The position numbers and the translations under genes were made by a program. From a virus, in the IMG/VR virus record IMGVR_UViG_3300029953_000039, positions 1-54,266 of that record: a stretch of 54,266 nucleotides of DNA; one strand, given 5' to 3'. Below the pieces are notes generated by a model. The model saw only the letters and a list, made by a program, of their open reading frames with translations. It had not been told where the DNA came from and ran no database searches. This document shows positions 1-54,266 of the stretch, in pieces; the stretch's first letter is position 1, and each line of letters begins with the position of its first letter.

Positions 1-215
1 TTTCTCCCGATCAAATCGGATGGCTTTCTCCCGATCAAATCGGATGGCTTTCTCCCGATCAAATCGGATGGCTTTCTCGCGCTCAAATCGGAGGGCTTTC
101 TCCCGATCAAATCGGAGGGCTTTCTCCCGATCAAATCGGATGGCTTTCTCGCGCTCAAATCGGATGGCTTTCTCCCGATCAAATCGGATGGCTTTCTCCC
201 GATCAAATCGGATGG
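1..215 (+). repeat. 24-bp tandem repeat array, left part
   Basis: Nine in-phase 24-bp units. Only two places vary: CCCGAT or CGCGCT (PD or RA), and TGG or GGG (W or G). The order here is PD-W, PD-W, PD-W, RA-G, PD-G, PD-W, RA-W, PD-W, PD-W. All other bases are identical, including third codon positions. It is the same array as at 53616-54266. Confidence 0.97.
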
Positions 216-548
216 CTTTCTCGCGAATATCCTTCCATCGCCAAGCTCCTCAAAAAATACGAGTGGAAAAAGCCCTACACAAATTTACTTGCGGCAATTA
301 ATTCTCCTGGCTGTGCTCTCAAAATGAAAACATGGCATACCTGTGAAACGACGCATTGCATTGCGGGCTGGACGGTGACGAAGGCTCCGATGGGCAAGGA
401 ACTTGAAGCAGAAATCGGAACGGGTCCAGCCGCGCGACTGATTTTGATGGCGAGCAGGCCGGGAGCGCCTTTGCCTAGATTCGATTCAAATGCCCCGGAA
501 GACGCGATCATGGCCTTTGTCGAGGCTAGGGCTGCGGAGGAAATTTAA
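1..548 (+). CDS. Octapeptide-repeat protein, C-terminal part (5' end lies at 53568)
   Basis: The frame is open from the first base. It reads nine octapeptides of the form L-S-(PD or RA)-Q-I-G-(W or G) and then a unique domain of about 110 residues ending at the TAA at 546-548. The unique part begins LSREYPSIAKLL and holds the motif WHTCETTHCIAGW (codons 333-371), with a paired-Cys/His look. From memory, a WHTCETTHCxAGW domain ends many phage proteins that carry pentapeptide-type repeats; its function is unknown to me. The same frame continues from the right edge of the window if the two ends are joined with a 2-nt overlap, so this is one gene split by the assembly. An ATG at 324 could start a short separate protein, but unbroken repeats in the same frame argue against it. 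Confidence 0.8.
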   Translation, partial: SPDQIGWLSPDQIGWLSPDQIGWLSRAQIGGLSPDQIGGLSPDQIGWLSRAQIGWLSPDQIGWLSPDQIGWLSREYPSIAKLLKKYEWKKPYTNLLAAINSPGCALKMKTWHTCETTHCIAGWTVTKAPMGKELEAEIGTGPAARLILMASRPGAPLPRFDSNAPEDAIMAFVEARAAEEI

Positions 549-560
549 ACAAGAAAATCT

Positions 561-1064
561 ATGCCTAAAACCTACAGAATAGCACCTCAAGAAGTCGTTG
601 ACCTACTGGAATCCACTCGTCAGAAATATCACGACGAACGGCTTAAGCGGATAAAGATCGGTACGATTTTCGCTCACGCTCCGGTCGATGAAAAGACCGG
701 ACAAATCAAAGGAACTGCGATTAAGGGGCACGCAGGCGCTCCTGCTGCCGCTTGCGTAAAGGTCGTTCCGCTGAAAGATCGACTGACTAAAGGTTACGAC
801 GTGGAACTTTTGATTGATGGCGATTCATGGCCCAAGAAGACCGAGTCTCAAAAGATTGCGCTTCTTGACCACGAACTAACCCACATTCGGCCAACGGGAA
901 ATACTGACGATCTGATGCGTCCGAAGATCAAAATGCGGGACGAGGATTTTATCGTATGGGGCTTTATTGAGGTGGCCCAAAGACACGGTATGGCGGCGGT
1001 CGAATGTCAATCGGTCAAACACTTGATCGATGAACACGGGCAGATTCTATTGCCACTCAAGTAA
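561..1064 (+). CDS. Putative phage zinc metallopeptidase
   Basis: A 167-residue protein with a zinc-protease helix motif HELTH at residues 104-108, preceded by hydrophobic residues (IALLD) as in the usual zinc-binding helix. The layout (short N-terminal helix, a strand with LLIDGDSW, then DHELTH) fits the putative phage metallopeptidase family (PhageMetallopep), whose role is not well established. The two His and the Glu needed for zinc binding and catalysis are present; the third zinc ligand cannot be fixed by eye. It starts 12 nt after the octapeptide-repeat gene and is followed by a hairpin. Start ATG at 561. Confidence 0.75.
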   Translation: MPKTYRIAPQEVVDLLESTRQKYHDERLKRIKIGTIFAHAPVDEKTGQIKGTAIKGHAGAPAAACVKVVPLKDRLTKGYDVELLIDGDSWPKKTESQKIALLDHELTHIRPTGNTDDLMRPKIKMRDEDFIVWGFIEVAQRHGMAAVECQSVKHLIDEHGQILLPLK

Positions 1065-1072
1065 TAACAAAA

Positions 1073-1106
1073 AGCCGGGAGCGCCCACCTCTAAGCACTC
1101 CCGGCT
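1073..1106 (+). other. Hairpin after metallopeptidase gene
   Basis: A 9-bp perfect stem (AGCCGGGAG with CTCCCGGCT) around a 16-nt loop, starting 9 nt after the stop codon. There is no T-run behind it, so it is not a typical intrinsic terminator. It may be an mRNA stabiliser or a factor-dependent stop. Confidence 0.5.
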
Positions 1107-1123
1107 AGGAAACATCAACCACA

Positions 1124-1330
1124 ATGAACAATACGAATAATAACGAGCAGGTCAAGCCTTCCAAATTCACCGGCATCCCGCGATTCCGTAGCAGCGTGCG
1201 TCCGACGGGCGAGGACATTCCCCTGGTCAGCATGAAATCGTGCGCCGAAGCGGCTGCTATGGAGCTTCGAGGGAAGGCATTCGTGAAAACCTTAGTCCGC
1301 GATCTGGCGGCATCGAAAGCGAGTTATTGA
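1124..1330 (+). CDS. Hypothetical protein, 68 aa
   Basis: Polar, Asn-rich start (MNNTNNNEQ) followed by a basic stretch and a helical C-terminus (CAEAAAMELRGKAFVK). No recognised domain. It starts just after the hairpin at 1073-1106 and is followed 2 nt later by the ATG at 1333. Not recognised. Confidence 0.6.
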   Translation: MNNTNNNEQVKPSKFTGIPRFRSSVRPTGEDIPLVSMKSCAEAAAMELRGKAFVKTLVRDLAASKASY

Positions 1331-1332
1331 CC

Positions 1333-1536
1333 ATGTACGAGCACATAACCATCTTCCGCAATGAAGAAGCCGTCGAGGTTAGCGTCGAGATTTTGAAGAC
1401 GTACAACGGCTCAGAATCAATCGACGATCCCTCAGAGTACCGCGCTGACGAGTACGGAACAACGCACGACGGCAAAGACATTCTCCTAACCGAATCCGAG
1501 CAACTGGAAGCTCTTCAAACCGCTTTTGCGATATGA
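1333..1536 (+). CDS. Hypothetical acidic protein, 67 aa
   Basis: Reads MYEHITIFRNEEAVEVSVEI and is strongly acidic. The ATG at 1333 is chosen over an upstream in-frame ATG at 1240 because the latter would overlap the previous gene by 91 nt and add a segment of unlike composition. Its TGA overlaps the ATG of the next gene (1533). Not recognised. Confidence 0.6.
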   Translation: MYEHITIFRNEEAVEVSVEILKTYNGSESIDDPSEYRADEYGTTHDGKDILLTESEQLEALQTAFAI

Positions 1537-1640
1537 CCCGCTCTGAACTCAACATACTAATCCTCCTGCTCGCCTTGCTTATCCTGGCCATGTGCGGTCT
1601 GGATCAAATCTACAACCACGCCTTCTCAACCACACCCTAA
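1533..1640 (+). CDS. Small single-pass membrane protein, 35 aa
   Basis: ATGA overlap with the previous stop. The peptide begins MTRSELNILILLLALLILAM: one strongly hydrophobic helix (residues 8-21) followed by a short polar tail. It is probably inserted in the inner membrane. Function unknown. Confidence 0.55.
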   Translation: MTRSELNILILLLALLILAMCGLDQIYNHAFSTTP

Positions 1641-1646
1641 AAAAAT

Positions 1647-2021
1647 ATGAAACTCATACACATCACCTCATCAAAAGACATCACGGAAGCCCTCTGGTAT
1701 TTCATCCCCGGCGCGGACATCAACACATCGCACGATCAATACAACGTACCACTCTCAATCGAAATTAACGCCAATGGGAAGAAGCTGCGCATTGGTTGCG
1801 ACAATTGCGGTCGTTTGCAAGTCACTTTTACCGCGCCGCCTGAAAAGGTCAAAAAATGGGAGCTTACCGGAACACTCTTCGGTAGCCCTTTCAAGCTACA
1901 ATTCGACAGCAAATTTTCTGCGGAAGAGAGGTTGAAGGACATCCATGGTGGCCGATGGGTCGATAGCGAAGATGATGTGAAGCTCGAAATCTTGGAGATC
2001 GAAGTCGAGGTGACGCCGTGA
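1647..2021 (+). CDS. Hypothetical protein, 124 aa
   Basis: A soluble, beta-rich looking protein (MKLIHITSSKDITEALWYF start) with CDNC at residues 51-54, a possible metal-binding pair. The C-terminus is acidic. Its TGA overlaps the GTG start of the next gene. No family recognised. Confidence 0.65.
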   Translation: MKLIHITSSKDITEALWYFIPGADINTSHDQYNVPLSIEINANGKKLRIGCDNCGRLQVTFTAPPEKVKKWELTGTLFGSPFKLQFDSKFSAEERLKDIHGGRWVDSEDDVKLEILEIEVEVTP

Positions 2022-2242
2022 AAGTCGAGCTTGTGCGAAGATTGGGGGAGGAGACTTATTGCACGTATAATCCGTCCTCTGGATGCTTTGTGCTGACCGA
2101 CGGAGATAGTCGAATGCACTGCGCCGAAAACGTTATTGTCCTTGGCCCGGCTATACTTGCCAATCTGGAATCTCACATCGCCCAGATTCGCGAGGTGGAG
2201 AAGGAAGCGGCGGAAAAACTTTTGAAAGAAAACAACCTATGA
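2018..2242 (+). CDS. Hypothetical protein, 74 aa
   Basis: GTG start at 2018 within a GTGA overlap. The first half looks beta-rich and the second half is a charged helix (IAQIREVEKEAAEKLLKENN) with coiled-coil character. The stop overlaps the ATG of the recombination gene at 2239, suggesting co-translation with it. Not recognised. Confidence 0.6.
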   Translation: MKVELVRRLGEETYCTYNPSSGCFVLTDGDSRMHCAENVIVLGPAILANLESHIAQIREVEKEAAEKLLKENNL

Positions 2243-3366
2243 ACAACGAAACCGAAAATAACACGGCCTCTCTAGAGGTCATGCCAGCCTCTGCATTAGA
2301 GGCAATCACGCGCGGGGAGATTGACGTACAGGTCGCAACAGCCCACCGCTACCCGCGCTCACTTGACCTTTACAAAAAGCGGGCGATTGCGATGGCCACC
2401 ATCGATACGGAAACTGCCGAAAGCTGCCTCTACTCGCGCCCGGTTGGCGGGGGAAAGTACGCGGAAGGAATGTCCGTCCGCATGGCCGAAATCGTCGGCT
2501 CGTGCTACGGCAATCTCCGCGTGGGAGCCATCATCCTTGAGCAGACCGAAACCTACGTGAAGGCGCGTGGCGTGGCCCATGACCTTGAAACGAACTTCGC
2601 CTCGTCCTCCGACATCATCGAATCAACGCTCAAGCAGGACGGCAAGACGCCGTTTGATCCTCGGATGCGCGTGACGGTGGCAAAAGCCGCTGTCGCCAAG
2701 GCTCGTCGCGATGCCACGTTCCAAGTTGTTCCCCGCGCCATTGCCCGCCCGGTCGAAAGAGCAGTGCGCGAATTGTTGTCGAACGAGTCTATCCAGACTT
2801 TTGAACAGCGTCGCAACGCCGTGGTAAAATGGATCACGACGGTTCTCAAGATCGACCCTAAGCGCGTCTGGGCGTCTCTGGGCATCCAAGGTGAGGGAGA
2901 CTTGCAGACCGAACACCTCGAAACGCTGGCGGGTCTTAAGACGGCCATCCGTGAGAACGATACGACCATTGACGAGGCTTTTCCGGCTCCAATCGCTGCT
3001 AAGCCGATTTTTACGAAGCCAGCCAAAGAAAAGACTTCCCCTGAAAAAGCCGCGAGCACCGGCCAGACCCCCGACGCGCCAGTACCGCAATCCGGCGGGA
3101 AAAACGATGAGACGGGGAGTGCTCAAACTTCCGAGGAGAACAAACCGGAGACGCCAGAGCAAAAGCTGCAATTCCTCATGAATTCAGAGACTCCCGCCAT
3201 CACCGCCGACGAGCTTGGCCGTTGCCTGAAAAGCTTTGGGAAGCGGATTCCGCGTGCGTTCAGCGGGCCGGGTGACCTGGCCGACGACGTACTCGCCGAC
3301 GCAATCGCGTCGTGGACTGAGTACAAAAATGTGATCCTTGGCGAGAGAGGAGACTCCGCGCCGTGA
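2239..3366 (+). CDS. Putative single-strand DNA annealing/recombination protein
   Basis: 375 residues. The core (about 45-215) contains AMATIDTETAESCLYSRPV, GGGKYAEGMSVRMAEI and RMRVTVAKAAVAKARRDATF, a pattern I recall from phage proteins encoded directly upstream of RecB/Cas4-like exonucleases. It is followed by a low-complexity Pro/Lys/Ser linker (about 245-300) and an acidic C-terminal domain. A flexible linker with an acidic tail resembles RecT/Erf-type annealing proteins. The ATGA overlap with the nuclease gene at 3363 supports an annealase-exonuclease pair acting on phage DNA ends. The enzymatic role is inference; it is not an obvious RecT, Erf or Rad52 by eye. Confidence 0.6.
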   Translation: MNNETENNTASLEVMPASALEAITRGEIDVQVATAHRYPRSLDLYKKRAIAMATIDTETAESCLYSRPVGGGKYAEGMSVRMAEIVGSCYGNLRVGAIILEQTETYVKARGVAHDLETNFASSSDIIESTLKQDGKTPFDPRMRVTVAKAAVAKARRDATFQVVPRAIARPVERAVRELLSNESIQTFEQRRNAVVKWITTVLKIDPKRVWASLGIQGEGDLQTEHLETLAGLKTAIRENDTTIDEAFPAPIAAKPIFTKPAKEKTSPEKAASTGQTPDAPVPQSGGKNDETGSAQTSEENKPETPEQKLQFLMNSETPAITADELGRCLKSFGKRIPRAFSGPGDLADDVLADAIASWTEYKNVILGERGDSAP

Positions 3367-4517
3367 TCAGAGCTTCCTCAATTCACCGTTACCGCAATTG
3401 CTCTGGGGCACCCGCCGCCGAAAGCGGCATCCCCCAGAGCAAGGAAAAGTCGTGGACTGGCGACGGCAGACTTATTCACGACGCACTAAAAGACGAATCG
3501 AAAATGCCGTTGTTGACTGACGAGCTTTTCGACGTGGCCGCGAGGCTGGCGGATACCGCCGCTTACATTGTTGACAAGATATTCCCACCGGATGCCGAGG
3601 GAATCGAGAGAGGCGAGGTGGTGCGAGAACGGGAGGAACCATTCTACGTTATCCACAACGGCGAGCGGATCATTTCAGGACATCCCGATTTTATCCAGTA
3701 CGGCATGATCTACGGCAAAAGGGTTGCCCTGATCCTCGATTTCAAGTCTGGATTTCTCGACGTGCCGTCCCCCGAAGTTAACGATCAAATCAGATCGTAT
3801 TCCGTGGCCGTCTGGCAAGAATCTGTCGCCTTGGCTGAACGCATGGACAATCCCGAACTTGCGATTGACGAGGTTTACGCCTCGATCATTCCGAGATACG
3901 GATTACCCACGCCGGTACTTTATGACGCCAAGTCACTGCCTCAAGCCCTCCTAGACCTCGCGGAGATTGACGAGGCTGTCCGCGATGCGAAAGCCGTGCG
4001 GACGCCTTCTGTCGATGCATGTCGTTTCTGCCTGGCCCGCGCCACGTCTCGTTGCCCTGAAACCTTATATCCACCCGAAAAACTCAAATCCATGCCATCC
4101 CTAATCGACCTATCGCCCGCAGAAAAAGGCCAGCTACTTTCCCTAACCAAGATCGTCGCTGGGAACATTAAAGCTCTCACTGAGCGGCTTTACGAGGAGC
4201 TTGAAATTGATCCCAACGCCGTCGAGGGCTGGGAACTCGCCAAGGGCAAAACAGCCAAGAATATCGAGGACGTGTCGGCCTGCTACCAGCAAGTGTCCGA
4301 AATTCTGGAAGCCGAGCAGTATCAGAAGTGCCTCAAGGTTCACAAGACGAGGCTCCTGCAATCGCTCAAGGCGTACCTGAAAGAGCGCGAAAATATAAAA
4401 GGCAAGACCGCTGAGAATCGGATTAACGCGCTGCTCGATCCCGTCATCGTGGCCAAGGAAGGCAAAAAACAACTCGTGCCGAAAGGCGCGGCTATTGAGG
4501 AGGAGGAGGAATCATGA
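3363..4517 (+). CDS. RecB/Cas4-like PD-(D/E)XK nuclease with Fe-S cysteines
   Basis: 384 residues (GTG start at 3363, overlapping the previous stop). Visible nuclease motifs in order: His39 (GRLIHDAL), Asp109 (HPDF), Asp126-x-Lys128 (ILDFK) and Gln142...Tyr146 (QIRSY), the RecB-family signature. Cys13 plus Cys220, Cys223 and Cys231 form the 1+3 cysteine pattern of the 4Fe-4S cluster in Cas4, AddB and related nucleases. The C-terminal 150 residues are helical and resemble the DUF2800 type. It probably resects phage DNA ends 5' to 3' so the protein encoded just upstream can anneal strands. All catalytic residues are present. Confidence 0.82.
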   Translation: MIRASSIHRYRNCSGAPAAESGIPQSKEKSWTGDGRLIHDALKDESKMPLLTDELFDVAARLADTAAYIVDKIFPPDAEGIERGEVVREREEPFYVIHNGERIISGHPDFIQYGMIYGKRVALILDFKSGFLDVPSPEVNDQIRSYSVAVWQESVALAERMDNPELAIDEVYASIIPRYGLPTPVLYDAKSLPQALLDLAEIDEAVRDAKAVRTPSVDACRFCLARATSRCPETLYPPEKLKSMPSLIDLSPAEKGQLLSLTKIVAGNIKALTERLYEELEIDPNAVEGWELAKGKTAKNIEDVSACYQQVSEILEAEQYQKCLKVHKTRLLQSLKAYLKERENIKGKTAENRINALLDPVIVAKEGKKQLVPKGAAIEEEEES

Positions 4518-4756
4518 GCAAAAATATTGAAGACGGCATATTGGACGCCGCGCAAGCCATCTGGGACAGGATTCTGGACGGGCCGGATGGGCCAAAGAGC
4601 GCGGATGACATTGAGAAAATCATCCGCAAGGAGCTTTGCGTGCCTGAGCCGCCCGTTGAAGCCGACGACCAGGAGGAACAACGAAGTCACGCCCAGCGCC
4701 AAGCCATCATCAACCGTTTTCGCGACCATCAAGGGCCGGGAGAAAGGAAGCCATGA
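4514..4756 (+). CDS. Hypothetical protein, 80 aa
   Basis: Starts ATG in an ATGA overlap with the nuclease. Acidic N-terminal helix (MSKNIEDGILDAAQAIWDRI), then a Pro-rich middle and a basic helical end. No domain recognised. Its stop overlaps the ATG at 4753. Confidence 0.6.
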   Translation: MSKNIEDGILDAAQAIWDRILDGPDGPKSADDIEKIIRKELCVPEPPVEADDQEEQRSHAQRQAIINRFRDHQGPGERKP

Positions 4757-4899
4757 GAACGCTTGCTCTCGTTTACGGAATAATAGCACTGTCTTTTGGC
4801 TGCGATGCCGTCGCAGGCAACGGCCCGTTGTGGTTCACCGTCATAATGGCACTTACGGGAGGCGTCCTGGTTGCTTTTTCACAAGAAAGGAAGCCATGA
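4753..4899 (+). CDS. Small membrane protein, 48 aa
   Basis: Both ends overlap neighbours through ATGA. Two hydrophobic segments (residues about 4-16 and 26-42) separated by a short polar loop, with a basic C-terminus (QERKP). It could be a small inner-membrane protein. Function unknown. Confidence 0.5.
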   Translation: MRTLALVYGIIALSFGCDAVAGNGPLWFTVIMALTGGVLVAFSQERKP

Positions 4900-5084
4900 T
4901 CCTCGCCATTGCCAAGCCCGCGCCCAAAGTTACCCGATCGGAACTGCTCTCCGCTCTTTTTGAAGCCTACGTCGAGAACCAGAATATGCAGTGCTTTACT
5001 ACCAAGGGGAAGCTTCACGAGTGCATCGATAGGCAGACTATCACGCTTCGCGATGCGCTGCGCAAGGAAGGGGTGATCGCGTGA
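4896..5084 (+). CDS. Hypothetical protein, 62 aa
   Basis: Mostly helical (RSELLSALFEAYVENQNM) with a C-terminal ITLRDALRKEGVI, the kind of end seen in small DNA-binding or phage accessory proteins. Its start and stop overlap both neighbours. Not recognised. Confidence 0.6.
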   Translation: MILAIAKPAPKVTRSELLSALFEAYVENQNMQCFTTKGKLHECIDRQTITLRDALRKEGVIA

Positions 5085-5536
5085 GCCAGAACCTGCGCAT
5101 GAGCCGGGAGGAGTTTGAAAAACTCAAGGCTCGCATGTCGAATATCTCCGTGAAAGAAATCGCTGCGACTAAGGGCCAAACCTTTTTGAAGCCCAGGATG
5201 AACAAAACTGAGGCGTCGTTTTTTGAGATTCTGAGACGGCGATACGACCCTCGCGACATATTCCCTTTTGGGCTGACGTTGGAGCTAGCTTATAGGTGCA
5301 AATACACGCCCGATTTTTCCGTAATACAATTGGGTGCGGGGGGATACTGCATTGTGACTTGTTACGAGGTCAAGGGCGCTCACGTATTTGAGGATTCTTG
5401 GATCAAGCTGAAAGTTGCCGCCCGTACTTTTTCCAACTTCAAATTCGTTTTGGCTCAGTATAAAAAAGGCGAGTGGACAGAAACCGTCATCTCGCCAAAT
5501 TCAACTCAACCAAAAATGAGGCTGCATCGAGAATGA
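5081..5536 (+). CDS. DUF1064-like PD-(D/E)XK endonuclease
   Basis: 151 residues, GTG start at 5081 in a GTGA overlap. The nuclease core is clear: Glu44 (NKTEASFFEIL), Asp78 (KYTPDFSV) and Glu96-x-Lys98 (CYEVKG), then a helix with DSWIKLKVAARTF and a strand FKFVLAQ. This order matches the phage DUF1064 family, related to T7 endonuclease I and resolvase-type nucleases. It probably cleaves branched or specific DNA during replication or packaging. The catalytic set is complete. Confidence 0.75.
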   Translation: MSQNLRMSREEFEKLKARMSNISVKEIAATKGQTFLKPRMNKTEASFFEILRRRYDPRDIFPFGLTLELAYRCKYTPDFSVIQLGAGGYCIVTCYEVKGAHVFEDSWIKLKVAARTFSNFKFVLAQYKKGEWTETVISPNSTQPKMRLHRE

Positions 5537-5787
5537 AAACTATCTTAGTAAGAGACTTGTTTCCACATGCTGTGGAAAATCATCGCATTTGCGCTGACGA
5601 TAATTCCTTTCGTGAGATGATGGAAGGAGCCACGCCTTTTTTCCAGTTTGACCGGACCTTAAAGCCGAGTCCTGTCAAAAAATTCAAAGGCAAAACTGCG
5701 CACGAATTGTACGATCTTTTCTTCCGAAATCGCGATGGCGCGATAAATAATATAGAGAGGATCGCAGAATTTCTCACGAAGCCATGA
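5533..5787 (+). CDS. Hypothetical protein, 84 aa
   Basis: ATG at 5533 overlaps the nuclease stop. Contains a basic segment (KPSPVKKFKGKTAHELYDLF) and a helical end. No known family seen. Its TGA overlaps the next ATG. Confidence 0.6.
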   Translation: MKTILVRDLFPHAVENHRICADDNSFREMMEGATPFFQFDRTLKPSPVKKFKGKTAHELYDLFFRNRDGAINNIERIAEFLTKP

Positions 5788-5948
5788 AATCGGTAAAATA
5801 CATGAACCGCCTGCTCGACATCCGAGCGGGCATAATCTCAAAACTGAGGAAACAAAACATGACCCAGGAAAAGAAAATTGCTGAATTGGAGAGGGCAAAT
5901 CGCGTGCTCAAACTAGCCGTCTACGGCGACGAAAGCGAGGCCGCTTGA
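5784..5948 (+). CDS. Small coiled-coil protein, 54 aa
   Basis: Basic N-terminal half (MKSVKYMNRLLDIRAGIISK) and a heptad-like second half (EKKIAELERANRVLKLAVYG), as in small dimerising phage proteins. It overlaps the genes on both sides by 4 nt. Confidence 0.5.
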   Translation: MKSVKYMNRLLDIRAGIISKLRKQNMTQEKKIAELERANRVLKLAVYGDESEAA

Positions 5949-6169
5949 GCGCGAAATTTGAGCTTTACGTTGTTGATGACTCGGCGATGCTTGGCGCAGA
6001 AGCCTTTCTTTCGTGGCACGAAAGAAAGATCGCTACCGGGTATCTTGTTAATGTCTGGGTTCCAGAAAACCCATTTCCCTTCGGCACTGCGGAGTTTTCG
6101 GCTTGGCGCGAGGGCTGGAATCGTGCGCACATTGCTGGAAACGGTAAGTCTCACTCGATAAACGCATGA
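5945..6169 (+). CDS. Hypothetical protein, 74 aa
   Basis: TTG start at 5945 overlapping the previous TGA (TTGA). Aromatic-rich (AFLSWHERKIATGYLVNVWV; FSAWREGWNRAHIAG). No recognised domain. The start choice rests on the overlap pattern typical of this region. Confidence 0.55.
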   Translation: MSAKFELYVVDDSAMLGAEAFLSWHERKIATGYLVNVWVPENPFPFGTAEFSAWREGWNRAHIAGNGKSHSINA

Positions 6170-6381
6170 CCCACAACCCGCTATGCCTCTACTCGCATTC
6201 GGCGGCGCACATTGACGCCAAGGACAGCCAGTACCGCTTTTACCGATCCAATTCCGAGATTGTCCGGGAGCTTCGCCTGCTTAGCTGCCTAATCCATCAC
6301 CGAGCCAAAGCCTGCCTCATCGCGGCCAACATGCTCCGAGCTACCAAGGATGAACTCTACGCAAGGCATGAGGGGCAATGA
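6166..6381 (+). CDS. Hypothetical protein, 71 aa
   Basis: Starts in an ATGA overlap. Contains several His and Cys and a central helical stretch (SEIVRELRLLSCLIHHRAKA). It ends in a GGGGC-rich stretch that also supplies the Shine-Dalgarno of the methyltransferase genes. Not recognised. Confidence 0.55.
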   Translation: MTHNPLCLYSHSAAHIDAKDSQYRFYRSNSEIVRELRLLSCLIHHRAKACLIAANMLRATKDELYARHEGQ

Positions 6382-7340
6382 ATGAGCTACATCTTTTTGC
6401 AGGAGGGGGGGGCGGTATCCTCGGTGGCATCCTTCTCGGACATACCTGCGTCTGTGCTGTCGAGGTTGAACCTTACCGCCAGCAAATCTTGCTCTCCCGA
6501 CAAAGGGACGGAATCTTGCCAAAGTTCCCCATCTGGGACGACGTCAAAACATTTGACGGTAGACCTTGGCGGGGACTCGTTGATGTCGTCTGCGGAGGAT
6601 TCCCTTGCCAAGACATCAGCAGTGCCGGCCGAGGCGCGGGGCTTGAAGGCGAGCGATCTGGATTGTGGTCCGAATACGCAAGGATCGTTGGCGAAGTACG
6701 ACCCAAATACGTCTTCGTGGAAAACTCGCCAATCCTCACTTCTCGGGGGCTTGGAATCGTACTCGGAAACTTGGCCGCGCTGGGGTATGATTTGGTCTGG
6801 GGAGTTCTTTCCGCTGCCGATGCCATTTGGCTTAGAGGAACACCGTGCTTGGATCACGAGCGTGCTCGAATCTGGATCAAGGGCACAAAGACTTCCGACG
6901 TTGACGGCGTTCGACGCGATGGCGCCTATGCTTATCGGGAAAGAATACGATGGCAGTTCCCGTCATGCGATGAAGCTGATGCAGGGAATTCAAAGGCTTC
7001 AGACGCCAACGGTACAAGACGCTCACGGTCGAGACCGGCACAATCAAAAAGATGGAGGAATAATTCTATCGCTTCTGGGGGAATGCAGACGGATGCCAAC
7101 GCCACAGACATCCGACAATCGAGACCGTGGCAACATGGTGACGACTCCGTGCATCGCGAAACGAGCAAAGGCGGGAAAGCAAATGATGCTGTCGCAAGTG
7201 GCCAAGGATCGCCCTGGGAATTTGAACCCAGACTGGACAGAGTGGTTCATGGGATGGCCGATCAAGTGGACCGCACTGAGTCCATTGGAGACGGACAGGT
7301 TCCAGCAGTGGTTGCTCTCGCATGGACCATCCTCTCGTGA
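6378..7340 (+). CDS. DNA (cytosine-5) methyltransferase
   Basis: 320 residues with the C5-methyltransferase order. Motif I is LHLFAGGGGG (residues 4-13). Motif IV is GGFPCQDIS, with Cys77 the catalytic nucleophile. Motif VI is FVENSP (Glu115). A motif VIII-like HERARIW follows. After a variable target-recognition region comes the C-terminal GDGQVPAVVALAW (motif X-like). It transfers a methyl group from SAM to cytosine C5 and probably protects phage DNA from host restriction. Start ATG at 6378 in an ATGA overlap. The whole gene is overlapped in the +1 frame by a second long open frame (6382-7347). Confidence 0.88.
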   Translation: MNELHLFAGGGGGILGGILLGHTCVCAVEVEPYRQQILLSRQRDGILPKFPIWDDVKTFDGRPWRGLVDVVCGGFPCQDISSAGRGAGLEGERSGLWSEYARIVGEVRPKYVFVENSPILTSRGLGIVLGNLAALGYDLVWGVLSAADAIWLRGTPCLDHERARIWIKGTKTSDVDGVRRDGAYAYRERIRWQFPSCDEADAGNSKASDANGTRRSRSRPAQSKRWRNNSIASGGMQTDANATDIRQSRPWQHGDDSVHRETSKGGKANDAVASGQGSPWEFEPRLDRVVHGMADQVDRTESIGDGQVPAVVALAWTILS

Positions 7341-7347
7341 AACCTGA
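6382..7347 (+). CDS. Overlapping +1-frame ORF of the C5 methyltransferase gene (321 aa)
   Basis: It starts 4 nt after the methyltransferase ATG, using the same GAGG-type ribosome site, and stays open for 321 codons across the whole gene. Signatures include TSSWKTRQSSLLGGLESYSE, SETWPRWGM, a TPTVQDAHGRDRHN block, TPQTSDNRDRGN, GNLNPDWTEWFMGWPIKWT and PLETDRFQQW. From memory, many phage 'hypothetical proteins' carry these same signatures, so this frame either encodes a real protein or recurs because the methyltransferase frame constrains it. Function unknown. Which frame, or both, is expressed cannot be settled by eye. Confidence 0.45.
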   Translation: MSYIFLQEGGAVSSVASFSDIPASVLSRLNLTASKSCSPDKGTESCQSSPSGTTSKHLTVDLGGDSLMSSAEDSLAKTSAVPAEARGLKASDLDCGPNTQGSLAKYDPNTSSWKTRQSSLLGGLESYSETWPRWGMIWSGEFFPLPMPFGLEEHRAWITSVLESGSRAQRLPTLTAFDAMAPMLIGKEYDGSSRHAMKLMQGIQRLQTPTVQDAHGRDRHNQKDGGIILSLLGECRRMPTPQTSDNRDRGNMVTTPCIAKRAKAGKQMMLSQVAKDRPGNLNPDWTEWFMGWPIKWTALSPLETDRFQQWLLSHGPSSRET

Positions 7348-7534
7348 ACTCCTCTACAGCGCAGAACCCGGCGACAAGCTGATTTGGAAGGTGCGGCACT
7401 GGCCGGAAGAAGAGGTCGAATTTGTGAGCCTAACTGAACACAGGAAAGACTTTGCCACCGTGAAATCAAAAAACGGGGCTTATCACGTCGCCAGAGTCGA
7501 AGATTTGAGGGGGAAAAATGAAACACAATCTTGA
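7337..7534 (+). CDS. Hypothetical protein, 65 aa
   Basis: GTG at 7337 overlaps the methyltransferase TGA and gives MKPELLYSAEPGDKLIWKVR; an ATG at 7322 would add five residues. A small beta-rich protein with KSKNGAYHVARVEDLRG near the end. The short SH3-like look is only an impression. Confidence 0.6.
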   Translation: MKPELLYSAEPGDKLIWKVRHWPEEEVEFVSLTEHRKDFATVKSKNGAYHVARVEDLRGKNETQS

Positions 7535-7586
7535 CACTCGCGCGGGGAGTGAGATAAAAAGAGCAGGCTTTCACCGCCTCCAATAA
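7518..7586 (+). CDS. Possible 22-aa peptide
   Basis: ATG at 7518 behind a GAGGGGGAAAA ribosome site, overlapping the 3' end of the previous gene by 17 nt. Reads MKHNLDTRAGSEIKRAGFHR plus two residues. Too short to judge by content. Confidence 0.25.
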   Translation: MKHNLDTRAGSEIKRAGFHRLQ

Positions 7587-7593
7587 AAAGAGC

Positions 7594-7707
7594 ATGGACA
7601 AACCCGTCTATAAAAATCTCAGCATCGCGTCAGGTGTCCACGACATTTTCATGTCGCTCTTTACCTGGGTGAAGCGCGGTGCTGAGACTTTTGGAGATGG
7701 GTTATGA
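7594..7707 (+). CDS. Hypothetical protein, 37 aa
   Basis: ATG at 7594. Contains a hydrophobic middle (SGVHDIFMSLFTWV). Its TGA overlaps the ATG of the HNH-like fragment at 7704. No family recognised. Confidence 0.4.
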   Translation: MDKPVYKNLSIASGVHDIFMSLFTWVKRGAETFGDGL

Positions 7708-7823
7708 ATCGTTTTAGCGGCGAATACACGAAGGATTGGAAGGCTGTTCAGGCTCGGGCCGTAGAAGCCGCTGGCCATCGTTGTGTGCGGTGCGCCCACC
7801 CGTACCGAAAAGGAACGCATTAG
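7704..7823 (+). pseudogene. Truncated HNH-endonuclease-like fragment, 39 aa
   Basis: Reads YTKDWKAVQARAVEAAGHRC then VRCAHPYRKG and stops at TAG. The AGHRCVRCAHPY stretch matches the first zinc-knuckle half of phage HNH endonucleases. The second half (DHxxxxxxNN and the second Cys pair) is missing, and I see no continuation in other frames over the next 40 nt. Without the His/Asn residues it cannot cut DNA. Either a decayed gene or a minimal zinc-binding peptide. Confidence 0.45.
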
Positions 7824-7865
7824 GTTGGGCTTGACTTACGCCAAACGCCGTTACATCGTTACTTT

Positions 7866-8669
7866 ATGGCATTCGTAAAGCTGGATTGTGGCATTCTAAA
7901 CTCAACACTCTGGTTGGACGCGGACGCCAGAACTGTTTTCATCACGGCGTTGCTCATGGCCTCACCACATGAGCTTTTAGAGGCGGTTCCGCAATACGAA
8001 GTTCGCACCTTGCGCCAAACCGGTTTTTTCGTGCCTCCTGGCTGGTATGGCTTTGTCGAGGCCGCCGGTGTTGGAATCGTGCGTCAGAGTGGAATAACAC
8101 AAGAACTTGGACTTGCCGCTCTGGAAAGGCTAGGCGCTCCTGAAAGTGAAAGCAGGACGCCGGATTTCGAAGGTAGGCGACTGGTCCGCGTCGATGGAGG
8201 TTTCATTTTGTTGAACTACGATAAATACCGGCAGAAGGATTACTCCAACGCCGTGAGGCAGGCTAGATACCGCGCACGAAAAGCCGAGGCTAAAATGTTG
8301 GGTGTAACGGAAAGTAACAAGCGTAACGGCGTTATTGTTACGCCCATAACACAAGCAGAAGCAGAAGCAGAAGCAGAAGCAGAAAAAAGACAGGGGAGTC
8401 GGTCGCCCTCGCATCCAAAAACTGAGACGGAGGCAATCGCCTACGGGAAAAGTCCGACATGCGGACTGAGCGAATCCGAGTCAAAGGCTTTTTACGACCA
8501 TTACGAGGCCAGAGGATGGATGCTAAAGGACGGCCCGTGCGTTGACTGGAAGGCTCTTCAGCGCTCTTGGAAGAGTCGCCAAGGACAATTCGAGAGAGGA
8601 TCGTTCAAATCCAAACCAAACAACCCCGAAAAGCTCCGCACCGCTCCGCCCCCGGAGGTTACTTTGTGA
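7866..8669 (+). CDS. Replication initiator / helicase-loader-like protein
   Basis: 267 residues. The N-terminal domain (MAFVKLDCGILNSTLW; ARTVFITALLMASPHEL; LNYDKYRQKDYSNAVRQARY) is the pattern of phage replication proteins that sit ahead of DnaB helicases, with a winged-helix-like fold and a basic RYRARKAEAK tail. A hexanucleotide repeat makes an EAEAEAEAEA linker at about residues 164-174. The C-terminal domain (ESKAFYDHYEARGWMLKDG; WKALQRSWKSRQ) resembles the short module that ends many phage O-like proteins. It probably binds the origin and loads the helicase encoded at 10178. Start ATG at 7866. Confidence 0.7.
   Translation: MAFVKLDCGILNSTLWLDADARTVFITALLMASPHELLEAVPQYEVRTLRQTGFFVPPGWYGFVEAAGVGIVRQSGITQELGLAALERLGAPESESRTPDFEGRRLVRVDGGFILLNYDKYRQKDYSNAVRQARYRARKAEAKMLGVTESNKRNGVIVTPITQAEAEAEAEAEKRQGSRSPSHPKTETEAIAYGKSPTCGLSESESKAFYDHYEARGWMLKDGPCVDWKALQRSWKSRQGQFERGSFKSKPNNPEKLRTAPPPEVTL
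8355..8384 (+). repeat. GCAGAA hexanucleotide repeat (x5)
   Basis: Five perfect copies of GCAGAA inside the replication protein gene, coding alternating Ala-Glu in the linker between its two domains. Slippage here would change linker length without a frameshift. Confidence 0.95.
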
Positions 8670-8743
8670 AGTCAAACCCACCACGGTCGAACAACCGTTC
8701 TAATCAAAAAGGTAAGTCAACTGATGCGAGAATAGAGCGATGA
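8666..8743 (+). CDS. Small basic protein, 25 aa
   Basis: GTG start behind a strong GGAGG (8654-8658, 7 nt spacing), with GTGA overlap on the left and ATGA overlap with the methyltransferase on the right. Reads MKSNPPRSNNRSNQKGKSTD plus ARIER: basic and probably disordered. The ribosome site and double overlap support expression, although it is very short. Confidence 0.45.
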   Translation: MKSNPPRSNNRSNQKGKSTDARIER

Positions 8744-9363
8744 AAATACTTAACTTATATGCGGGGCTTGGCGGGAACCGGAAGCTATGGGATGGCGTCG
8801 AGGTTGTATCCGTAGAACACGATCCTCAAATAGCGGACGTTTATCGTCGGCTTTATCCCCATGACCTCATGGTTGAAGATGACGCCCACAAATACCTTTT
8901 CGAGCATTCAGGGCGCTTCGGGTTCATTTGGTCGAGTCCCCCATGTCAAAGTCATGGAAGAATGGTTAAGGCGTCACGTCACAAGCCGAAAGCCTACCCC
9001 GACATGTCGCTCTATCAGGAGATCATCTTCCTTCAAAACTTTGCGCGATGCCCTTGGGTTATCGAGAATGTGATTCCCTACTACAAGCCGCTCATTTCAC
9101 CCACGGCCCAAATTGGCAGGCATCTTTATTGGTCTAACTTCGACATCCCAGGATTCGAGGAGCCAAAGGCTCCGGCTAATTTTATCAATCTTTGCAATCT
9201 GGCGGGGAAGAAAATACTCATGGACTGGCTTGACATCCATTATGAGGAAAACATTTACCACAATGGAAGCCATTGCCCTGCTCAGATTCTTCGTAACTGC
9301 GTTCACCCAACCGTTGGTCTACACATCCTTAATGCCGCTAAAAACATCCATGAAAACCTCTAA
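8740..9363 (+). CDS. DNA cytosine methyltransferase-like protein, compact
   Basis: 207 residues. Motif I NLYAGLGGN (5-13), acidic VEHDP after the second strand, FIWSSPPCQSHG with PPCQ at 67-70 (Cys69 the likely nucleophile) and a WVIENVIPYY motif VI (Glu109). It is shorter than the enzyme at 6378 and has almost no separate target-recognition domain, as in a class of small phage C5 methylases. It may modify many or all sites in a short context. Start ATG at 8740. Confidence 0.75.
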   Translation: MKILNLYAGLGGNRKLWDGVEVVSVEHDPQIADVYRRLYPHDLMVEDDAHKYLFEHSGRFGFIWSSPPCQSHGRMVKASRHKPKAYPDMSLYQEIIFLQNFARCPWVIENVIPYYKPLISPTAQIGRHLYWSNFDIPGFEEPKAPANFINLCNLAGKKILMDWLDIHYEENIYHNGSHCPAQILRNCVHPTVGLHILNAAKNIHENL

Positions 9364-9376
9364 GAAAAAAAACACC

Positions 9377-10099
9377 ATGAAAACCCCCCCAAAAATCGAA
9401 TCCCCGCTCAACCTCGAAACCCTCTGCCTTGCCAAAGGCAGTCATTCCAGCCCCGACAAAGGATTGTGCATCATGGAAGCCGTCGCCTTCCTGGCGAAGG
9501 AATCTCACAGCGATCACCCCGAGTGCGCTTGCCCGGTCGTCTCCGCCATGCTTCGCCGCTTGAACGACCAAATGAACGACACCGAGCGCCAGCAACTCAA
9601 GCGCTTTATCGTGCCTCTAATCGGCAGCAAGAGCACGCCGAAAGTCGAGCGCATTCGCGCCTACCTGGCGTTGGATTGGTCGATCCGCGTCGCCGTACCG
9701 ATTGCCCTTCGGGCCGCGAAGCTCGCCGCGCATGCGACGGCCTTGAGCAAGATCGCGCCAATCACCGATCTCGACACCCTCGCCATCGCTCGACCTGTTC
9801 TGGACAAAGCTCTTGAGGCGGCGCGCTTCGCGCGCCGCAAATCAGGATGGCCGTATAGCTATTGGGCGGTGGCGACGGCGGCGGCGGCGACGGCGACGGC
9901 GACGGCGGTGGCGGCGACGGCGGTGGCGGAGGTGGCGGTGGCGGAGGGGGCGGCGGTGGCGGAGGTGGCGGCGACGGTGGTGGCGGTGGCGGAGGCGGCG
10001 GCGGAGGCGGAGGGGGCGGCGGTGGCTCGTAAGATTCGCGCTGACCAGCAGGTCAGCGCTCTTGACCTCGTGGACCGCATGCTCGCCGCGAAGGAGTAA
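9377..10099 (+). CDS. Phage protein with Ala-rich repeat region, 240 aa
   Basis: Starts at ATG 9377 (MKTPPKIESPLNLETLCLAK); an in-frame ATG at 9350 lies inside the upstream gene. The N-terminal domain (CIMEAVAFLAKESHSDHPEC; VSAMLRRLNDQMNDTERQQL) is a conserved phage family of unknown function that I recall. It usually ends in an Ala-rich stretch and LDLVDRML, as here (SALDLVDRMLAAKE). The Ala/Val/Thr/Glu tract (about 156-215) is encoded by a GGCGGN repeat. Role unknown. Confidence 0.7.
   Translation: MKTPPKIESPLNLETLCLAKGSHSSPDKGLCIMEAVAFLAKESHSDHPECACPVVSAMLRRLNDQMNDTERQQLKRFIVPLIGSKSTPKVERIRAYLALDWSIRVAVPIALRAAKLAAHATALSKIAPITDLDTLAIARPVLDKALEAARFARRKSGWPYSYWAVATAAAATATATAVAATAVAEVAVAEGAAVAEVAATVVAVAEAAAEAEGAAVARKIRADQQVSALDLVDRMLAAKE
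9866..10024 (+). repeat. Degenerate GGCGGN/GGCGAC tandem repeat
   Basis: About 160 bp of GGC-based triplets and hexamers (GGCGGC, GGCGAC, GGCGGT, GGCGGA). It reads Ala-rich in the gene frame and Gly/Asp-rich or Arg-rich in the other two frames, all without stops. It is C-terminal in the 9377 gene. Confidence 0.9.
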
Positions 10100-10101
10100 T
10101 C

Positions 10102-10181
10102 ATGGTGATCACTGATTCAGGTGAGGTGACGCTGTGAAATCTGTTGTTGTAATCTCGCATAACAAGGAGTGGGCGCAATGA
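10102..10181 (+). other. Two chained micro-ORFs (11 and 15 codons) leading into dnaB
   Basis: ATG 10102 (behind AAGGAG) to TGA 10137 gives MVITDSGEVTL. GTG 10134 (behind GAGGTG) overlaps that stop and runs to TGA 10181, giving MKSVVVISHNKEWAQ. The helicase ATG at 10178 overlaps the second stop. Each start has its own ribosome site. This may be a re-initiation relay controlling helicase level, or the remains of small genes. Confidence 0.3.
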
Positions 10182-11500
10182 GGGTTGCATATTCAGAGGA
10201 GTCTGAGAAGGCTGTGCTTGGTTCCGTGTTGGGCGATCCCTCCGTTATAGAGGAGGTTTTGGCTTTGGTAGGAGTGGATGATTTTTTTGTGCCTTCTCAT
10301 CGCGAGATTTTTTCTTCTCTAATTTCTCTAGCTTCTGATAAAAAACCGATTGAAGTTCTGGCTCTTCATGGGTGCCTTGTCTCGCGTGGCACAGCGGAAA
10401 GCGTTGGAAGCCCCGGTATCCTCGCGGAAATTCTCACAGCCTATGCGTCGTCATCAAACGTAGCTCATTACGCGCGAGAGATAAAATCATTCAGTCTCAT
10501 CCGCGCTCTTTCTCACACATGTTCGAAGATTTTAACTGAAATAAGCGAGGATGGTATTGGAGAAATCTCAGAAATGTTAGCACGCTCGGAAGCGCAAATC
10601 ATAAAAATTACGCGAAACCACGACACGTCCGAAAAAATCTCTATTGTGGGGGAATCGATAAGTAGGTGGACTGAGCAGCAACGAAAAGTGCAATTAGGAG
10701 AAATTCAGAGTAGATTGGCCACCGGTTTCCGCGAATTTGACGCTATGAATGGGGGTTTGATGCCGGAGGGAATGCACGTGATTGCGGGCAGGCCGGGGTC
10801 AGGCAAGAGCGATTTCATGTTTTGTGCTATTCGCAACATCGCAAAAAGGGGCGTGCCGGTGGGTATTCTCCAACTCGAAATGACCGAAGGCATGATGATC
10901 GAGCGACTTATGGCCGATGAAGCTTCAATCGATTCCCGTCGCTTCCACGCTCCCATGACTTTGCCGGAATGGGATAGGGTCTACTCCAGCGAGACCGAGG
11001 CCTCAAAATGGCCGATGTTCATCGAGTGCGGCGCGGGATTCGACATCAACAAAATACGACGATCTATTCGCGCCCTCGTCGCCAAGGGTTGCAAGGTAAT
11101 CATGCTGGACTATTTGCAACTGGCTAAATCGCTCGAAACAAAGTACGGCAACCGCGAGCAAGCCCTGGCTGAGGTGTCCAGAACCATCAAGGGATTGACG
11201 CTGGAATTTGGCATCGCCATCCTTGTTGGATCGCAACTGAACAGGCTCGACGCCGGGGGCAAGCAGGGGCTTCACAATCTGCGCGAGTCTGACAGCATAG
11301 GCAACGATGCCGACGTGGTTATCGTGCTGCGAAAAAAGACGCCGGACGATGAATCGCTCAAGCCCCATGTCGTCGTGGATGTCGCAAAATACCGCAACGG
11401 AGCCGCTGGAGAAATCGTCATGATCTTTGACATGGCTCGCCATCGTTTCGAGGATTTCCAACTTCCGGCTCAGCGCCCCCTCTACGACCCCGCGCCGTAG
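10178..11500 (+). CDS. dnaB: Replicative DNA helicase (DnaB-like)
   Basis: 440 residues. The N-terminal DnaB domain (EKAVLGSVLGDPSVIEEVLA) is followed by a RecA-type ATPase: Walker A GRPGSGKS at 204-211, LQLEMTEGMM, Walker B with VIMLDYLQLAKS, an SQLNR sensor motif and a C-terminal DVAKYRNGAAGE arginine-finger region. It unwinds DNA at the phage fork as a hexamer. The ATG at 10178 is chosen over a GTG at 10169 because AAGGAG lies 8 nt before the ATG but touches the GTG. Its 3' end overlaps the leftward HTH gene by 19 nt. Confidence 0.93.
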   Translation: MRVAYSEESEKAVLGSVLGDPSVIEEVLALVGVDDFFVPSHREIFSSLISLASDKKPIEVLALHGCLVSRGTAESVGSPGILAEILTAYASSSNVAHYAREIKSFSLIRALSHTCSKILTEISEDGIGEISEMLARSEAQIIKITRNHDTSEKISIVGESISRWTEQQRKVQLGEIQSRLATGFREFDAMNGGLMPEGMHVIAGRPGSGKSDFMFCAIRNIAKRGVPVGILQLEMTEGMMIERLMADEASIDSRRFHAPMTLPEWDRVYSSETEASKWPMFIECGAGFDINKIRRSIRALVAKGCKVIMLDYLQLAKSLETKYGNREQALAEVSRTIKGLTLEFGIAILVGSQLNRLDAGGKQGLHNLRESDSIGNDADVVIVLRKKTPDDESLKPHVVVDVAKYRNGAAGEIVMIFDMARHRFEDFQLPAQRPLYDPAP

Positions 11501-11664
11501 CGCTTGTCATTGACCGCCAGGATCGCAAGTCGCGCTTCTTCGTTGATCACGCGCGTACCCTGCTCCCGCTTGCTCAGGCACGATAGCGACACGCCCAGGA
11601 GCTTCGCTACCGCCGCCTGCGACCCGATTTTTGATCGGGCCGCTTTGTATTCGGAGGAGGTCAT
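11482..11664 (-). CDS. Small HTH (Cro/CI-like) DNA-binding protein, 60 aa
   Basis: Reads EYKAARSKIGSQAAVAKLLG then VSLSCLSKREQGTR: a helix-turn-helix of the XRE/Cro type (residues about 13-38), where SQAAVAKLLG and VSLSCLSKRE are the two helices. It is the last gene of the leftward cluster and converges on dnaB. It may regulate the divergent control region at 12657-12779. No ligand or dimerisation domain is present. Confidence 0.65.
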   Translation of the reverse strand: MTSSEYKAARSKIGSQAAVAKLLGVSLSCLSKREQGTRVINEEARLAILAVNDKRYGAGS

Positions 11665-12044
11665 ACGACCTCCAGACGATCAATTTCGGTGTCAATCCCA
11701 TTGCGAATATCCTTCGCAACCTCTTCCGCCTGCTGGTCGCTCATCTCATAGTCGAAGGTCAGGCGATCTACGAGCGATTCCGCTTCTTCGTCTTGCTCAA
11801 CCTCGATTTTCTGGCCATCTGGCAGCACGATTTCAAAAGAGGCTTTTCTAACGGTTATGCGGGTAGTCGGGCCAGAGTGACCTCCGCGATCATCATCCCA
11901 TCCCTCTTCACATTTCGCCGCAATTTTTTCGTCCATGTCAGCCTTGTCCAAAAACACATCATCGCAAATCGTCATCCAAAATTGGTGCGTGTGGAGTTTG
12001 AAGCTAAAAAGTCCGCCAGTGCATTTAATAGTTGTAGTCTTCAT
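11661..12044 (-). CDS. Hypothetical acidic protein, 127 aa
   Basis: Start at 12044 (MKTTTIKCTGGLFSFKLHTH) because an AAAGAAAGAAAAT leader resembles those of the next two genes; an upstream in-frame ATG at 12095 is less likely. The second half is acidic and ends in a helical EEVAKDIRNGIDTEIDRLEV. It overlaps the HTH gene by 4 nt. Not recognised. Confidence 0.6.
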   Translation of the reverse strand: MKTTTIKCTGGLFSFKLHTHQFWMTICDDVFLDKADMDEKIAAKCEEGWDDDRGGHSGPTTRITVRKASFEIVLPDGQKIEVEQDEEAESLVDRLTFDYEMSDQQAEEVAKDIRNGIDTEIDRLEVV

Positions 12045-12097
12045 ATTTTCTTTCTTTGGTTGCTTGTTATTATCTTTGTATTCGGCGGCAGTCACGA

Positions 12098-12412
12098 TTA
12101 GTACGCTCCAGTCAGGGGATAGAGTTCCGCTGCCTGAGCCACCGCCGCCAACAGTTTAGGCGAGTCGGTTTTACGCGGATGCTCGCATTCCATGCAAAGC
12201 TCCCAAGCGCGATCTGTCGCGCCGCCGTCAGTTTCCTGTTCATCCTGTTCACTCAGTTGCGTGTCTCGCATTTCCCAGTCCCATCGCATCTTGTCAGCGA
12301 CGTGTTTGAGGCGATTTTGTACGGCTGCAATATCCGCATCCGTAGAGATACCGTAGGCATCTGGCGTGGTGGAGATAATCAGTTTTGTTTTCATGGCAGT
12401 AGTATTTGTCAT
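12098..12412 (-). CDS. Hypothetical protein, 104 aa
   Basis: Start at 12412 (MTNTTAMKTKLIISTTPDAY), preceded by AAAAAGAAACAAAAT, the leader shared with the gene at 12620. Contains WELCMECEHP, a CxxC pair. No family recognised. Confidence 0.55.
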   Translation of the reverse strand: MTNTTAMKTKLIISTTPDAYGISTDADIAAVQNRLKHVADKMRWDWEMRDTQLSEQDEQETDGGATDRAWELCMECEHPRKTDSPKLLAAVAQAAELYPLTGAY

Positions 12413-12434
12413 ATTTTGTTTCTTTTTGAGGTGG

Positions 12435-12620
12435 TTAATAAAGGTTGTTGTTGCGAACGAAAAAGTCTTTTCCCGCAACAATGCCATACCACTCGTTGGA
12501 TTGTTCGGGCAAAACCCAAACTCCTAATCGGTTTTTGTGAATAACTTCGGCGTAAATGTCGTAAAAGCGCAGGTAGATTTTTCCACCATCTGGCGTTGCT
12601 CTGATTTCATCGGTTGTCAT
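12435..12620 (-). CDS. Hypothetical protein, 61 aa
   Basis: Start at 12620 (MTTDEIRATPDGGKIYLRFY) behind AAAAAGGAAACAAAAT. A compact beta-rich look (KNRLGVWVLPEQSNEWYGIV). It is the first gene of the leftward operon, just downstream of the candidate promoter and palindrome. Confidence 0.55.
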   Translation of the reverse strand: MTTDEIRATPDGGKIYLRFYDIYAEVIHKNRLGVWVLPEQSNEWYGIVAGKDFFVRNNNLY

Positions 12621-12656
12621 ATTTTGTTTCCTTTTTGCGAGTTGGTTAATCTCTCG

Positions 12657-12668
12657 CATAGTACTATG
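12657..12668. promoter_or_regulatory. Operator-like palindrome CATAGTACTATG
   Basis: A perfect 12-bp palindrome between the leftward start at 12620 and its candidate promoter. ACTATGTAC (12663-12671), which overlaps it, recurs in inverted orientation at 12771-12779, so the promoter is bracketed by two half-sites about 108 bp apart. This suits a repressor such as the HTH protein at 11482, but that is inference. Confidence 0.4.
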
Positions 12669-12690
12669 TACGCAATGGCCGTGCCAACTT

Positions 12691-12719
12691 TTATAAGAAA
12701 ATGGCACTCTGTCCTACAA
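12691..12719 (-). promoter_or_regulatory. Candidate leftward sigma70-like promoter
   Basis: On the minus strand, TTGTAG (12719-12714) and TTATAA (12696-12691) are separated by 17 bp. The predicted start of transcription is near 12684, ahead of the genes at 12620-11482. The match to consensus is moderate. Confidence 0.3.
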
Positions 12720-12853
12720 CGACTTACGCAAGCTAGCAAATCTCAGAGTGTAATGCACTGTCTTGATGTAGTACATAGTGTCATTTGTGCGACATCCTCC
12801 TGACACTCAGTTTGGGCTTGCGCGGCAAAGCGCCTTTGGGCATCATACCGTCA

Positions 12854-12982
12854 GTGAGCAAAGCTGAGATCAAAAAATACCTCGCCAAAATTGGGCGGAA
12901 GGGAGGGCTTTCCAAAAGCCCATTGAAACTCGCCGCCATAACCGAAAACCTGAAAAAGGCCAGGAGCAAAAGGAGATCATGA
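12854..12982 (+). CDS. Small basic protein (SKxEIKKYLxxIGRxGG family), 42 aa
   Basis: GTG start at 12854. Reads VSKAEIKKYLAKIGRKGGLS then a basic helical end (ITENLKKARSKRRS). It is a clear paralogue of the protein at 29675, which shares the same first 18-residue pattern and the NLKKAR helix. This is a small phage family with a charged helix and a Gly-Gly turn; DNA or RNA binding is possible. It overlaps the methyltransferase-like gene by 4 nt. Confidence 0.6.
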   Translation: MSKAEIKKYLAKIGRKGGLSKSPLKLAAITENLKKARSKRRS

Positions 12983-14136
12983 CCGCAGAAGAAATTCAAT
13001 CCGAGAAAAGTCGTCCTTGCCCCATCTGTCTTGCTGCTACCAGCCGCGATTTCATCTTCCGACAGGAATTCGCGACCTTCTCGCATAATTCGTTGCTTGA
13101 CGGGTATAACATTGTCCAGTGCCTCGAATGCGGATGTATTTTCGCTGACGGCATTCCTGAGCAGTCGGATTTCGACCGATACTATGCTCGTATGTCCAAA
13201 TATGCGGGTGTGCCTCGTGAAGTCGATGTGTTGCGGTATCGCGACATTGTTTCAAAATTGATTCGCTATACTCAGCGCGGAGAGGCCATGATTCGTGACG
13301 CGGGATGCGCGGCGGGTGGATTACTTGCCGAGTTTGGCAAGCACGGTTGCAAGCACCTATTCGGTTTCGACATTGGTCGCGACGAGATGAGTGCGGAAAT
13401 CAATACCCTTTTCGACCTGACATGTTGCACGAGCGTCCTGGAGCATATTCGCGACGTTGGCCCTTTCCTCTCAGCCATCAAGGCTCGCATGGCTTTCGGA
13501 TCGCGATTATACATCGAAGTGCCCGACGTGACCAGATACCACGAAACCAACGGAGCCGGTTTCGGCCTATTCTCCATGGAGCACATCAACTATTTTTCCC
13601 CGACATCGATCAGACTACTACTTGAGCGCCACGGATTCCAGATTTCATATATTGACCAAATTGATCGGTTTCTCAGCCCAAAATCCATCGAACCAACCCT
13701 CAGCGTCTTAGCCTTTTTGCCCCAAGCAAAAAAGATTTATTCGGATGATGAGGCGCGAAAAGAGGTGGGAGTTTACATCGCTAAATCCAAGAAAAAGGAA
13801 GAAGCAGTTGTCGAAAAAATCGGGGAACTGGTCCGCAATCGAACCCCCATCGCAGTTTGGGGAACGGGCACCCATACACTTCGCCTTCTTTCTGCCTGCG
13901 GGTTGGACAAATGCATCATCCAATTTTTTCTCGATACAAACACTAATTATCAGGGACTTACGCTTAAAGTCGGATCGCGTCAAGTGCCCATCGAAATCCC
14001 AAGCTTGACAACCATGCGTATAATTGAGGAATCGAAGATACAAATCCTCATCTCTTCCGAGGTCTATCAGGACGAAATCGAGCAACAGTTAAGGCTCGAT
14101 CTGGGCTACAAGGGCAAGATCATCAAACTTTACTGA
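12979..14136 (+). CDS. Sugar C-methyltransferase-like SAM-dependent methyltransferase
   Basis: 385 residues. A zinc-binding head (CPIC at 14-17, CLEC at 48-51), then a Rossmann methyltransferase with motif I DAGCAAG (107-113) and TSVLEHIRDVGPFLSAIK. After the VEVPDV-like IEVPDV strand comes a C-terminal domain with AVWGTGTHTLRLLSACG. This three-part layout is that of C-methyltransferases acting on deoxysugars and related substrates. It sits in front of two glycosyltransferase-like genes, so it may tailor a glycan for the virion or the host surface. The substrate is unknown. Confidence 0.7.
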   Translation: MTAEEIQSEKSRPCPICLAATSRDFIFRQEFATFSHNSLLDGYNIVQCLECGCIFADGIPEQSDFDRYYARMSKYAGVPREVDVLRYRDIVSKLIRYTQRGEAMIRDAGCAAGGLLAEFGKHGCKHLFGFDIGRDEMSAEINTLFDLTCCTSVLEHIRDVGPFLSAIKARMAFGSRLYIEVPDVTRYHETNGAGFGLFSMEHINYFSPTSIRLLLERHGFQISYIDQIDRFLSPKSIEPTLSVLAFLPQAKKIYSDDEARKEVGVYIAKSKKKEEAVVEKIGELVRNRTPIAVWGTGTHTLRLLSACGLDKCIIQFFLDTNTNYQGLTLKVGSRQVPIEIPSLTTMRIIEESKIQILISSEVYQDEIEQQLRLDLGYKGKIIKLY

Positions 14137-14139
14137 CCG

Positions 14140-14796
14140 ATGAAAATTGTCGTCATCTCAAATTGGAGCGACAACATCGCTAACCTCAATGCGCTTACCG
14201 CTCCAGTCAAGGAAAAATATTGCGAGCGACACAGCTACGATTTCATCAATCGCAAAGCTGAATTTTCAGACGTAAACCATATTGAATGGCTCAGGTATAT
14301 TGTTCAACTTCACGAGAGTTACGATGTCGTTATGACCGTGGGTTGTGACGTGCTATTTATGAATCACCAGGTCAAGATTGAGCACCGGATGGATGACGAC
14401 GCCCGCGTCATTGTTGCCAAGGAAGAAATCAGTTGGTGGCCGATTAATAACGACGTTATGATTTGGCCCCGAGGCTCGCACTCCGAAAACCTGCTCCGAA
14501 TCCTGATCGAAAACGCATCAACCTGGTTGACCTATCCCTGGCTTTGGCAGGCATACCTTTGGGACTTGATTCAATGCGATAAATTTGTCCGAGCGGGCAT
14601 TAGACTCGTTGAAGCCCGAGAGATGAATTCGTGCTGGCAACCAGGCCCCGGCAAATGGAAATTAGGCGACTGGATTTTGCACGCCGTGGACGCCAGAACG
14701 CCTCAAAAGCGAATCGAGATTATCAGCACGTATTTGCCCTTCGTGGGTGACGGAACTTACATCGGTTTGCCAAAGTCTATTACGGGGAGAAAATGA
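14140..14796 (+). CDS. Glycosyltransferase-like protein (GT34-like), 218 aa
   Basis: MKIVVISNWSDNIANLNALT start with a nucleotide-sugar fold. VVMTVGCDVLFMNH carries the acidic position where DxD-type enzymes bind metal and sugar nucleotide. NNDVMIWPRG and WLWQAYLWD recall the galactosyl/mannosyltransferase GMA12 type. It starts 3 nt after the methyltransferase stop and overlaps the next gene by 4 nt. The donor and acceptor are unknown. Confidence 0.55.
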   Translation: MKIVVISNWSDNIANLNALTAPVKEKYCERHSYDFINRKAEFSDVNHIEWLRYIVQLHESYDVVMTVGCDVLFMNHQVKIEHRMDDDARVIVAKEEISWWPINNDVMIWPRGSHSENLLRILIENASTWLTYPWLWQAYLWDLIQCDKFVRAGIRLVEAREMNSCWQPGPGKWKLGDWILHAVDARTPQKRIEIISTYLPFVGDGTYIGLPKSITGRK

Positions 14797-15518
14797 TCCA
14801 TCTCGTCTCCACCTGGTCAGCCGAATATCAGCCGCTTGCCGACCTGACCTGGTTCGCCAATAAGCTGCCCTATGCCAAAAAAAACGGTTATCAGGCCCAT
14901 TGCATCGTTCACGGCGAACCCAAAAAGATTCTGTGGGATCGCCTCGCCTTTCTCGTCGCCCAAATGGAGGAAGCGACCGCCAATGACTGGTTTTTATTCA
15001 CGGGCACCGACGCCTTTATCACGCGCCCGCAGTATCGCATTGAGGATTTTATCGACGAAGGCTTCGATTTCATTTGCGGACTCGATTTTCGCGTGGTGTT
15101 TGGTGACTGGCTCTTGCTTCGCAATTGTCCAGCGAATAGGCAGATTATCGGCGATTGCATCCTCGCAATGACTTGGCGATTCGCGAACGAACAAATCGGC
15201 TTTAGCTGCCTGCTGAGCGGAGCAAAAACACACCACGATTATTTACGCCTTAACCCCGGGCCAATTCATACCCCAGAGCATTACGAAAAAACTCAAGCTA
15301 TCCTCAATCAAAATCCTTACGGACTTCGCGTCAAGCTTCACGGACCATTTTCCAATCCCGCCAAAATGCTTGGAGACCTCGCATGGATTCATGACGGTTT
15401 TCATCGTACTGTGCCGAAATTCTTGGAATGGGATCGAAACACCTTTATGCTTCACATGGGCGGCAAGCCGCTCCATTTCAGGCTTGGACTCATCCCACTT
15501 TTACTCCCAACTTTATGA
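14793..15518 (+). CDS. Glycosyltransferase-like protein, 241 aa
   Basis: MIHLVSTWSAEYQPLADLTW start. WFLFTGTDAFITRP carries the TDxF version of the acidic metal site, and FMLHMGGKPL near the end supplies a His/Gly motif typical of retaining GT-A enzymes. The paired arrangement with the previous gene suggests two sequential sugar transfers. The two proteins are only distantly alike. Confidence 0.5.
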   Translation: MIHLVSTWSAEYQPLADLTWFANKLPYAKKNGYQAHCIVHGEPKKILWDRLAFLVAQMEEATANDWFLFTGTDAFITRPQYRIEDFIDEGFDFICGLDFRVVFGDWLLLRNCPANRQIIGDCILAMTWRFANEQIGFSCLLSGAKTHHDYLRLNPGPIHTPEHYEKTQAILNQNPYGLRVKLHGPFSNPAKMLGDLAWIHDGFHRTVPKFLEWDRNTFMLHMGGKPLHFRLGLIPLLLPTL

Positions 15519-15658
15519 GCAAAACAAAACGCAAACTCACCACCGACCAAATCCGCAAGGAAATTGAGCAGCCAAAATCACGCGAGGGTAAGCGCCTCGA
15601 CGCGCCAAAAATCTCACGCGCTCGGCTCAAAGACGAACTGGAAAGCCAAGGCGATTGA
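15515..15658 (+). CDS. Small basic protein, 47 aa
   Basis: ATGA overlap at the start. Lys/Arg/Glu-rich (KTKRKLTTDQIRKEIEQPKS; ISRARLKDELESQ), helical, probably nucleic-acid or protein binding. No family recognised. Confidence 0.5.
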   Translation: MSKTKRKLTTDQIRKEIEQPKSREGKRLDAPKISRARLKDELESQGD

Positions 15659-15659
15659 T

Positions 15660-15962
15660 ATGGTCAATCATTACCAAATCAATCCAACCACTTCACTGCG
15701 AATCAACAGCCGTGGCCTTATGATGCTTTGCCAAATCGACAGTACCCAGCCCGACAAGCCAGAGCTTTGCATCAACATCACGGCAAAAGAATGCGAGCAC
15801 ATCATTGCTCTATCGAAGCTCCCACTTCCAGTAAGAGATCCAATACCGGTTCTCACCAAGCGCTTAGGTGAGTCTATTCAAGCGGGAAACGGTATACCGG
15901 CAGCGGTCATCTCCTCTCACGTTGCGCTCCGCGCAACACTCAGTTCCCCTCTTCGGAAATGA
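15660..15962 (+). CDS. Hypothetical protein, 100 aa
   Basis: ATG at 15660 directly after the previous stop. The first half looks beta-rich (LMMLCQIDSTQPDKPELCIN) and the second half is Pro-rich. Not recognised. It is the last gene before the non-coding stretch in front of the terminase. Confidence 0.5.
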   Translation: MVNHYQINPTTSLRINSRGLMMLCQIDSTQPDKPELCINITAKECEHIIALSKLPLPVRDPIPVLTKRLGESIQAGNGIPAAVISSHVALRATLSSPLRK

Positions 15963-16018
15963 TTGTACTAAATCATGTCAAGCCATAAGCAAGGAAAATC
16001 ACAATAATTCCAGTAATG

Positions 16019-16244
16019 ATACAAGTTGACAAAATCAAATTAAATTCAGTGATACAAGTCTTGCCAAGTAAAACTATAGGGATTGTATTGGCGTTGTATG
16101 TATGCATATGTGCTTTGGCATGTGCTTGGCGTTCAAGGATTTGCAAGGTACTTCCTCGGGGGCCGCGCAACGGGCAGGTTCCGGTTCGTTGGTTTTTTAG
16201 TAATACAAGTTTTGCAAAAACGCCCCCGACAAAGCATACAAGTT
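16019..16244 (+). other. Paired ATACAAGTY direct repeats upstream of the terminase (candidate cos/pac region)
   Basis: The 310-bp stretch 15963-16272 has no convincing gene. It holds four direct copies of ATACAAGT(T/C) at 16019, 16052, 16203 and 16236; the last three extend to ATACAAGTNNTGC. They form two pairs, each with exactly 33 bp between copies, and the pairs are 184 bp apart. In lambda-type phages the sites bound by the small terminase lie immediately upstream of its gene, as here. Alternative: operators of the late promoter. Confidence 0.5.
16026..16055 (+). promoter_or_regulatory. Candidate promoter ahead of the terminase/head operon
   Basis: A perfect TTGACA (16026-16031) and TGATAC (16050-16055) with an 18-bp AT-rich spacer. 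The first ATACAAGT copy overlaps the -35 and the second overlaps the -10, so the repeats could equally be operator sites. Confidence 0.35.
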
Positions 16245-16272
16245 CTGCGTATGTCGATAATTGGGGGGAGTG

Positions 16273-17163
16273 TTGAGCGATTCTTCCAGAAAGGCCAAAG
16301 GCAAGAGGAAGCACCTCGCGCATGGCGAATGGATCAGGCGCGAAAAGCGCATCGCGATCTACATTCGCGATGAGTGGAAATGCCTCTATTGTGGGAAAGC
16401 CTTGGAGGGTTTGGCAGATGGTCAAGAGGTGACCTTGGATCATCTGGCCGAGGATGGAGGCAACCACGAATCAAACCTCGTGACGGCCTGCAAGGCGTGC
16501 AACACGGCCAAGGCCGGATATTCGGTGGAGTCGTTTGCCTCAAAAGACGCGAGGGAACGAATCGCCAGAGCCATCACCAAACCGCTGGATATTCGCGCCG
16601 GTCGAGCCTACTTGCACGAGACGCGCGAAAAGAAAGACGCCTTTGATCTACCTACGATCTTCGCTCCTCCCGCCGTTGCGGCTCACTACATGCAGACGAC
16701 GGACAAGGCTCTATTTCAATTTTCGCAGGAGGGCATAATTGATCCTCCATCGGAAAAAGGGTATGACTTTTTCAAAACAATCATCGCGCTCTATGTTCAT
16801 GCCAAAAGCCATACCCTCGGCGCGACGGAAACCCTCAAACTCAAAAAGCTCCGTAACGAAGTGGCTCATAGCGAGTTAATTCTGATGAAATCGGCTGACG
16901 AGGTCATCCCCATTGAATGGGTTAAACTGGTCCTGGCGCATCAGGCGATTTGCTTCCGGCGCATCATTGAATCGCTGCCTATTGACGAATCCGCTAGGAT
17001 TTCGGTTGCCAAACAAGTAACGGCTATTGATTGTGAAGACTTTTTATCGGGACTACGATCCCAGATTATTAACGCGGTTTCAGACGACCCTGGGCTTGCT
17101 GTGTCGAACGGAACTGGCGAAGGCGAAGAGTCCGCCGAAGATAACGCCCTCGAAATGGGCTAA
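16273..17163 (+). CDS. HNH endonuclease fused to a terminase small subunit-like domain
   Basis: TTG at 16273 gives MSDSSRKAKGKRKHLAHGEW; TTG 16261 is an alternative. Residues about 27-80 form an HNH nuclease: CLYC (37-40), LDHL (Asp56-His57), and ESNLVTACKACN (Cys73, Cys76, Asn77). Residues about 120-280 (PPAVAAHYMQTTDKALFQFS; ETLKLKKLRNEVAHSELILM; WVKLVLAHQ; ESLPIDESARI) resemble small terminase subunits of the Nu1 type. HNH proteins are known to be needed for packaging in several cos phages and normally lie next to terS; here the two are one chain. The 3' end overlaps terL by 137 nt. Confidence 0.65.
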   Translation: MSDSSRKAKGKRKHLAHGEWIRREKRIAIYIRDEWKCLYCGKALEGLADGQEVTLDHLAEDGGNHESNLVTACKACNTAKAGYSVESFASKDARERIARAITKPLDIRAGRAYLHETREKKDAFDLPTIFAPPAVAAHYMQTTDKALFQFSQEGIIDPPSEKGYDFFKTIIALYVHAKSHTLGATETLKLKKLRNEVAHSELILMKSADEVIPIEWVKLVLAHQAICFRRIIESLPIDESARISVAKQVTAIDCEDFLSGLRSQIINAVSDDPGLAVSNGTGEGEESAEDNALEMG

Positions 17164-18973
17164 GGAAAGGCTCGGTTTTTCGTTTGACGACCATCCGTGG
17201 GAAGTCGGGATGATCGAGACGGCCTTGTCGCCGGATGTGAGGAAATCGGTTTGGATCGGGGCAAGCCAAGTCATGGGCAAGACGCACGCTGGTAATTGCA
17301 TCATCGCGTATCACGTCGTCCAGGAGCCAACAGGCAACATGGTTTTGCAACCTGACGGAGCGCGGGCGGATAAATGGATGCTGAACAAGTTTGAGCCTCT
17401 GATCGAAAGGCCAATTTTTGGCGGGATGTTTCGGAAAGGGACGAAAAACAGCTCAGGGAACACGTTAAATTACAAAATATTCCCTGGCGGCTTCGTGTCA
17501 GTGGGCGGCGCTGGAACGCCTCAAGGGCTGGCTGGCGACTCGGCTAAAGTGCTCTGGGCGGACGAGATTGACCGCTACAAGAAAGCCGTGGCGAAAGAGG
17601 GCGACCCGCTGGAGCTGTTCTGGAACCGCGCGGCGGGATTTGCGGACGCGGTAAAGATTGAATCAAGCACGCCCACCGTCAAGGGCGCATCGCCGATTGA
17701 GAGCGATTTCGAGGCCAGCGACAAGAGGTATTGGCACGTCGATTGTCCTTTTTGTTCGAGACAACAGCATTTGAAATGGGGGCAGCTTGATTGGGGCGAA
17801 CGTGGGCGGGGAACGATTGATGAACCGCTGTATGTGTGTGAAAATCGGGATTGCGATTCGACGTGGACAGATGAGCAAAGGTCCACCGCGATTCGCAAGG
17901 GCCGGTGGCGAGCGACGGCACAATTTCGAGGGGTGGCAGGCTTTCACTTGAACGGCATTTATTCGCTGCGCAAGCCGCAACGGGGTTACAAAACGCGCAT
18001 GGGCGAGATGGTCGCGAAATTTTTGGAGGCGAAGCGGAAAGGGCGGGAAACGCTAAAGGTTTGGATCAACACGTTTTTGGCCGAGGCGTCCGTCGAAGAT
18101 GTCGAGGTCATCGAAGCCAGCGACATCAACAATCGCAACGAACGATACGATGCTGACGTGCCTATGGGGCCGCTGATTTTGACATTCGGGGGAGACGTGC
18201 AGAAAGATAGAATTGAAGTGGAAATTGTCGGGCACGCTAAGGACAACGAAACATGGGGCATTGAATGCGCTGTCTTTCGCGGCAACACCTCCGGCCCGAA
18301 ACCATGGGCGGAAATGACGGAATGGTGGGGCAAAACCAGGGTTAGAGCCGATGGCGTCGTCATGAAGATAGCCGCCGGGTTGCTCGACTCAGGCCACGTT
18401 CCAAATTATGTCTACGATTGGTGCCAGCGCAATCGGTTTAGAAACATCTACCCGTGCAAAGGCTCGTCCATTCCCGGCTCACCCCTCGTCACCTACTCGC
18501 AGACGCGCCGGGGGCTTGTCATCGTGGGCACCGAGTCAGCAAAGGAAGAGATTTATAATTCGCTGACGATTCAAGAACCGGGACCGGGCTACTCGCATTT
18601 TGGCTATCGCGTGGAGCCGGACGATTTAGGCTATGACGACGAATTTTTCCAGCAACTTACGGCTGAACAGGTGGAAATTACCTACCACAAAGGGAAAAAA
18701 GTGCGGCGGTTTATCAACCCGCACGAGCGACCAAACGAAGCACTGGACAAAAGAGTTTACGCTCTGGCGGCTAAGGAGATGTTAAACCCAAATTGGCAGG
18801 CGCTCGCAAAAAATCTTGTTAAGCCAAGTGAAATCGTGCAAGTTACCGCAAATGAGGCACCGCCGCCGTCTCAGCCCGCGCCAAGATCGCCGCACCCCGC
18901 CCATGCGGGCCAACCTTATGCCCTCAAGGGCACCGCTCGGCTTCCAGGCCGATCATGGGCAAAGGCTTGGTAA
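17027..18973 (+). CDS. terL: Terminase large subunit (GpA-like)
   Basis: About 648 residues. ATPase: Walker A-like GASQVMGKT (78-86), adenine-side GGAGTPQGLAGDSAK and Walker B VLWADE (Asp179, Glu180). A zinc-type insert follows (CPFC, then CENRDCD), then the nuclease half with LTFGGDVQKDRIEVEI, YVYDWCQRNRF and NEALDKRVYALAA. It is the packaging motor that cuts concatemers and pumps DNA into the prohead. The start is uncertain: TTG 17027 or GTG 17033, both inside the previous gene, without a clear ribosome site. The Pro/His-rich tail is likely flexible. Confidence 0.92.
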   Translation: MIVKTFYRDYDPRLLTRFQTTLGLLCRTELAKAKSPPKITPSKWAKERLGFSFDDHPWEVGMIETALSPDVRKSVWIGASQVMGKTHAGNCIIAYHVVQEPTGNMVLQPDGARADKWMLNKFEPLIERPIFGGMFRKGTKNSSGNTLNYKIFPGGFVSVGGAGTPQGLAGDSAKVLWADEIDRYKKAVAKEGDPLELFWNRAAGFADAVKIESSTPTVKGASPIESDFEASDKRYWHVDCPFCSRQQHLKWGQLDWGERGRGTIDEPLYVCENRDCDSTWTDEQRSTAIRKGRWRATAQFRGVAGFHLNGIYSLRKPQRGYKTRMGEMVAKFLEAKRKGRETLKVWINTFLAEASVEDVEVIEASDINNRNERYDADVPMGPLILTFGGDVQKDRIEVEIVGHAKDNETWGIECAVFRGNTSGPKPWAEMTEWWGKTRVRADGVVMKIAAGLLDSGHVPNYVYDWCQRNRFRNIYPCKGSSIPGSPLVTYSQTRRGLVIVGTESAKEEIYNSLTIQEPGPGYSHFGYRVEPDDLGYDDEFFQQLTAEQVEITYHKGKKVRRFINPHERPNEALDKRVYALAAKEMLNPNWQALAKNLVKPSEIVQVTANEAPPPSQPAPRSPHPAHAGQPYALKGTARLPGRSWAKAW

Positions 18974-18991
18974 AACGATTGCGGGGTGCGC

Positions 18992-19171
18992 GTGAGCGAC
19001 GAAATCCCAGAATGGGCGCTCAAGGCTGCTCGCCAGGTTTATGGACGGCTAATTTTCGGCAACGAGATGAAGCTCGACAAGCACGAAGGATTGCAGCGGC
19101 AACATGACGAGGAAAAGATTCGCGGTTGCGCCCGCATTATTTGCCAGTGCAGGAAGGAAGCGATTTTGTGA
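18992..19171 (+). CDS. Hypothetical protein, 59 aa
   Basis: GTG at 18992 with a GCGGGG site in front (GTG 18986 is an alternative). Reads MSDEIPEWALKAARQVYGRL and ends in IRGCARIICQCRKEAIL with three Cys. Its TGA overlaps the GTG of the next gene. Not recognised. Confidence 0.55.
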   Translation: MSDEIPEWALKAARQVYGRLIFGNEMKLDKHEGLQRQHDEEKIRGCARIICQCRKEAIL

Positions 19172-20121
19172 ACCGGCTTTTAAGTCCGCGCGAAAGGCGC
19201 ACCTTTTTGCCAACGGCTGAAACTTTGCTGAGATATTCAGAAAATCAGCCGCGAGACGAAGACGGACGCTTTACAGACGGGCCAGAATCTGATAATCTGG
19301 GGAAGGATGTCACTACTGGAAAAAGCGCGGGAAACAAGGGCAGAAATCCGCAGGCAGAACGCGAAATCACCGCCGTCCTTGAAGCAAGCAAGACTGCAAG
19401 TGCAAAAGCATTTGGGAGCGGCGACATCGCGGCAAGAGATGCTCAAGAAAAATCAGATTTAGCCAAAATTCTGACAAAATATCGGGTTGAATCTGACCCC
19501 GACAAATTTTTAGCTCAGGGTGGAGAGCACTTGGTTGAGCATTCGGATGATCCATCGCGCGTCAACAAATTCACAGTTGATGGTTACGGCTACACGCTGG
19601 AGGGAACGTCCGCTCCTTTTGGAAGCTACGCCGAGCTGCGAACGGCCTCGCCAGGCGAATACGTTGAGCGGACTCATTTGCAAAATGAAGTTTTCGGGAC
19701 TGATAACAGAATTGAGGGATTAAGCGCGGGAATGGGCGGGATAAGCAAACCGTCCATCGTGACATCGCAAAGTTTCATTCATGGCGAAGCACCAACGGGC
19801 AAAGAAGTCGAAGCCGAGATGAAATCGCGGGGATTTTTCAAGGTGAGCGAGGATAATTTAGTAGGAAATCATATCGCCGACAAAACCTGGTACAACCCAG
19901 AGCATAAAATCATCGCGACGGATATAAAAAACGATAATTTTGTAAAGACGGACTCAGGGCATATTGTTCCGCTCGATATTATCGTTCGACGGGCGGATTC
20001 AACCGCGCTCGAATCGGCGATGACGGCTGGAATCGCAAAATCACGAGGGAAAAAATTGCGATTTGATGAAAACCACGATCCTAAAACCGGTGAGTTTTCA
20101 TCAGGAGGAGGAACTGCATGA
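19168..20121 (+). CDS. Kinase-like polyvalent head-module protein, 317 aa
   Basis: GTG at 19168 (AGGAAGGAAG in front). Order: ENQPRDEDGRF motif (25-35), a charged helical linker, then a domain at about 105-285 with GGEHLVEHSDDPSRVNKFT, PGEYVERTHLQNEVFG, IVTSQSFIHGEAPTGKEVEA and IIATDIKNDNFVKTDSGHIV then PLDII. This matches my memory of the Ser/Thr/Tyr kinase-like domain of phage polyvalent proteins; DIKNDN would be the catalytic-loop-like element. It ends with FDENHDPKTGEFSSGGG. It may be carried in the virion and act on host targets after injection. Activity is untested. Confidence 0.55.
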   Translation: MNRLLSPRERRTFLPTAETLLRYSENQPRDEDGRFTDGPESDNLGKDVTTGKSAGNKGRNPQAEREITAVLEASKTASAKAFGSGDIAARDAQEKSDLAKILTKYRVESDPDKFLAQGGEHLVEHSDDPSRVNKFTVDGYGYTLEGTSAPFGSYAELRTASPGEYVERTHLQNEVFGTDNRIEGLSAGMGGISKPSIVTSQSFIHGEAPTGKEVEAEMKSRGFFKVSEDNLVGNHIADKTWYNPEHKIIATDIKNDNFVKTDSGHIVPLDIIVRRADSTALESAMTAGIAKSRGKKLRFDENHDPKTGEFSSGGGTA

Positions 20122-20759
20122 GCACTCCCGAACTCCCGCAAATTCAGTGGTACGAGCCGCGTACCATCGTGGCAGGCGACACCGCCGAATGGCAATTATT
20201 GCTCGGAAATTATCCGCCTCCGAATTGGGTCTTGAGCTATTCGCTTCGCGGGGCGAATGACGGAATGTACATTAATTTTTCGGAGGTCATTCCTTCGCCA
20301 AACGGCCAGAATCATCTGATTCAAATCCTGCCCGCTGTGACAGTTACGTGGATTCCGGGGCTATACAAATGGCAGAGTTACGTTACCAACTCTGTAACGA
20401 CGGATCGGGTGACGATCAATTGGGGCGCGATAACAATAGCCCCCAATCTTTCGGCGGATGATCCGGCTGATCCGCGTTCTTACGTGCGACAAATTCGCGA
20501 TACGTGCCAGGAAGTTTTGACGAACCGTCTCCCGCAAAATATTGAGCACTACACGATGATGCAACGCTCGATTTCCAAGATGAGCATCATGCAAGTGCAA
20601 ATGCTCTGGCGGGAATATCAAGGGTACGTACAGCAAGAAGAGCAAGCCGAGGCCGCGCGGAAGGGCCTGGGCAACGCTCGCCAGACAAGAGCGCAATTCA
20701 CGAGACCGGGAGGACTTTACGGGCCATATCCTTTTTGGCCGGGAGGTCCGTCATGGTGA
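20118..20759 (+). CDS. Head-module structural protein, 213 aa
   Basis: N-terminal beta domain (PRTIVAGDTAEWQLLLGNYP; WIPGLYKWQSYV) followed by a helical segment (DPRSYVRQIRDTCQEVLTNR; SISKMSIMQVQMLWREYQGY) that resembles the gpW-like part of phage head-joining proteins. From memory this two-domain family lies between the terminase and portal in several phages. Pro/Gly-rich end. A head-completion role is inference. Confidence 0.55.
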   Translation: MSTPELPQIQWYEPRTIVAGDTAEWQLLLGNYPPPNWVLSYSLRGANDGMYINFSEVIPSPNGQNHLIQILPAVTVTWIPGLYKWQSYVTNSVTTDRVTINWGAITIAPNLSADDPADPRSYVRQIRDTCQEVLTNRLPQNIEHYTMMQRSISKMSIMQVQMLWREYQGYVQQEEQAEAARKGLGNARQTRAQFTRPGGLYGPYPFWPGGPSW

Positions 20760-21772
20760 ATGAGATTGAGATGCGAATCAAAACGAAGCTGGCGAGGATA
20801 GAGGGATTTCTTGAGGGAGCGAAATTGCGCTTTGATGAAAACGAACCGCGAGACGCGCACGGTGAGTGGACGAGCGGCGGCGAGGGCAAGGATGAAAAAG
20901 AACAAAAAGAGGGGAAAGAAGCGGCGGAAATCAAACCAAATCTTTCCAGTGATGAGCAAGATTTCGTGGATAATTTCGATGAAGATGACCCGGAATCATG
21001 GGTATTAGGCGGCGGCGCAAACCCAGCGCCAGAAGGCTCAGAATATGGCACCCTAGAAGAACATTTGCTAGGGATGAAAGATGCCGCCGACAATTTTGAC
21101 GAGAGCGATCCCGATTCGTGGAAAGAGCTAGGCGCAAGCGATGACGAAATTGAATCAGCAAAAAGTGCGCAAGAGAGAATTGATAATTTCGATAAATCTG
21201 ATCCTGCGACATGGGGCGAACAAACAGAAACCGTAAAATTAGGAGATAAGGAGTACCCGGCCACAAAGGCCGAGGTGGCTTCTTCCGTGCTTGAAGATTT
21301 CGAGCCAGACAATCCTTCTACCTGGAGTCTTTCGCATGATAAAGAAAGCGATCTTCAATCAAAACAAGATGACGTTGATGGACAGGATCACAAAGAGCCG
21401 GATGGCTGGGAAATCGCGAACGATTCGCGAATCAGCGAGCTTGGAAAGCAGTACGACCAAATTGAGAATGACGATGAGGCCGAAAAATTCGCAAAGGATC
21501 ATCAGCCAGAGGTTAAAGAAAGACTGGCCTCCATGAAGCAGGAACTAAAAGAGGCCATGGTTAACTCGAAATTGGCGCTTAAAAAAACCATTGCTGAGGA
21601 AAAGCAAAAGGGAATTGCGCAAAACGATGCCGACGAAAAAAGCGTTGAGGAGATAACTGCGAAATATCAAGCAGCCGCAGATAAGGCCACTGAGGATTAC
21701 GAAAAGGCCCAAGGCGAAGCCCTAGATAAATGGATCGCGCTGAACGAAAAAGATAACGGAGAGCGCGACTAA
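20753..21772 (+). CDS. Acidic repeat protein with DNFDxxDPxSW motifs, 339 aa
   Basis: ATG 20753 behind GGGAGGT. After FDENEPRDAHGEWTSGG (28-43) come four copies of a motif: VDNFDEDDPESW (72-83), ADNFDESDPDSW (112-123), IDNFDKSDPATW (143-154) and LEDFEPDNPSTW (180-191). A long charged coiled coil follows (about 225-335). It is strongly acidic with no cysteines. Its place just ahead of the portal and its composition fit a scaffold-like or internal head protein, but I recognise no family. Confidence 0.6.
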   Translation: MVNEIEMRIKTKLARIEGFLEGAKLRFDENEPRDAHGEWTSGGEGKDEKEQKEGKEAAEIKPNLSSDEQDFVDNFDEDDPESWVLGGGANPAPEGSEYGTLEEHLLGMKDAADNFDESDPDSWKELGASDDEIESAKSAQERIDNFDKSDPATWGEQTETVKLGDKEYPATKAEVASSVLEDFEPDNPSTWSLSHDKESDLQSKQDDVDGQDHKEPDGWEIANDSRISELGKQYDQIENDDEAEKFAKDHQPEVKERLASMKQELKEAMVNSKLALKKTIAEEKQKGIAQNDADEKSVEEITAKYQAAADKATEDYEKAQGEALDKWIALNEKDNGERD

Positions 21773-23880
21773 TGCCGAATTTTGCCTCAAGCTACAAGCC
21801 ACAAGTCAAGCGTCTGCCCGATGGCCGATCAAGCCGCGAGCGAGAATCCATCGACATTACCGCTCTGGCTCGTCAGCGCGTCGTTGACCGGCGCAAAGAG
21901 CAGGATCAAAAACGGGCCTTTGGATTTTCTGGTGCCAACGTCACGCGCCTAAATTCTGATTGGTGGCGTTCGCCGCAGAGCGCGGATTCCGAACTTCGCT
22001 ATGCGCTTCGCAACCTTCGGTTCCGGTGCCGGGATTTGGAGCGTAACAGCGATTGGACGCGCAAGCTACTTTCTCTTTTTGAAGATAACGTCGTGTCGTC
22101 AACGGGCATCAAGTTGCAAATGAAAATTTACGACATGGTGAAAGACCCGATGACGAAAGAGATGATTCGTCAGCTTGATTCCCGCTCGTGCGAACTGATA
22201 GAGGCAGCATGGCAGGAGCAATGCAAAACGGAGAATTATACCGTCACGCGCAGGCTTTCGGACATAGCGGCTGACAAACTTATCATGCGTTCCATCGTGC
22301 GCGATGGCGATCTGCTCGTTAGAAAAATTCGCGGCTACTCGAATAAATTCAAATATTCCGTCGATATTATGGAGGCGGATTATCTCGACGATTTTTACAA
22401 TGACTCGATAACGCTTTCCAATGGCAACCAAGTACGCATGGGCGTCGAGGTTGACGGATGGAAATGTCCTATCGCCTACTGGATGCTGACGGAGCACCCT
22501 GGAGACTTTTCTTATGGAGTCGAACAGCAATTTAAGCGGATACGAATTGAGGCAGACGAGATTATCCATCCATATGTAACGGAGAGGCCTGGCCAATCGC
22601 GCGGCATCCCATGGCTAGTTGCGGCAATGAATCGAGTTAATATGCTCGGCGGTTACGAGGAGGCCGAACTTGTCGCCGCTCGGTTGGCCGCTTGCAAGGG
22701 CGGTTTCTATATCACTGATCGCCCGCAAATGGGGCAGATGGACGGAGGCTATGCCGGGCAAGAGACCGATCAGCGGGTGCCAATGGAAAACATGGAGCCT
22801 GGCGTAAACGAGACCTTGCCTATCGGCATGAAATATCAGCCGAATGATCCGCAACATCCGCACTCGAATTTTCCGGCGTTCTCAAAACAACAGCTTCGCG
22901 CCGTCGCGTCGTCCGTCGGCGTGGCTTATGTGTCGCTGGCAAACGATCTTGAGGGAGTCAATTTTTCTTCCATTCGAGCGGGGCTTCTCGACGAGCGAGA
23001 GACCTACAAGGGAGTCCAGACCTTTTATATTCAGGACGTGAAAAACCAAGTTTTCGAGGATTGGCTCGAATGGGTTTTGCTTAACGGCTTCCTCGGTATC
23101 ACGCTTCGACCGAAAGATTTCCAGAGGCTCAATCAGAAACAATTCAAGGCACGTCGCTGGGATTGGGTCGATCCGCTTAAGGACATCAACGCGGCTGTCA
23201 CGGCCATCGAGGCGGGCCTTGATACGCGCTCCAATGTCATTGGCCAAAAGGGAGGCGATTATGAAGATGTCATGTCCGAATTGGTTTACGAAAAAAATTA
23301 TCAGGAAGAGCAAGGGCTTGATTTTTCTGGGGCGCAACCATCAACTGCAAAACCGAATTTCCCGGATGATGACAAGTCGGAAGACGGCGATGATGACCTC
23401 AAGAAGACGAAGCAACTACAGGCGCTACTGAAGGGGCGCAAGCTTCGTTTGGGCGAACAATCGGACGCGCGATTTGATGCGCTGGAAACGCGCGTGGAAA
23501 ATCTCATCAAGACTCTCGAAACTCGCCTCAACCCGAAACACGCCGAGCAACCGCGCCATCCTGAAACGGGGCAATGGATCGAAGACGAAAAGCTCTTGGA
23601 AACGGAGAAGAAAGTCGATTCGATTTTGAAGCTTGTACAAGACTTGCTGAACAAAAAAACAGCCCCGCCGCTCGTGGATATTTCCAAGGATGCCGCGCCG
23701 CCGGTCGATCTTCTAAGCGCAGACGACGTGCGAGCGATGATTGATTCTTCCATTCGCAATATCGATTTGGCGAATATTGCTTGGACGCCGGAATTGACCG
23801 CGAGTCACGCGCTTGGAATTGCGGAAATTCCTCATGCCAATGGAACTGGAAAAGTCAGGCGCGGAATAAAGAAAAAATGA
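21772..23880 (+). CDS. Portal protein (lambda gpB-like), 702 aa
   Basis: The portal core covers about residues 40-520: RDLERNSDWTRKLLSLFEDN, VVSSTGIKLQ, IVRDGDLLVRKI, RGIPWLVAAMNRVNMLGGYE and VGVAYVSLANDLEGVNFSSI, typical of the lambda portal family. The ring forms the DNA entry port and holds the terminase and connector. It is about 170 residues longer than lambda gpB; the extension is charged, contains EQPRHPETGQWIED (like motifs in the upstream head proteins) and a coiled coil, and ends basic. Start ATG overlaps the previous TAA by one base. Confidence 0.9.
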   Translation: MPNFASSYKPQVKRLPDGRSSRERESIDITALARQRVVDRRKEQDQKRAFGFSGANVTRLNSDWWRSPQSADSELRYALRNLRFRCRDLERNSDWTRKLLSLFEDNVVSSTGIKLQMKIYDMVKDPMTKEMIRQLDSRSCELIEAAWQEQCKTENYTVTRRLSDIAADKLIMRSIVRDGDLLVRKIRGYSNKFKYSVDIMEADYLDDFYNDSITLSNGNQVRMGVEVDGWKCPIAYWMLTEHPGDFSYGVEQQFKRIRIEADEIIHPYVTERPGQSRGIPWLVAAMNRVNMLGGYEEAELVAARLAACKGGFYITDRPQMGQMDGGYAGQETDQRVPMENMEPGVNETLPIGMKYQPNDPQHPHSNFPAFSKQQLRAVASSVGVAYVSLANDLEGVNFSSIRAGLLDERETYKGVQTFYIQDVKNQVFEDWLEWVLLNGFLGITLRPKDFQRLNQKQFKARRWDWVDPLKDINAAVTAIEAGLDTRSNVIGQKGGDYEDVMSELVYEKNYQEEQGLDFSGAQPSTAKPNFPDDDKSEDGDDDLKKTKQLQALLKGRKLRLGEQSDARFDALETRVENLIKTLETRLNPKHAEQPRHPETGQWIEDEKLLETEKKVDSILKLVQDLLNKKTAPPLVDISKDAAPPVDLLSADDVRAMIDSSIRNIDLANIAWTPELTASHALGIAEIPHANGTGKVRRGIKKK

Positions 23881-24134
23881 CCATGGAAGGCGATTCCCAA
23901 AAAATAATTCACGAGGTTGAGAGCATTATTCGCGCAAGTCCAAATCCGCGTGCGGCGGCGCGAAAAATAGTCGAGATGAAAATCACGGAGAACGCGCGTT
24001 CCATCTCCGTCAAAGAGTTTTGTTTTATGCGCGGCGTCTCGCGAAAGACAGTCTATAATTGGCTGAGTCGCGGCGTCATTCAAGCCGATCCATCCGTGCC
24101 CAGGTTCGGGCATCAGCGTATTATCGTTCGCTGA
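23877..24134 (+). CDS. HTH DNA-binding protein (excisionase/MerR-like), 85 aa
   Basis: ATGA overlap with the portal. A helical N-terminus is followed by SVKEFCFMRGVSRKTVYNWL then SRGVIQADPSVPR: the helix-turn-helix with a short wing seen in phage excisionase-like and MerR-like proteins (residues about 44-80). Its place between portal and capsid genes is unusual for a regulator. It could control the capsid transcript whose leader follows. Confidence 0.6.
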   Translation: MTMEGDSQKIIHEVESIIRASPNPRAAARKIVEMKITENARSISVKEFCFMRGVSRKTVYNWLSRGVIQADPSVPRFGHQRIIVR

Positions 24135-24153
24135 TTATCGGCGTATCCTTCAC

Positions 24154-24181
24154 ACTTTTACACAGTTAGGCAAGTGACGCT
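24154..24181 (+). promoter_or_regulatory. Conserved element in front of the capsid gene (copy 1)
   Basis: In the 76-nt gap 24135-24210. CTTTTACACAGTTAGGCAAG and TGACGCT are nearly the same as at 31490-31517 in front of the tail tube candidate. TTTACA would be a -35-like box. Only these two copies were seen, both directly ahead of a highly expressed structural gene candidate. Confidence 0.4.
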
Positions 24182-24210
24182 AGCCGCCAGCAGGTATTAG
24201 CGTTCACTCA

Positions 24211-26205
24211 ATGACAGCCGACAGCATCAAAATTCCGCAGACGCTTTACCGCAAATGTGAAGTTCGCAAAGGAACTGTCGATAAGGAAACGCGCACGGTT
24301 CCAATGTCGTTTTCCAGCGAAACGCCCGTGCGCCGCACAACTGAGACTGGCGACATTTATAATGAAATTCTGGATCACGCGACCGATAGCGTGATTATCG
24401 GCAGACTAGCTTCCGGCTCCGCGCCGTTGCTCATGCACCATGATCCCAAAGATCAAGTTGGCGTCGTTGATTCCGCCCGGCTCGACGGGAAAGTCGGTCG
24501 CTGCCAAGTCCGTTTTTCTTCCAGCACGCGCGGCCAGGAAATCATGAAGGATGTCGATGAAGGCATCCGAGGCGCAACTTCCGTTGGCTATCAAGTCCAC
24601 TCCATGGATCAGGACGAGGACGACCCCGAAGACGATGAAGGCGTGCCGAATTATCGGTGCCGCTGGGAGCCGATTGAAGTTTCCCTCGAATCAATTCCGG
24701 CGGATCACACTGTCGGCGCGAACCGCAACCTACAAACCCAACCCCAAATTTCAGTTCCGATAAAACGAAAGGCACCCAAAATCATGATCACTCAAACTCG
24801 TTCACGCCAACTCACCGCAGACGGTGCGGGCGGCAATGGAATTTCACTCACGCCGGAAGAAATCCAGACGCGAGTTGACGAGACGGTCAAGAAGGATCGC
24901 CTTCGCGTGGCCGACATTTTGGGATACGCCAAGCAGTACGAGCGCAAGGACAGCCCGGGCGAATTCGCCGAGCAAGCCCGCGCTTACGTTGCCGATCCCG
25001 CCAAGACCGCCGATGATTTCCTCAAGATCATTATCGAAAAGCGGACCAACGCGAAGCCGATCCCGGCAGCCGCCATGCATGATGGTATCATCGGCATGAA
25101 CGACAGGGAGACTCAGCAATTTTCCATCCTCAAGGCCATTCGCGAGCTTTCCGACAACAAGGGCCGTGGTTCTCTCAGCGGCCTTGAAAAGGAAGCCAGC
25201 GAAGCTGCCCTCAAGCGCAGCGGTCGCGGCCTGGAAGGGCCGCTCGGATTTTGCATTCCGGAAGACGTGGTTCGCTCCAAATTCCGGGGCGAAGGCTGGC
25301 AGCGCAAAGCCATGACGCGCGACATGCAAGCAGGCGTCTTTTCGCAAGGCGGCGCATTCGTGGAAACGGAAGTGCTCGGCTCTTCTCTCATTGAATTGCT
25401 CCGCAACAAAATGCAGGTGGTCAATGCGGGCGCAACCACGATGGCAGGTCTCCGCAACAACGTTGCTATTCCGCGCCAAACCGCTGCCTCGACCGCTTAT
25501 TGGCTTTCCGAAATTTCCGCTGTCTCGGAAAGCGATCAGACCTTGCAGCAGCTTTTGCTGACGCCGCACCGTTTGGCCGCAACCACGAATTACTCGAATC
25601 TCCTCCTCGCTCAGGCTACCCTGGACGCAGAGGCGTTTGTTCGCATGGATTTGATGAAGCAGCTTGCGCTGGCCAAAGACCTCGCGGCTTATTCCGGGTC
25701 TGGGGGCGCTCAGCCGATTGGTATCTTCAATACCACGGGCGTTGGCACGACATCCTGGACTTCCGGCGCGCCCACGTGGGCGCAGGCGGTTGGTTTTGAA
25801 ACCACCGTGGCCGCTGCCAATGCGGATTTTGGCGCTCTCGCTTATATCGTCTCCGCTCAAGGCAGGGGCATTCTCAAGCAGACTCCGAAGATTTCGTCTT
25901 CAGCCTTCCCGATTTACATTTGGGAAGCGCCGATTGATGCCTCCAAATCCTCGGAGGGCGAAGGAACGATTAACGGCTACCGGGCGCTTGCCACCAACCA
26001 GCTCAACACGGCTCTGAACGGCAACAAGAGCGTTTTCGGAAATTGGGAAGACCTGGTTATTGCCGATTGGGAAGGCTGGCAGGTCATCGTCGATCCCTAC
26101 ACCTTAGCCACGCAACAGGAAATCCGAATCGTCATCTTCAACTTCACAGACATCGGAATTCGGCACCCCGGCTCGTTCTGCTATTCCACCAACTCACTCG
26201 TCTAA
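24211..26205 (+). CDS. Fused prohead protease and HK97-type major capsid protein, 664 aa
   Basis: Residues 1-170 are a serine protease of the S78 prohead family: LLMHHDPKDQVGVVD (catalytic His76 or His77) and RGATSVGYQVH (Ser124). A Thr/Gln linker and a helical scaffold-like delta region (about 205-300) follow. From about 335 on is the HK97 capsid fold: GGAFVETEVLGSSLIELLRN, AIPRQTAASTAYWLSEISAV, PIGIFNTTGVGTTSW and DWEGWQVIVDPYTL. The protease should cut itself and the delta region off during maturation. The ATG at 24211 has no strong ribosome site. Confidence 0.9.
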   Translation: MTADSIKIPQTLYRKCEVRKGTVDKETRTVPMSFSSETPVRRTTETGDIYNEILDHATDSVIIGRLASGSAPLLMHHDPKDQVGVVDSARLDGKVGRCQVRFSSSTRGQEIMKDVDEGIRGATSVGYQVHSMDQDEDDPEDDEGVPNYRCRWEPIEVSLESIPADHTVGANRNLQTQPQISVPIKRKAPKIMITQTRSRQLTADGAGGNGISLTPEEIQTRVDETVKKDRLRVADILGYAKQYERKDSPGEFAEQARAYVADPAKTADDFLKIIIEKRTNAKPIPAAAMHDGIIGMNDRETQQFSILKAIRELSDNKGRGSLSGLEKEASEAALKRSGRGLEGPLGFCIPEDVVRSKFRGEGWQRKAMTRDMQAGVFSQGGAFVETEVLGSSLIELLRNKMQVVNAGATTMAGLRNNVAIPRQTAASTAYWLSEISAVSESDQTLQQLLLTPHRLAATTNYSNLLLAQATLDAEAFVRMDLMKQLALAKDLAAYSGSGGAQPIGIFNTTGVGTTSWTSGAPTWAQAVGFETTVAAANADFGALAYIVSAQGRGILKQTPKISSSAFPIYIWEAPIDASKSSEGEGTINGYRALATNQLNTALNGNKSVFGNWEDLVIADWEGWQVIVDPYTLATQQEIRIVIFNFTDIGIRHPGSFCYSTNSLV

Positions 26206-26214
26206 AGGAAAATT

Positions 26215-26577
26215 ATGCTTACAATTCTCAATGCTGACGACCCCAAGGTTAAGGCCGTCAAGGTGCGCATCATCGCCGATACGGTCGTGACGCGCGATGG
26301 GCGCGGCGTGTTGCTTTATACGGGCAGCGTGCTGAACGTTCGTCCTCACGAAGCGAATGACCTTTTTGCTTCCATCAAGGCGGTTCGCGCCAAGGACGAT
26401 GAGCCGGAGGTGCTGACAAAGTACACTGCTCCCGCCGTCATCGGCTCGGCACCGGCGGACAAAATTACGCCGGAAGACATGCGTGTTGTGCGTTCCCTCA
26501 TCAAGGCCGTCAGCCTCATGGACGAAGCCGAGGATTTTCCCAAATCTAACCAGTTACAGAAAGCAGGCTCCAAATGA
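26215..26577 (+). CDS. Hypothetical structural-region protein, 120 aa
   Basis: Starts 9 nt after the capsid stop behind AAAGGAAAATT. A beta-rich N-terminal half (VRIIADTVVTRDGRGVLLYT) and a helical C-terminal half. It lies between the capsid protein and the next virion-like protein. Not recognised. Confidence 0.6.
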   Translation: MLTILNADDPKVKAVKVRIIADTVVTRDGRGVLLYTGSVLNVRPHEANDLFASIKAVRAKDDEPEVLTKYTAPAVIGSAPADKITPEDMRVVRSLIKAVSLMDEAEDFPKSNQLQKAGSK

Positions 26578-26984
26578 TTGATCGCGTATCAAACCTCGGC
26601 TTCTTTGAAGTCGTTTCACCCACTACCCTGAACAGTTCCGCTGCCGGAACGGGCTTGGTTGGAGGCGGTATTTTCAACCTGATTACTTCCCAGGCGCAAG
26701 GCCGCGTGGCGTTTTATCTCGACGCCGCCTCCGCCTCCGCCAGCGTCATCGGGCCAACCTTGATTGTCACGCTCCAAACCGCAACGGACAATGCGACGTG
26801 GAGCAACGTTTCCGGGGCGCAATTCGCCACGGTGACCAACGTTTCGACCACCGGAGGCGTTCAGTCGATTTTCGTTGACACGGCTTCACTGAGCCAATAC
26901 AACCGCATCTATGCCACGGTTACAGGAACAACGCCCGGTTTCGTTGTCAGTGTTGTTGCCGTGTATCCCCAGAAAAACGCCTAA
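26574..26984 (+). CDS. Virion-like beta protein, 136 aa
   Basis: Ser/Thr/Ala/Gly/Val-rich with few charges, typical of an all-beta virion surface protein (FNLITSQAQGRVAFYLDAAS; IFVDTASLSQYNRIYATVTG). It precedes a strong terminator and follows the capsid gene, so a capsid decoration role is plausible but unproven. Confidence 0.55.
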   Translation: MIDRVSNLGFFEVVSPTTLNSSAAGTGLVGGGIFNLITSQAQGRVAFYLDAASASASVIGPTLIVTLQTATDNATWSNVSGAQFATVTNVSTTGGVQSIFVDTASLSQYNRIYATVTGTTPGFVVSVVAVYPQKNA

Positions 26985-27007
26985 CACAATTCTTAGCTGT
27001 TCCATTG

Positions 27008-27042
27008 GCCGCATGGTTTAACCGCCATGCGGCTTTCTTTTT
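27008..27042 (+). terminator. Rho-independent terminator after the capsid genes
   Basis: Perfect 9-bp stem GCCGCATGG / CCATGCGGC with an 8-nt loop, directly followed by TTTCTTTTT. It probably ends or attenuates the capsid transcript. Confidence 0.85.
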
Positions 27043-27046
27043 GACT

Positions 27047-27244
27047 ATGAACATATATCGAATCACTCTCCGTCCAACCCATAACTGTCCCATGCCACCG
27101 ACGATCGATTTTACGGCGTCGTCCGTCGAATTGGAAAACGGTTTTTTTACCTTCACTGGCCAGGTGGGAGGCCGGGAAGAAATCATTCGGTCAGTTCAGG
27201 CTGAACTGGTGCGCGAAGTGACCTTGATTGAGGAGGGTGTTTGA
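27047..27244 (+). CDS. Hypothetical protein, 65 aa
   Basis: ATG at 27047, right behind the terminator. Reads MNIYRITLRPTHNCPMPPTI and ends acidic (EIIRSVQAELVREVTLIEEG). It resembles small phage head proteins only in size and place. Its TGA overlaps the TTG start of the next gene. Confidence 0.55.
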   Translation: MNIYRITLRPTHNCPMPPTIDFTASSVELENGFFTFTGQVGGREEIIRSVQAELVREVTLIEEGV

Positions 27245-27924
27245 AAAAGATCATGCTCGGCATAGCAGCGTATGACGGCACGCTGTCTGCCGGAACGTGT
27301 ATGGCCTTGCAGTCATTCATTCTCAACCATAAATCGGCGGATGAATCGATCCGGGCGGAAGTGCATCAATATATTTGCGTGGGAGACAGCCATGTGGACC
27401 GGGCGCGGAATCGCATTGTAAAAGCGTTCCTAAACACAGACTGCTCGCATCTTTTTTTCATTGATTCGGACATTGGATTTACTCCGCAACAAATAGACGC
27501 TCTTCTCGCGCGAGACGTTGAAATCGTCGGTGGTCTCTACCCGAAAAAGGAAATTGGCGAGCCGAAATGGGTTATGGAGATGCTGCCGGAAGTTCCACAG
27601 CCTGATCATACCGGGTTGATCGAATGCAAATTTGTTGGCACTGGCTTCGTGCTGATCGCCCGCAAAGTCTTTGAAAAGTTCATCGAATCCAAGCCGGAGA
27701 TTGAGTATGAGGACGATTCTGACGGCAAGCTTGGCACGATGTGGGCTTTTTTTGGGGGAAAGATCAAGGATCGGCGTTGGCTTAGTGAAGACTGGAATTT
27801 CTGCGCAGATTGGCGCGAGATGGGCGGCAAAATTTACGCCGATACCAACATCATTCTTGGCCACACCGGGAAGGTTACTTTTCCTGTCGTTCCGCAGTTA
27901 CTTGAGCCTGTCGTAAAGCCATGA
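27241..27924 (+). CDS. GT-A-type glycosyltransferase-like protein, 227 aa
   Basis: TTG start at 27241 with GAGGAGGG in front. VDRARNRIVKAFLNTDCSHL then FFIDSDIGF gives a DSD (DxD) metal and nucleotide-sugar site at about 78-80. EIVGGLYPKKEI, FVGTGFVLIARKVFEKF and SEDWNFCADWREMGGKIYAD complete the pattern of phage glycosyltransferases of this type. It sits inside the head-tail operon, so a virion protein is the likely acceptor (inference). Confidence 0.65.
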   Translation: MKKIMLGIAAYDGTLSAGTCMALQSFILNHKSADESIRAEVHQYICVGDSHVDRARNRIVKAFLNTDCSHLFFIDSDIGFTPQQIDALLARDVEIVGGLYPKKEIGEPKWVMEMLPEVPQPDHTGLIECKFVGTGFVLIARKVFEKFIESKPEIEYEDDSDGKLGTMWAFFGGKIKDRRWLSEDWNFCADWREMGGKIYADTNIILGHTGKVTFPVVPQLLEPVVKP

Positions 27925-28256
27925 GCAACACTTCCCAACGCGCCCTAATGTCCGCAGATTTGCGAGACATCATTCAGATGGACTCTGACGCCCTCGTGAA
28001 CTTGGTCTTCAACGGCAAGCCTATCCAGGGCACGAAAGGAGACTTAGTTAACAGCGCCGATCTTGATAGCGATGGCGGCGGGATTTATGAGCAGGCGGAC
28101 ATAACCGCCACGTTCGTTTTTTCGGACTTTCCAACGAAACCGGTTGGCGACGAAATTGTGCAATTGGACAAGATGCAAAAGCGAATCTTGCGCGTCACGG
28201 TGGACGATTTTGGCGCGGCCATCGCGATTGCTTTTGGGCGGAAGAATCAGGATTAA
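27921..28256 (+). CDS. Head-tail connector-like protein, 111 aa
   Basis: ATGA overlap with the glycosyltransferase. Acidic first half, then EQADITATFVFSDFPTKPVG and ILRVTVDDFGAAIAIAFGRK, a beta-rich pattern like small head-tail joining proteins. Placement after the capsid and before neck genes supports this. Confidence 0.5.
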   Translation: MSNTSQRALMSADLRDIIQMDSDALVNLVFNGKPIQGTKGDLVNSADLDSDGGGIYEQADITATFVFSDFPTKPVGDEIVQLDKMQKRILRVTVDDFGAAIAIAFGRKNQD

Positions 28257-28258
28257 AT

Positions 28259-28525
28259 ATGAGCGTCATCATACCTGAAAAACAATGGAACGCGCCGATG
28301 CCGGGTGAGACGCCCGCGCACGCATTTGGTCGCGCTTTGCTGAGAGAAATTGAATTCTCGACAGGTCTCCGCAGTCGCTGTTTTCTTTGGGTTCCACGTA
28401 AATTGAAGTGTGGCAAATGGGCTTGGTTGCGATGGGTCGAGAGAGCTTATGATCTAACTTTGTCGCGCGAGGAAGGCCGGACGCGACACTATAGGCCGCG
28501 CATTATTTACGAGGAGATGTCTTGA
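28259..28525 (+). CDS. Hypothetical protein, 88 aa
   Basis: Basic and Trp/Arg-rich (CFLWVPRKLKCGKWAWLRWV; TRHYRPRIIYEEM). Not recognised. The stop overlaps the TTG start of the next gene; possibly a neck component by position only. Confidence 0.5.
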   Translation: MSVIIPEKQWNAPMPGETPAHAFGRALLREIEFSTGLRSRCFLWVPRKLKCGKWAWLRWVERAYDLTLSREEGRTRHYRPRIIYEEMS

Positions 28526-28749
28526 AATCTAAAACGATAAAAATGGTTGCGCATTACAATCGCATACCAAAAGAATTTTTCAGCGGCTATGGCCCGTTTG
28601 GCTCTCCAATCGTCACAGATACAGGGGAACGATTCGATTTTGAAGGATGTGCCTACGTTGACCACATAGTAGAGCAATGGGGCGGCGACGGCGGCTTTTC
28701 GAGGCAGCCGTCGAAAGTAACCTTCACCGTCTATCGTCCAATCATATGA
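28522..28749 (+). CDS. Hypothetical protein, 75 aa
   Basis: TTG start at 28522 within a TTGA overlap. Reads MKSKTIKMVAHYNRIPKEFF, Gly-rich middle, ends FTVYRPII. No family recognised. Coupled to the next gene by ATGA. Confidence 0.5.
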   Translation: MKSKTIKMVAHYNRIPKEFFSGYGPFGSPIVTDTGERFDFEGCAYVDHIVEQWGGDGGFSRQPSKVTFTVYRPII

Positions 28750-29207
28750 GCCAATCCCTTGATATTGGATGGTGCTGCGAGGCTGTCATCATCCAGATTT
28801 TACAGCAGAACCCGGCGCTTGCGGCTCTCAATCCAAAGCACGCGGACGAGGACACGCCTACGGACAACATCCGAATCGTGGTGAAGGCTGACGGCGTGTT
28901 CCCGGAAGCTCCGAATCCGCGCAATCCGCAATTGAACGTGCGGCGGGTCGATATGCGCGTGCTGATCCGGGCGTCTCTGGGCGAAATGACCGCGCCGGAA
29001 ATTCACACGGCTTACGGGACGATGTGTCAGGTTCTCGAAAACATGGACGGGCTGACTTATGCCAGCATTCCGGCGCTCTCATTTTTCAGTTTCCTTGTTC
29101 CAAAGGTTGACCTTCAAAACAGCCGCGAAAATGACGAGCAAAGGCGCAAGCTCATGAAGACGTTTTCGTTTCTGGCGATTCTGAAAAATACGCAGGCGTT
29201 GCCATGA
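28746..29207 (+). CDS. Tail-terminator-like protein, 153 aa
   Basis: ATG at 28746 in an ATGA overlap. Helix-strand layout (AVIIQILQQNPALAALNPKH; RRVDMRVLIRASLGEMTAPE; FFSFLVPKVDLQNSRENDEQ) fits small tail terminator/neck proteins, and position before the tail tube agrees. This is an inference from order and size. Confidence 0.45.
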   Translation: MSQSLDIGWCCEAVIIQILQQNPALAALNPKHADEDTPTDNIRIVVKADGVFPEAPNPRNPQLNVRRVDMRVLIRASLGEMTAPEIHTAYGTMCQVLENMDGLTYASIPALSFFSFLVPKVDLQNSRENDEQRRKLMKTFSFLAILKNTQALP

Positions 29208-29266
29208 AAAAGAAATTGAGAGATTTTGCCTCTTGGGCACTTGTTGCTATGGCAATGGCAACATGA
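29204..29266 (+). CDS. Possible 20-aa hydrophobic peptide
   Basis: ATGA at both ends. Reads MKKKLRDFASWALVAMAMAT: a short basic then hydrophobic peptide like a leader. Could be a signal-like peptide or only a translational bridge to the gene at 29263. Confidence 0.3.
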   Translation: MKKKLRDFASWALVAMAMAT

Positions 29267-29430
29267 TCGTCACAAACAAATCCGGCGTCAGCACGGAGCT
29301 TTTCGTACTGGACATCATGCGAGATTTTTCAAATCTTACCGCCTTTAACAATGACGGCAGCATCGCTTGGACGAAGAAATGTCGGTCGATTAAGCAGGTG
29401 ATTCGGGAAGTGAAGAGACGGCAAAAATAA
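29263..29430 (+). CDS. Hypothetical protein, 55 aa
   Basis: ATG at 29263 overlapping the previous stop. Contains STELFVLDIMRDFSNLTAFN and a basic end (KQVIREVKRRQK). Not recognised. Confidence 0.5.
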   Translation: MIVTNKSGVSTELFVLDIMRDFSNLTAFNNDGSIAWTKKCRSIKQVIREVKRRQK

Positions 29431-29434
29431 TTTC

Positions 29435-29635
29435 ATGGGCGCTTCCGTCAAAATATCCTTGCGAACCTTTTGGACTAAGGTTAAGCCGGAAGATAATCGC
29501 AAATGACTTATTTGCGGTGATGGCATTTTCCTGAATGCATGGAGCCTTCGGGCGGAAGTTAATGGTCAGTTACAAAAATATCCATGGATCGTTATTTGTA
29601 GCTCATGCGGTGATTGCATGAATGCTCAAAAATAA
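29435..29635 (+). pseudogene. Small Cys-rich gene broken by an in-frame TGA
   Basis: ATG 29435 opens MGASVKISLRTFWTKVKPED, then meets TGA at 29504-29506. The same frame stays open for another 42 codons with LICGDGIFLNAW, KYPWIVICSSCGDCMNAQK and a TAA. The CGDG and CSSCGDC motifs look like a zinc-ribbon, so coding character is on both sides of the stop. TGA is a normal stop elsewhere in this genome, so a Trp-to-stop mutation (TGG to TGA) is the simplest view. Confidence 0.4.
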
Positions 29636-29674
29636 TTCTTGCTTCTTAAAGCCGCTTTCTGTAAAGTTACGCAA

Positions 29675-29848
29675 ATGAGCAAAAAAGAGATAAAAAAGTA
29701 CCTCTCTGAAATTGGTCGCCGGGGCGGATGCTCCACAAGCGAGTCCAAGATGAGCGCGGTGCGAAACAATCTCAAAAAAGCTCGGAAAGCTAAAATTGAA
29801 AACGCTAAACGCAAAATGGACAGGAATTCGACCGCTGATAATGCATAA
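29675..29848 (+). CDS. Small basic protein (SKxEIKKYLxxIGRxGG family), 57 aa
   Basis: ATG 29675. MSKKEIKKYLSEIGRRGGCS, a Ser-rich turn, then VRNNLKKARKAKIENAKRKM. It is a paralogue of 12854-12982. The 3' end overlaps the next gene by 53 nt in another frame. Confidence 0.6.
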   Translation: MSKKEIKKYLSEIGRRGGCSTSESKMSAVRNNLKKARKAKIENAKRKMDRNSTADNA

Positions 29849-30383
29849 TGGCCTTTTGGCCGATCCCACAAATCCCTTTGTTCGCCAATGCAAGGCGATC
29901 ACTTCCAAGGGAAGTAAGAAAATGACGGATGACGATTACGAAAAACTTGATCGTCTGAAATGGGAGGGCGGTCTTTATTGGTCGGATGACATTAAGGGAT
30001 TTTACATTCCATCCGACAACATCGAACGTACGATTTTGGAGGGCGCGAAAAAGAACCGGCTCGGCAAAGATTTCGCCGCCGCGCTCTTTTGTGTCGAGCC
30101 TGAAATTCCGGTTGAGCACGCGCTCAAGGGAAAGTCGAAAGATCAAATCTACGCCGACGAGCGGTATCAAATTCGCAAAGGCGTCAAAATCCAACAATCG
30201 CGCGTGATTTCTGTTCGCCCGATGGTTCCGACTGGTTGGACGATTTCTTTTGCGGTCGAGTTTGACGAATCGATTCTGAATCCGAGTCAGGTCGAAAAAG
30301 CGATGCAAGAGGCAGGTTCGCTTGTTGGCCTTGGCGATTGGCGTCCGAAGTTTGGGCGATTCATCGTGGAGGTGGAGAAATAA
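29796..30383 (+). CDS. Conserved phage protein of unknown function, 195 aa
   Basis: TTG at 29796 gives MKTLNAKWTGIRPLIMHNGL, which matches the start I recall for a widespread phage family (LxGIRPLLMHNGxLADP). Other family marks are GGLYWSDDIKGFYIPSDNIE, EGAKKNRLGKDF, and the end VGLGDWRPKFGRFIVEVE. The function is not known to me. The TTG lies inside the upstream small gene, and the N-terminal match justifies this start. Confidence 0.7.
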   Translation: MKTLNAKWTGIRPLIMHNGLLADPTNPFVRQCKAITSKGSKKMTDDDYEKLDRLKWEGGLYWSDDIKGFYIPSDNIERTILEGAKKNRLGKDFAAALFCVEPEIPVEHALKGKSKDQIYADERYQIRKGVKIQQSRVISVRPMVPTGWTISFAVEFDESILNPSQVEKAMQEAGSLVGLGDWRPKFGRFIVEVEK

Positions 30384-30389
30384 TTTTGA

Positions 30390-30572
30390 GGCTGGGTCCG
30401 GCTTGGCAGTGGCTCGGTCCGGCGTGGCATTGCATGGCGTGGCCAGGCGAGGCGGGGCAAATAACAACTCCCCTCGAAAGAGGGGAGACAGCTTTTGAAG
30501 GAATTTTATGGCTCGGAAATGCGCGGAAATGCACGGCGTTGCCCAGCGGAGCTAGGCACGGCGGCGCTTGGC
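30390..30572 (+). repeat. Degenerate GGCNN pentanucleotide repeats with hairpins (block 1)
   Basis: The 236-nt gap 30384-30619 has no convincing gene. It holds GGCNN-type pentamers (for example GGCGTGGCCAGGCGAGGCGG) at about 30390-30459 and 30510-30572, separated by a hairpin at 30468-30487 and followed by one at 30581-30600. All three frames read open but with biased Arg/Ala/Gly content. Confidence 0.8.
30468..30487 (+). other. GNRA-tetraloop hairpin
   Basis: CTCCCCTC-GAAA-GAGGGGAG: a perfect 8-bp stem with a GAAA tetraloop. The same 20 nt recurs at 31279-31298. A few T follow (CAGCTTTTG), so it may also terminate weakly. Confidence 0.75.
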
Positions 30573-30580
30573 AACAACAA

Positions 30581-30600
30581 TGCCGCCCGAAAGGGCGGTA
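30581..30600 (+). other. GAAA-loop hairpin ahead of the 30620 gene
   Basis: TGCCGCCC-GAAA-GGGCGGTA: 8-bp stem (one G-T pair) with a GAAA loop, 19 nt before the ATG at 30620 and followed by CAGTTTTAG. Same architecture as the CTCCCCTC hairpins but a different stem. Confidence 0.7.
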
Positions 30601-30619
30601 TCAGTTTTAGAAAGGAAAT

Positions 30620-31090
30620 ATGGAAACAGAATCTAAACCTCAAGTCCTTCCGGCGTGGAAATCATGCCTTGAGGCAATGCGAGAACAGGGCATCGAACAC
30701 GAGAAAGTTTTTACGGTCGAATGGCTGGCAAAGACACTTCGTTTCGATGCTGATTCGATGGCGTTCGGAATCGCGATAAGTGACATCCGTCGCGAGTTGG
30801 AACAAGACGGCTTTTACCTGAACGGCTACGGCCAAAATGGGGAGAGCTATCAAATCCTTCATGCTCGCGATAATCACAAAGTCATGGAGCGGTATCAACG
30901 GCAGGCGATGGATTCATTTCGCCGCGCCGTGATCCTCGGAAGTATGACGGATGTTTCGGCGTTGACCGATGAAGAAAAGCGGAAGCACGATAAGGTGCTG
31001 AGTCGAGTCGCAATCCGGCTCGCGCTCACAAAACGCTCAACTCAGGTCGAGAGGATATTGAAGGGTGCGGACAGGAAGCTTTTGGAATGA
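30620..31090 (+). CDS. Conserved phage hypothetical protein, 156 aa
   Basis: ATG at 30620 behind GAAAGGAAAT. Helical protein: PAWKSCLEAMREQGIEHEKV, FTVEWLAKTL (possible winged-helix start), SDIRRELEQDGFYLNGYGQN (wing-like), then a long C-terminal helical part with RVAIRLALTKRSTQ. I recall similar phage proteins with a winged-helix first half. A DNA-binding role is inference. Confidence 0.6.
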   Translation: METESKPQVLPAWKSCLEAMREQGIEHEKVFTVEWLAKTLRFDADSMAFGIAISDIRRELEQDGFYLNGYGQNGESYQILHARDNHKVMERYQRQAMDSFRRAVILGSMTDVSALTDEEKRKHDKVLSRVAIRLALTKRSTQVERILKGADRKLLE

Positions 31091-31103
31091 TTTCTTGGAG
31101 AGC

Positions 31104-31396
31104 CAATGCTCGGTCCGGCGTGGCAATGCTCGGCGCGGCAGGGCGAGGCGCGGCACGGCGGGGCGAGGCAGGGCACGGCTCGGCTAGACATACTTTCGAT
31201 TGGAAACAGTCGAAAGAAGTCTGGCAAGGCGAGGCAGGGCAACGCTCGGCGAGGCAGGGCGAGGCGCGGCAAACGCATCTCCCCTCGAAAGAGGGGAGAC
31301 AGCCTTAACGCCGATCCATTTTGGAATGATTTTGCGCGGCACGGCCAGGCTCGGCGCGGCTAGGCGTGGCGTGGCCAGGCGTGGCTAGGCATGGCA
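31104..31396 (+). repeat. Degenerate GGCNN pentanucleotide repeats with hairpins (blocks 2 and 3)
   Basis: The 455-nt gap 31091-31545 contains GGCNN runs at about 31104-31190, 31221-31270 and 31334-31396. The last two each lead into AAACGCATCT, a hairpin, and GACAGCCTTAACGCCGATCC + ATTTT, so a repeat-hairpin-tail module is duplicated. A further stem, CTTTCGA/TCGAAAG (31193-31199 with 31210-31216), sits between runs. No gene is convincing here. Confidence 0.8.
31279..31298 (+). other. GNRA-tetraloop hairpin, second copy
   Basis: Identical to the 30468-30487 hairpin (8-bp stem, GAAA loop). It is followed by ACAGCCTTAACGCCGATCC and ATTTT. Confidence 0.75.
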
Positions 31397-31403
31397 AACG
31401 CAT

Positions 31404-31425
31404 CTCCCCCTCTTTCGAGGGGGAG
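31404..31425 (+). other. Hairpin with inverted loop, third copy
   Basis: CTCCCCCTC-TTTC-GAGGGGGAG: a 9-bp stem whose loop TTTC is the reverse complement of the GAAA loop of the other copies, as if the hairpin core had been inverted. It is followed by ACAGCCTTAACGCCGATCC and ATTTTT, which could serve as a terminator tail at 31443-31450. Confidence 0.7.
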
Positions 31426-31489
31426 ACAGCCTTAACGCCGATCCATTTTTATTGATTCATCACGCTCTGCTTGTGACAGAAATTCTACA

Positions 31490-31517
31490 GTTTTACACAG
31501 TTTAGCCGGTGACGCGC
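31490..31517 (+). promoter_or_regulatory. Conserved element in front of the tail tube gene (copy 2)
   Basis: GTTTTACACAGTTTAGCCGG and TGACGCGC, nearly the same as 24154-24181. It lies 28 nt before the ATG at 31546. See the entry at 24154. Confidence 0.4.
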
Positions 31518-31545
31518 TTAGGCTCATTCTCCATGTTTGGAGTTA

Positions 31546-31914
31546 ATGAGTCCCGTTTTGGTAAATCTGACCGGCTTCGCCTTTGGCGTCCTTTACGACG
31601 AATCGGGCATCAATATCGATTCGATTGCTCGGAAGTACACCGCGAAAAAAATCCGCGTTCCCGATAAACAAGGCTCTGCTCGCGGCAAGGTCTATTACGA
31701 TTTTACCATCGATCTTTCCATCGATGGCGAAGTGGCGGGCGCATCAGGTTTGATGGCCTGCACAATCGGCGCTTCCGTTTCCTTGGCCAATTCCGTTTAC
31801 GGATTCGGAATCACTACCGGTGGCGTTTACGTCGATGAAATCAACATCACGAACAACCGGGAAAAGCTCCAAATGTTTTCGATGAAAGCTTCCATTGATC
31901 CCCAAATCTCGTAA
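31546..31914 (+). CDS. Candidate major tail (tube) protein, 122 aa
   Basis: ATG 31546 with GGAG 5 nt before it. An all-beta pattern with few Cys: VNLTGFAFGVLYDESGINID, GKVYYDFTIDLSIDGEVAGA, YGFGITTGGVYVDEINITNN. Position after neck genes and before the chaperone pair suits the tube protein. It is small for a tube subunit, so it could be another tail protein. Confidence 0.45.
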   Translation: MSPVLVNLTGFAFGVLYDESGINIDSIARKYTAKKIRVPDKQGSARGKVYYDFTIDLSIDGEVAGASGLMACTIGASVSLANSVYGFGITTGGVYVDEINITNNREKLQMFSMKASIDPQIS

Positions 31915-31927
31915 CCACTAAAATCCC

Positions 31928-32293
31928 ATGGCCAACACATTTCAAGTCACTGGTTCTCTCCTTTTCCAAGCTCCCGCCGGAAGCCAAACGCTTCAACAGC
32001 AGGCCAGTTTGCAGGTTACGACCGTTCCCACCGGATCAAGCTTCAATGCGCAAGTTTACAATGCTACCACGAGCATTACCCAGCCGACGACGCCCGGCGT
32101 AACTTCTTTGGGCTATGTGTTTTTCCGCAACCTCGATCCTACCAATTTTGTTCAAGTTGGGGCAGCGAGCGGCCAATGGTGCAGCAACCTTGCGGCTGGC
32201 GACATAGGTCTCGTCAAGTGGAACGGCAACAACATTTACGTGCTGGCCAACACTGCCAACGTTTCCCTTCAAATTATCGCGTTTTCCCTCTGA
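31928..32293 (+). CDS. Virion-like beta protein, 121 aa
   Basis: Ser/Thr/Gln/Val-rich with almost no charged residues (ASLQVTTVPTGSSFNAQVYN; GYVFFRNLDPTNFVQVGAAS). It is typical of tail or tail-decoration proteins. It may be a second tube-associated protein. Not recognised by family. Confidence 0.5.
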   Translation: MANTFQVTGSLLFQAPAGSQTLQQQASLQVTTVPTGSSFNAQVYNATTSITQPTTPGVTSLGYVFFRNLDPTNFVQVGAASGQWCSNLAAGDIGLVKWNGNNIYVLANTANVSLQIIAFSL

Positions 32294-32335
32294 CCCTGAT
32301 CCCCGCGTCCGGCGGTTAACCCGGCATATAAAATC

Positions 32336-32899
32336 ATGCATATCGGTGATAGCTTTTTTCAGACGACAAATCGCGGGTTGGCGGCATGTCTTGCCACCCT
32401 GGGATTCCCGCTCAAGAAGGATGCGCCCATCATTAATTGCTACTCCGAGCGAAAGCCCGTACCCGCCGTTCCTTTCGGCCATCCGCGCTGGTATCCGGGA
32501 ACGCTTCGATGGCGGTTTGAAGTGGCGAGCGATGAAGCGGAATCGGCTGGTAAACCAATTCTTACCAAGAAGGCCACGCGAGAATTTTACGATGGCGCGG
32601 AAGCGGCAAAGCTTGACGAATACATAGCGGATATCGACAAGGCGATTGCGGCCAAGGATCATCAATCTTTTGCCGTCGCATGGATGAGGCTTAAGGATGC
32701 CCTACCCTTCGTTCTCGCGGGCTACATGAAGTTTTTTGAGGCCAATCGGGAACGGCTCTTTTTGCCGTTGCTCAAGGAGGCTTACGACCAGGCGAAAAAG
32801 ACCGGCTCTGGTCCGGACATCGTGAGCGTGCAGGACGGCGCGACAGAAACCCATGTGACAAAAAATCCAAGCGAAAGCGTTAGGGAGGCATTGCTATGA
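32336..32899 (+). CDS. Hypothetical tail-region protein, 187 aa
   Basis: MHIGDSFFQTTNRGLAACLA start, a central basic/aromatic stretch, then a helical half (EYIADIDKAIAAKDHQSFAV; YMKFFEANRERLFLPLLKEA). It is coupled by ATGA to the chaperone gene. Function unknown. Confidence 0.5.
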   Translation: MHIGDSFFQTTNRGLAACLATLGFPLKKDAPIINCYSERKPVPAVPFGHPRWYPGTLRWRFEVASDEAESAGKPILTKKATREFYDGAEAAKLDEYIADIDKAIAAKDHQSFAVAWMRLKDALPFVLAGYMKFFEANRERLFLPLLKEAYDQAKKTGSGPDIVSVQDGATETHVTKNPSESVREALL

Positions 32900-33441
32900 G
32901 CGAACGAGTGGAAATCAGCGAAGCGGAAGCGAAAGAGCTAGGCGTCATTCCGGGCGAACAGACGGACATTACGGAAATTCAACAGGCCGATAATTCGTAT
33001 CTCGAAAGCGACTGCCATTATTGGGCAGGCCAGAAGCTCGAACCGTTTTCCAGCAAGCGCCAGAATGCGGCCACCTGCCTTGGACTTCGATTCGGCAATC
33101 TCAGCCGGGAAGAGATGGAAGCGGGGTTGGAAGGACGCGGTTATCCCGATATGATCCAAGACGTTGTAATCGTGCTGTACCTCTGTTTTCCGCGCGGCAA
33201 GGTCAATGCCCATACCGGAATGAGCGAATCAATCGAGGAGAGCTATGCGGCGTGCAATCCAGGGCAGCGCGAGAAGGTCCGCCGTAGGATGCTTGATTGG
33301 GCCGAAGATCAGGGCATTGAGATGATGTCTCCCACCTTGGCCGAGGCATCGAAGATCATGAGCCAAATTTTGAAGGAAGAAATCATTAACCGTTTTCGGC
33401 TTCCCAAGCCGGAAGGAAAGGCTCCAAAGGGAAACTCTTAA
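32896..33441 (+). CDS. Tail assembly chaperone, short form (gpG-like), 181 aa
   Basis: ATG at 32896. Helical, acidic (VEISEAEAKELGVIPGEQTD; NLSREEMEAGLEGRGYPDMI) with a C-terminal helix ending at the slippery run. Two genes before the tape measure is where lambda-type phages encode gpG. The stop TAA (33439-33441) lies just after the heptamers AAAGGGA and GGGAAAC, and the -1 frame stays open past it. Confidence 0.65.
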   Translation: MSERVEISEAEAKELGVIPGEQTDITEIQQADNSYLESDCHYWAGQKLEPFSSKRQNAATCLGLRFGNLSREEMEAGLEGRGYPDMIQDVVIVLYLCFPRGKVNAHTGMSESIEESYAACNPGQREKVRRRMLDWAEDQGIEMMSPTLAEASKIMSQILKEEIINRFRLPKPEGKAPKGNS

Positions 33442-33656
33442 GGCCGTCTCGCTGGGCAGAGTATGCAGTTGCCGTAGCTGAGATGGCCAATTGTTCAATC
33501 CGCGAAGCTGAGAACGATATACCCATGGCAAAAGGACATCAATTTCATGCGCTTTGGTGGGCCAAGCCTCGCGGAATGGGGAACGGGATAGCGGCGCTCA
33601 AGATCGGGCGCGGCGCTGCCAGAAAGAAGCTCAGGAGGGCTTTAGGCCATGCCTGA
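32896..33656 (+). CDS. Tail assembly chaperone, long frameshift form (gpGT-like), about 253 aa
   Basis: After slipping -1 at 33433-33435, reading goes on as LLRPSRWAEYAVAVAEMANC, REAENDIPMAKGHQFHALWW and KIGRGAARKKLRRALGHA to the TGA at 33654-33656, adding 73 residues. The extension overlaps the next ATG (33649) and has no start codon of its own in a good place. In related phages the T part binds the tube or tape measure. The match of heptamer, open frame and map position makes this a strong prediction. Confidence 0.7.
33426..33435 (+). promoter_or_regulatory. Programmed -1 frameshift site AAAGGGAAAC
   Basis: Two overlapping X-XXY-YYZ heptamers in the correct phase: A-AAG-GGA (33426-33432) and G-GGA-AAC (33429-33435). 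The zero-frame stop is 3 nt further on. The design is the one used in lambda G/GT (GGGAAAG). I did not work out a downstream stimulatory structure. Confidence 0.75.
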
Positions 33657-34248
33657 CGCAATCTCCGTAACCGTCAATTTTCCAGAATTTCAGCGTGCGT
33701 TGCTGGAATACGAAAAAGCCGTCACGAATCACGACCTGCCCTACATCCTCAATCGAGCGGGGCGCAATGTGGCGACTAAGGCATCGCACAACACGCCTCG
33801 CGCCACGGTAGCCGAGATCAATTCCGAAATGCGGTCAATCGCTCCGGGAACAAAGCGAAGTCCTTTCCTTTTCGTACTGACGAACGCCAAGCGCAAGGCC
33901 AAGGGTTTGCCTCCTGTCGGCGGGGCTTTAATGAGCGCTCCTGCGACGGATTTTCTCAAGCAGCGCCGGTCATCCCGCGCCTATATCGCCGCCGGGTGGA
34001 CGCCCGCCATCGTCAAGTTTGGCGGTCACACGCGGGCGCATATCAGCAACAAGAGCAAGATAAACCAGGCCAACAATCAACTAGCCAGTTCGGAGGAATT
34101 GGTTGCCATCCTCGAAAATGCCGCCGCGGGAGCAGGCAAGGTAGGCTCCGAAGCTCTCGAAAAGGCTCTTGTTGATACGAGTCGCGACATGATAGAATTC
34201 GCTCATAAAAAGCTGGAAGAAACCGCAAAAGAATACTCTTCAAAGTAA
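33649..34248 (+). CDS. Minor tail/neck protein-like, 199 aa
   Basis: ATG 33649 overlaps the end of the frameshift product and has AGGAGGGC in front. Contains VTVNFPEFQRALLEYEKAVT, RAGRNVATKASHNTPRATVA and SRDMIEFAHKKLEETAKEY, a pattern seen in tail-completion and HK97 gp10-like proteins. It directly precedes the tape measure, an unusual spot for gp10, so the assignment is weak. Confidence 0.45.
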   Translation: MPDAISVTVNFPEFQRALLEYEKAVTNHDLPYILNRAGRNVATKASHNTPRATVAEINSEMRSIAPGTKRSPFLFVLTNAKRKAKGLPPVGGALMSAPATDFLKQRRSSRAYIAAGWTPAIVKFGGHTRAHISNKSKINQANNQLASSEELVAILENAAAGAGKVGSEALEKALVDTSRDMIEFAHKKLEETAKEYSSK

Positions 34249-36159
34249 ATGCCAGAAGCGACACTCAGGGCCAAATTAACCGGCGATAGCGCGGAGTTTC
34301 AACGCTCCATGCGCGAAGGAATAGACTCGGCTAAGGAGTTCGCCGACGAATTCAAAGACCGGATGCGGGAAACGCTCGCGGAAATCGCGGGTCTCGTTAT
34401 CGGCGTGGAATCGATCAAGGAGGCTCTTGACCGGACTTTCGAGGGAGTGAAGGGCATATTCGAGTTATCGAAAGATTTGGAGCATCTGAGTGATCGCACC
34501 GGCATCGCGACAAAAGATTTGGTTCAATTACAAACTGAATTCAAGCTTTCTGGGTTACAGGCGGAAGAGGTTGGACAGACCATCAATCGTATGCAGCGGT
34601 CGATTGAGAATGCAGCGGACAAGGGAGGCGAAGCGGCTACCATATTCGCCCGACTCGGTATCAACATTTACGAGCTTCGCGGCTTGAATCCCGCAGCGCA
34701 ATTCGACTTGATACGGCAGAGCATTGCGGGGATCGAAGACCCGGCGCGGCGAGCGCAAGTGGCCATGCAGCTTTTTGGCAAGCAAGGTGCGGAGATGCTT
34801 TCACTTTTTCGCGACAAGGGCATTGGCGAGGAAGCGGCCAACGCGCTGGGAGCGCAAGCGGACATCCTTGCCCAGAATGCGGACACGTTCCAACAAATCG
34901 CGGGCCTCATGGAGGTTTCGGGGATCAAAATTCAAGGCTTTTTTGTGGGATTGGCTGAACCTCTGGGCCGCGTTATTTTGCCGGTGCTGAAAGCATTTGA
35001 AAGTTTCGACTTCGTCGCATGGGGGCAACGAATAGGAAACTCCCTGGCGGATGCGGTGAGAGTTTTTTACAATGCATTTGAGGACGGAAAACTTTCTGAA
35101 TTGACGCGACTTTCTCTAACGGTGGGATTTGAAAAAGCCGTCAATACCTTGGCGGGCGGACTCTATGCGGCTTTTCATGGAATCGGCGATATTATTTTGG
35201 GTGTTTTCAGCCCCGGACTCATTCTAGGATGGGGCGAATTGCTTTTGGGACAAGCCGAGGAATTTGGCGGTAAAATTGCTGAAAGCATCGCCATTTTGGC
35301 GAACACCGATTTTTGGAAAGGCATCGCAGAGGTAGCTCTTGGCGGCTTCACTGTTTTTCAGGAGGGCTTGATCGAAATCGCTTTCAATTTTGGCGAGGTA
35401 CTTGGCAGTGTTCTTATGAATTCAGCGTTTTCACTCGGCAGGGAGATTGCTGGCATTTTTTCCAAAATCCCCGGTCTTTTAGAGCAAGCGGGAGAGCTTT
35501 ACGAATATGCGAAAGACGGAGAAAAAAATCCCGTAAATGCCGCAGTGGCCGCTGCTCAAGCATCGGGAAATATATCGGCGCTATCCGGGATTCTGGGATT
35601 TGATTTTACGGGCAAAAGCACTTTGGATCAGGGACAAGCCGATCTCAAAAAATCTCTGGGCGAAAAAAACTTGTTTTCAGAAATGGCGGGCGGCGAAGCT
35701 GAAATGGGAAAAGGGGAGACTGCTTTGGGGAAGAGCGATATAGCGGGCGCGGTCAACTCGACCTTCCAACAATTCCTTTCTGATATTAAGGCGTCCGCTC
35801 CGATTAATGTGCTTGGCGACGATTCCAAAAAACTTTCTGATCTAATCTCAAGTCTGAACAAAGCGATTAAGGGCGAAGGAACCGCCAATTCGGTCGAAGC
35901 GCCGCCATCTGGGGGCGGACAGAATCCTGGACTCGCATTTGGCGCTGGCAAGGAAATCACCGGGATTCACATGGGCGGTGGAGGGTGGCAAGGAGTTCAT
36001 GCGTTTGAGCAAGGCCCGGTTTCCATCGAAGGCGGAATGTCGCGCCGCGCCGGTAGGCTCATGGAGCCGCAGCACACCGTTGAGCAAAACACCGCGCAAA
36101 CAAACATGATTCTCGGCTCGATTCATAACACGCTTACCGATATTACCGCCCCATCATGA
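34249..36159 (+). CDS. Tape measure protein, 636 aa
   Basis: N-terminal LRAKLTGDSAEFQRSMREGI is the classic tape measure opening. A long helical region follows with RTGIATKDLVQLQTEFKLSG and QLFGKQGAEMLSLFRDKG, the conserved block of phage tail length proteins. Then come hydrophobic Gly-rich stretches (about 275-440) that could enter the membrane, and a Gly/Ser-rich end. It sets tail length (636 residues predict roughly 95 nm by the usual ratio) and probably helps DNA cross the inner membrane. Confidence 0.85.
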   Translation: MPEATLRAKLTGDSAEFQRSMREGIDSAKEFADEFKDRMRETLAEIAGLVIGVESIKEALDRTFEGVKGIFELSKDLEHLSDRTGIATKDLVQLQTEFKLSGLQAEEVGQTINRMQRSIENAADKGGEAATIFARLGINIYELRGLNPAAQFDLIRQSIAGIEDPARRAQVAMQLFGKQGAEMLSLFRDKGIGEEAANALGAQADILAQNADTFQQIAGLMEVSGIKIQGFFVGLAEPLGRVILPVLKAFESFDFVAWGQRIGNSLADAVRVFYNAFEDGKLSELTRLSLTVGFEKAVNTLAGGLYAAFHGIGDIILGVFSPGLILGWGELLLGQAEEFGGKIAESIAILANTDFWKGIAEVALGGFTVFQEGLIEIAFNFGEVLGSVLMNSAFSLGREIAGIFSKIPGLLEQAGELYEYAKDGEKNPVNAAVAAAQASGNISALSGILGFDFTGKSTLDQGQADLKKSLGEKNLFSEMAGGEAEMGKGETALGKSDIAGAVNSTFQQFLSDIKASAPINVLGDDSKKLSDLISSLNKAIKGEGTANSVEAPPSGGGQNPGLAFGAGKEITGIHMGGGGWQGVHAFEQGPVSIEGGMSRRAGRLMEPQHTVEQNTAQTNMILGSIHNTLTDITAPS

Positions 36160-36848
36160 GCACGCCTATTTATGTTGGAGACACGCAAATTGAGGAAGTT
36201 CCCGGCGCGGTTGTCGTCTTCAAGCGCGGCGAAGCTTCGCAACTTACGCGGCCATTCGAGGGCAACGTTACATATCTCTCGGCTTTTCTGGCGCAATACG
36301 TGACCGGGCAGTCAACTGATTATGAGTATCGAAATATGGTGCTAGATCAGAAGATTGCGACGGAAGACGGGCCTACAGCCAAGGTGAAGCTTATTTATTA
36401 TGGCGATCCCGATGGCTATCTTGATCCCTACAACCCGGTTGATTTGTTGTCCGATATTGTTTGGGAGCCGCGCAGCGCGAGCCTTGGAACATCGGCCTCA
36501 ATAGACGGCACCTTCACGGTCAATTATTTTTGTCCCACCATCACCTATCGATACTGCACGTCGCAAGTTTTCGTCACGCCGCAATATCAGACGAACAGCA
36601 CAGCCAATCCGGTAACAATAACGATCATGGATTTTTATCCGAATCCAGGGCCGGGAAATCAGCAACCCGGTTACGTGATAACCGGCACATGGGTCTATCA
36701 AATGTACGCGGTCTGCACCTCGTTTACCTCGACGCAAAAGGGCAACGTCTTTAATTACAAGGAGACATGGGCGGTGCTGATCCAAACGCCGAATTTGATT
36801 ACTCAGCTTGCCAAGCAGAATCCAGCTACGCCAGCCGTTCAATCCTAA
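36156..36848 (+). CDS. Distal tail protein candidate, 230 aa
   Basis: ATGA overlap with the tape measure. Beta-rich, Tyr/Asn/Thr-rich (FEGNVTYLSAFLAQYVTGQS; VKLIYYGDPDGYLDPYNPVD). Genes right after the tape measure normally encode the tail tip, so a minor tail or distal tail protein is likely. No specific family is visible. Confidence 0.5.
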   Translation: MSTPIYVGDTQIEEVPGAVVVFKRGEASQLTRPFEGNVTYLSAFLAQYVTGQSTDYEYRNMVLDQKIATEDGPTAKVKLIYYGDPDGYLDPYNPVDLLSDIVWEPRSASLGTSASIDGTFTVNYFCPTITYRYCTSQVFVTPQYQTNSTANPVTITIMDFYPNPGPGNQQPGYVITGTWVYQMYAVCTSFTSTQKGNVFNYKETWAVLIQTPNLITQLAKQNPATPAVQS

Positions 36849-36854
36849 CCTTTT

Positions 36855-37478
36855 ATGGCCGTCCAACGATTTACGCGCGGGCCAAAAATTTTGGTTGAGA
36901 TGGCCAACCGCATTCTTGATGAGGTGGAAAGCGGCACGATCAAGCCGGGAAGCAACGTGCGAACGAAGCGCTCGCGGGCAGGCACTTTAGTCGAATTTAA
37001 TGCATCGGCATCGTCATCCGCCGCACCTACGCCATTCCAGATTTATTGTAACAAGCATTTTACGGGATCGCCTCCAACGTGGGACGGAACGCATGACGTT
37101 ACTTTTTACCCAGGGAACATCAATCAGGTCATACCATCGAATATGTTCTCGACGATCAACCAGGCAATTAGTTCCACTTATTACGTCGTTCTGACTTGCA
37201 CAAGCGACGGATATAATGTGTCTGGCTGCTCGCTTTCGCTGGAATCGTCAGCACCTACGCCAATGTCCGCTACGGGCGATTTGCCGCCCGGAACCTTTTA
37301 TGTAATCATCGGAATTCTTTTTTATGTGAGCGGAAACGTCATCGTTTATCAAATGGTTGATACCGATTTGCTGGCATCTCCCGCCGTTTGGACGACAACG
37401 ACAAGGCCAGCGGCTGGGCCATTTGATCTAAACTACATAAACTATTATTTCTGGAATATACAGGGGGCGGCGTCATGA
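36855..37478 (+). CDS. Tail-region protein, 207 aa
   Basis: A basic N-terminal helix (VQRFTRGPKILVEMANRILD) followed by a Ser/Thr/Pro-rich beta domain with YYVVLTCTSDGYNVSGCSLS and a membrane-like GTFYVIIGILFYVSGNVIVY. It is linked to the Ser/Thr-rich gene by ATGA. Probably a virion protein; family not recognised. Confidence 0.5.
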   Translation: MAVQRFTRGPKILVEMANRILDEVESGTIKPGSNVRTKRSRAGTLVEFNASASSSAAPTPFQIYCNKHFTGSPPTWDGTHDVTFYPGNINQVIPSNMFSTINQAISSTYYVVLTCTSDGYNVSGCSLSLESSAPTPMSATGDLPPGTFYVIIGILFYVSGNVIVYQMVDTDLLASPAVWTTTTRPAAGPFDLNYINYYFWNIQGAAS

Positions 37479-39547
37479 TCTATTGGATGTACTACACGAC
37501 TAACAATGCGGACTCCTCCTCCTACGCATCCAGTGAATCAAATGCTTCTTCTACCTCATCCAGCGGATTAACTCAAAGCGAGCAGGCTAGCGCGTCTCTT
37601 TATCAAGATAAGTATGTCACCATTCAGTATGCCAGTGGAAGTGGTTACGGAGCGGCTGATTCTACTACGGGGCCGTCCTCTGCGCCATCGAGCACAGTGG
37701 TAGTGTCGACAGATTCTTCTTCTTTTTCGGAATCCATTGCTGTAAACGATGCAGGCTCAAGCTATTTCTCGGCCAATAATGTGGGAAGCTCTTCAAGCTC
37801 CACTTCCTTTTCCCCTTTGACGCAATCGACGACGGCTACAACATATTTGAGCGGCTATACTACTACTTCCAATAGCTACGAGTATGACTATACGACATCG
37901 ACGACAACAAACTCCATTAGCACCTCATACTATCCGACCTCGACCGCAACGACCACTGCATCCACAACTACGTCTACCACCACGAGCTTTGCCACCATTA
38001 CGTCCTCCACCACATATAGTAATATTGCCGAGACGTATATTAGTAATTTCACGACCTGCTTAACTTTGGTATCGACGACTGCCCCGCCCCTCTACGATCC
38101 AGTCCAATCCGTCTATGTCTTCGTGCCAGAGAACGGGGAAATACTCTATTACACAACTCCAAATATGTCCTTGGGAAGTGGGGAAGTTTCCGCGCTTCTT
38201 TCCGCCTCGGCTCCGATAACAATCAGCAATAGTTTTGTGACGCTTGGGGCGGGTAACTCCGCTAGCGCGGCTTATGTAGGTCAGGGTTTTACGACCTATA
38301 CCGCATTATCTGTGGTTACATCGCAAACGACTACCTTTTCCAATTCCGATGGGACATTTGATGGAACTACGATTATTGGCTCAACCGGAACGATGTCCAG
38401 TATCGCGCAAAATGCCAACACGAATATCTACCAAGAGGAAAGCTATTCGGGAGTTGGCACGACCTATCCTTTCTCGGATATGCAAGACGGCTTATCGACG
38501 GTGACGGTGACAACGATTGCCCAAAGCAGTAGCAATACCACGGTGACACTTGCGTCCTCTCCAACGTCGGCGGCGGTGATAGGGGCTGGGTGGGCTACCT
38601 TGGCGTCTTACTATTCGACAACCGTATCCACTACGCGGCTAGGTTCTCTTACCGCAGCCACGATATTTAATTCAACGGATGGAGGGCACGAAAGTACCTC
38701 GGGTGTTACGGGCTACTATACCGAATCGACTTACCTTTCCACCACGGCCTCTTCGGTGGCCTACGTGGGAGGGTCTCCGACGCTCAATGATTCCTCCTCA
38801 ACCGCAACCGGATTCTCCAATTCGGCTGGGGCGTCGTCCGTAGAGAACGCAACCGCAGAGGCCGGAAGCACAAACTCGGTTATTCAATTTGGTATGCCCC
38901 TGATTAACACAGGATTTGGAAACGCCTTCTATCAGGAGCAATCCCCGATGCTTGGATGGAGGCTGACGCCTACCGATGGTCCTGCCGCAGAAATTGGTCT
39001 GGGAACATTCATTCCTCCGGCATCCTTTATTAGCTGGGTGCGGGGAGAGGTTGTTACCAATTCCGATTATTCGCCTTTCGATCAGTACGGGGAATTTTAT
39101 GCGAACGTGAGTTTGGCCCAAAGCACGCCAGTCAGTTATACTGGAATACAGCAATGGCAAGACAGCAATTCACTCTCCTACTCTGCCTCGATGAACGGTG
39201 TTACGCTGTCCTTGACGACCGCGAGTAAGGTGGGAAGTTCCTCAACTGTCACTGGATCCCTTTCTCTTGCATGGACGACGGCTGGCCCGATCACCCAAAC
39301 GATGGCTAATCCGGTCAGCCAAAACTGGATCGAGGCGGCGAGCAATGTTTACGCATCTGATTCCGCTTATCCCAACACACTCTTTCTATCGCCCGGTATC
39401 TATATTCGAAATAATAGCAGTACGCAATCTGTCACGGCATGGACGACTTCCACTCTGGCATCCGCCGATCATTTGCGGAGCGTCGCAACTTACGTGTATG
39501 CGTCGGCACCCGTTAGTGAGAACCCGATAGTCTATAAAGGAAACTGA
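37475..39547 (+). CDS. Ser/Thr/Tyr-rich mucin-like virion protein, 690 aa
   Basis: ATG 37475. The first 200 residues are almost all Ser, Thr, Tyr, Ala and Asn (SSSYASSESNASSTSSSGLT; TSTATTTASTTTSTTTSF). The rest remains Ser/Thr-rich with scattered structured segments, among them YDPVQSVYVFVPENGEILYY and FGMPLINTGFGNAFYQEQSP. There is very little Lys or Arg. It lies in the tail operon and a glycosyltransferase gene begins 3 nt after it. It could be a long, flexible, O-glycosylated tail or whisker protein; that role is inference. Confidence 0.6.
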   Translation: MIYWMYYTTNNADSSSYASSESNASSTSSSGLTQSEQASASLYQDKYVTIQYASGSGYGAADSTTGPSSAPSSTVVVSTDSSSFSESIAVNDAGSSYFSANNVGSSSSSTSFSPLTQSTTATTYLSGYTTTSNSYEYDYTTSTTTNSISTSYYPTSTATTTASTTTSTTTSFATITSSTTYSNIAETYISNFTTCLTLVSTTAPPLYDPVQSVYVFVPENGEILYYTTPNMSLGSGEVSALLSASAPITISNSFVTLGAGNSASAAYVGQGFTTYTALSVVTSQTTTFSNSDGTFDGTTIIGSTGTMSSIAQNANTNIYQEESYSGVGTTYPFSDMQDGLSTVTVTTIAQSSSNTTVTLASSPTSAAVIGAGWATLASYYSTTVSTTRLGSLTAATIFNSTDGGHESTSGVTGYYTESTYLSTTASSVAYVGGSPTLNDSSSTATGFSNSAGASSVENATAEAGSTNSVIQFGMPLINTGFGNAFYQEQSPMLGWRLTPTDGPAAEIGLGTFIPPASFISWVRGEVVTNSDYSPFDQYGEFYANVSLAQSTPVSYTGIQQWQDSNSLSYSASMNGVTLSLTTASKVGSSSTVTGSLSLAWTTAGPITQTMANPVSQNWIEAASNVYASDSAYPNTLFLSPGIYIRNNSSTQSVTAWTTSTLASADHLRSVATYVYASAPVSENPIVYKGN

Positions 39548-39549
39548 AC

Positions 39550-40596
39550 ATGAAAATAGTTGTTGGACTGGCTAGTACTAAGCTTTATCTTCACGCTTTC
39601 AAATCCTGCATCCGCAGAATTGTTGCGGCGATCAGGCACGAAAAGGGAACGATGCTTTATGTATCGGACGACTCGCCCGAGTGCGCAGAAGCGGCAAAGC
39701 GGTTGCGTTCCGAGCTTACGCCGGAATGGACACTTGAGCACATCCCGCTTGCTGGACTGGTTTCGTCCGAGCGATATAAGGTTCCGAATCAGATCGTGAT
39801 TGCCCGATTACAGGGGGAGTTGTTCGCCCGCGCTCGCGCCCTCGATGCCGACTTGTTCATGAATGTGGAGGCCGACGTGCTCATCCCCTCGGATGCTTTC
39901 CGCGTCATGCGGTGGGCCTTGACCATGCCCGACCATGATGGCGCCCCCTACTATGACATTGCCATGTGTACCTATCCTAACGGCCTGTTTTTGGGTGGGC
40001 ATGGTGATTATCAAAGGCCGATAGCCGAGGATTTCATGATGCATGAAAGGCAGGTGCCTATCCAAATCGAGAACAAGCACAAGCGTCTGGTTGAGCAGCA
40101 AAAAAGTTGGCACGAAGCGAAAAAGGTGGTGACCCCCAAAGAGTCCGAAAAGATGAATGAGGAAATGGGCAAGGTGCTTGAGGCTGTCAGAAAGTGCCCG
40201 CCCAAAGGCAACATCTGGAAATTAAACGCCGAGTTTGGCTGGCGACGACGCGGATGGCTCGATTTCGCTTATCCGGGTATCGGAAAGGGCGCGATAGTGC
40301 CGGTGGATTGGATCGGTACAGGATGCTGTATGCTGACGAAGCGTGCCCTTTCGATGTCCGATTTTGATGGCTATGACGGTCGTGGTACTCAAGACCTATT
40401 CCTGTGCTGGAAGCGGTGGAATCCGGCACATCTTCGCATGACGGCGATTACTCATACGGTTTGTGACCATGTGAAGCACGAGGTCATTGACGGTAAGGAA
40501 ACGGGCAAATACATCCATTTTCAGGCGTTCCATGAAACCTCTGGCGAGGGAATTGGACACCTCCGTTGCGTTCAAAAACCATGGGTGGACATTTGA
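39550..40596 (+). CDS. GT-A-type glycosyltransferase-like protein, 348 aa
   Basis: MKIVVGLASTKLYLHAFKSC start. VPNQIVIARLQGELFARARA then DLFMNVEADVLIPSDAFRVM supplies the EAD acidic site. A charged helical insert (about 180-225) precedes VPVDWIGTGCCMLTKRALSM and GTQDLFLCWKRWN, patterns shared with the glycosyltransferase-like protein at 27241. Adjacent to the Ser/Thr-rich protein, it is a good candidate to modify it. Confidence 0.6.
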   Translation: MKIVVGLASTKLYLHAFKSCIRRIVAAIRHEKGTMLYVSDDSPECAEAAKRLRSELTPEWTLEHIPLAGLVSSERYKVPNQIVIARLQGELFARARALDADLFMNVEADVLIPSDAFRVMRWALTMPDHDGAPYYDIAMCTYPNGLFLGGHGDYQRPIAEDFMMHERQVPIQIENKHKRLVEQQKSWHEAKKVVTPKESEKMNEEMGKVLEAVRKCPPKGNIWKLNAEFGWRRRGWLDFAYPGIGKGAIVPVDWIGTGCCMLTKRALSMSDFDGYDGRGTQDLFLCWKRWNPAHLRMTAITHTVCDHVKHEVIDGKETGKYIHFQAFHETSGEGIGHLRCVQKPWVDI

Positions 40597-41399
40597 AGGC
40601 GGTGGCCTTATGGGGAGCGTCCGGCTTTGTCGGATCAACTCTCATGAAGTCTTGCGACCTCTTGCCAGTAGTTCATGGTCAGGATCATGCCGGAAAAGAG
40701 TTGCCAAGCGTTAGTGGCATAATTTGGTGCGCTGGTTGGCCGGGTAAAAAGAATATCTCGGATGTGGAAGCCAATCCAATACGCTCCAAATTAGCGAACG
40801 TCTGGGAGCCGTTGGAATTGGCGGAACGATGCAAGCGGTCTGGACGGCAACTGCTTATTATGTCGAGCGGGTGCCTTTATGATCGACTCAATCCAGAGGG
40901 CAGTCCGTGGCGCGAAGATGAGCCGCCCAATTTTACCGGCCCGGTCTATCATCGCGACAAATGGGAGGCAGAAAGAGGTCTATCCCAATTCGGGGATTTG
41001 GTAACGATTTTTCGTTTTCGACTTCCATTCAATTCGTCCAGGCATCCCCGCAACATGCTCCATAAATTCGCGCAATGGGATCGAGTCATGAACATCGACC
41101 AGTCTTTTACCTGGCTCCCAGATTTGGCTAAGGCGGTTCGGGCGTGGCAACTCGGAATTATTTCAAATGGGACTTGGCATGTCACGCAGCCGGGCACTCT
41201 GAACAATTTCGATGCCGTCAAAAAATATCTCAATCCGAATGTGGAAAAAATCGAGGGGACGCTGGAAGAATACACTCAGGCGTCTTGCGCTCGGTCACAT
41301 GCGATTTTGGACAGCTCTAAACTCGGAAGGGTGATTGAGCTTACCGAAGCGGAAAAGGCATGGCGGATGGAATGCAGAAGATATAGGGCAATGATCTAA
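40593..41399 (+). CDS. NAD-dependent sugar epimerase/dehydratase-like protein (SDR), about 268 aa
   Basis: TTG at 40593 overlaps the previous TGA; ATG 40581 is an alternative. The Rossmann motif ALWGASGFVGST opens the chain. MSSGCLYD and VYHRDKWEAE supply the Ser and Tyr-x-x-x-Lys of extended short-chain dehydrogenases. The substrate-binding half is present (FRFRLPFNSSRHPRNMLHKF; GTWHVTQPGTLNN). RmlD/GalE-type sugar nucleotide conversion is likely, probably feeding the neighbouring glycosyltransferase. Confidence 0.65.
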   Translation: MKAVALWGASGFVGSTLMKSCDLLPVVHGQDHAGKELPSVSGIIWCAGWPGKKNISDVEANPIRSKLANVWEPLELAERCKRSGRQLLIMSSGCLYDRLNPEGSPWREDEPPNFTGPVYHRDKWEAERGLSQFGDLVTIFRFRLPFNSSRHPRNMLHKFAQWDRVMNIDQSFTWLPDLAKAVRAWQLGIISNGTWHVTQPGTLNNFDAVKKYLNPNVEKIEGTLEEYTQASCARSHAILDSSKLGRVIELTEAEKAWRMECRRYRAMI

Positions 41400-41453
41400 C
41401 GTTTGCGCACTTATTTTCTTGCTTCATAAAAGGCATTCTCAAAAATTGGCACC

Positions 41454-42731
41454 GTGCCGCTTCCCTTCACGCCGCTCTTAATCGATGTCCTTGATTTGGA
41501 GAAAAACGGGCTTTATCAAAGCTTTGGAAGCACTACGAAAATAACCGCGCCGATGGTTGTCCGCAGCAACGGGCTTTATCTTTCGATCAGGCCCATGCAG
41601 GCGACAAATACCGGAAGCCCTCCATGGCAGGACATTCCCGACATCGCGTCAGCTACGATTTCCGCCAGCATTGATGTCCCGGATTTATTGCCGACACAAG
41701 GGACGTGGTTCGCCACATTTGGAGCGAATTCGACGGCGGCACTACCCTACAACATCGGGCCGTCGAATCTGCAAAACGCGCTTAACGGTCTCGCGTCAAT
41801 CATTTCTGCGGGTGGAGTCACCGTGATCCAGTCAAGCGCAGAAGACGATTTCATTATTACGTTCAACAACAACGGGGCACAAGGCGCGATAACCGGCGCG
41901 ACAATCAATCTTTATCCGGCGTCCGGGATAACCACGGTTCAAGATCAGATTGGCACATCAAGCCTGCCATCGATTCAAACTCTCAGCATTCAACAATTGC
42001 CTGCCACATTCACAAGCAATTTTACGGCGTTTCCAGGTGCGGCTTATACCTGCGTCATTCTGACGACGGGCGGATCGGGCGTGAATAATCTACAGGTTTT
42101 GACGCTCAATCCGTTGCCCTACGCTGGCACATTCACGATAACTACGACCTACGGCACTTCCGGGCCGATTCAATGGTCAGCGGTGGGAAATGACATTGCG
42201 ACGGCCCTTAACGCCATTGGCGGAACCCCGGCGAATACATGGCTCGCATCTGGCTTGGCTGGCGGCCCATGGGATATTACGAACACGACCGGCACGAGCA
42301 TTTCCGCGCTGACTGCAACTCTCACGGGATTAGTCGTGCCCATTGGAGTTACGGGAGAATTGTTACTCGCCACGCCAGGAATGATTGCCCGGTTCAATTC
42401 ACTTCCTGCGGGAACGTTATGCCTTGCGGCCAACTTGGAAATCACGGTGCAATATCCCGGTTACGACCCGGAAACGATTCTTTTGGTTCCGATCACGGTC
42501 ATGCGCAGCGTCATCATTTCCAGTGTTTTGACCCCGCCGTATTATGGTGCGCCTCAAATTTACGATCCTATCAACAGCGTTTTTTATGCGCTGACTGCGC
42601 CTAACCAAATTGCAACACTTACGCTTAGCTCCGGGGCGGGCGTTGTTATTTCCACAGTTTACGATCCAACAAACAAAGTCTATTATTCTGTCACTGCGCC
42701 CAATGGCCAGTTGACGCTAACTGCATTATGA
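41454..42731 (+). CDS. Tail fibre / tail tip protein candidate, 425 aa
   Basis: GTG start at 41454. The 54-nt gap before it is AT-rich with no clear terminator. The protein is beta-rich with low charge (FTPLLIDVLDLEKNGLYQSF; TFATFGANSTAALPYNIGP-like segments). It ends in two similar strands, PQIYDPINSVFYALTAPNQI and VISTVYDPTNKVYYSVTAPN, which also recall YDPVQSVYVFVPENGE in the protein at 37475. It is coupled by ATGA to the receptor-binding protein gene. Confidence 0.55.
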   Translation: MPLPFTPLLIDVLDLEKNGLYQSFGSTTKITAPMVVRSNGLYLSIRPMQATNTGSPPWQDIPDIASATISASIDVPDLLPTQGTWFATFGANSTAALPYNIGPSNLQNALNGLASIISAGGVTVIQSSAEDDFIITFNNNGAQGAITGATINLYPASGITTVQDQIGTSSLPSIQTLSIQQLPATFTSNFTAFPGAAYTCVILTTGGSGVNNLQVLTLNPLPYAGTFTITTTYGTSGPIQWSAVGNDIATALNAIGGTPANTWLASGLAGGPWDITNTTGTSISALTATLTGLVVPIGVTGELLLATPGMIARFNSLPAGTLCLAANLEITVQYPGYDPETILLVPITVMRSVIISSVLTPPYYGAPQIYDPINSVFYALTAPNQIATLTLSSGAGVVISTVYDPTNKVYYSVTAPNGQLTLTAL

Positions 42732-45406
42732 AAAATCTATTCACTATTTTTTTGCTGATCTTGCTTTCGGGATCGCGGACTCAGGCGCAGACACAGGCAG
42801 TGACGGTCAACACCTCCGGTCAGGTTACCAACAGTGCGCCGTACAACCCATTTGGTACGGGATCAACAAACATTCCGCGCGGAAATGATTTTCGTTTTCC
42901 GGCTTCTGTTACTGGAATCAGGCTTGGCGCGGGAAATGGTAGCTCGGATACCGCTCTAATCATCGGAAGTGGGTTGACGCTAAATAGCGGCACCCTAACG
43001 GCCTCCGGCGGCACCTGGGGACAAATCACCGGCACTCTGTCTAATCAGACCGACTTGAATTCGGCATTGACGTTGAAAGCCTCTCTTGCGGGCAACAACA
43101 CCTGGACGGGGAGCAATAATTTTACGGGTGGGCTATCTTACAATGGAACGAGCGTGGGAACGCTCTTCCCCTCCTCAGTAACGGGGATACGGTACTCGAC
43201 GGGCGCGGGGAGCACGGACACGGCGGCAACGGGTACTCAGATTGCTACGTTACTTGCGGGCGCGAATCTCAATGTCGGCAGCCTGCAAATCTCAAGCTCA
43301 AGCATGACAATCATTGATTCCAACGGAAATCTTTATTATTCGGCCGGTAATCAAATGACCAACAGCTTTGGCCAACTCTTTATGCCGGATGGAAGCAGTG
43401 TACTGGCAGACAATAATGGTAATACTTACAGCGACTTACCGGTGGGGTCGATCCTGGCATCGGGCGGGACAGGGTATCCGATTACGGCGGCTCTGGCCAA
43501 AAACTTGCCGACGACGAATAACTCCATGCTCTATGTCGGGTGGAGTGGGAACACAGGAGGAGGCCAGACGTGGGATGCTACGTGCCGTCCTTTTTTACTC
43601 TTCTCTAACGACTATGTTCACGCGTCTCTGTTGCCGGGATTTGAAAGCTACACGCCCCCGACTTATAGCGGCCACGCCGTCGGCCTGCGTGATCCCGCAG
43701 TGCTGAGAGTTCCGACGACCCCGCCTACCTACCTCTTCTATTTTGATGAGGGGTATGGCACAACGCCGATTACTCAATTCCTGATCGTTAAATCGACGAA
43801 CTTAAAAAACTTTACGACGGTATCGACACCTACAGAATCGACGGCACAAGATGCGTGCAAATGGTTTCAAGACCCCGTGAGTGGAAACACCTATCTAATT
43901 TCCGGTAGCTACTACAAGCAAAACACCTCGACAACTGGCGGCTACCCGGATGGCGTGAGTTGGGGCACGGCAACGCAGTTCACTTTCTCAGGGAGTTACG
44001 GGATAGGCGCGGGCCAAGATTCTAATCTGGTCTATGACGGCACTTACTATCACCTCTACACATGGCCGTCCTCTGCGGGGAATGTTTGCCATGATTTCAG
44101 GGCAACAACTTTTGCCGGTCCTTACACGGATGAGGGCGCAATTACGAATTGGTCAAAGGAAGAGGGACTTTCGATTCGGAAAGACTCGACTGGCCAATGG
44201 CACGCTTGGATGTGGGACCAACTAAGCAACCGAGGGACGATGTATTCTGTTTCCCCTGCGGGCACGCTGACAACCTCGTCATGGACAGGCCCGTCCGGTT
44301 CCGGCGCGTCGGTTGCGCTCAGCACGTACAGCACCTATCCTCAAGCCGCCTTCAATAATGGATTTTGGTCAGACAACGGCGATGCGTGGGTATTCACGGA
44401 TTCGGACACTCTTCGAGATACGCTGTCTGGTACGGTTGCTCCCTCAATCTGGGTCAACCCTGCGAGCACGGTCACGGGCGGTGGCGCGAGCAATCCACAG
44501 ATTGCGGTAAATATTACCAATCCCGCTGCGCTTACTAATCCGGGCACTGGTACAATTTCGCTGACTGGTGGGGGTGGGGGGTATGAGATTACCGGCACAG
44601 GCACAAGGTTTACCTCTGAGTTGCAAAGAGGCACGGCCATCAAGGATACCAACTCTAACTTGATGACAATTGCTTGGGTTAACTCTGACACTGACGCCTT
44701 CGTTCAATATTCGGGCGAGGGTTCTTTTGGCAATTCGTGGACGAATGGGAGCACTTTCACGCGCACGTGGTCACCTTTTACGCTGAACGGAGGCACATCT
44801 TCAAACGGTGTATATTCTTTTGTCACGCCAGCCGGGGAAACCATGTTCTACGGAAACGGAGCAATGGGTTGGTGGTATCCATGGTCAAATTCGGGTTATT
44901 CCGGTTCTTCAATGATGGTGGATTGGACATCTGGCGGCACATGGGAATTGCGGAACAATAACGGCAGCCATCCGCTTCAAATTACAGGGGGATCAAGCCT
45001 GGCAATGGACGGTGCCTGCCAGTTGACATCTACCGGGCTAGTCAGTGCGGGCAAAATCACTGCTACAAATTACCTCGCGACTTCCGGCACGCCCTCGGCG
45101 TCGAGTGGCGGGACGAATGTGACCGGGACGCCTACCGTCACAGGATCGAATCAGGCAGGAACTATTTCAGTTGTGCTTAGTGGCGCATCGTCCGGCGTGA
45201 TTACGACCGTAACCCTCGCCAACTCCCTCGCCTACCCCACGAAGGCCATCACCGAGCTTTCGCCGGGCAACGCAGCGGCAGCTAACCTACTCATCGCCGA
45301 TGAGCCTTACACGACGGGGACAGCTTCAACGTGGGTTATCAATACCAGCGGAACGGGCGTTCCGTCTGGCACCTATGTGTGGAATTATGTAACGAGCGGA
45401 TACTAA
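42728..45406 (+). CDS. Receptor-binding protein with signal peptide and GH43-like middle, 892 aa
   Basis: Starts with a good Sec signal, MKNLFTIFLLILLSGSRTQA, with a likely cut after residue 20, which is odd for a phage fibre. Repetitive beta segments follow. At about 310-540 a propeller-type region has VGLRDPAVLRVP (an Asp in the place of the GH43 catalytic base), LVYDGTYYHLYTW, FAGPYTDEGAITNW and KEEGLSIRKD. Further beta domains end the chain. It may bind and trim a host glycan. Catalytic activity is unproven, and a pure lectin role is possible. Confidence 0.55.
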   Translation: MKNLFTIFLLILLSGSRTQAQTQAVTVNTSGQVTNSAPYNPFGTGSTNIPRGNDFRFPASVTGIRLGAGNGSSDTALIIGSGLTLNSGTLTASGGTWGQITGTLSNQTDLNSALTLKASLAGNNTWTGSNNFTGGLSYNGTSVGTLFPSSVTGIRYSTGAGSTDTAATGTQIATLLAGANLNVGSLQISSSSMTIIDSNGNLYYSAGNQMTNSFGQLFMPDGSSVLADNNGNTYSDLPVGSILASGGTGYPITAALAKNLPTTNNSMLYVGWSGNTGGGQTWDATCRPFLLFSNDYVHASLLPGFESYTPPTYSGHAVGLRDPAVLRVPTTPPTYLFYFDEGYGTTPITQFLIVKSTNLKNFTTVSTPTESTAQDACKWFQDPVSGNTYLISGSYYKQNTSTTGGYPDGVSWGTATQFTFSGSYGIGAGQDSNLVYDGTYYHLYTWPSSAGNVCHDFRATTFAGPYTDEGAITNWSKEEGLSIRKDSTGQWHAWMWDQLSNRGTMYSVSPAGTLTTSSWTGPSGSGASVALSTYSTYPQAAFNNGFWSDNGDAWVFTDSDTLRDTLSGTVAPSIWVNPASTVTGGGASNPQIAVNITNPAALTNPGTGTISLTGGGGGYEITGTGTRFTSELQRGTAIKDTNSNLMTIAWVNSDTDAFVQYSGEGSFGNSWTNGSTFTRTWSPFTLNGGTSSNGVYSFVTPAGETMFYGNGAMGWWYPWSNSGYSGSSMMVDWTSGGTWELRNNNGSHPLQITGGSSLAMDGACQLTSTGLVSAGKITATNYLATSGTPSASSGGTNVTGTPTVTGSNQAGTISVVLSGASSGVITTVTLANSLAYPTKAITELSPGNAAAANLLIADEPYTTGTASTWVINTSGTGVPSGTYVWNYVTSGY

Positions 45407-45424
45407 CAAAACAGAAAACCAAAT

Positions 45425-45775
45425 ATGAAAATCAAAAACATCACACGAATCAAGCAACTCCTCCCCCTGATCCTGCTCCTTGTCTGGATTTCAATCATTT
45501 TTCTGCCCGTTATTTCCGCGCTGGGGCAGACGGTGGTAAATCCAATTGCGGTGACTGTAACTCAGTATCAACCGGGGAAGATTTCCGTGAATCCCACAAT
45601 CGCAGCCTCCCTCATCTCCACTTATCTCAATCCAATGTTTTCTCAGGTAGGGTTTACTCCTTTAACACCCCCTGCATTGACGAGCCGGGTCACTATCCAG
45701 AACTACGCGGATGGATCGGCCACCATTACTGTACAGTACGCCAGTACCCTCCCTAACCCCCCGGCTGGGCCGTGA
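45425..45775 (+). CDS. Exported or membrane-anchored protein, 116 aa
   Basis: Basic start then a long hydrophobic stretch LLPLILLLVWISIIFLPVIS (residues about 12-31), ending ALGQ as in a signal peptide. The rest is a small beta domain rich in Thr, Val and Pro. Possibly secreted to the periplasm or held in the membrane. Family not recognised. Confidence 0.5.
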   Translation: MKIKNITRIKQLLPLILLLVWISIIFLPVISALGQTVVNPIAVTVTQYQPGKISVNPTIAASLISTYLNPMFSQVGFTPLTPPALTSRVTIQNYADGSATITVQYASTLPNPPAGP

Positions 45776-45819
45776 CCGAATCCGTAACATGACCCCCAAC
45801 TCCCAATCAACACCAATAA

Positions 45820-46125
45820 ATGAGCGGCGCAATTAAAGACATCCTCAAGCAGACGGTCAGCCTTGGCGCGGTCATGTCCCTGCTCATCTTCATCTTGGGC
45901 TTGGTCGGTTGCGGCGCGGAAGGCATCTGGCAGTGCAAGGACGCCCTCGACAAAATCAACGGAACGCTCGCGGATCACACGGACAAAATCCAAACCAACA
46001 CCAAGAACATTGACGTGATCCAAAATCAGCTTTGGTTGATTCAAACGACTCAGCACGACCAGGCGTACATTCTCACGGACATTCAGCGCAAGGTAGACCG
46101 CGCTGACAAAAACGCCGGGAATTGA
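45820..46125 (+). CDS. Membrane-anchored coiled-coil protein, 101 aa
   Basis: A single transmembrane helix (AVMSLLIFILGLVG, about 17-31) followed by a long heptad region (KINGTLADHTDKIQTNTKNI; LTDIQRKVDRADKNAGN). This N-in, coiled-coil-out build resembles i-spanin-like or haemolysin XhlA-like lysis-accessory proteins. No partner o-spanin is clear, although lipoproteins follow at 47950 and 48848. Confidence 0.45.
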   Translation: MSGAIKDILKQTVSLGAVMSLLIFILGLVGCGAEGIWQCKDALDKINGTLADHTDKIQTNTKNIDVIQNQLWLIQTTQHDQAYILTDIQRKVDRADKNAGN

Positions 46126-46161
46126 GAGGGAAGAAGTTTTTTTGAAAAGAAAGCTTGCATT

Positions 46162-46181
46162 CATGCATTCATGAATGCATG
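46162..46181. promoter_or_regulatory. Perfect 20-bp palindrome CATGCATTCATGAATGCATG
   Basis: A perfect inverted repeat without a spacer, 9 nt before the ATG at 46191 and after a T-run (46138-46144). It could bind a dimeric regulator or occlude the ribosome site of the 46191 gene. Confidence 0.5.
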
Positions 46182-46190
46182 CTCCGGTTC

Positions 46191-46520
46191 ATGCAAATTG
46201 AAGACCTCACAATCAAGCAAGTCAGAGAATTACAGGAACTATTAGCCGGTCGCCCGGCAATCGTTGAACCGGAACGCTACCTTGGCAAACAGATTGTTGT
46301 CCTTGACCGAGGATTTGTTTACGTCGGCGACGTGACCATCAAAGGCGATTTCGTGACCGTTAAGAACGCCAAAAATATTCGGCGTTGGGGGACGACCAAA
46401 GGGCTTGGCGAGCTTTTGGAAGGGCCGCTTTCAAGTACCGTTGTTGATCCGGTAGAAGGCGCATTGCTCATTCCAGCCCGCGCCGTTATTCACTTCATAG
46501 CCGTAAAGAAAGGCTGGTAA
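46191..46520 (+). CDS. Phage DUF6948-like protein, 109 aa
   Basis: ATG 46191 (MQIEDLTIKQVRELQELLAG), not the ATG at 46155 inside the palindrome. YLGKQIVVLDRGFVYVGDVT, VKNAKNIRRWGTTKGLGELL and LIPARAVIHFI match a small phage family I recall in which a strand GKxxIVRxxxAGVxxG is followed by A(R/K)xIRRW. The function is unknown. Confidence 0.55.
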   Translation: MQIEDLTIKQVRELQELLAGRPAIVEPERYLGKQIVVLDRGFVYVGDVTIKGDFVTVKNAKNIRRWGTTKGLGELLEGPLSSTVVDPVEGALLIPARAVIHFIAVKKGW

Positions 46521-46526
46521 GTTGTG

Positions 46527-46889
<363 letters not shown>

Positions 46890-46928
46890 AGTTCCCCGGC
46901 CTAAAGGCATGTCAACCCGAATATTTTG

Positions 46929-47240
46929 ATGAAGGCTGATGAATCGCAGGATGATGCCTACAACCAAGACCTGATCGACTCTTTGACGGTAGAGGATTTA
47001 CTGATATTCAAAGAGGACGCGCAAAAGCAAAAATTGGAATGGGAAGCCGGACTGCGCAGAATCCTCGCGGACAATCACAATCGGGCGCACCGAGGTAGTG
47101 AGGCCATTGATATTGATTTAAGGCCAGAAAGGAAAACTTTTGAAATGCTCGAATACATTGGTCGCAAACAAGCGTGGCTTGATAGGTGCCTGTGTTGTAA
47201 ATCCGCGCTTGCAAAAACGCCAACCGGGGAGCAGAGTTAA
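46929..47240 (+). CDS. Hypothetical protein, 103 aa
   Basis: ATG 46929. Acidic helical start (DDAYNQDLIDSLTVEDLLIF), central charged region, and CLCCKSALAK near the end, a possible metal-binding pair. Not recognised. It precedes the holin candidate by 3 nt. Confidence 0.5.
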   Translation: MKADESQDDAYNQDLIDSLTVEDLLIFKEDAQKQKLEWEAGLRRILADNHNRAHRGSEAIDIDLRPERKTFEMLEYIGRKQAWLDRCLCCKSALAKTPTGEQS

Positions 47241-47243
47241 CGC

Positions 47244-47627
47244 ATGAGCGAGTCCTGGACCTCATATTTGCCAGCCATTTTGCAGTGGCCGATGGTTTAC
47301 TGGACTGTTGCCGTCAGCTTCGGCACGGTCTGTTTTGCGAAGACCTTCCCGCCGAAATGGAGGACGCCCTTCGTGACTCAATGCACCGCGCTCCTCGTCA
47401 GCACTCTTATCATGCTCGGCTTCGTAGGTTACAAGTCCATTATCTTTGCTCTGGGGGCGGGCATGATTTGCTCTGCGCTTTCGACCACATTTTACGATTT
47501 TGCCTTGAGCGCCTTGGAAGCCAAGGTTCGCGCTTTTTTCGGTATCTCATCGCAACCCGACTCGCCAACCGTAATCAGCGGAAGCTCTTCTCAATCGCAG
47601 TCAACCCAAACCTCAAACCCAAAATAA
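47244..47627 (+). CDS. Holin candidate (multi-pass membrane protein), 127 aa
   Basis: Three hydrophobic segments at about 15-33 (MVYWTVAVSFGTVCFAKTF), 44-61 (FVTQCTALLVSTLIMLGF) and 64-87 (IIFALGAGMICSALSTTFYD), then a polar Ser/Gln-rich cytoplasmic-type tail. Size and topology match class I phage holins, which form pores to start lysis. It lies in the lysis-like cluster of membrane and lipoprotein genes. Confidence 0.55.
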   Translation: MSESWTSYLPAILQWPMVYWTVAVSFGTVCFAKTFPPKWRTPFVTQCTALLVSTLIMLGFVGYKSIIFALGAGMICSALSTTFYDFALSALEAKVRAFFGISSQPDSPTVISGSSSQSQSTQTSNPK

Positions 47628-47630
47628 ACT

Positions 47631-47936
47631 ATGTCATGGTCAATCGATATTGCAGGTAAGCCAGCCGATGTGAAAGCCGTCGTGCTAGCTGATGCCCAAA
47701 TTCCGCAACCTGTTAAAGACGCCATTGCGCAAGTCGCTGATGGCATCTCTGCGAAAAACGATCATCCTCATTTGGACGGCATCAAGGTCAAGGGACACGG
47801 GCATTTCGGGCCGGAAGATTATTGGAATGGGGTTACGCTTGAGGCTCTGGGTATTAAGATCGCTCCATCGCTTCCCGTCGAGCCGCCGCTGCCCGTCGTT
47901 AAACCTCCCGCGCCCGATTTGACACCTGCCAGCTAA
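47631..47936 (+). CDS. Hypothetical protein, 101 aa
   Basis: MSWSIDIAGKPADVKAVVLA with DAQIPQPVKDAIAQVADGIS and GIKVKGHGHFGPEDYWNG, then a Pro-rich tail. I recall small phage proteins of this type near lysis genes (MSW start, VKDAI helix, GxGH strand). The role is unknown. Confidence 0.5.
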   Translation: MSWSIDIAGKPADVKAVVLADAQIPQPVKDAIAQVADGISAKNDHPHLDGIKVKGHGHFGPEDYWNGVTLEALGIKIAPSLPVEPPLPVVKPPAPDLTPAS

Positions 47937-47949
47937 CCCAAAATCAAAA

Positions 47950-48408
47950 ATGAAAAAACTATTCTTACTCCCCCTCCTAGCCCTCGGCCTCTACGGCTGC
48001 ACGACCGCGCAACTATCCACCTTCGACGCCGACGCCGTTACCGCGCTATCCAGCATTAACGGATTGACCGGCGCGGCCATCGCTTCCGGCGCGTTGCCTA
48101 GCGGTTCCAAAGCTGCCGGGATCGTCACGGACGCCAACACAATAAGCGCGGCCCTCGAAACGATTGCAACGGGCCAGCCTTTGACAACGACTCAATCGAC
48201 CGCGATTGCCACGAGTTTCAAGTCGAACGCCAGCACCACGAATTACGCCGCCCTGGTTCCGCTGATCGTAAATCCTATCGTGCAGCTTGTTCAGGCCAAA
48301 ATCGCATCCGGCGCGACGACGGCACAGGTCCAGACCGCAGAGGTTCAGGCTATTGCCAACGCTCCCACGGCAGTTTCCGCTGCGATTTCAACCGCAACCG
48401 CTCCGTGA
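47950..48408 (+). CDS. Lipoprotein, 152 aa
   Basis: Signal and lipobox MKKLFLLPLLALGLYGC (Cys17 lipidated). The mature chain is Ala/Thr/Ser-rich with amphipathic helices (FDADAVTALSSINGLTGAAI; ALVPLIVNPIVQLVQAKIAS). It is predicted at the outer membrane or periplasmic face of a Gram-negative cell. A lysis or superinfection-exclusion role is possible; family not recognised. Confidence 0.6.
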   Translation: MKKLFLLPLLALGLYGCTTAQLSTFDADAVTALSSINGLTGAAIASGALPSGSKAAGIVTDANTISAALETIATGQPLTTTQSTAIATSFKSNASTTNYAALVPLIVNPIVQLVQAKIASGATTAQVQTAEVQAIANAPTAVSAAISTATAP

Positions 48409-48455
48409 GCTGCACGCCGGACGATCCTTTCCCAGAAGACGAATCGTATTGAGCT

Positions 48456-48848
48456 ATGAGCACCCAAACCGCAATCTTCGTCGGACCGGCTTGGCTTGCC
48501 GAGGTGCTTAAGGATGCCTCCATCGCGATTCAGGTGCTCGAACTCGTAACCGGAAGCTCTGCTGCTGGTGGAACGGTTGCCTCCCCGCCCGCCAGCACTT
48601 CGGTTCTGAGCACGATAGGGAACCTTGTTCCAAAACTGCCGACCGATCCCATAACAGCGGGGATCGACGCAGGCGCGGCCATCGCGGGAGACGTGTCTGC
48701 CGTGGTTAATGCGGAAAACACGCCCACCATGCAAATGGCGCGGCTCAACGTGGCCATCCAAAAATTCATCGCGAAAAATACCGCTGACGTGGACCAGGCT
48801 TTGCGGTCTGGCGATGCGACTAAAGTAGATGAGGATTTATCGCCATAA
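48456..48848 (+). CDS. Hypothetical protein, 130 aa
   Basis: Ala/Val/Thr-rich with a C-terminal helical part (QMARLNVAIQKFIAKNTADV). It lies between two lipoprotein genes, with its stop overlapping the next ATG by one base. Similar in composition to the 47950 lipoprotein but lacking a signal. Not recognised. Confidence 0.5.
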   Translation: MSTQTAIFVGPAWLAEVLKDASIAIQVLELVTGSSAAGGTVASPPASTSVLSTIGNLVPKLPTDPITAGIDAGAAIAGDVSAVVNAENTPTMQMARLNVAIQKFIAKNTADVDQALRSGDATKVDEDLSP

Positions 48849-49144
48849 TGAAAAACCCCGCCCACGCCGCCCTGATCCTAGCCTTCGTGGCCATGGTGAT
48901 TATCGTGCTGTCGTCTTGCGCTACGCCTCCGCTTGCGCCTGCTCCTGACGCGCCCTTGGTGCATCTGACGGTAGGCGACGGTGGATTTTATGTGACGACC
49001 GAGGACAAGTCCGTAATCGTGGCCCAGGGCGTTCCTAGCAGCTACTTCGTGCTCACGCCGAAAGGCTGGTACATGACGCGCCAGCAAGCGATTCTCGCGG
49101 CCAACATTTGCGCCGCCAACCGCAACAAGGGAGTTTGGAAGTAA
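48848..49144 (+). CDS. Lipoprotein, 98 aa
   Basis: Signal with lipobox VIIVLSSC (Cys at residue 24) followed by a Pro/Ala-rich linker (ATPPLAPAPDAP) and a small domain with VGDGGFYVTTEDKSVIVAQG and YMTRQQAILAANICA. It could be an outer-membrane spanin-like subunit partner of the 45820 protein; this is inference. Confidence 0.55.
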   Translation: MKNPAHAALILAFVAMVIIVLSSCATPPLAPAPDAPLVHLTVGDGGFYVTTEDKSVIVAQGVPSSYFVLTPKGWYMTRQQAILAANICAANRNKGVWK

Positions 49145-49165
49145 ACCTCAAAAAGAAAGCAAACC

Positions 49166-49579
49166 ATGTCACGCGAAATTCACGATCACAAAACCAATAC
49201 CACCAACGATAACCTGAGAATCGCCGTAACCGACCAGCCCGGCGCTGGCGGCGCAAATCATCGTTACGAAGTTGTTGGGTTCCAGACAGAGACCAACGCA
49301 TCACGCGCCCCCGGTGGGGATGTGCTGCCCCTTGGTATCGAAATTGGATTGGTGATTCTTTTTCAAAACGGGCCAATTCCCGAAAAAGGAGTCAACGGCG
49401 TGACTCAGGAGGTATTGATCGCCATCGTTATCGACCGGCTCCGCTCGTTCCAGGCTGGGCCTTTTTCGTCCAAGGAAAATGCTGTGGCATTGACTCATTT
49501 GGAAACCGCTTTGCTTTGGCTCCAAAAACGCACGCATGACCGCGTTCGTCGTGGTGTGGAGGGAACGCATCAAAAATGA
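49166..49579 (+). CDS. Possible Acb2/Tad1-type protein (anti-CBASS/anti-Thoeris sponge family), 137 aa
   Basis: Contains NHRYEVVGFQ, LFQNGPIPEKGVNGVTQEVL, IDRLRSFQAGPFSSKENAVA, and ALTHLETALLWLQKRTHDRV with an RRGVEGTH end. This is a very common phage family that I recall as annotated with the Acb2/Tad1 hairpin-type domain, or as DUF7681. Acb2 and Tad1 bind cyclic nucleotide signals of bacterial defence systems. The helical ENAVALTHLETALLWL core fits. Without a search the assignment stays tentative; the protein is real in any case. Confidence 0.5.
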   Translation: MSREIHDHKTNTTNDNLRIAVTDQPGAGGANHRYEVVGFQTETNASRAPGGDVLPLGIEIGLVILFQNGPIPEKGVNGVTQEVLIAIVIDRLRSFQAGPFSSKENAVALTHLETALLWLQKRTHDRVRRGVEGTHQK

Positions 49580-49764
49580 ACCGAAAAGAACTTAGCGATA
49601 CGATGGAAAAAATTCCAGAGCTTACCGCTTGCCTTTACGATCTTGGCTTAATGCCAGAGCAGGTAGCGGAAAACTCAATCAGCGAGGGCAAGATGCTCGC
49701 GATTGCGGCTTATTTTAACGCACTCTATTTGCGCTTGGCGGTCAATCCTGGGTTTGATGTATGA
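49576..49764 (+). CDS. Hypothetical protein, 62 aa
   Basis: ATGA overlap with the previous gene. Helical (RKELSDTMEKIPELTACLYD; EGKMLAIAAYFNALYLRLAV). Not recognised. Confidence 0.55.
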   Translation: MNRKELSDTMEKIPELTACLYDLGLMPEQVAENSISEGKMLAIAAYFNALYLRLAVNPGFDV

Positions 49765-50009
49765 TTCGCTTCCTCCTCCTCTTCACCTTCTGCGTGGCCG
49801 TGGAGCTTTCCGCACTCACGTTGCCTCTCCCGCACTTTCAGTCTGGCGCGCTGACTCACCAAAATACGGCGCAAGCCTTTGAAAATCAAAGGTCAAGCGG
49901 TGGCGCGCAGAATGCACCGCAGAGGCTTTCCGCAACGCTACCGGCCCTGTTGCCTGATTCGATGCTGAGCGAATCGCCGGGTGAGTACGCGGAACAAAAT
50001 TCAAAATGA
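49761..50009 (+). CDS. Small exported protein, 82 aa
   Basis: Signal-like start MIRFLLLFTFCVAVELSALT, then a Gln/Ser/Ala-rich polar chain without structure. ATGA overlap on both sides. It could be periplasmic. Family not recognised. Confidence 0.5.
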   Translation: MIRFLLLFTFCVAVELSALTLPLPHFQSGALTHQNTAQAFENQRSSGGAQNAPQRLSATLPALLPDSMLSESPGEYAEQNSK

Positions 50010-50491
50010 GCACCATCGCACCATTCATGACCATCGGACAAGTGCCGGTTTACAAGCTGTATGACGGCTCATATTGCTTTCTGGCCGGAATGGACATCGA
50101 CGGAGATGGATCGGGCGGCAACCTCGAAAATGATCCCGACTTCCAGCCGACGACATCGCTTCGCAATCCCGATGGCTCTTCGCTTAATTCGCGCGCGGAA
50201 TGCGGAATAGTGCTGCCGGGCAAACTCATGAGAGCCTTTCAGGAAATCGCGCTCGGATGCCGCGCCTATGTGCGGAGCGGTCTTACCGGGCTTTTTACTG
50301 ATGCCGTAGTTGCTGACGGGGGGCCGGACGATAAAATTGGAGAGGCTTTTATCGCAACGGCAAAAATGATGGGCATTCCTACCAGCCCGACGACGGGCGG
50401 GGATCAACAGCCTTTCTACTTCTACCGATTCTGGCCAGCACAAGCCGCCACGGTCAACGGCAAGACCTACCATCTCCAACCGCTTGCCTGA
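50006..50491 (+). CDS. Possible GH75-like (chitosanase-type) protein, 161 aa
   Basis: YKLYDGSYCFLAGMDIDGDG, DPDFQPTTSLRNPDGSSLNS, ECGIVLPGKLM, TGLFTDAVVADGGPDDKIGE and ATAKMMGIPTSPTTGGDQQP follow the order I recall for GH75-type domains (an Asp in MxIDxDGS and a Glu in KIGExS). A glycan-cutting enzyme in the lysis-like cluster would make a candidate endolysin, yet no classic endolysin motif is present and no signal peptide is seen. Start ATG 50006. Confidence 0.45.
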   Translation: MSTIAPFMTIGQVPVYKLYDGSYCFLAGMDIDGDGSGGNLENDPDFQPTTSLRNPDGSSLNSRAECGIVLPGKLMRAFQEIALGCRAYVRSGLTGLFTDAVVADGGPDDKIGEAFIATAKMMGIPTSPTTGGDQQPFYFYRFWPAQAATVNGKTYHLQPLA

Positions 50492-50494
50492 CCC

Positions 50495-50683
50495 ATGACC
50501 TTCGACGAGCTAGTCAGCGAGGTGTTAAAGCTGCCCTCTCTAGGACTGGATTCGTTGGAGCACATTATTCACCGTGAGAGGCTGCGCAGATTGCAGCTTG
50601 CAGGACGAGGCGTTCCTTGGCATCCGGTCAACAAGGATATTGAGCGCCGCGACGAGACGCGGGAAAATTCGGTAGTGACCTAA
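50495..50683 (+). CDS. Hypothetical protein, 62 aa
   Basis: ATG 50495, 3 nt after the previous stop. MTFDELVSEVLKLPSLGLDS then an Arg-rich helix (RERLRRLQLAG). Its stop overlaps tail-to-tail with the leftward gene ending at 50680. Last gene of the rightward late block. Confidence 0.5.
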   Translation: MTFDELVSEVLKLPSLGLDSLEHIIHRERLRRLQLAGRGVPWHPVNKDIERRDETRENSVVT

Positions 50684-50928
50684 TTTGAAAACTTCCGCCG
50701 GTGGAAGCAGAGGAACCATAATCCCATCATGGCCAGCAGGCCGAAGGTCCAACAGAGCGCGACGAAGAGGAAGAAAGGAAGGGGCGGAGACGTGCGAACG
50801 GCGTGGAAAGAAAGCCCGGTAAGGAGTGCCCCCAGTAGGGAACCACGCAACGCAACGAAGCGGAGGCAGCCTTCACTCTGAACTTTGTCCCAGTACCTCT
50901 GAATCGATTTTTCGCGGTATATCCTCAT
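50680..50928 (-). CDS. Two-pass membrane protein, 82 aa
   Basis: Leftward. A basic N-terminus, then hydrophobic helices at about 28-42 (GSLLGALLTGLSFHA) and 50-75 (PFFLFVALCWTFGLLAMMGL). This isolated gene on the opposite strand after the lysis-like cluster looks like a moron-type gene. Function unknown. Confidence 0.55.
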   Translation of the reverse strand: MRIYREKSIQRYWDKVQSEGCLRFVALRGSLLGALLTGLSFHAVRTSPPLPFFLFVALCWTFGLLAMMGLWFLCFHRRKFSN

Positions 50929-50995
50929 TGGTCTTACTCCTCGCCATTAGAGTACCACGTTTCACGCGCAGAGACAGCTTTCAAATGGAGACACT

Positions 50996-51016
50996 ACCCT
51001 AAAGTAACTTTAGGGT
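50996..51016. other. Near-perfect palindrome ACCCTAAAGT-A-ACTTTAGGGT
   Basis: Two 10-bp arms with one base between them, at the 3' end of the leftward gene at 51010; that gene's TAA lies inside. As RNA the 1-nt centre forces a 3- to 5-nt loop. It may end transcription of the 51010 gene or bind a regulator of the 50928 gene. Confidence 0.45.
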
Positions 51017-51780
51017 GCCTGTTCTTCGGCTTTTATTTCCGGCGATGATTTCTTTGCCAATGCTCGCACGAACTGCTTTTTGGAAAAATCCACAAAGTCA
51101 GATAGAGCGTCGAAATCATCGGCGGTTAGCTGCTGTCCAGTAAACACGAGCGTTGCTTCGTTTGCGCCGAGTGGAATTTTGTAGGTAGCTAGCACGTTTC
51201 CTTCTGGTTTTATTGGAGGATTTGGTGGCGGTTTGACTGCCGGGAGAGCAGGAGCATCTGGATCGATGGGGGGTGGATCGTTCTCTTCTTCGTCCTTTGG
51301 TACATCAAGTTTACTATTGGAATCGAGTTTGGCAAAGGCTTTGTTTGCCGTAAACGCCTTAGCCACTTGTTTTGCGCGATCAGGCTTAAAGTTGGATTGA
51401 ACTAAATGGCTTTCCAATACGGATTCGGAACAGTCCCCAAAGTCTCTTAGGAGCGCGGTGAAGGCCTTCGGCATCAAAGCAGATTCCCTGAGCGCATCCT
51501 CTTTTTGCTGGGCGCTAATAGGGTGGATGATTTTAACCGCGAGCGCAGTTACGGTTACTTTACCGCTGGGTCTTTCGATCAACCCATATTCACGTAAAGC
51601 TCCCAGCAAAGTGAGCACTCCGCCGTGAACAGTATTATACCCCATCGCTTTTGCTGCCGTAGCCGCATCAACCGCGCTTCGGCGGCACTCAGCGTGCAAT
51701 TTGGTTGTAAGCTCGACACACTTCTCAAGAGAAAGCGTGGGGGCGCGCGGGCTTCTTTCCTGTATTGATTCTTCGCTCAT
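51010..51780 (-). CDS. Winged-helix-like protein with disordered linker, 256 aa
   Basis: Leftward. Residues 15-150 read SLEKCVELTTKLHAECRRSA, VDAATAAKAMGYN, LLGALREYGLIERPSGKVTV and RDFGDCSESVLESHLVQSNF, a pattern I recall from bacterial and phage proteins with two small winged-helix domains. A Pro-rich linker (about 163-190) leads to a short C-terminal beta domain. Possible DNA binding; role unknown. Transcribed with or beside the tRNA gene. Confidence 0.6.
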   Translation of the reverse strand: MSEESIQERSPRAPTLSLEKCVELTTKLHAECRRSAVDAATAAKAMGYNTVHGGVLTLLGALREYGLIERPSGKVTVTALAVKIIHPISAQQKEDALRESALMPKAFTALLRDFGDCSESVLESHLVQSNFKPDRAKQVAKAFTANKAFAKLDSNSKLDVPKDEEENDPPPIDPDAPALPAVKPPPNPPIKPEGNVLATYKIPLGANEATLVFTGQQLTADDFDALSDFVDFSKKQFVRALAKKSSPEIKAEEQAP

Positions 51781-51914
51781 GCCCCAAATGTATAGATCAT
51801 ACGCTTAACGGCAAGTATAAATGTTGTATATCGAGTGTACCGATGTAAATTACTCTTGCATCCGGTACGAAGTTTGTTACGGTTGGTCTGTCGGGATTGG
51901 TTCTCGACAGCGAA

Positions 51915-51945
51915 AGCCCCGGTCATTCGTGAGAATGCCGGGGCT
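51915..51945. other. Strong hairpin between tRNA and 51780 gene
   Basis: AGCCCCGG-T-CATTC / GAATG-CCGGGGCT: 13 bp with one bulged T and a GTGA loop. On the leftward strand it is followed by TTTCGC. It lies 42 nt downstream of the leftward tRNA gene, so it may end the tRNA transcript. A smaller stem, CTGTCG/CGACAG (51888-51893 with 51905-51910), is next to it. The 206-nt region 51781-51986 has no convincing gene. Confidence 0.5.
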
Positions 51946-51986
51946 AAACCAAGACCAAGATGACCGAAACAACTTAAGTGCCTAAA

Positions 51987-52058
51987 TTGCAGAGGCGGGA
52001 GTTGAACCCGCTTTTTTCAGGTTATGGGCCTGACGGCTTACCGTTTGCCTTCTCCGCG
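51987..52058 (-). tRNA. Initiator tRNA-fMet (anticodon CAT)
   Basis: Leftward, 72 nt. Acceptor CGCGGAG with CTCTGCA pairs six bases and leaves C1 opposite A72 unpaired, the mark of bacterial initiator tRNA. D arm is GGCAAACGGTAAGCC; anticodon arm is TCAGG-CCCATAA-CCTGA with CAT in the middle; variable loop AAAAA; T arm is GCGGG-TTCAACT-CCCGC; discriminator A. The initiator GC pairs of the anticodon stem are only partly kept (G30-C40, G31-C39, but A29-U41). The CCA end is not encoded (TTT follows). Elongator tRNA-Met and tRNA-Ile(CAT) have a paired position 1-72, so initiator is the best call. Confidence 0.88.
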
Positions 52059-52184
52059 AGATTGAGAGTTAGCGCGTCGGGGCATCGGTGTAAATAAAAA
52101 TTCTGTTCCCCCTCTGAAACCCAGCCCGAAAAATAATTTAAAATAAATCTCGACATATTCATAGGAAATGATACATTTCCTCTC

Positions 52185-52946
52185 ATGCACGAGATAAAAA
52201 ATAGATGGACTGGAGCCGTAATTTTCACATCGAAGGATTCCGAAACCCTTTTACATGCCCTTGAAAGGGCCGTCGAAGAAAAAGTAAACCTCGACGGTGC
52301 CAGCCTCGTCGGTGCCAACCTCGTCGGTGCCAACCTCGACGGTGCCAGCCTCGTCGGTGCCAACCTCGACGGTGCCTACCTCGACGGTGCCAGCCTCGTC
52401 GGTGCCTACCTCGACGGTGCCAGCCTCGACGGTGCCAGCCTCGACGGTGCCAGCCTCGTCCGTGCCAACCTCGACGGTGCCAGCCTCGACGGTGCCAACC
52501 TCGACGGTGCCTACCTCGTCGGTGCCAACCTCGTCGGTGCCAACCTCGACGGTGCCAGCCTCGTCGGTGCCAACCTCGTCCGTGCCAACCTCGACGGTGC
52601 CAGCCTCGTCGGTGCCAACCTCGACGGTGCCAGCCTCGATTCCATTAGGAACGATTTTTGGGACGTACTGATTCGGGCACGGCATGAAATCCCTGAACTT
52701 CGCAAGCATTTGGTCGAAGGGAAAGTAGACGGCTCGGTTTATGAAGGTGAGTGTGCTTGCTTGGTGGGCACGATAGCTAATATCAAGCATTGTAAATATG
52801 ACGAAATTAAGGCGCTAAAACCCGATTCAACCAGGCCAATCGAATGCTTTTTTATGGGAATTAAAACCGGGGACACGCCGGAAACGAATCAGATTTCCAA
52901 AATCGTTGTTGGCTGGATAGACGAGTTTGAATCTTTACTGAAATAA
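52185..52946 (+). CDS. Pentapeptide-repeat protein, 253 aa
   Basis: N-terminal segment NRWTGAVIFTSKDSETLLHA, then about 23 pentapeptides A-(N/S/Y)-L-(D/V)-(G/R) at residues 35-150, which should fold into a right-handed quadrilateral beta helix. The C-terminal domain (IRNDFWDVLIRARHEIPELR, GSVYEGECACLVGTIAN, KTGDTPETNQISKIVVGWID) is a conserved companion of pentapeptide repeats in phages, as I recall. Some pentapeptide proteins mimic DNA and act on gyrase; whether this one does is unknown. The repeats show no synonymous change between units. Confidence 0.75.
   Translation: MHEIKNRWTGAVIFTSKDSETLLHALERAVEEKVNLDGASLVGANLVGANLDGASLVGANLDGAYLDGASLVGAYLDGASLDGASLDGASLVRANLDGASLDGANLDGAYLVGANLVGANLDGASLVGANLVRANLDGASLVGANLDGASLDSIRNDFWDVLIRARHEIPELRKHLVEGKVDGSVYEGECACLVGTIANIKHCKYDEIKALKPDSTRPIECFFMGIKTGDTPETNQISKIVVGWIDEFESLLK
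52287..52636 (+). repeat. 15-bp tandem repeat encoding pentapeptides
   Basis: About 23 units of GGTGCCNNCCTCGNC. Variation is limited to AAC/AGC/TAC, GAC/GTC and GGT/CGT (N/S/Y, D/V, G/R). GCC and CTC are identical in every unit. Confidence 0.95.
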
Positions 52947-52950
52947 ATTT

Positions 52951-53157
52951 ATGTCACGAAGCACAGACCCAAAAACGAAGAAGCTCACGGGATTTTTTTA
53001 CGAGGACGAGCACAGGTCAATCAAGAGCGACTGCGCGAAGCTCGGCAAGACTTTCACTGATTACGTTCTCCTTTTGCGTAAGGCTTACAACGCCAACCCA
53101 CCTTTGCGAGTCTCCGACTTGCTGAAAAAGAAGGACAAGAAAGTGAGCGCGTCATGA
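52951..53157 (+). CDS. Small basic protein, 68 aa
   Basis: ATG 52951. STDPKTKKLTGFFYEDEHRS, IKSDCAKLGKTFTDYVLLLR: a helical middle that resembles a ribbon-helix-helix regulator (strand, helix, TFTDYV helix). Ends Lys-rich. ATGA overlap with the next gene. Confidence 0.5.
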   Translation: MSRSTDPKTKKLTGFFYEDEHRSIKSDCAKLGKTFTDYVLLLRKAYNANPPLRVSDLLKKKDKKVSAS

Positions 53158-53402
53158 GTGCGCCTATTGCTGACGGCGGAGCGGCGTTCCCGTCAAGCGA
53201 GATGTACGATAATGAAGGTCGTGTGATTACCGTTTTCAAAGAAAACGGCATGACGCTGCGAGATTATTTTGCGGCGGCGAGTCTTCCGGTTCTTACGAAA
53301 TTATGGCAAGACGCGAGTTGCACCACAGACGCAGAATTGGTTGCAGCCGAGGCGTATCATATTGCCGACGCCATGATCGAAGCGCGAAAGGCCGTCAAAT
53401 GA
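53154..53402 (+). CDS. Conserved small phage protein, 82 aa
   Basis: GGAAFPSSEMYDNEGRVITV then NGMTLRDYFAAASLPVLTKL and AAEAYHIADAMIEARKAV. The GMTLRDYFAAxAL...AYxxADAMxxAR pattern is a widespread phage family I recall, of unknown function. Its stop overlaps the next ATG. Confidence 0.65.
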   Translation: MSAPIADGGAAFPSSEMYDNEGRVITVFKENGMTLRDYFAAASLPVLTKLWQDASCTTDAELVAAEAYHIADAMIEARKAVK

Positions 53403-53557
53403 TCCCCTCCCGCCTGCCTGCCCGCGCCCGGAACCTCGGCATCGCGTCCGCCGCGTGGCCTGTGAGCAATCTCACCGCCCAGGACATCATCAACATCGGG
53501 CGTGAAGCTCGTGACACCGAGCGCGTCGGAAAGATCACAACCAAACCACAGAAATAA
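53399..53557 (+). CDS. Hypothetical protein, 52 aa
   Basis: ATG 53399 in an ATGA overlap. Basic, Arg/Ala-rich start (IPSRLPARARNLGIASAAWP), polar end. Not recognised. Confidence 0.5.
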   Translation: MIPSRLPARARNLGIASAAWPVSNLTAQDIINIGREARDTERVGKITTKPQK

Positions 53558-53567
53558 AAACCACCTC

Positions 53568-54266
53568 ATGAAAACCAAAGACCAACTCATTTTAGAAGCT
53601 ACTTGCCCGTCGTCGCTTTCTCGCGCTCAAATCGGATGGCTTTCTCGCGCTCAAATCGGAGGGCTTTCTCCCGATCAAATCGGATGGCTTTCTCCCGATC
53701 AAATCGGATGGCTTTCTCGCGCTCAAATCGGAGGGCTTTCTCCCGATCAAATCGGATGGCTTTCTCCCGATCAAATCGGATGGCTTTCTCCCGATCAAAT
53801 CGGATGGCTTTCTCGCGCTCAAATCGGAGGGCTTTCTCCCGATCAAATCGGAGGGCTTTCTCGCGCTCAAATCGGATGGCTTTCTCCCGATCAAATCGGA
53901 GGGCTTTCTCGCGCTCAAATCGGATGGCTTTCTCGCGCTCAAATCGGATGGCTTTCTCCCGATCAAATCGGATGGCTTTCTCGCGCTCAAATCGGATGGC
54001 TTTCTCGCGCTCAAATCGGATGGCTTTCTCCCGATCAAATCGGAGGGCTTTCTCGCGCTCAAATCGGATGGCTTTCTCGCGCTCAAATCGGAGGGCTTTC
54101 TCGCGCTCAAATCGGAGGGCTTTCTCGCGCTCAAATCGGATGGCTTTCTCCCGATCAAATCGGAGGGCTTTCTCCCGATCAAATCGGAGGGCTTTCTCGC
54201 GCTCAAATCGGATGGCTTTCTCCCGATCAAATCGGATGGCTTTCTCCCGATCAAATCGGATGGCTT
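53568..54266 (+). CDS. Octapeptide-repeat protein, N-terminal part (continues at 1)
   Basis: ATG 53568 gives MKTKDQLILEATCPSS and then, from residue 17, L-S-(PD or RA)-Q-I-G-(W or G) without a break to the window end. This makes 27 full units here; nine more follow at the left edge, then a unique WHTCETTHC domain, for a total of at least 36 units and about 415 residues. The unit length (8) differs from pentapeptide repeats, but the C-terminal domain is the type I recall behind such repeats. The repeat number is uncertain because the assembly breaks inside it. Confidence 0.8.
   Translation, partial: MKTKDQLILEATCPSSLSRAQIGWLSRAQIGGLSPDQIGWLSPDQIGWLSRAQIGGLSPDQIGWLSPDQIGWLSPDQIGWLSRAQIGGLSPDQIGGLSRAQIGWLSPDQIGGLSRAQIGWLSRAQIGWLSPDQIGWLSRAQIGWLSRAQIGWLSPDQIGGLSRAQIGWLSRAQIGGLSRAQIGGLSRAQIGWLSPDQIGGLSPDQIGGLSRAQIGWLSPDQIGWLSPDQIGWL
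53616..54266 (+). repeat. 24-bp tandem repeat array, right part
   Basis: 27 in-phase units plus three bases. With P for CCCGAT and R for CGCGCT, then W or G, the order is RW RG PW PW RG PW PW PW RG PG RW PG RW RW PW RW RW PG RW RG RG RW PG PG RW PW PW. No unit has any other base change. Confidence 0.98.

Follow-up and report, generated by a model that had tools for sequence, protein, structure and literature searches.

The window (the whole stretch of DNA analysed, 54,266 bases) is a tailed-phage genome with helicase, large terminase, portal, capsid and tape-measure genes, and it carries on its minus strand a real, phage-encoded tRNA gene of the initiator type. A phage initiator tRNA is known in itself; what stands out is a core without U8 combined with the initiator elements. 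The sequence of the gene, its fold, its initiator identity elements, the covariation within a family of relatives and the location in a phage genome are directly observed. The reading we favor, which we consider reasonably probable, is that of an initiator tRNA from a divergent phage and plasmid lineage, matured by the host, formylated and serving as an extra or back-up initiator, with an altered body that keeps it usable when the host tRNA is scarce or attacked.

The tRNA gene and its initiator elements

The gene is 72 nt long, has the anticodon CAU and runs from base 52058, which is tRNA position 1, to base 51987. Its full sequence reads CGCGGAG AA GGCAAACGGTAAGCC G TCAGG CCCATAA CCTGA AAAAA GCGGG TTCAACT CCCGC CTCTGCA A, and the parts are located in Table 1. 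The CCA end has no genomic encoding: A73 is followed by TTT. An earlier note on this DNA had placed a tRNA here, and had correctly read the CAT anticodon, the C1-A72 mismatch and the lack of an encoded CCA; the minus strand, A8, C33, A48 and the A13 x A22 opposition were absent from it.

In a search of the whole window, the Rfam tRNA model scores the gene at 53.2 bits (E 1.1e-8; gathering score 29). Two further covariance models were built, R1 from the 29 closest relatives with the window tRNA left out, and R2 from 30 canonical phage initiators. R1 gives 87.2 bits (E 5e-20) for the window tRNA, its sole match in the window, and R2 gives 73.5 bits; the non-CAU tRNAs of two other loci (L003 and L278) score below it with R2 in the same test. 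The R1 and R2 scores indicate a tRNA of the initiator type, not an elongator-like one or a random match, and the Rfam and R1 models together give a full cloverleaf with the CAU anticodon. The covariance models, to which the earlier note had looked for a decision between initiator, elongator and pseudo-tRNA, thus place the gene computationally with the initiators. ARAGORN, which it had also named, calls no tRNA in the window; U8-less tRNA genes can escape a standard gene finder of this kind.

Table 1. Features of the tRNA gene and of the region downstream of it (window coordinates)
Feature	Position	Strand	Basis
tRNA gene, initiator-type, CAU, 72 nt without CCA	51987..52058	-	Rfam 53.2, R1 87.2, R2 73.5 bits
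5' side of the acceptor stem, CGCGGAG; partner strand 51988-51994, C1 x A72 open	52052..52058	-	sequence; family covariation
Positions 8-9, AA, with A8 replacing U8	52050..52051	-	A8 in 28 of 30 family members
D arm GGCAAACGGTAAGCC, 3-bp stem, A13 x A22, G11:C24	52035..52049	-	sequence; pattern search finds it in 21 further viral CAU tRNAs
Anticodon arm TCAGG CCCATAA CCTGA; G30:C40, G31:C39, A29:U41	52017..52033	-	sequence
C33; anticodon CAU	52027; 52026-52024	-	sequence
Variable loop AAAAA, with A48 replacing C48	52012..52016	-	A48 in 30 of 30 family members
T arm GCGGG TTCAACT CCCGC, acceptor 3' strand CTCTGCA, A73, no encoded CCA	51987..52011	-	sequence
Strong hairpin AGCCCCGGCATTCTCACGAATGACCGGGGCT then TTT, 41 nt downstream of the tRNA, inside a larger fold	51915..51945	-	candidate terminator, RNA fold

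Could the gene instead encode an elongator tRNA-Met or a tRNA-Ile2 (lysidine)? The CAU anticodon is common to all three types, and among the best phage matches, which extend along part of the gene, are tRNA-Ile genes and elongator-like tRNA-Met genes. Position 1:72 of the window tRNA, however, is C x A without a Watson-Crick pair, and this openness is conserved in the family (27 of 29 relatives). Position 11 is a purine and 24 a pyrimidine (G11:C24); two of the three anticodon-stem pairs 29-31:39-41 are G:C (G30:C40, G31:C39), the third being A29:U41; A37 and A73 are carried as in bacterial initiator tRNA-fMet. The initiator models, moreover, score the window tRNA far above the non-CAU tRNAs. 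On the state of 1:72 and the model scores, we reject an elongator or Ile2 identity as very improbable.

The A29:U41 pair, to which the earlier note had attached a possible effect on P-site behavior, is indeed present, and its special significance does not hold up. Among the 129 distinct canonical initiators parsed for comparison (75 viral, 54 bacterial), AGG at 29-31, the A29:U41 type, is found in 33 of the viral and 15 of the bacterial ones. We reject it as a special mark; it is a common natural variant. The same note had called a phage initiator uncommon; that it would be exceptional is not borne out. With E. coli tRNA-fMet as the query, 411 phage records are matched among 50,697, and 304 of them cover at least 80% of the query; many of those phage matches are Mycobacterium, Aeromonas and Caulobacter phages. 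An initiator-pattern scan of IMG/VR adds at least 120 stretches, and S. meliloti phiLM21-like prophages have been published with tRNA-Met and tRNA-fMet genes (PMC12429752). An initiator tRNA is a minority trait in phages, yet one already well documented.

A family of CAU tRNAs without U8

We turn to the tertiary core. U8 is among the most conserved bases of tRNA and is near-universal, and U33 is the usual rule in the anticodon loop. In the canonical comparison set, U8 is present in 128 of 129 distinct sequences and C48 in 127 of 129. The window tRNA has neither U8:A14 nor R15:Y48; it has A8 in place of U8, A15 and A48 in place of an R15:Y48 pair, A13 x A22, and C33 in place of U33.

Does this core exist in other tRNAs with the same anticodon? 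The family is defined here by a base other than U at position 8, A48, a D arm of the form GGNAA..GG.AA.CC and an open or weak 1:72, a definition into which the window tRNA falls. A search with the D-arm pattern yields 22 viral stretches, 21 of which are tRNAs as judged by their flanks. A wider pattern that excludes U8 yields 66 stretches, the earlier D-arm ones included; 54 of them (the window tRNA among these) fold into good cloverleaves and 32 are distinct, so that there are at least 32 distinct U8-less sequences. The search pattern fixed the D arm and the anticodon loop and excluded U8, but it left 44 and 48 unconstrained and allowed A, C or G alike at position 8. Thirty distinct family members have a variable loop of 5 bases; of these, 28 carry A and 2 carry C at position 8, and every one has A at both 44 and 48. 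Comparison of these A8/A48 counts with the U8/C48 counts of canonical initiators indicates that the loss of U8 accompanies the loss of the 15:48 pair. G11:C24, G30:C40, CAU and A37 are also present in the family, several of these being set by the search pattern.

In the alignment of the 29 relatives, 94% of the pair cells form and 14 of the 20 pairs have changed on both sides; none of the slid controls comes close to the real pairing. The sole position kept unpaired is 1:72 (open in the 27 relatives noted above), and the other acceptor pairs covary. The covariation speaks strongly for the fold, and covarying stems around an open 1:72 are what a functional initiator family would be expected to look like. 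The window's exact pattern of variable loop and T arm has no other viral match.

This alignment also bears on the suggestion that the gene is a decaying pseudo-tRNA, formerly functional, from which U8, U33, the Levitt pair and CCA are being lost. A8, C33, A48, A13 x A22 and the missing CCA are each unusual, ARAGORN misses the gene, and some of the relatives on plasmids have a damaged anticodon loop. The odd core features, however, are common to a covarying family, and the stems of the window tRNA are all intact with its differences from the relatives compensated, which makes a pseudogene improbable. The lack of an encoded CCA does set the window tRNA apart from most relatives, in which it is encoded.

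The main rival is plain extra supply, according to which the tRNA is an ordinary additional initiator that raises the initiation rate, and the core changes are neutral drift under relaxed phage selection. Phage initiators are common, and non-U8 tRNAs with A48 are also found in other phage isotypes, so that the core change need not be tied to initiation. On the other side, A48, A44 and A8 are nearly invariant in the 30 family members while the stems diverge, which looks like constraint rather than drift; C33 comes in addition. We regard plain supply as possible, at a probability well short of that of the favored reading of a spare initiator with a body altered for use when the host tRNA fails. 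The family has dropped U8 and 15:48 and kept the initiator elements, and hence it is a natural test of which core parts initiation needs.

The absence of U8 extends beyond CAU tRNAs. About 21 of 340 (~6%) parsed non-CAU phage tRNAs are without it, many with A48, against 0 of 72 in bacterial loci; they include His, Trp, Glu, Thr, Tyr, Ser, Asp and Phe tRNAs (in L003, L008, L272 and other IMG/VR loci). These counts point to the core change as a wider phage habit, of which the initiator family is one clear case. Searches of open-licence papers, in which 'U8' was unusable as a query word, gave no account of an initiator class that has A48 and lacks U8. A Type-P5 twister ribozyme is seen near a U8-less tRNA in one viral contig (L268 10455-10564, minus strand).

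C33 is restricted within the family to the window tRNA and two others (L321 and L295). Elsewhere it occurs in 13 IMG/VR stretches matching an initiator pattern and in 16 of the 340 (~5%) parsed non-CAU phage tRNAs. Initiators with C33 are also frequent in Saccharibacteria, Phycisphaerae, Erysipelotrichaceae/Bacilli MAGs and Oenococcus (loci L137-L254). C33 as an initiator-specific or phage-specific mark is ruled out by these several bacterial lineages and the share among non-CAU phage tRNAs.

Relatives in phages, plasmids and bacteria

The named member of the family is from Sinorhizobium phage phiM5, and many IMG/VR members are contigs of 45-56 kb. The phiM5 tRNA-Met, to which R1 gives 89.9 bits, shares the D arm and A8 with the window tRNA and differs in a U1:A72 pair, U33, an encoded CCA and a U31 x U39 mismatch. 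Both phiM5 and the phiLM21-like prophages (PMC12429752) resemble the window in having a single CAU tRNA in a phage of 44-55 kb. The tRNA of Mesorhizobium phage vB_MseS-P1 (L330) has an open A1 x A72 and related D and anticodon arms, like the window tRNA, but keeps U8, G15 and C48; a canonical core therefore exists beside the U8-less family.

With a family sequence as the query, 121 plasmid records are matched, nearly all from Sinorhizobium. An anticodon-loop insertion is present in two of the four plasmid copies read, and those two look broken. On two Sinorhizobium plasmids, L332 (NZ_CP088116.1) and L334 (NZ_CP011000.1), the U8-less CAU tRNA lies near extra acpP and groES/groEL, that is, spare copies of core host genes. 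In a model search of 398 Pseudomonadota genomes no U8-less copy was found; the filters of this large search were stricter, so the result limits rather than proves absence, and the same model did recover six positive records. The host of the window phage is likely alphaproteobacterial.

Compared with bacterial tRNA-fMet (E. coli metZ/metY and the alphaproteobacterial form), the window tRNA is alike in CAU, the open C1 x A72, R11:Y24, G30:C40, G31:C39, A37 and A73, and its A29:U41 is also seen in many natural copies. It differs by having A8, A15/A48, A13 x A22, C33 and no encoded CCA, where the bacterial tRNA has U8, G15:C48 and U33. The C33 initiators of Saccharibacteria, Phycisphaerae, Erysipelotrichaceae and Oenococcus have the same CCCATAA loop as the window tRNA and differ in the core, with canonical U8 and C48 in 51 of the 53 distinct ones parsed.

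Proposed function and genomic setting

What would such a tRNA do for the phage? It would most likely serve as a functional spare initiator, and its identity elements suggest that it would be transcribed, charged, formylated and used in initiation. Transcription may run leftwards over the tRNA as a short unit of its own, from the gap of 126 bases that separates the tRNA gene from the pentapeptide-repeat gene (52185 on), and possibly ends at the hairpin at 51945-51915 and its TTT. The host would then add CCA, host MetRS would charge the tRNA, the open 1:72 would permit formylation, and the product would act at start codons, either supplementing the host initiator or standing in for it. With no U8, with A48 and with C33, it would most likely stay usable when the cell is short of its own initiator tRNA, or when tRNA-targeting enzymes of the host cut or modify that host tRNA.

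Escape from host enzymes that attack tRNA is plausible, and is held at clearly lower confidence than the other steps. In Bosea (Hyphomicrobiales), a VapC cuts tRNA-fMet (PMC8522696). Phage tRNAs often show anticodon-loop changes predicted to block nucleases, yet the study that describes them also reports a tendency of phages to leave out tRNA-fMet where it is a VapC target (PMC10264068); with precedents on both sides, evasion counts as plausible. The window tRNA is like the putatively nuclease-resistant phage tRNAs of that study in being phage-encoded with a loop change, here C33 in a VapC-targetable tRNA type. It differs in being of the initiator type usually avoided there, and its resistance is a candidate property. 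The family as a whole supplies candidate tRNAs that may escape host tRNA-cleaving defences. A bolder form of this idea, about which we are rather doubtful, takes the tRNAs of phages and rhizobial plasmids as a separate initiator class with a rebuilt core (no U8, no 15:48 Levitt pair, sometimes C33), which the host enzymes that recognise or cut tRNA-fMet would ignore, giving a protected initiator that takes over initiation during infection.

The earlier note had also proposed a role in re-initiation, citing many GTG and TTG starts. By a crude gene model the window has 60 ATG, 13 GTG and 11 TTG starts (~71% ATG), an ordinary usage, so the premise is weak and start-codon use lends the special role no support. 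Since re-initiation in E. coli requires the same initiator features as ordinary initiation (PMC2268962), nothing singles it out.

Might the gene instead serve lysogeny, either by replacing a host tRNA-fMet gene broken by integration or as part of attP? Lysogeny dependent on a tRNA is known in actinobacteriophages (PMC10865867), and in S. meliloti the phiLM21-like prophages have CAU tRNAs and are themselves integrated in tRNA genes; in these prophages, however, the phage tRNA never matches the tRNA of the integration site (PMC12429752). The window gene covers a whole tRNA and not just its 3' part, and neither the large ORFs of the window nor the additional ones scanned yielded an integrase. The sole 'integration and excision' match is a weak one to a transposase family, and the same protein is a phage metallopeptidase by Pfam. 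With no integrase in the ORFs scanned, we reject an attachment site, and consider this use or tRNA-dependent lysogeny extremely improbable.

The place of the tRNA gene in the genome follows from a related contig. A capsid-protein search finds three near-identical contigs (40, 8 and 5.5 kb), none of which covers the tRNA locus. The 40 kb contig, whose capsid protein is 100% identical, matches window positions 1-38907 and then 52644-53962 in one run; it stops short of 38.9-52.6 kb and is uninformative on the tRNA itself. From this single run we conclude that the window ends join and that the tRNA lies within a genome that is essentially complete, and not in a host flank.

No clear sigma-70 promoter was found upstream of the tRNA on the minus strand. 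In the interval that separates the tRNA from the leftward gene (51780), the minus-strand RNA of 51860-51975 has a fold of -43.8 kcal/mol (z -4.3). The hairpin at 51945-51915 was not called in a consensus terminator scan, and the predicted, very stable fold around it may be more than a terminator. A search with the protein beside the tRNA (51010-51780) turned up no relatives in IMG/VR. On the other side, the highly regular pentapeptide-repeat protein (52185-52946, plus strand) adjoins the tRNA, and its repeat DNA resembles the pentapeptide genes of many phages. A long array of 24-base units (AQIGWLSR / PDQIGGLS) spans the contig ends (53502-54266 and 1-226), and its length is unequal between the window and the related contig.
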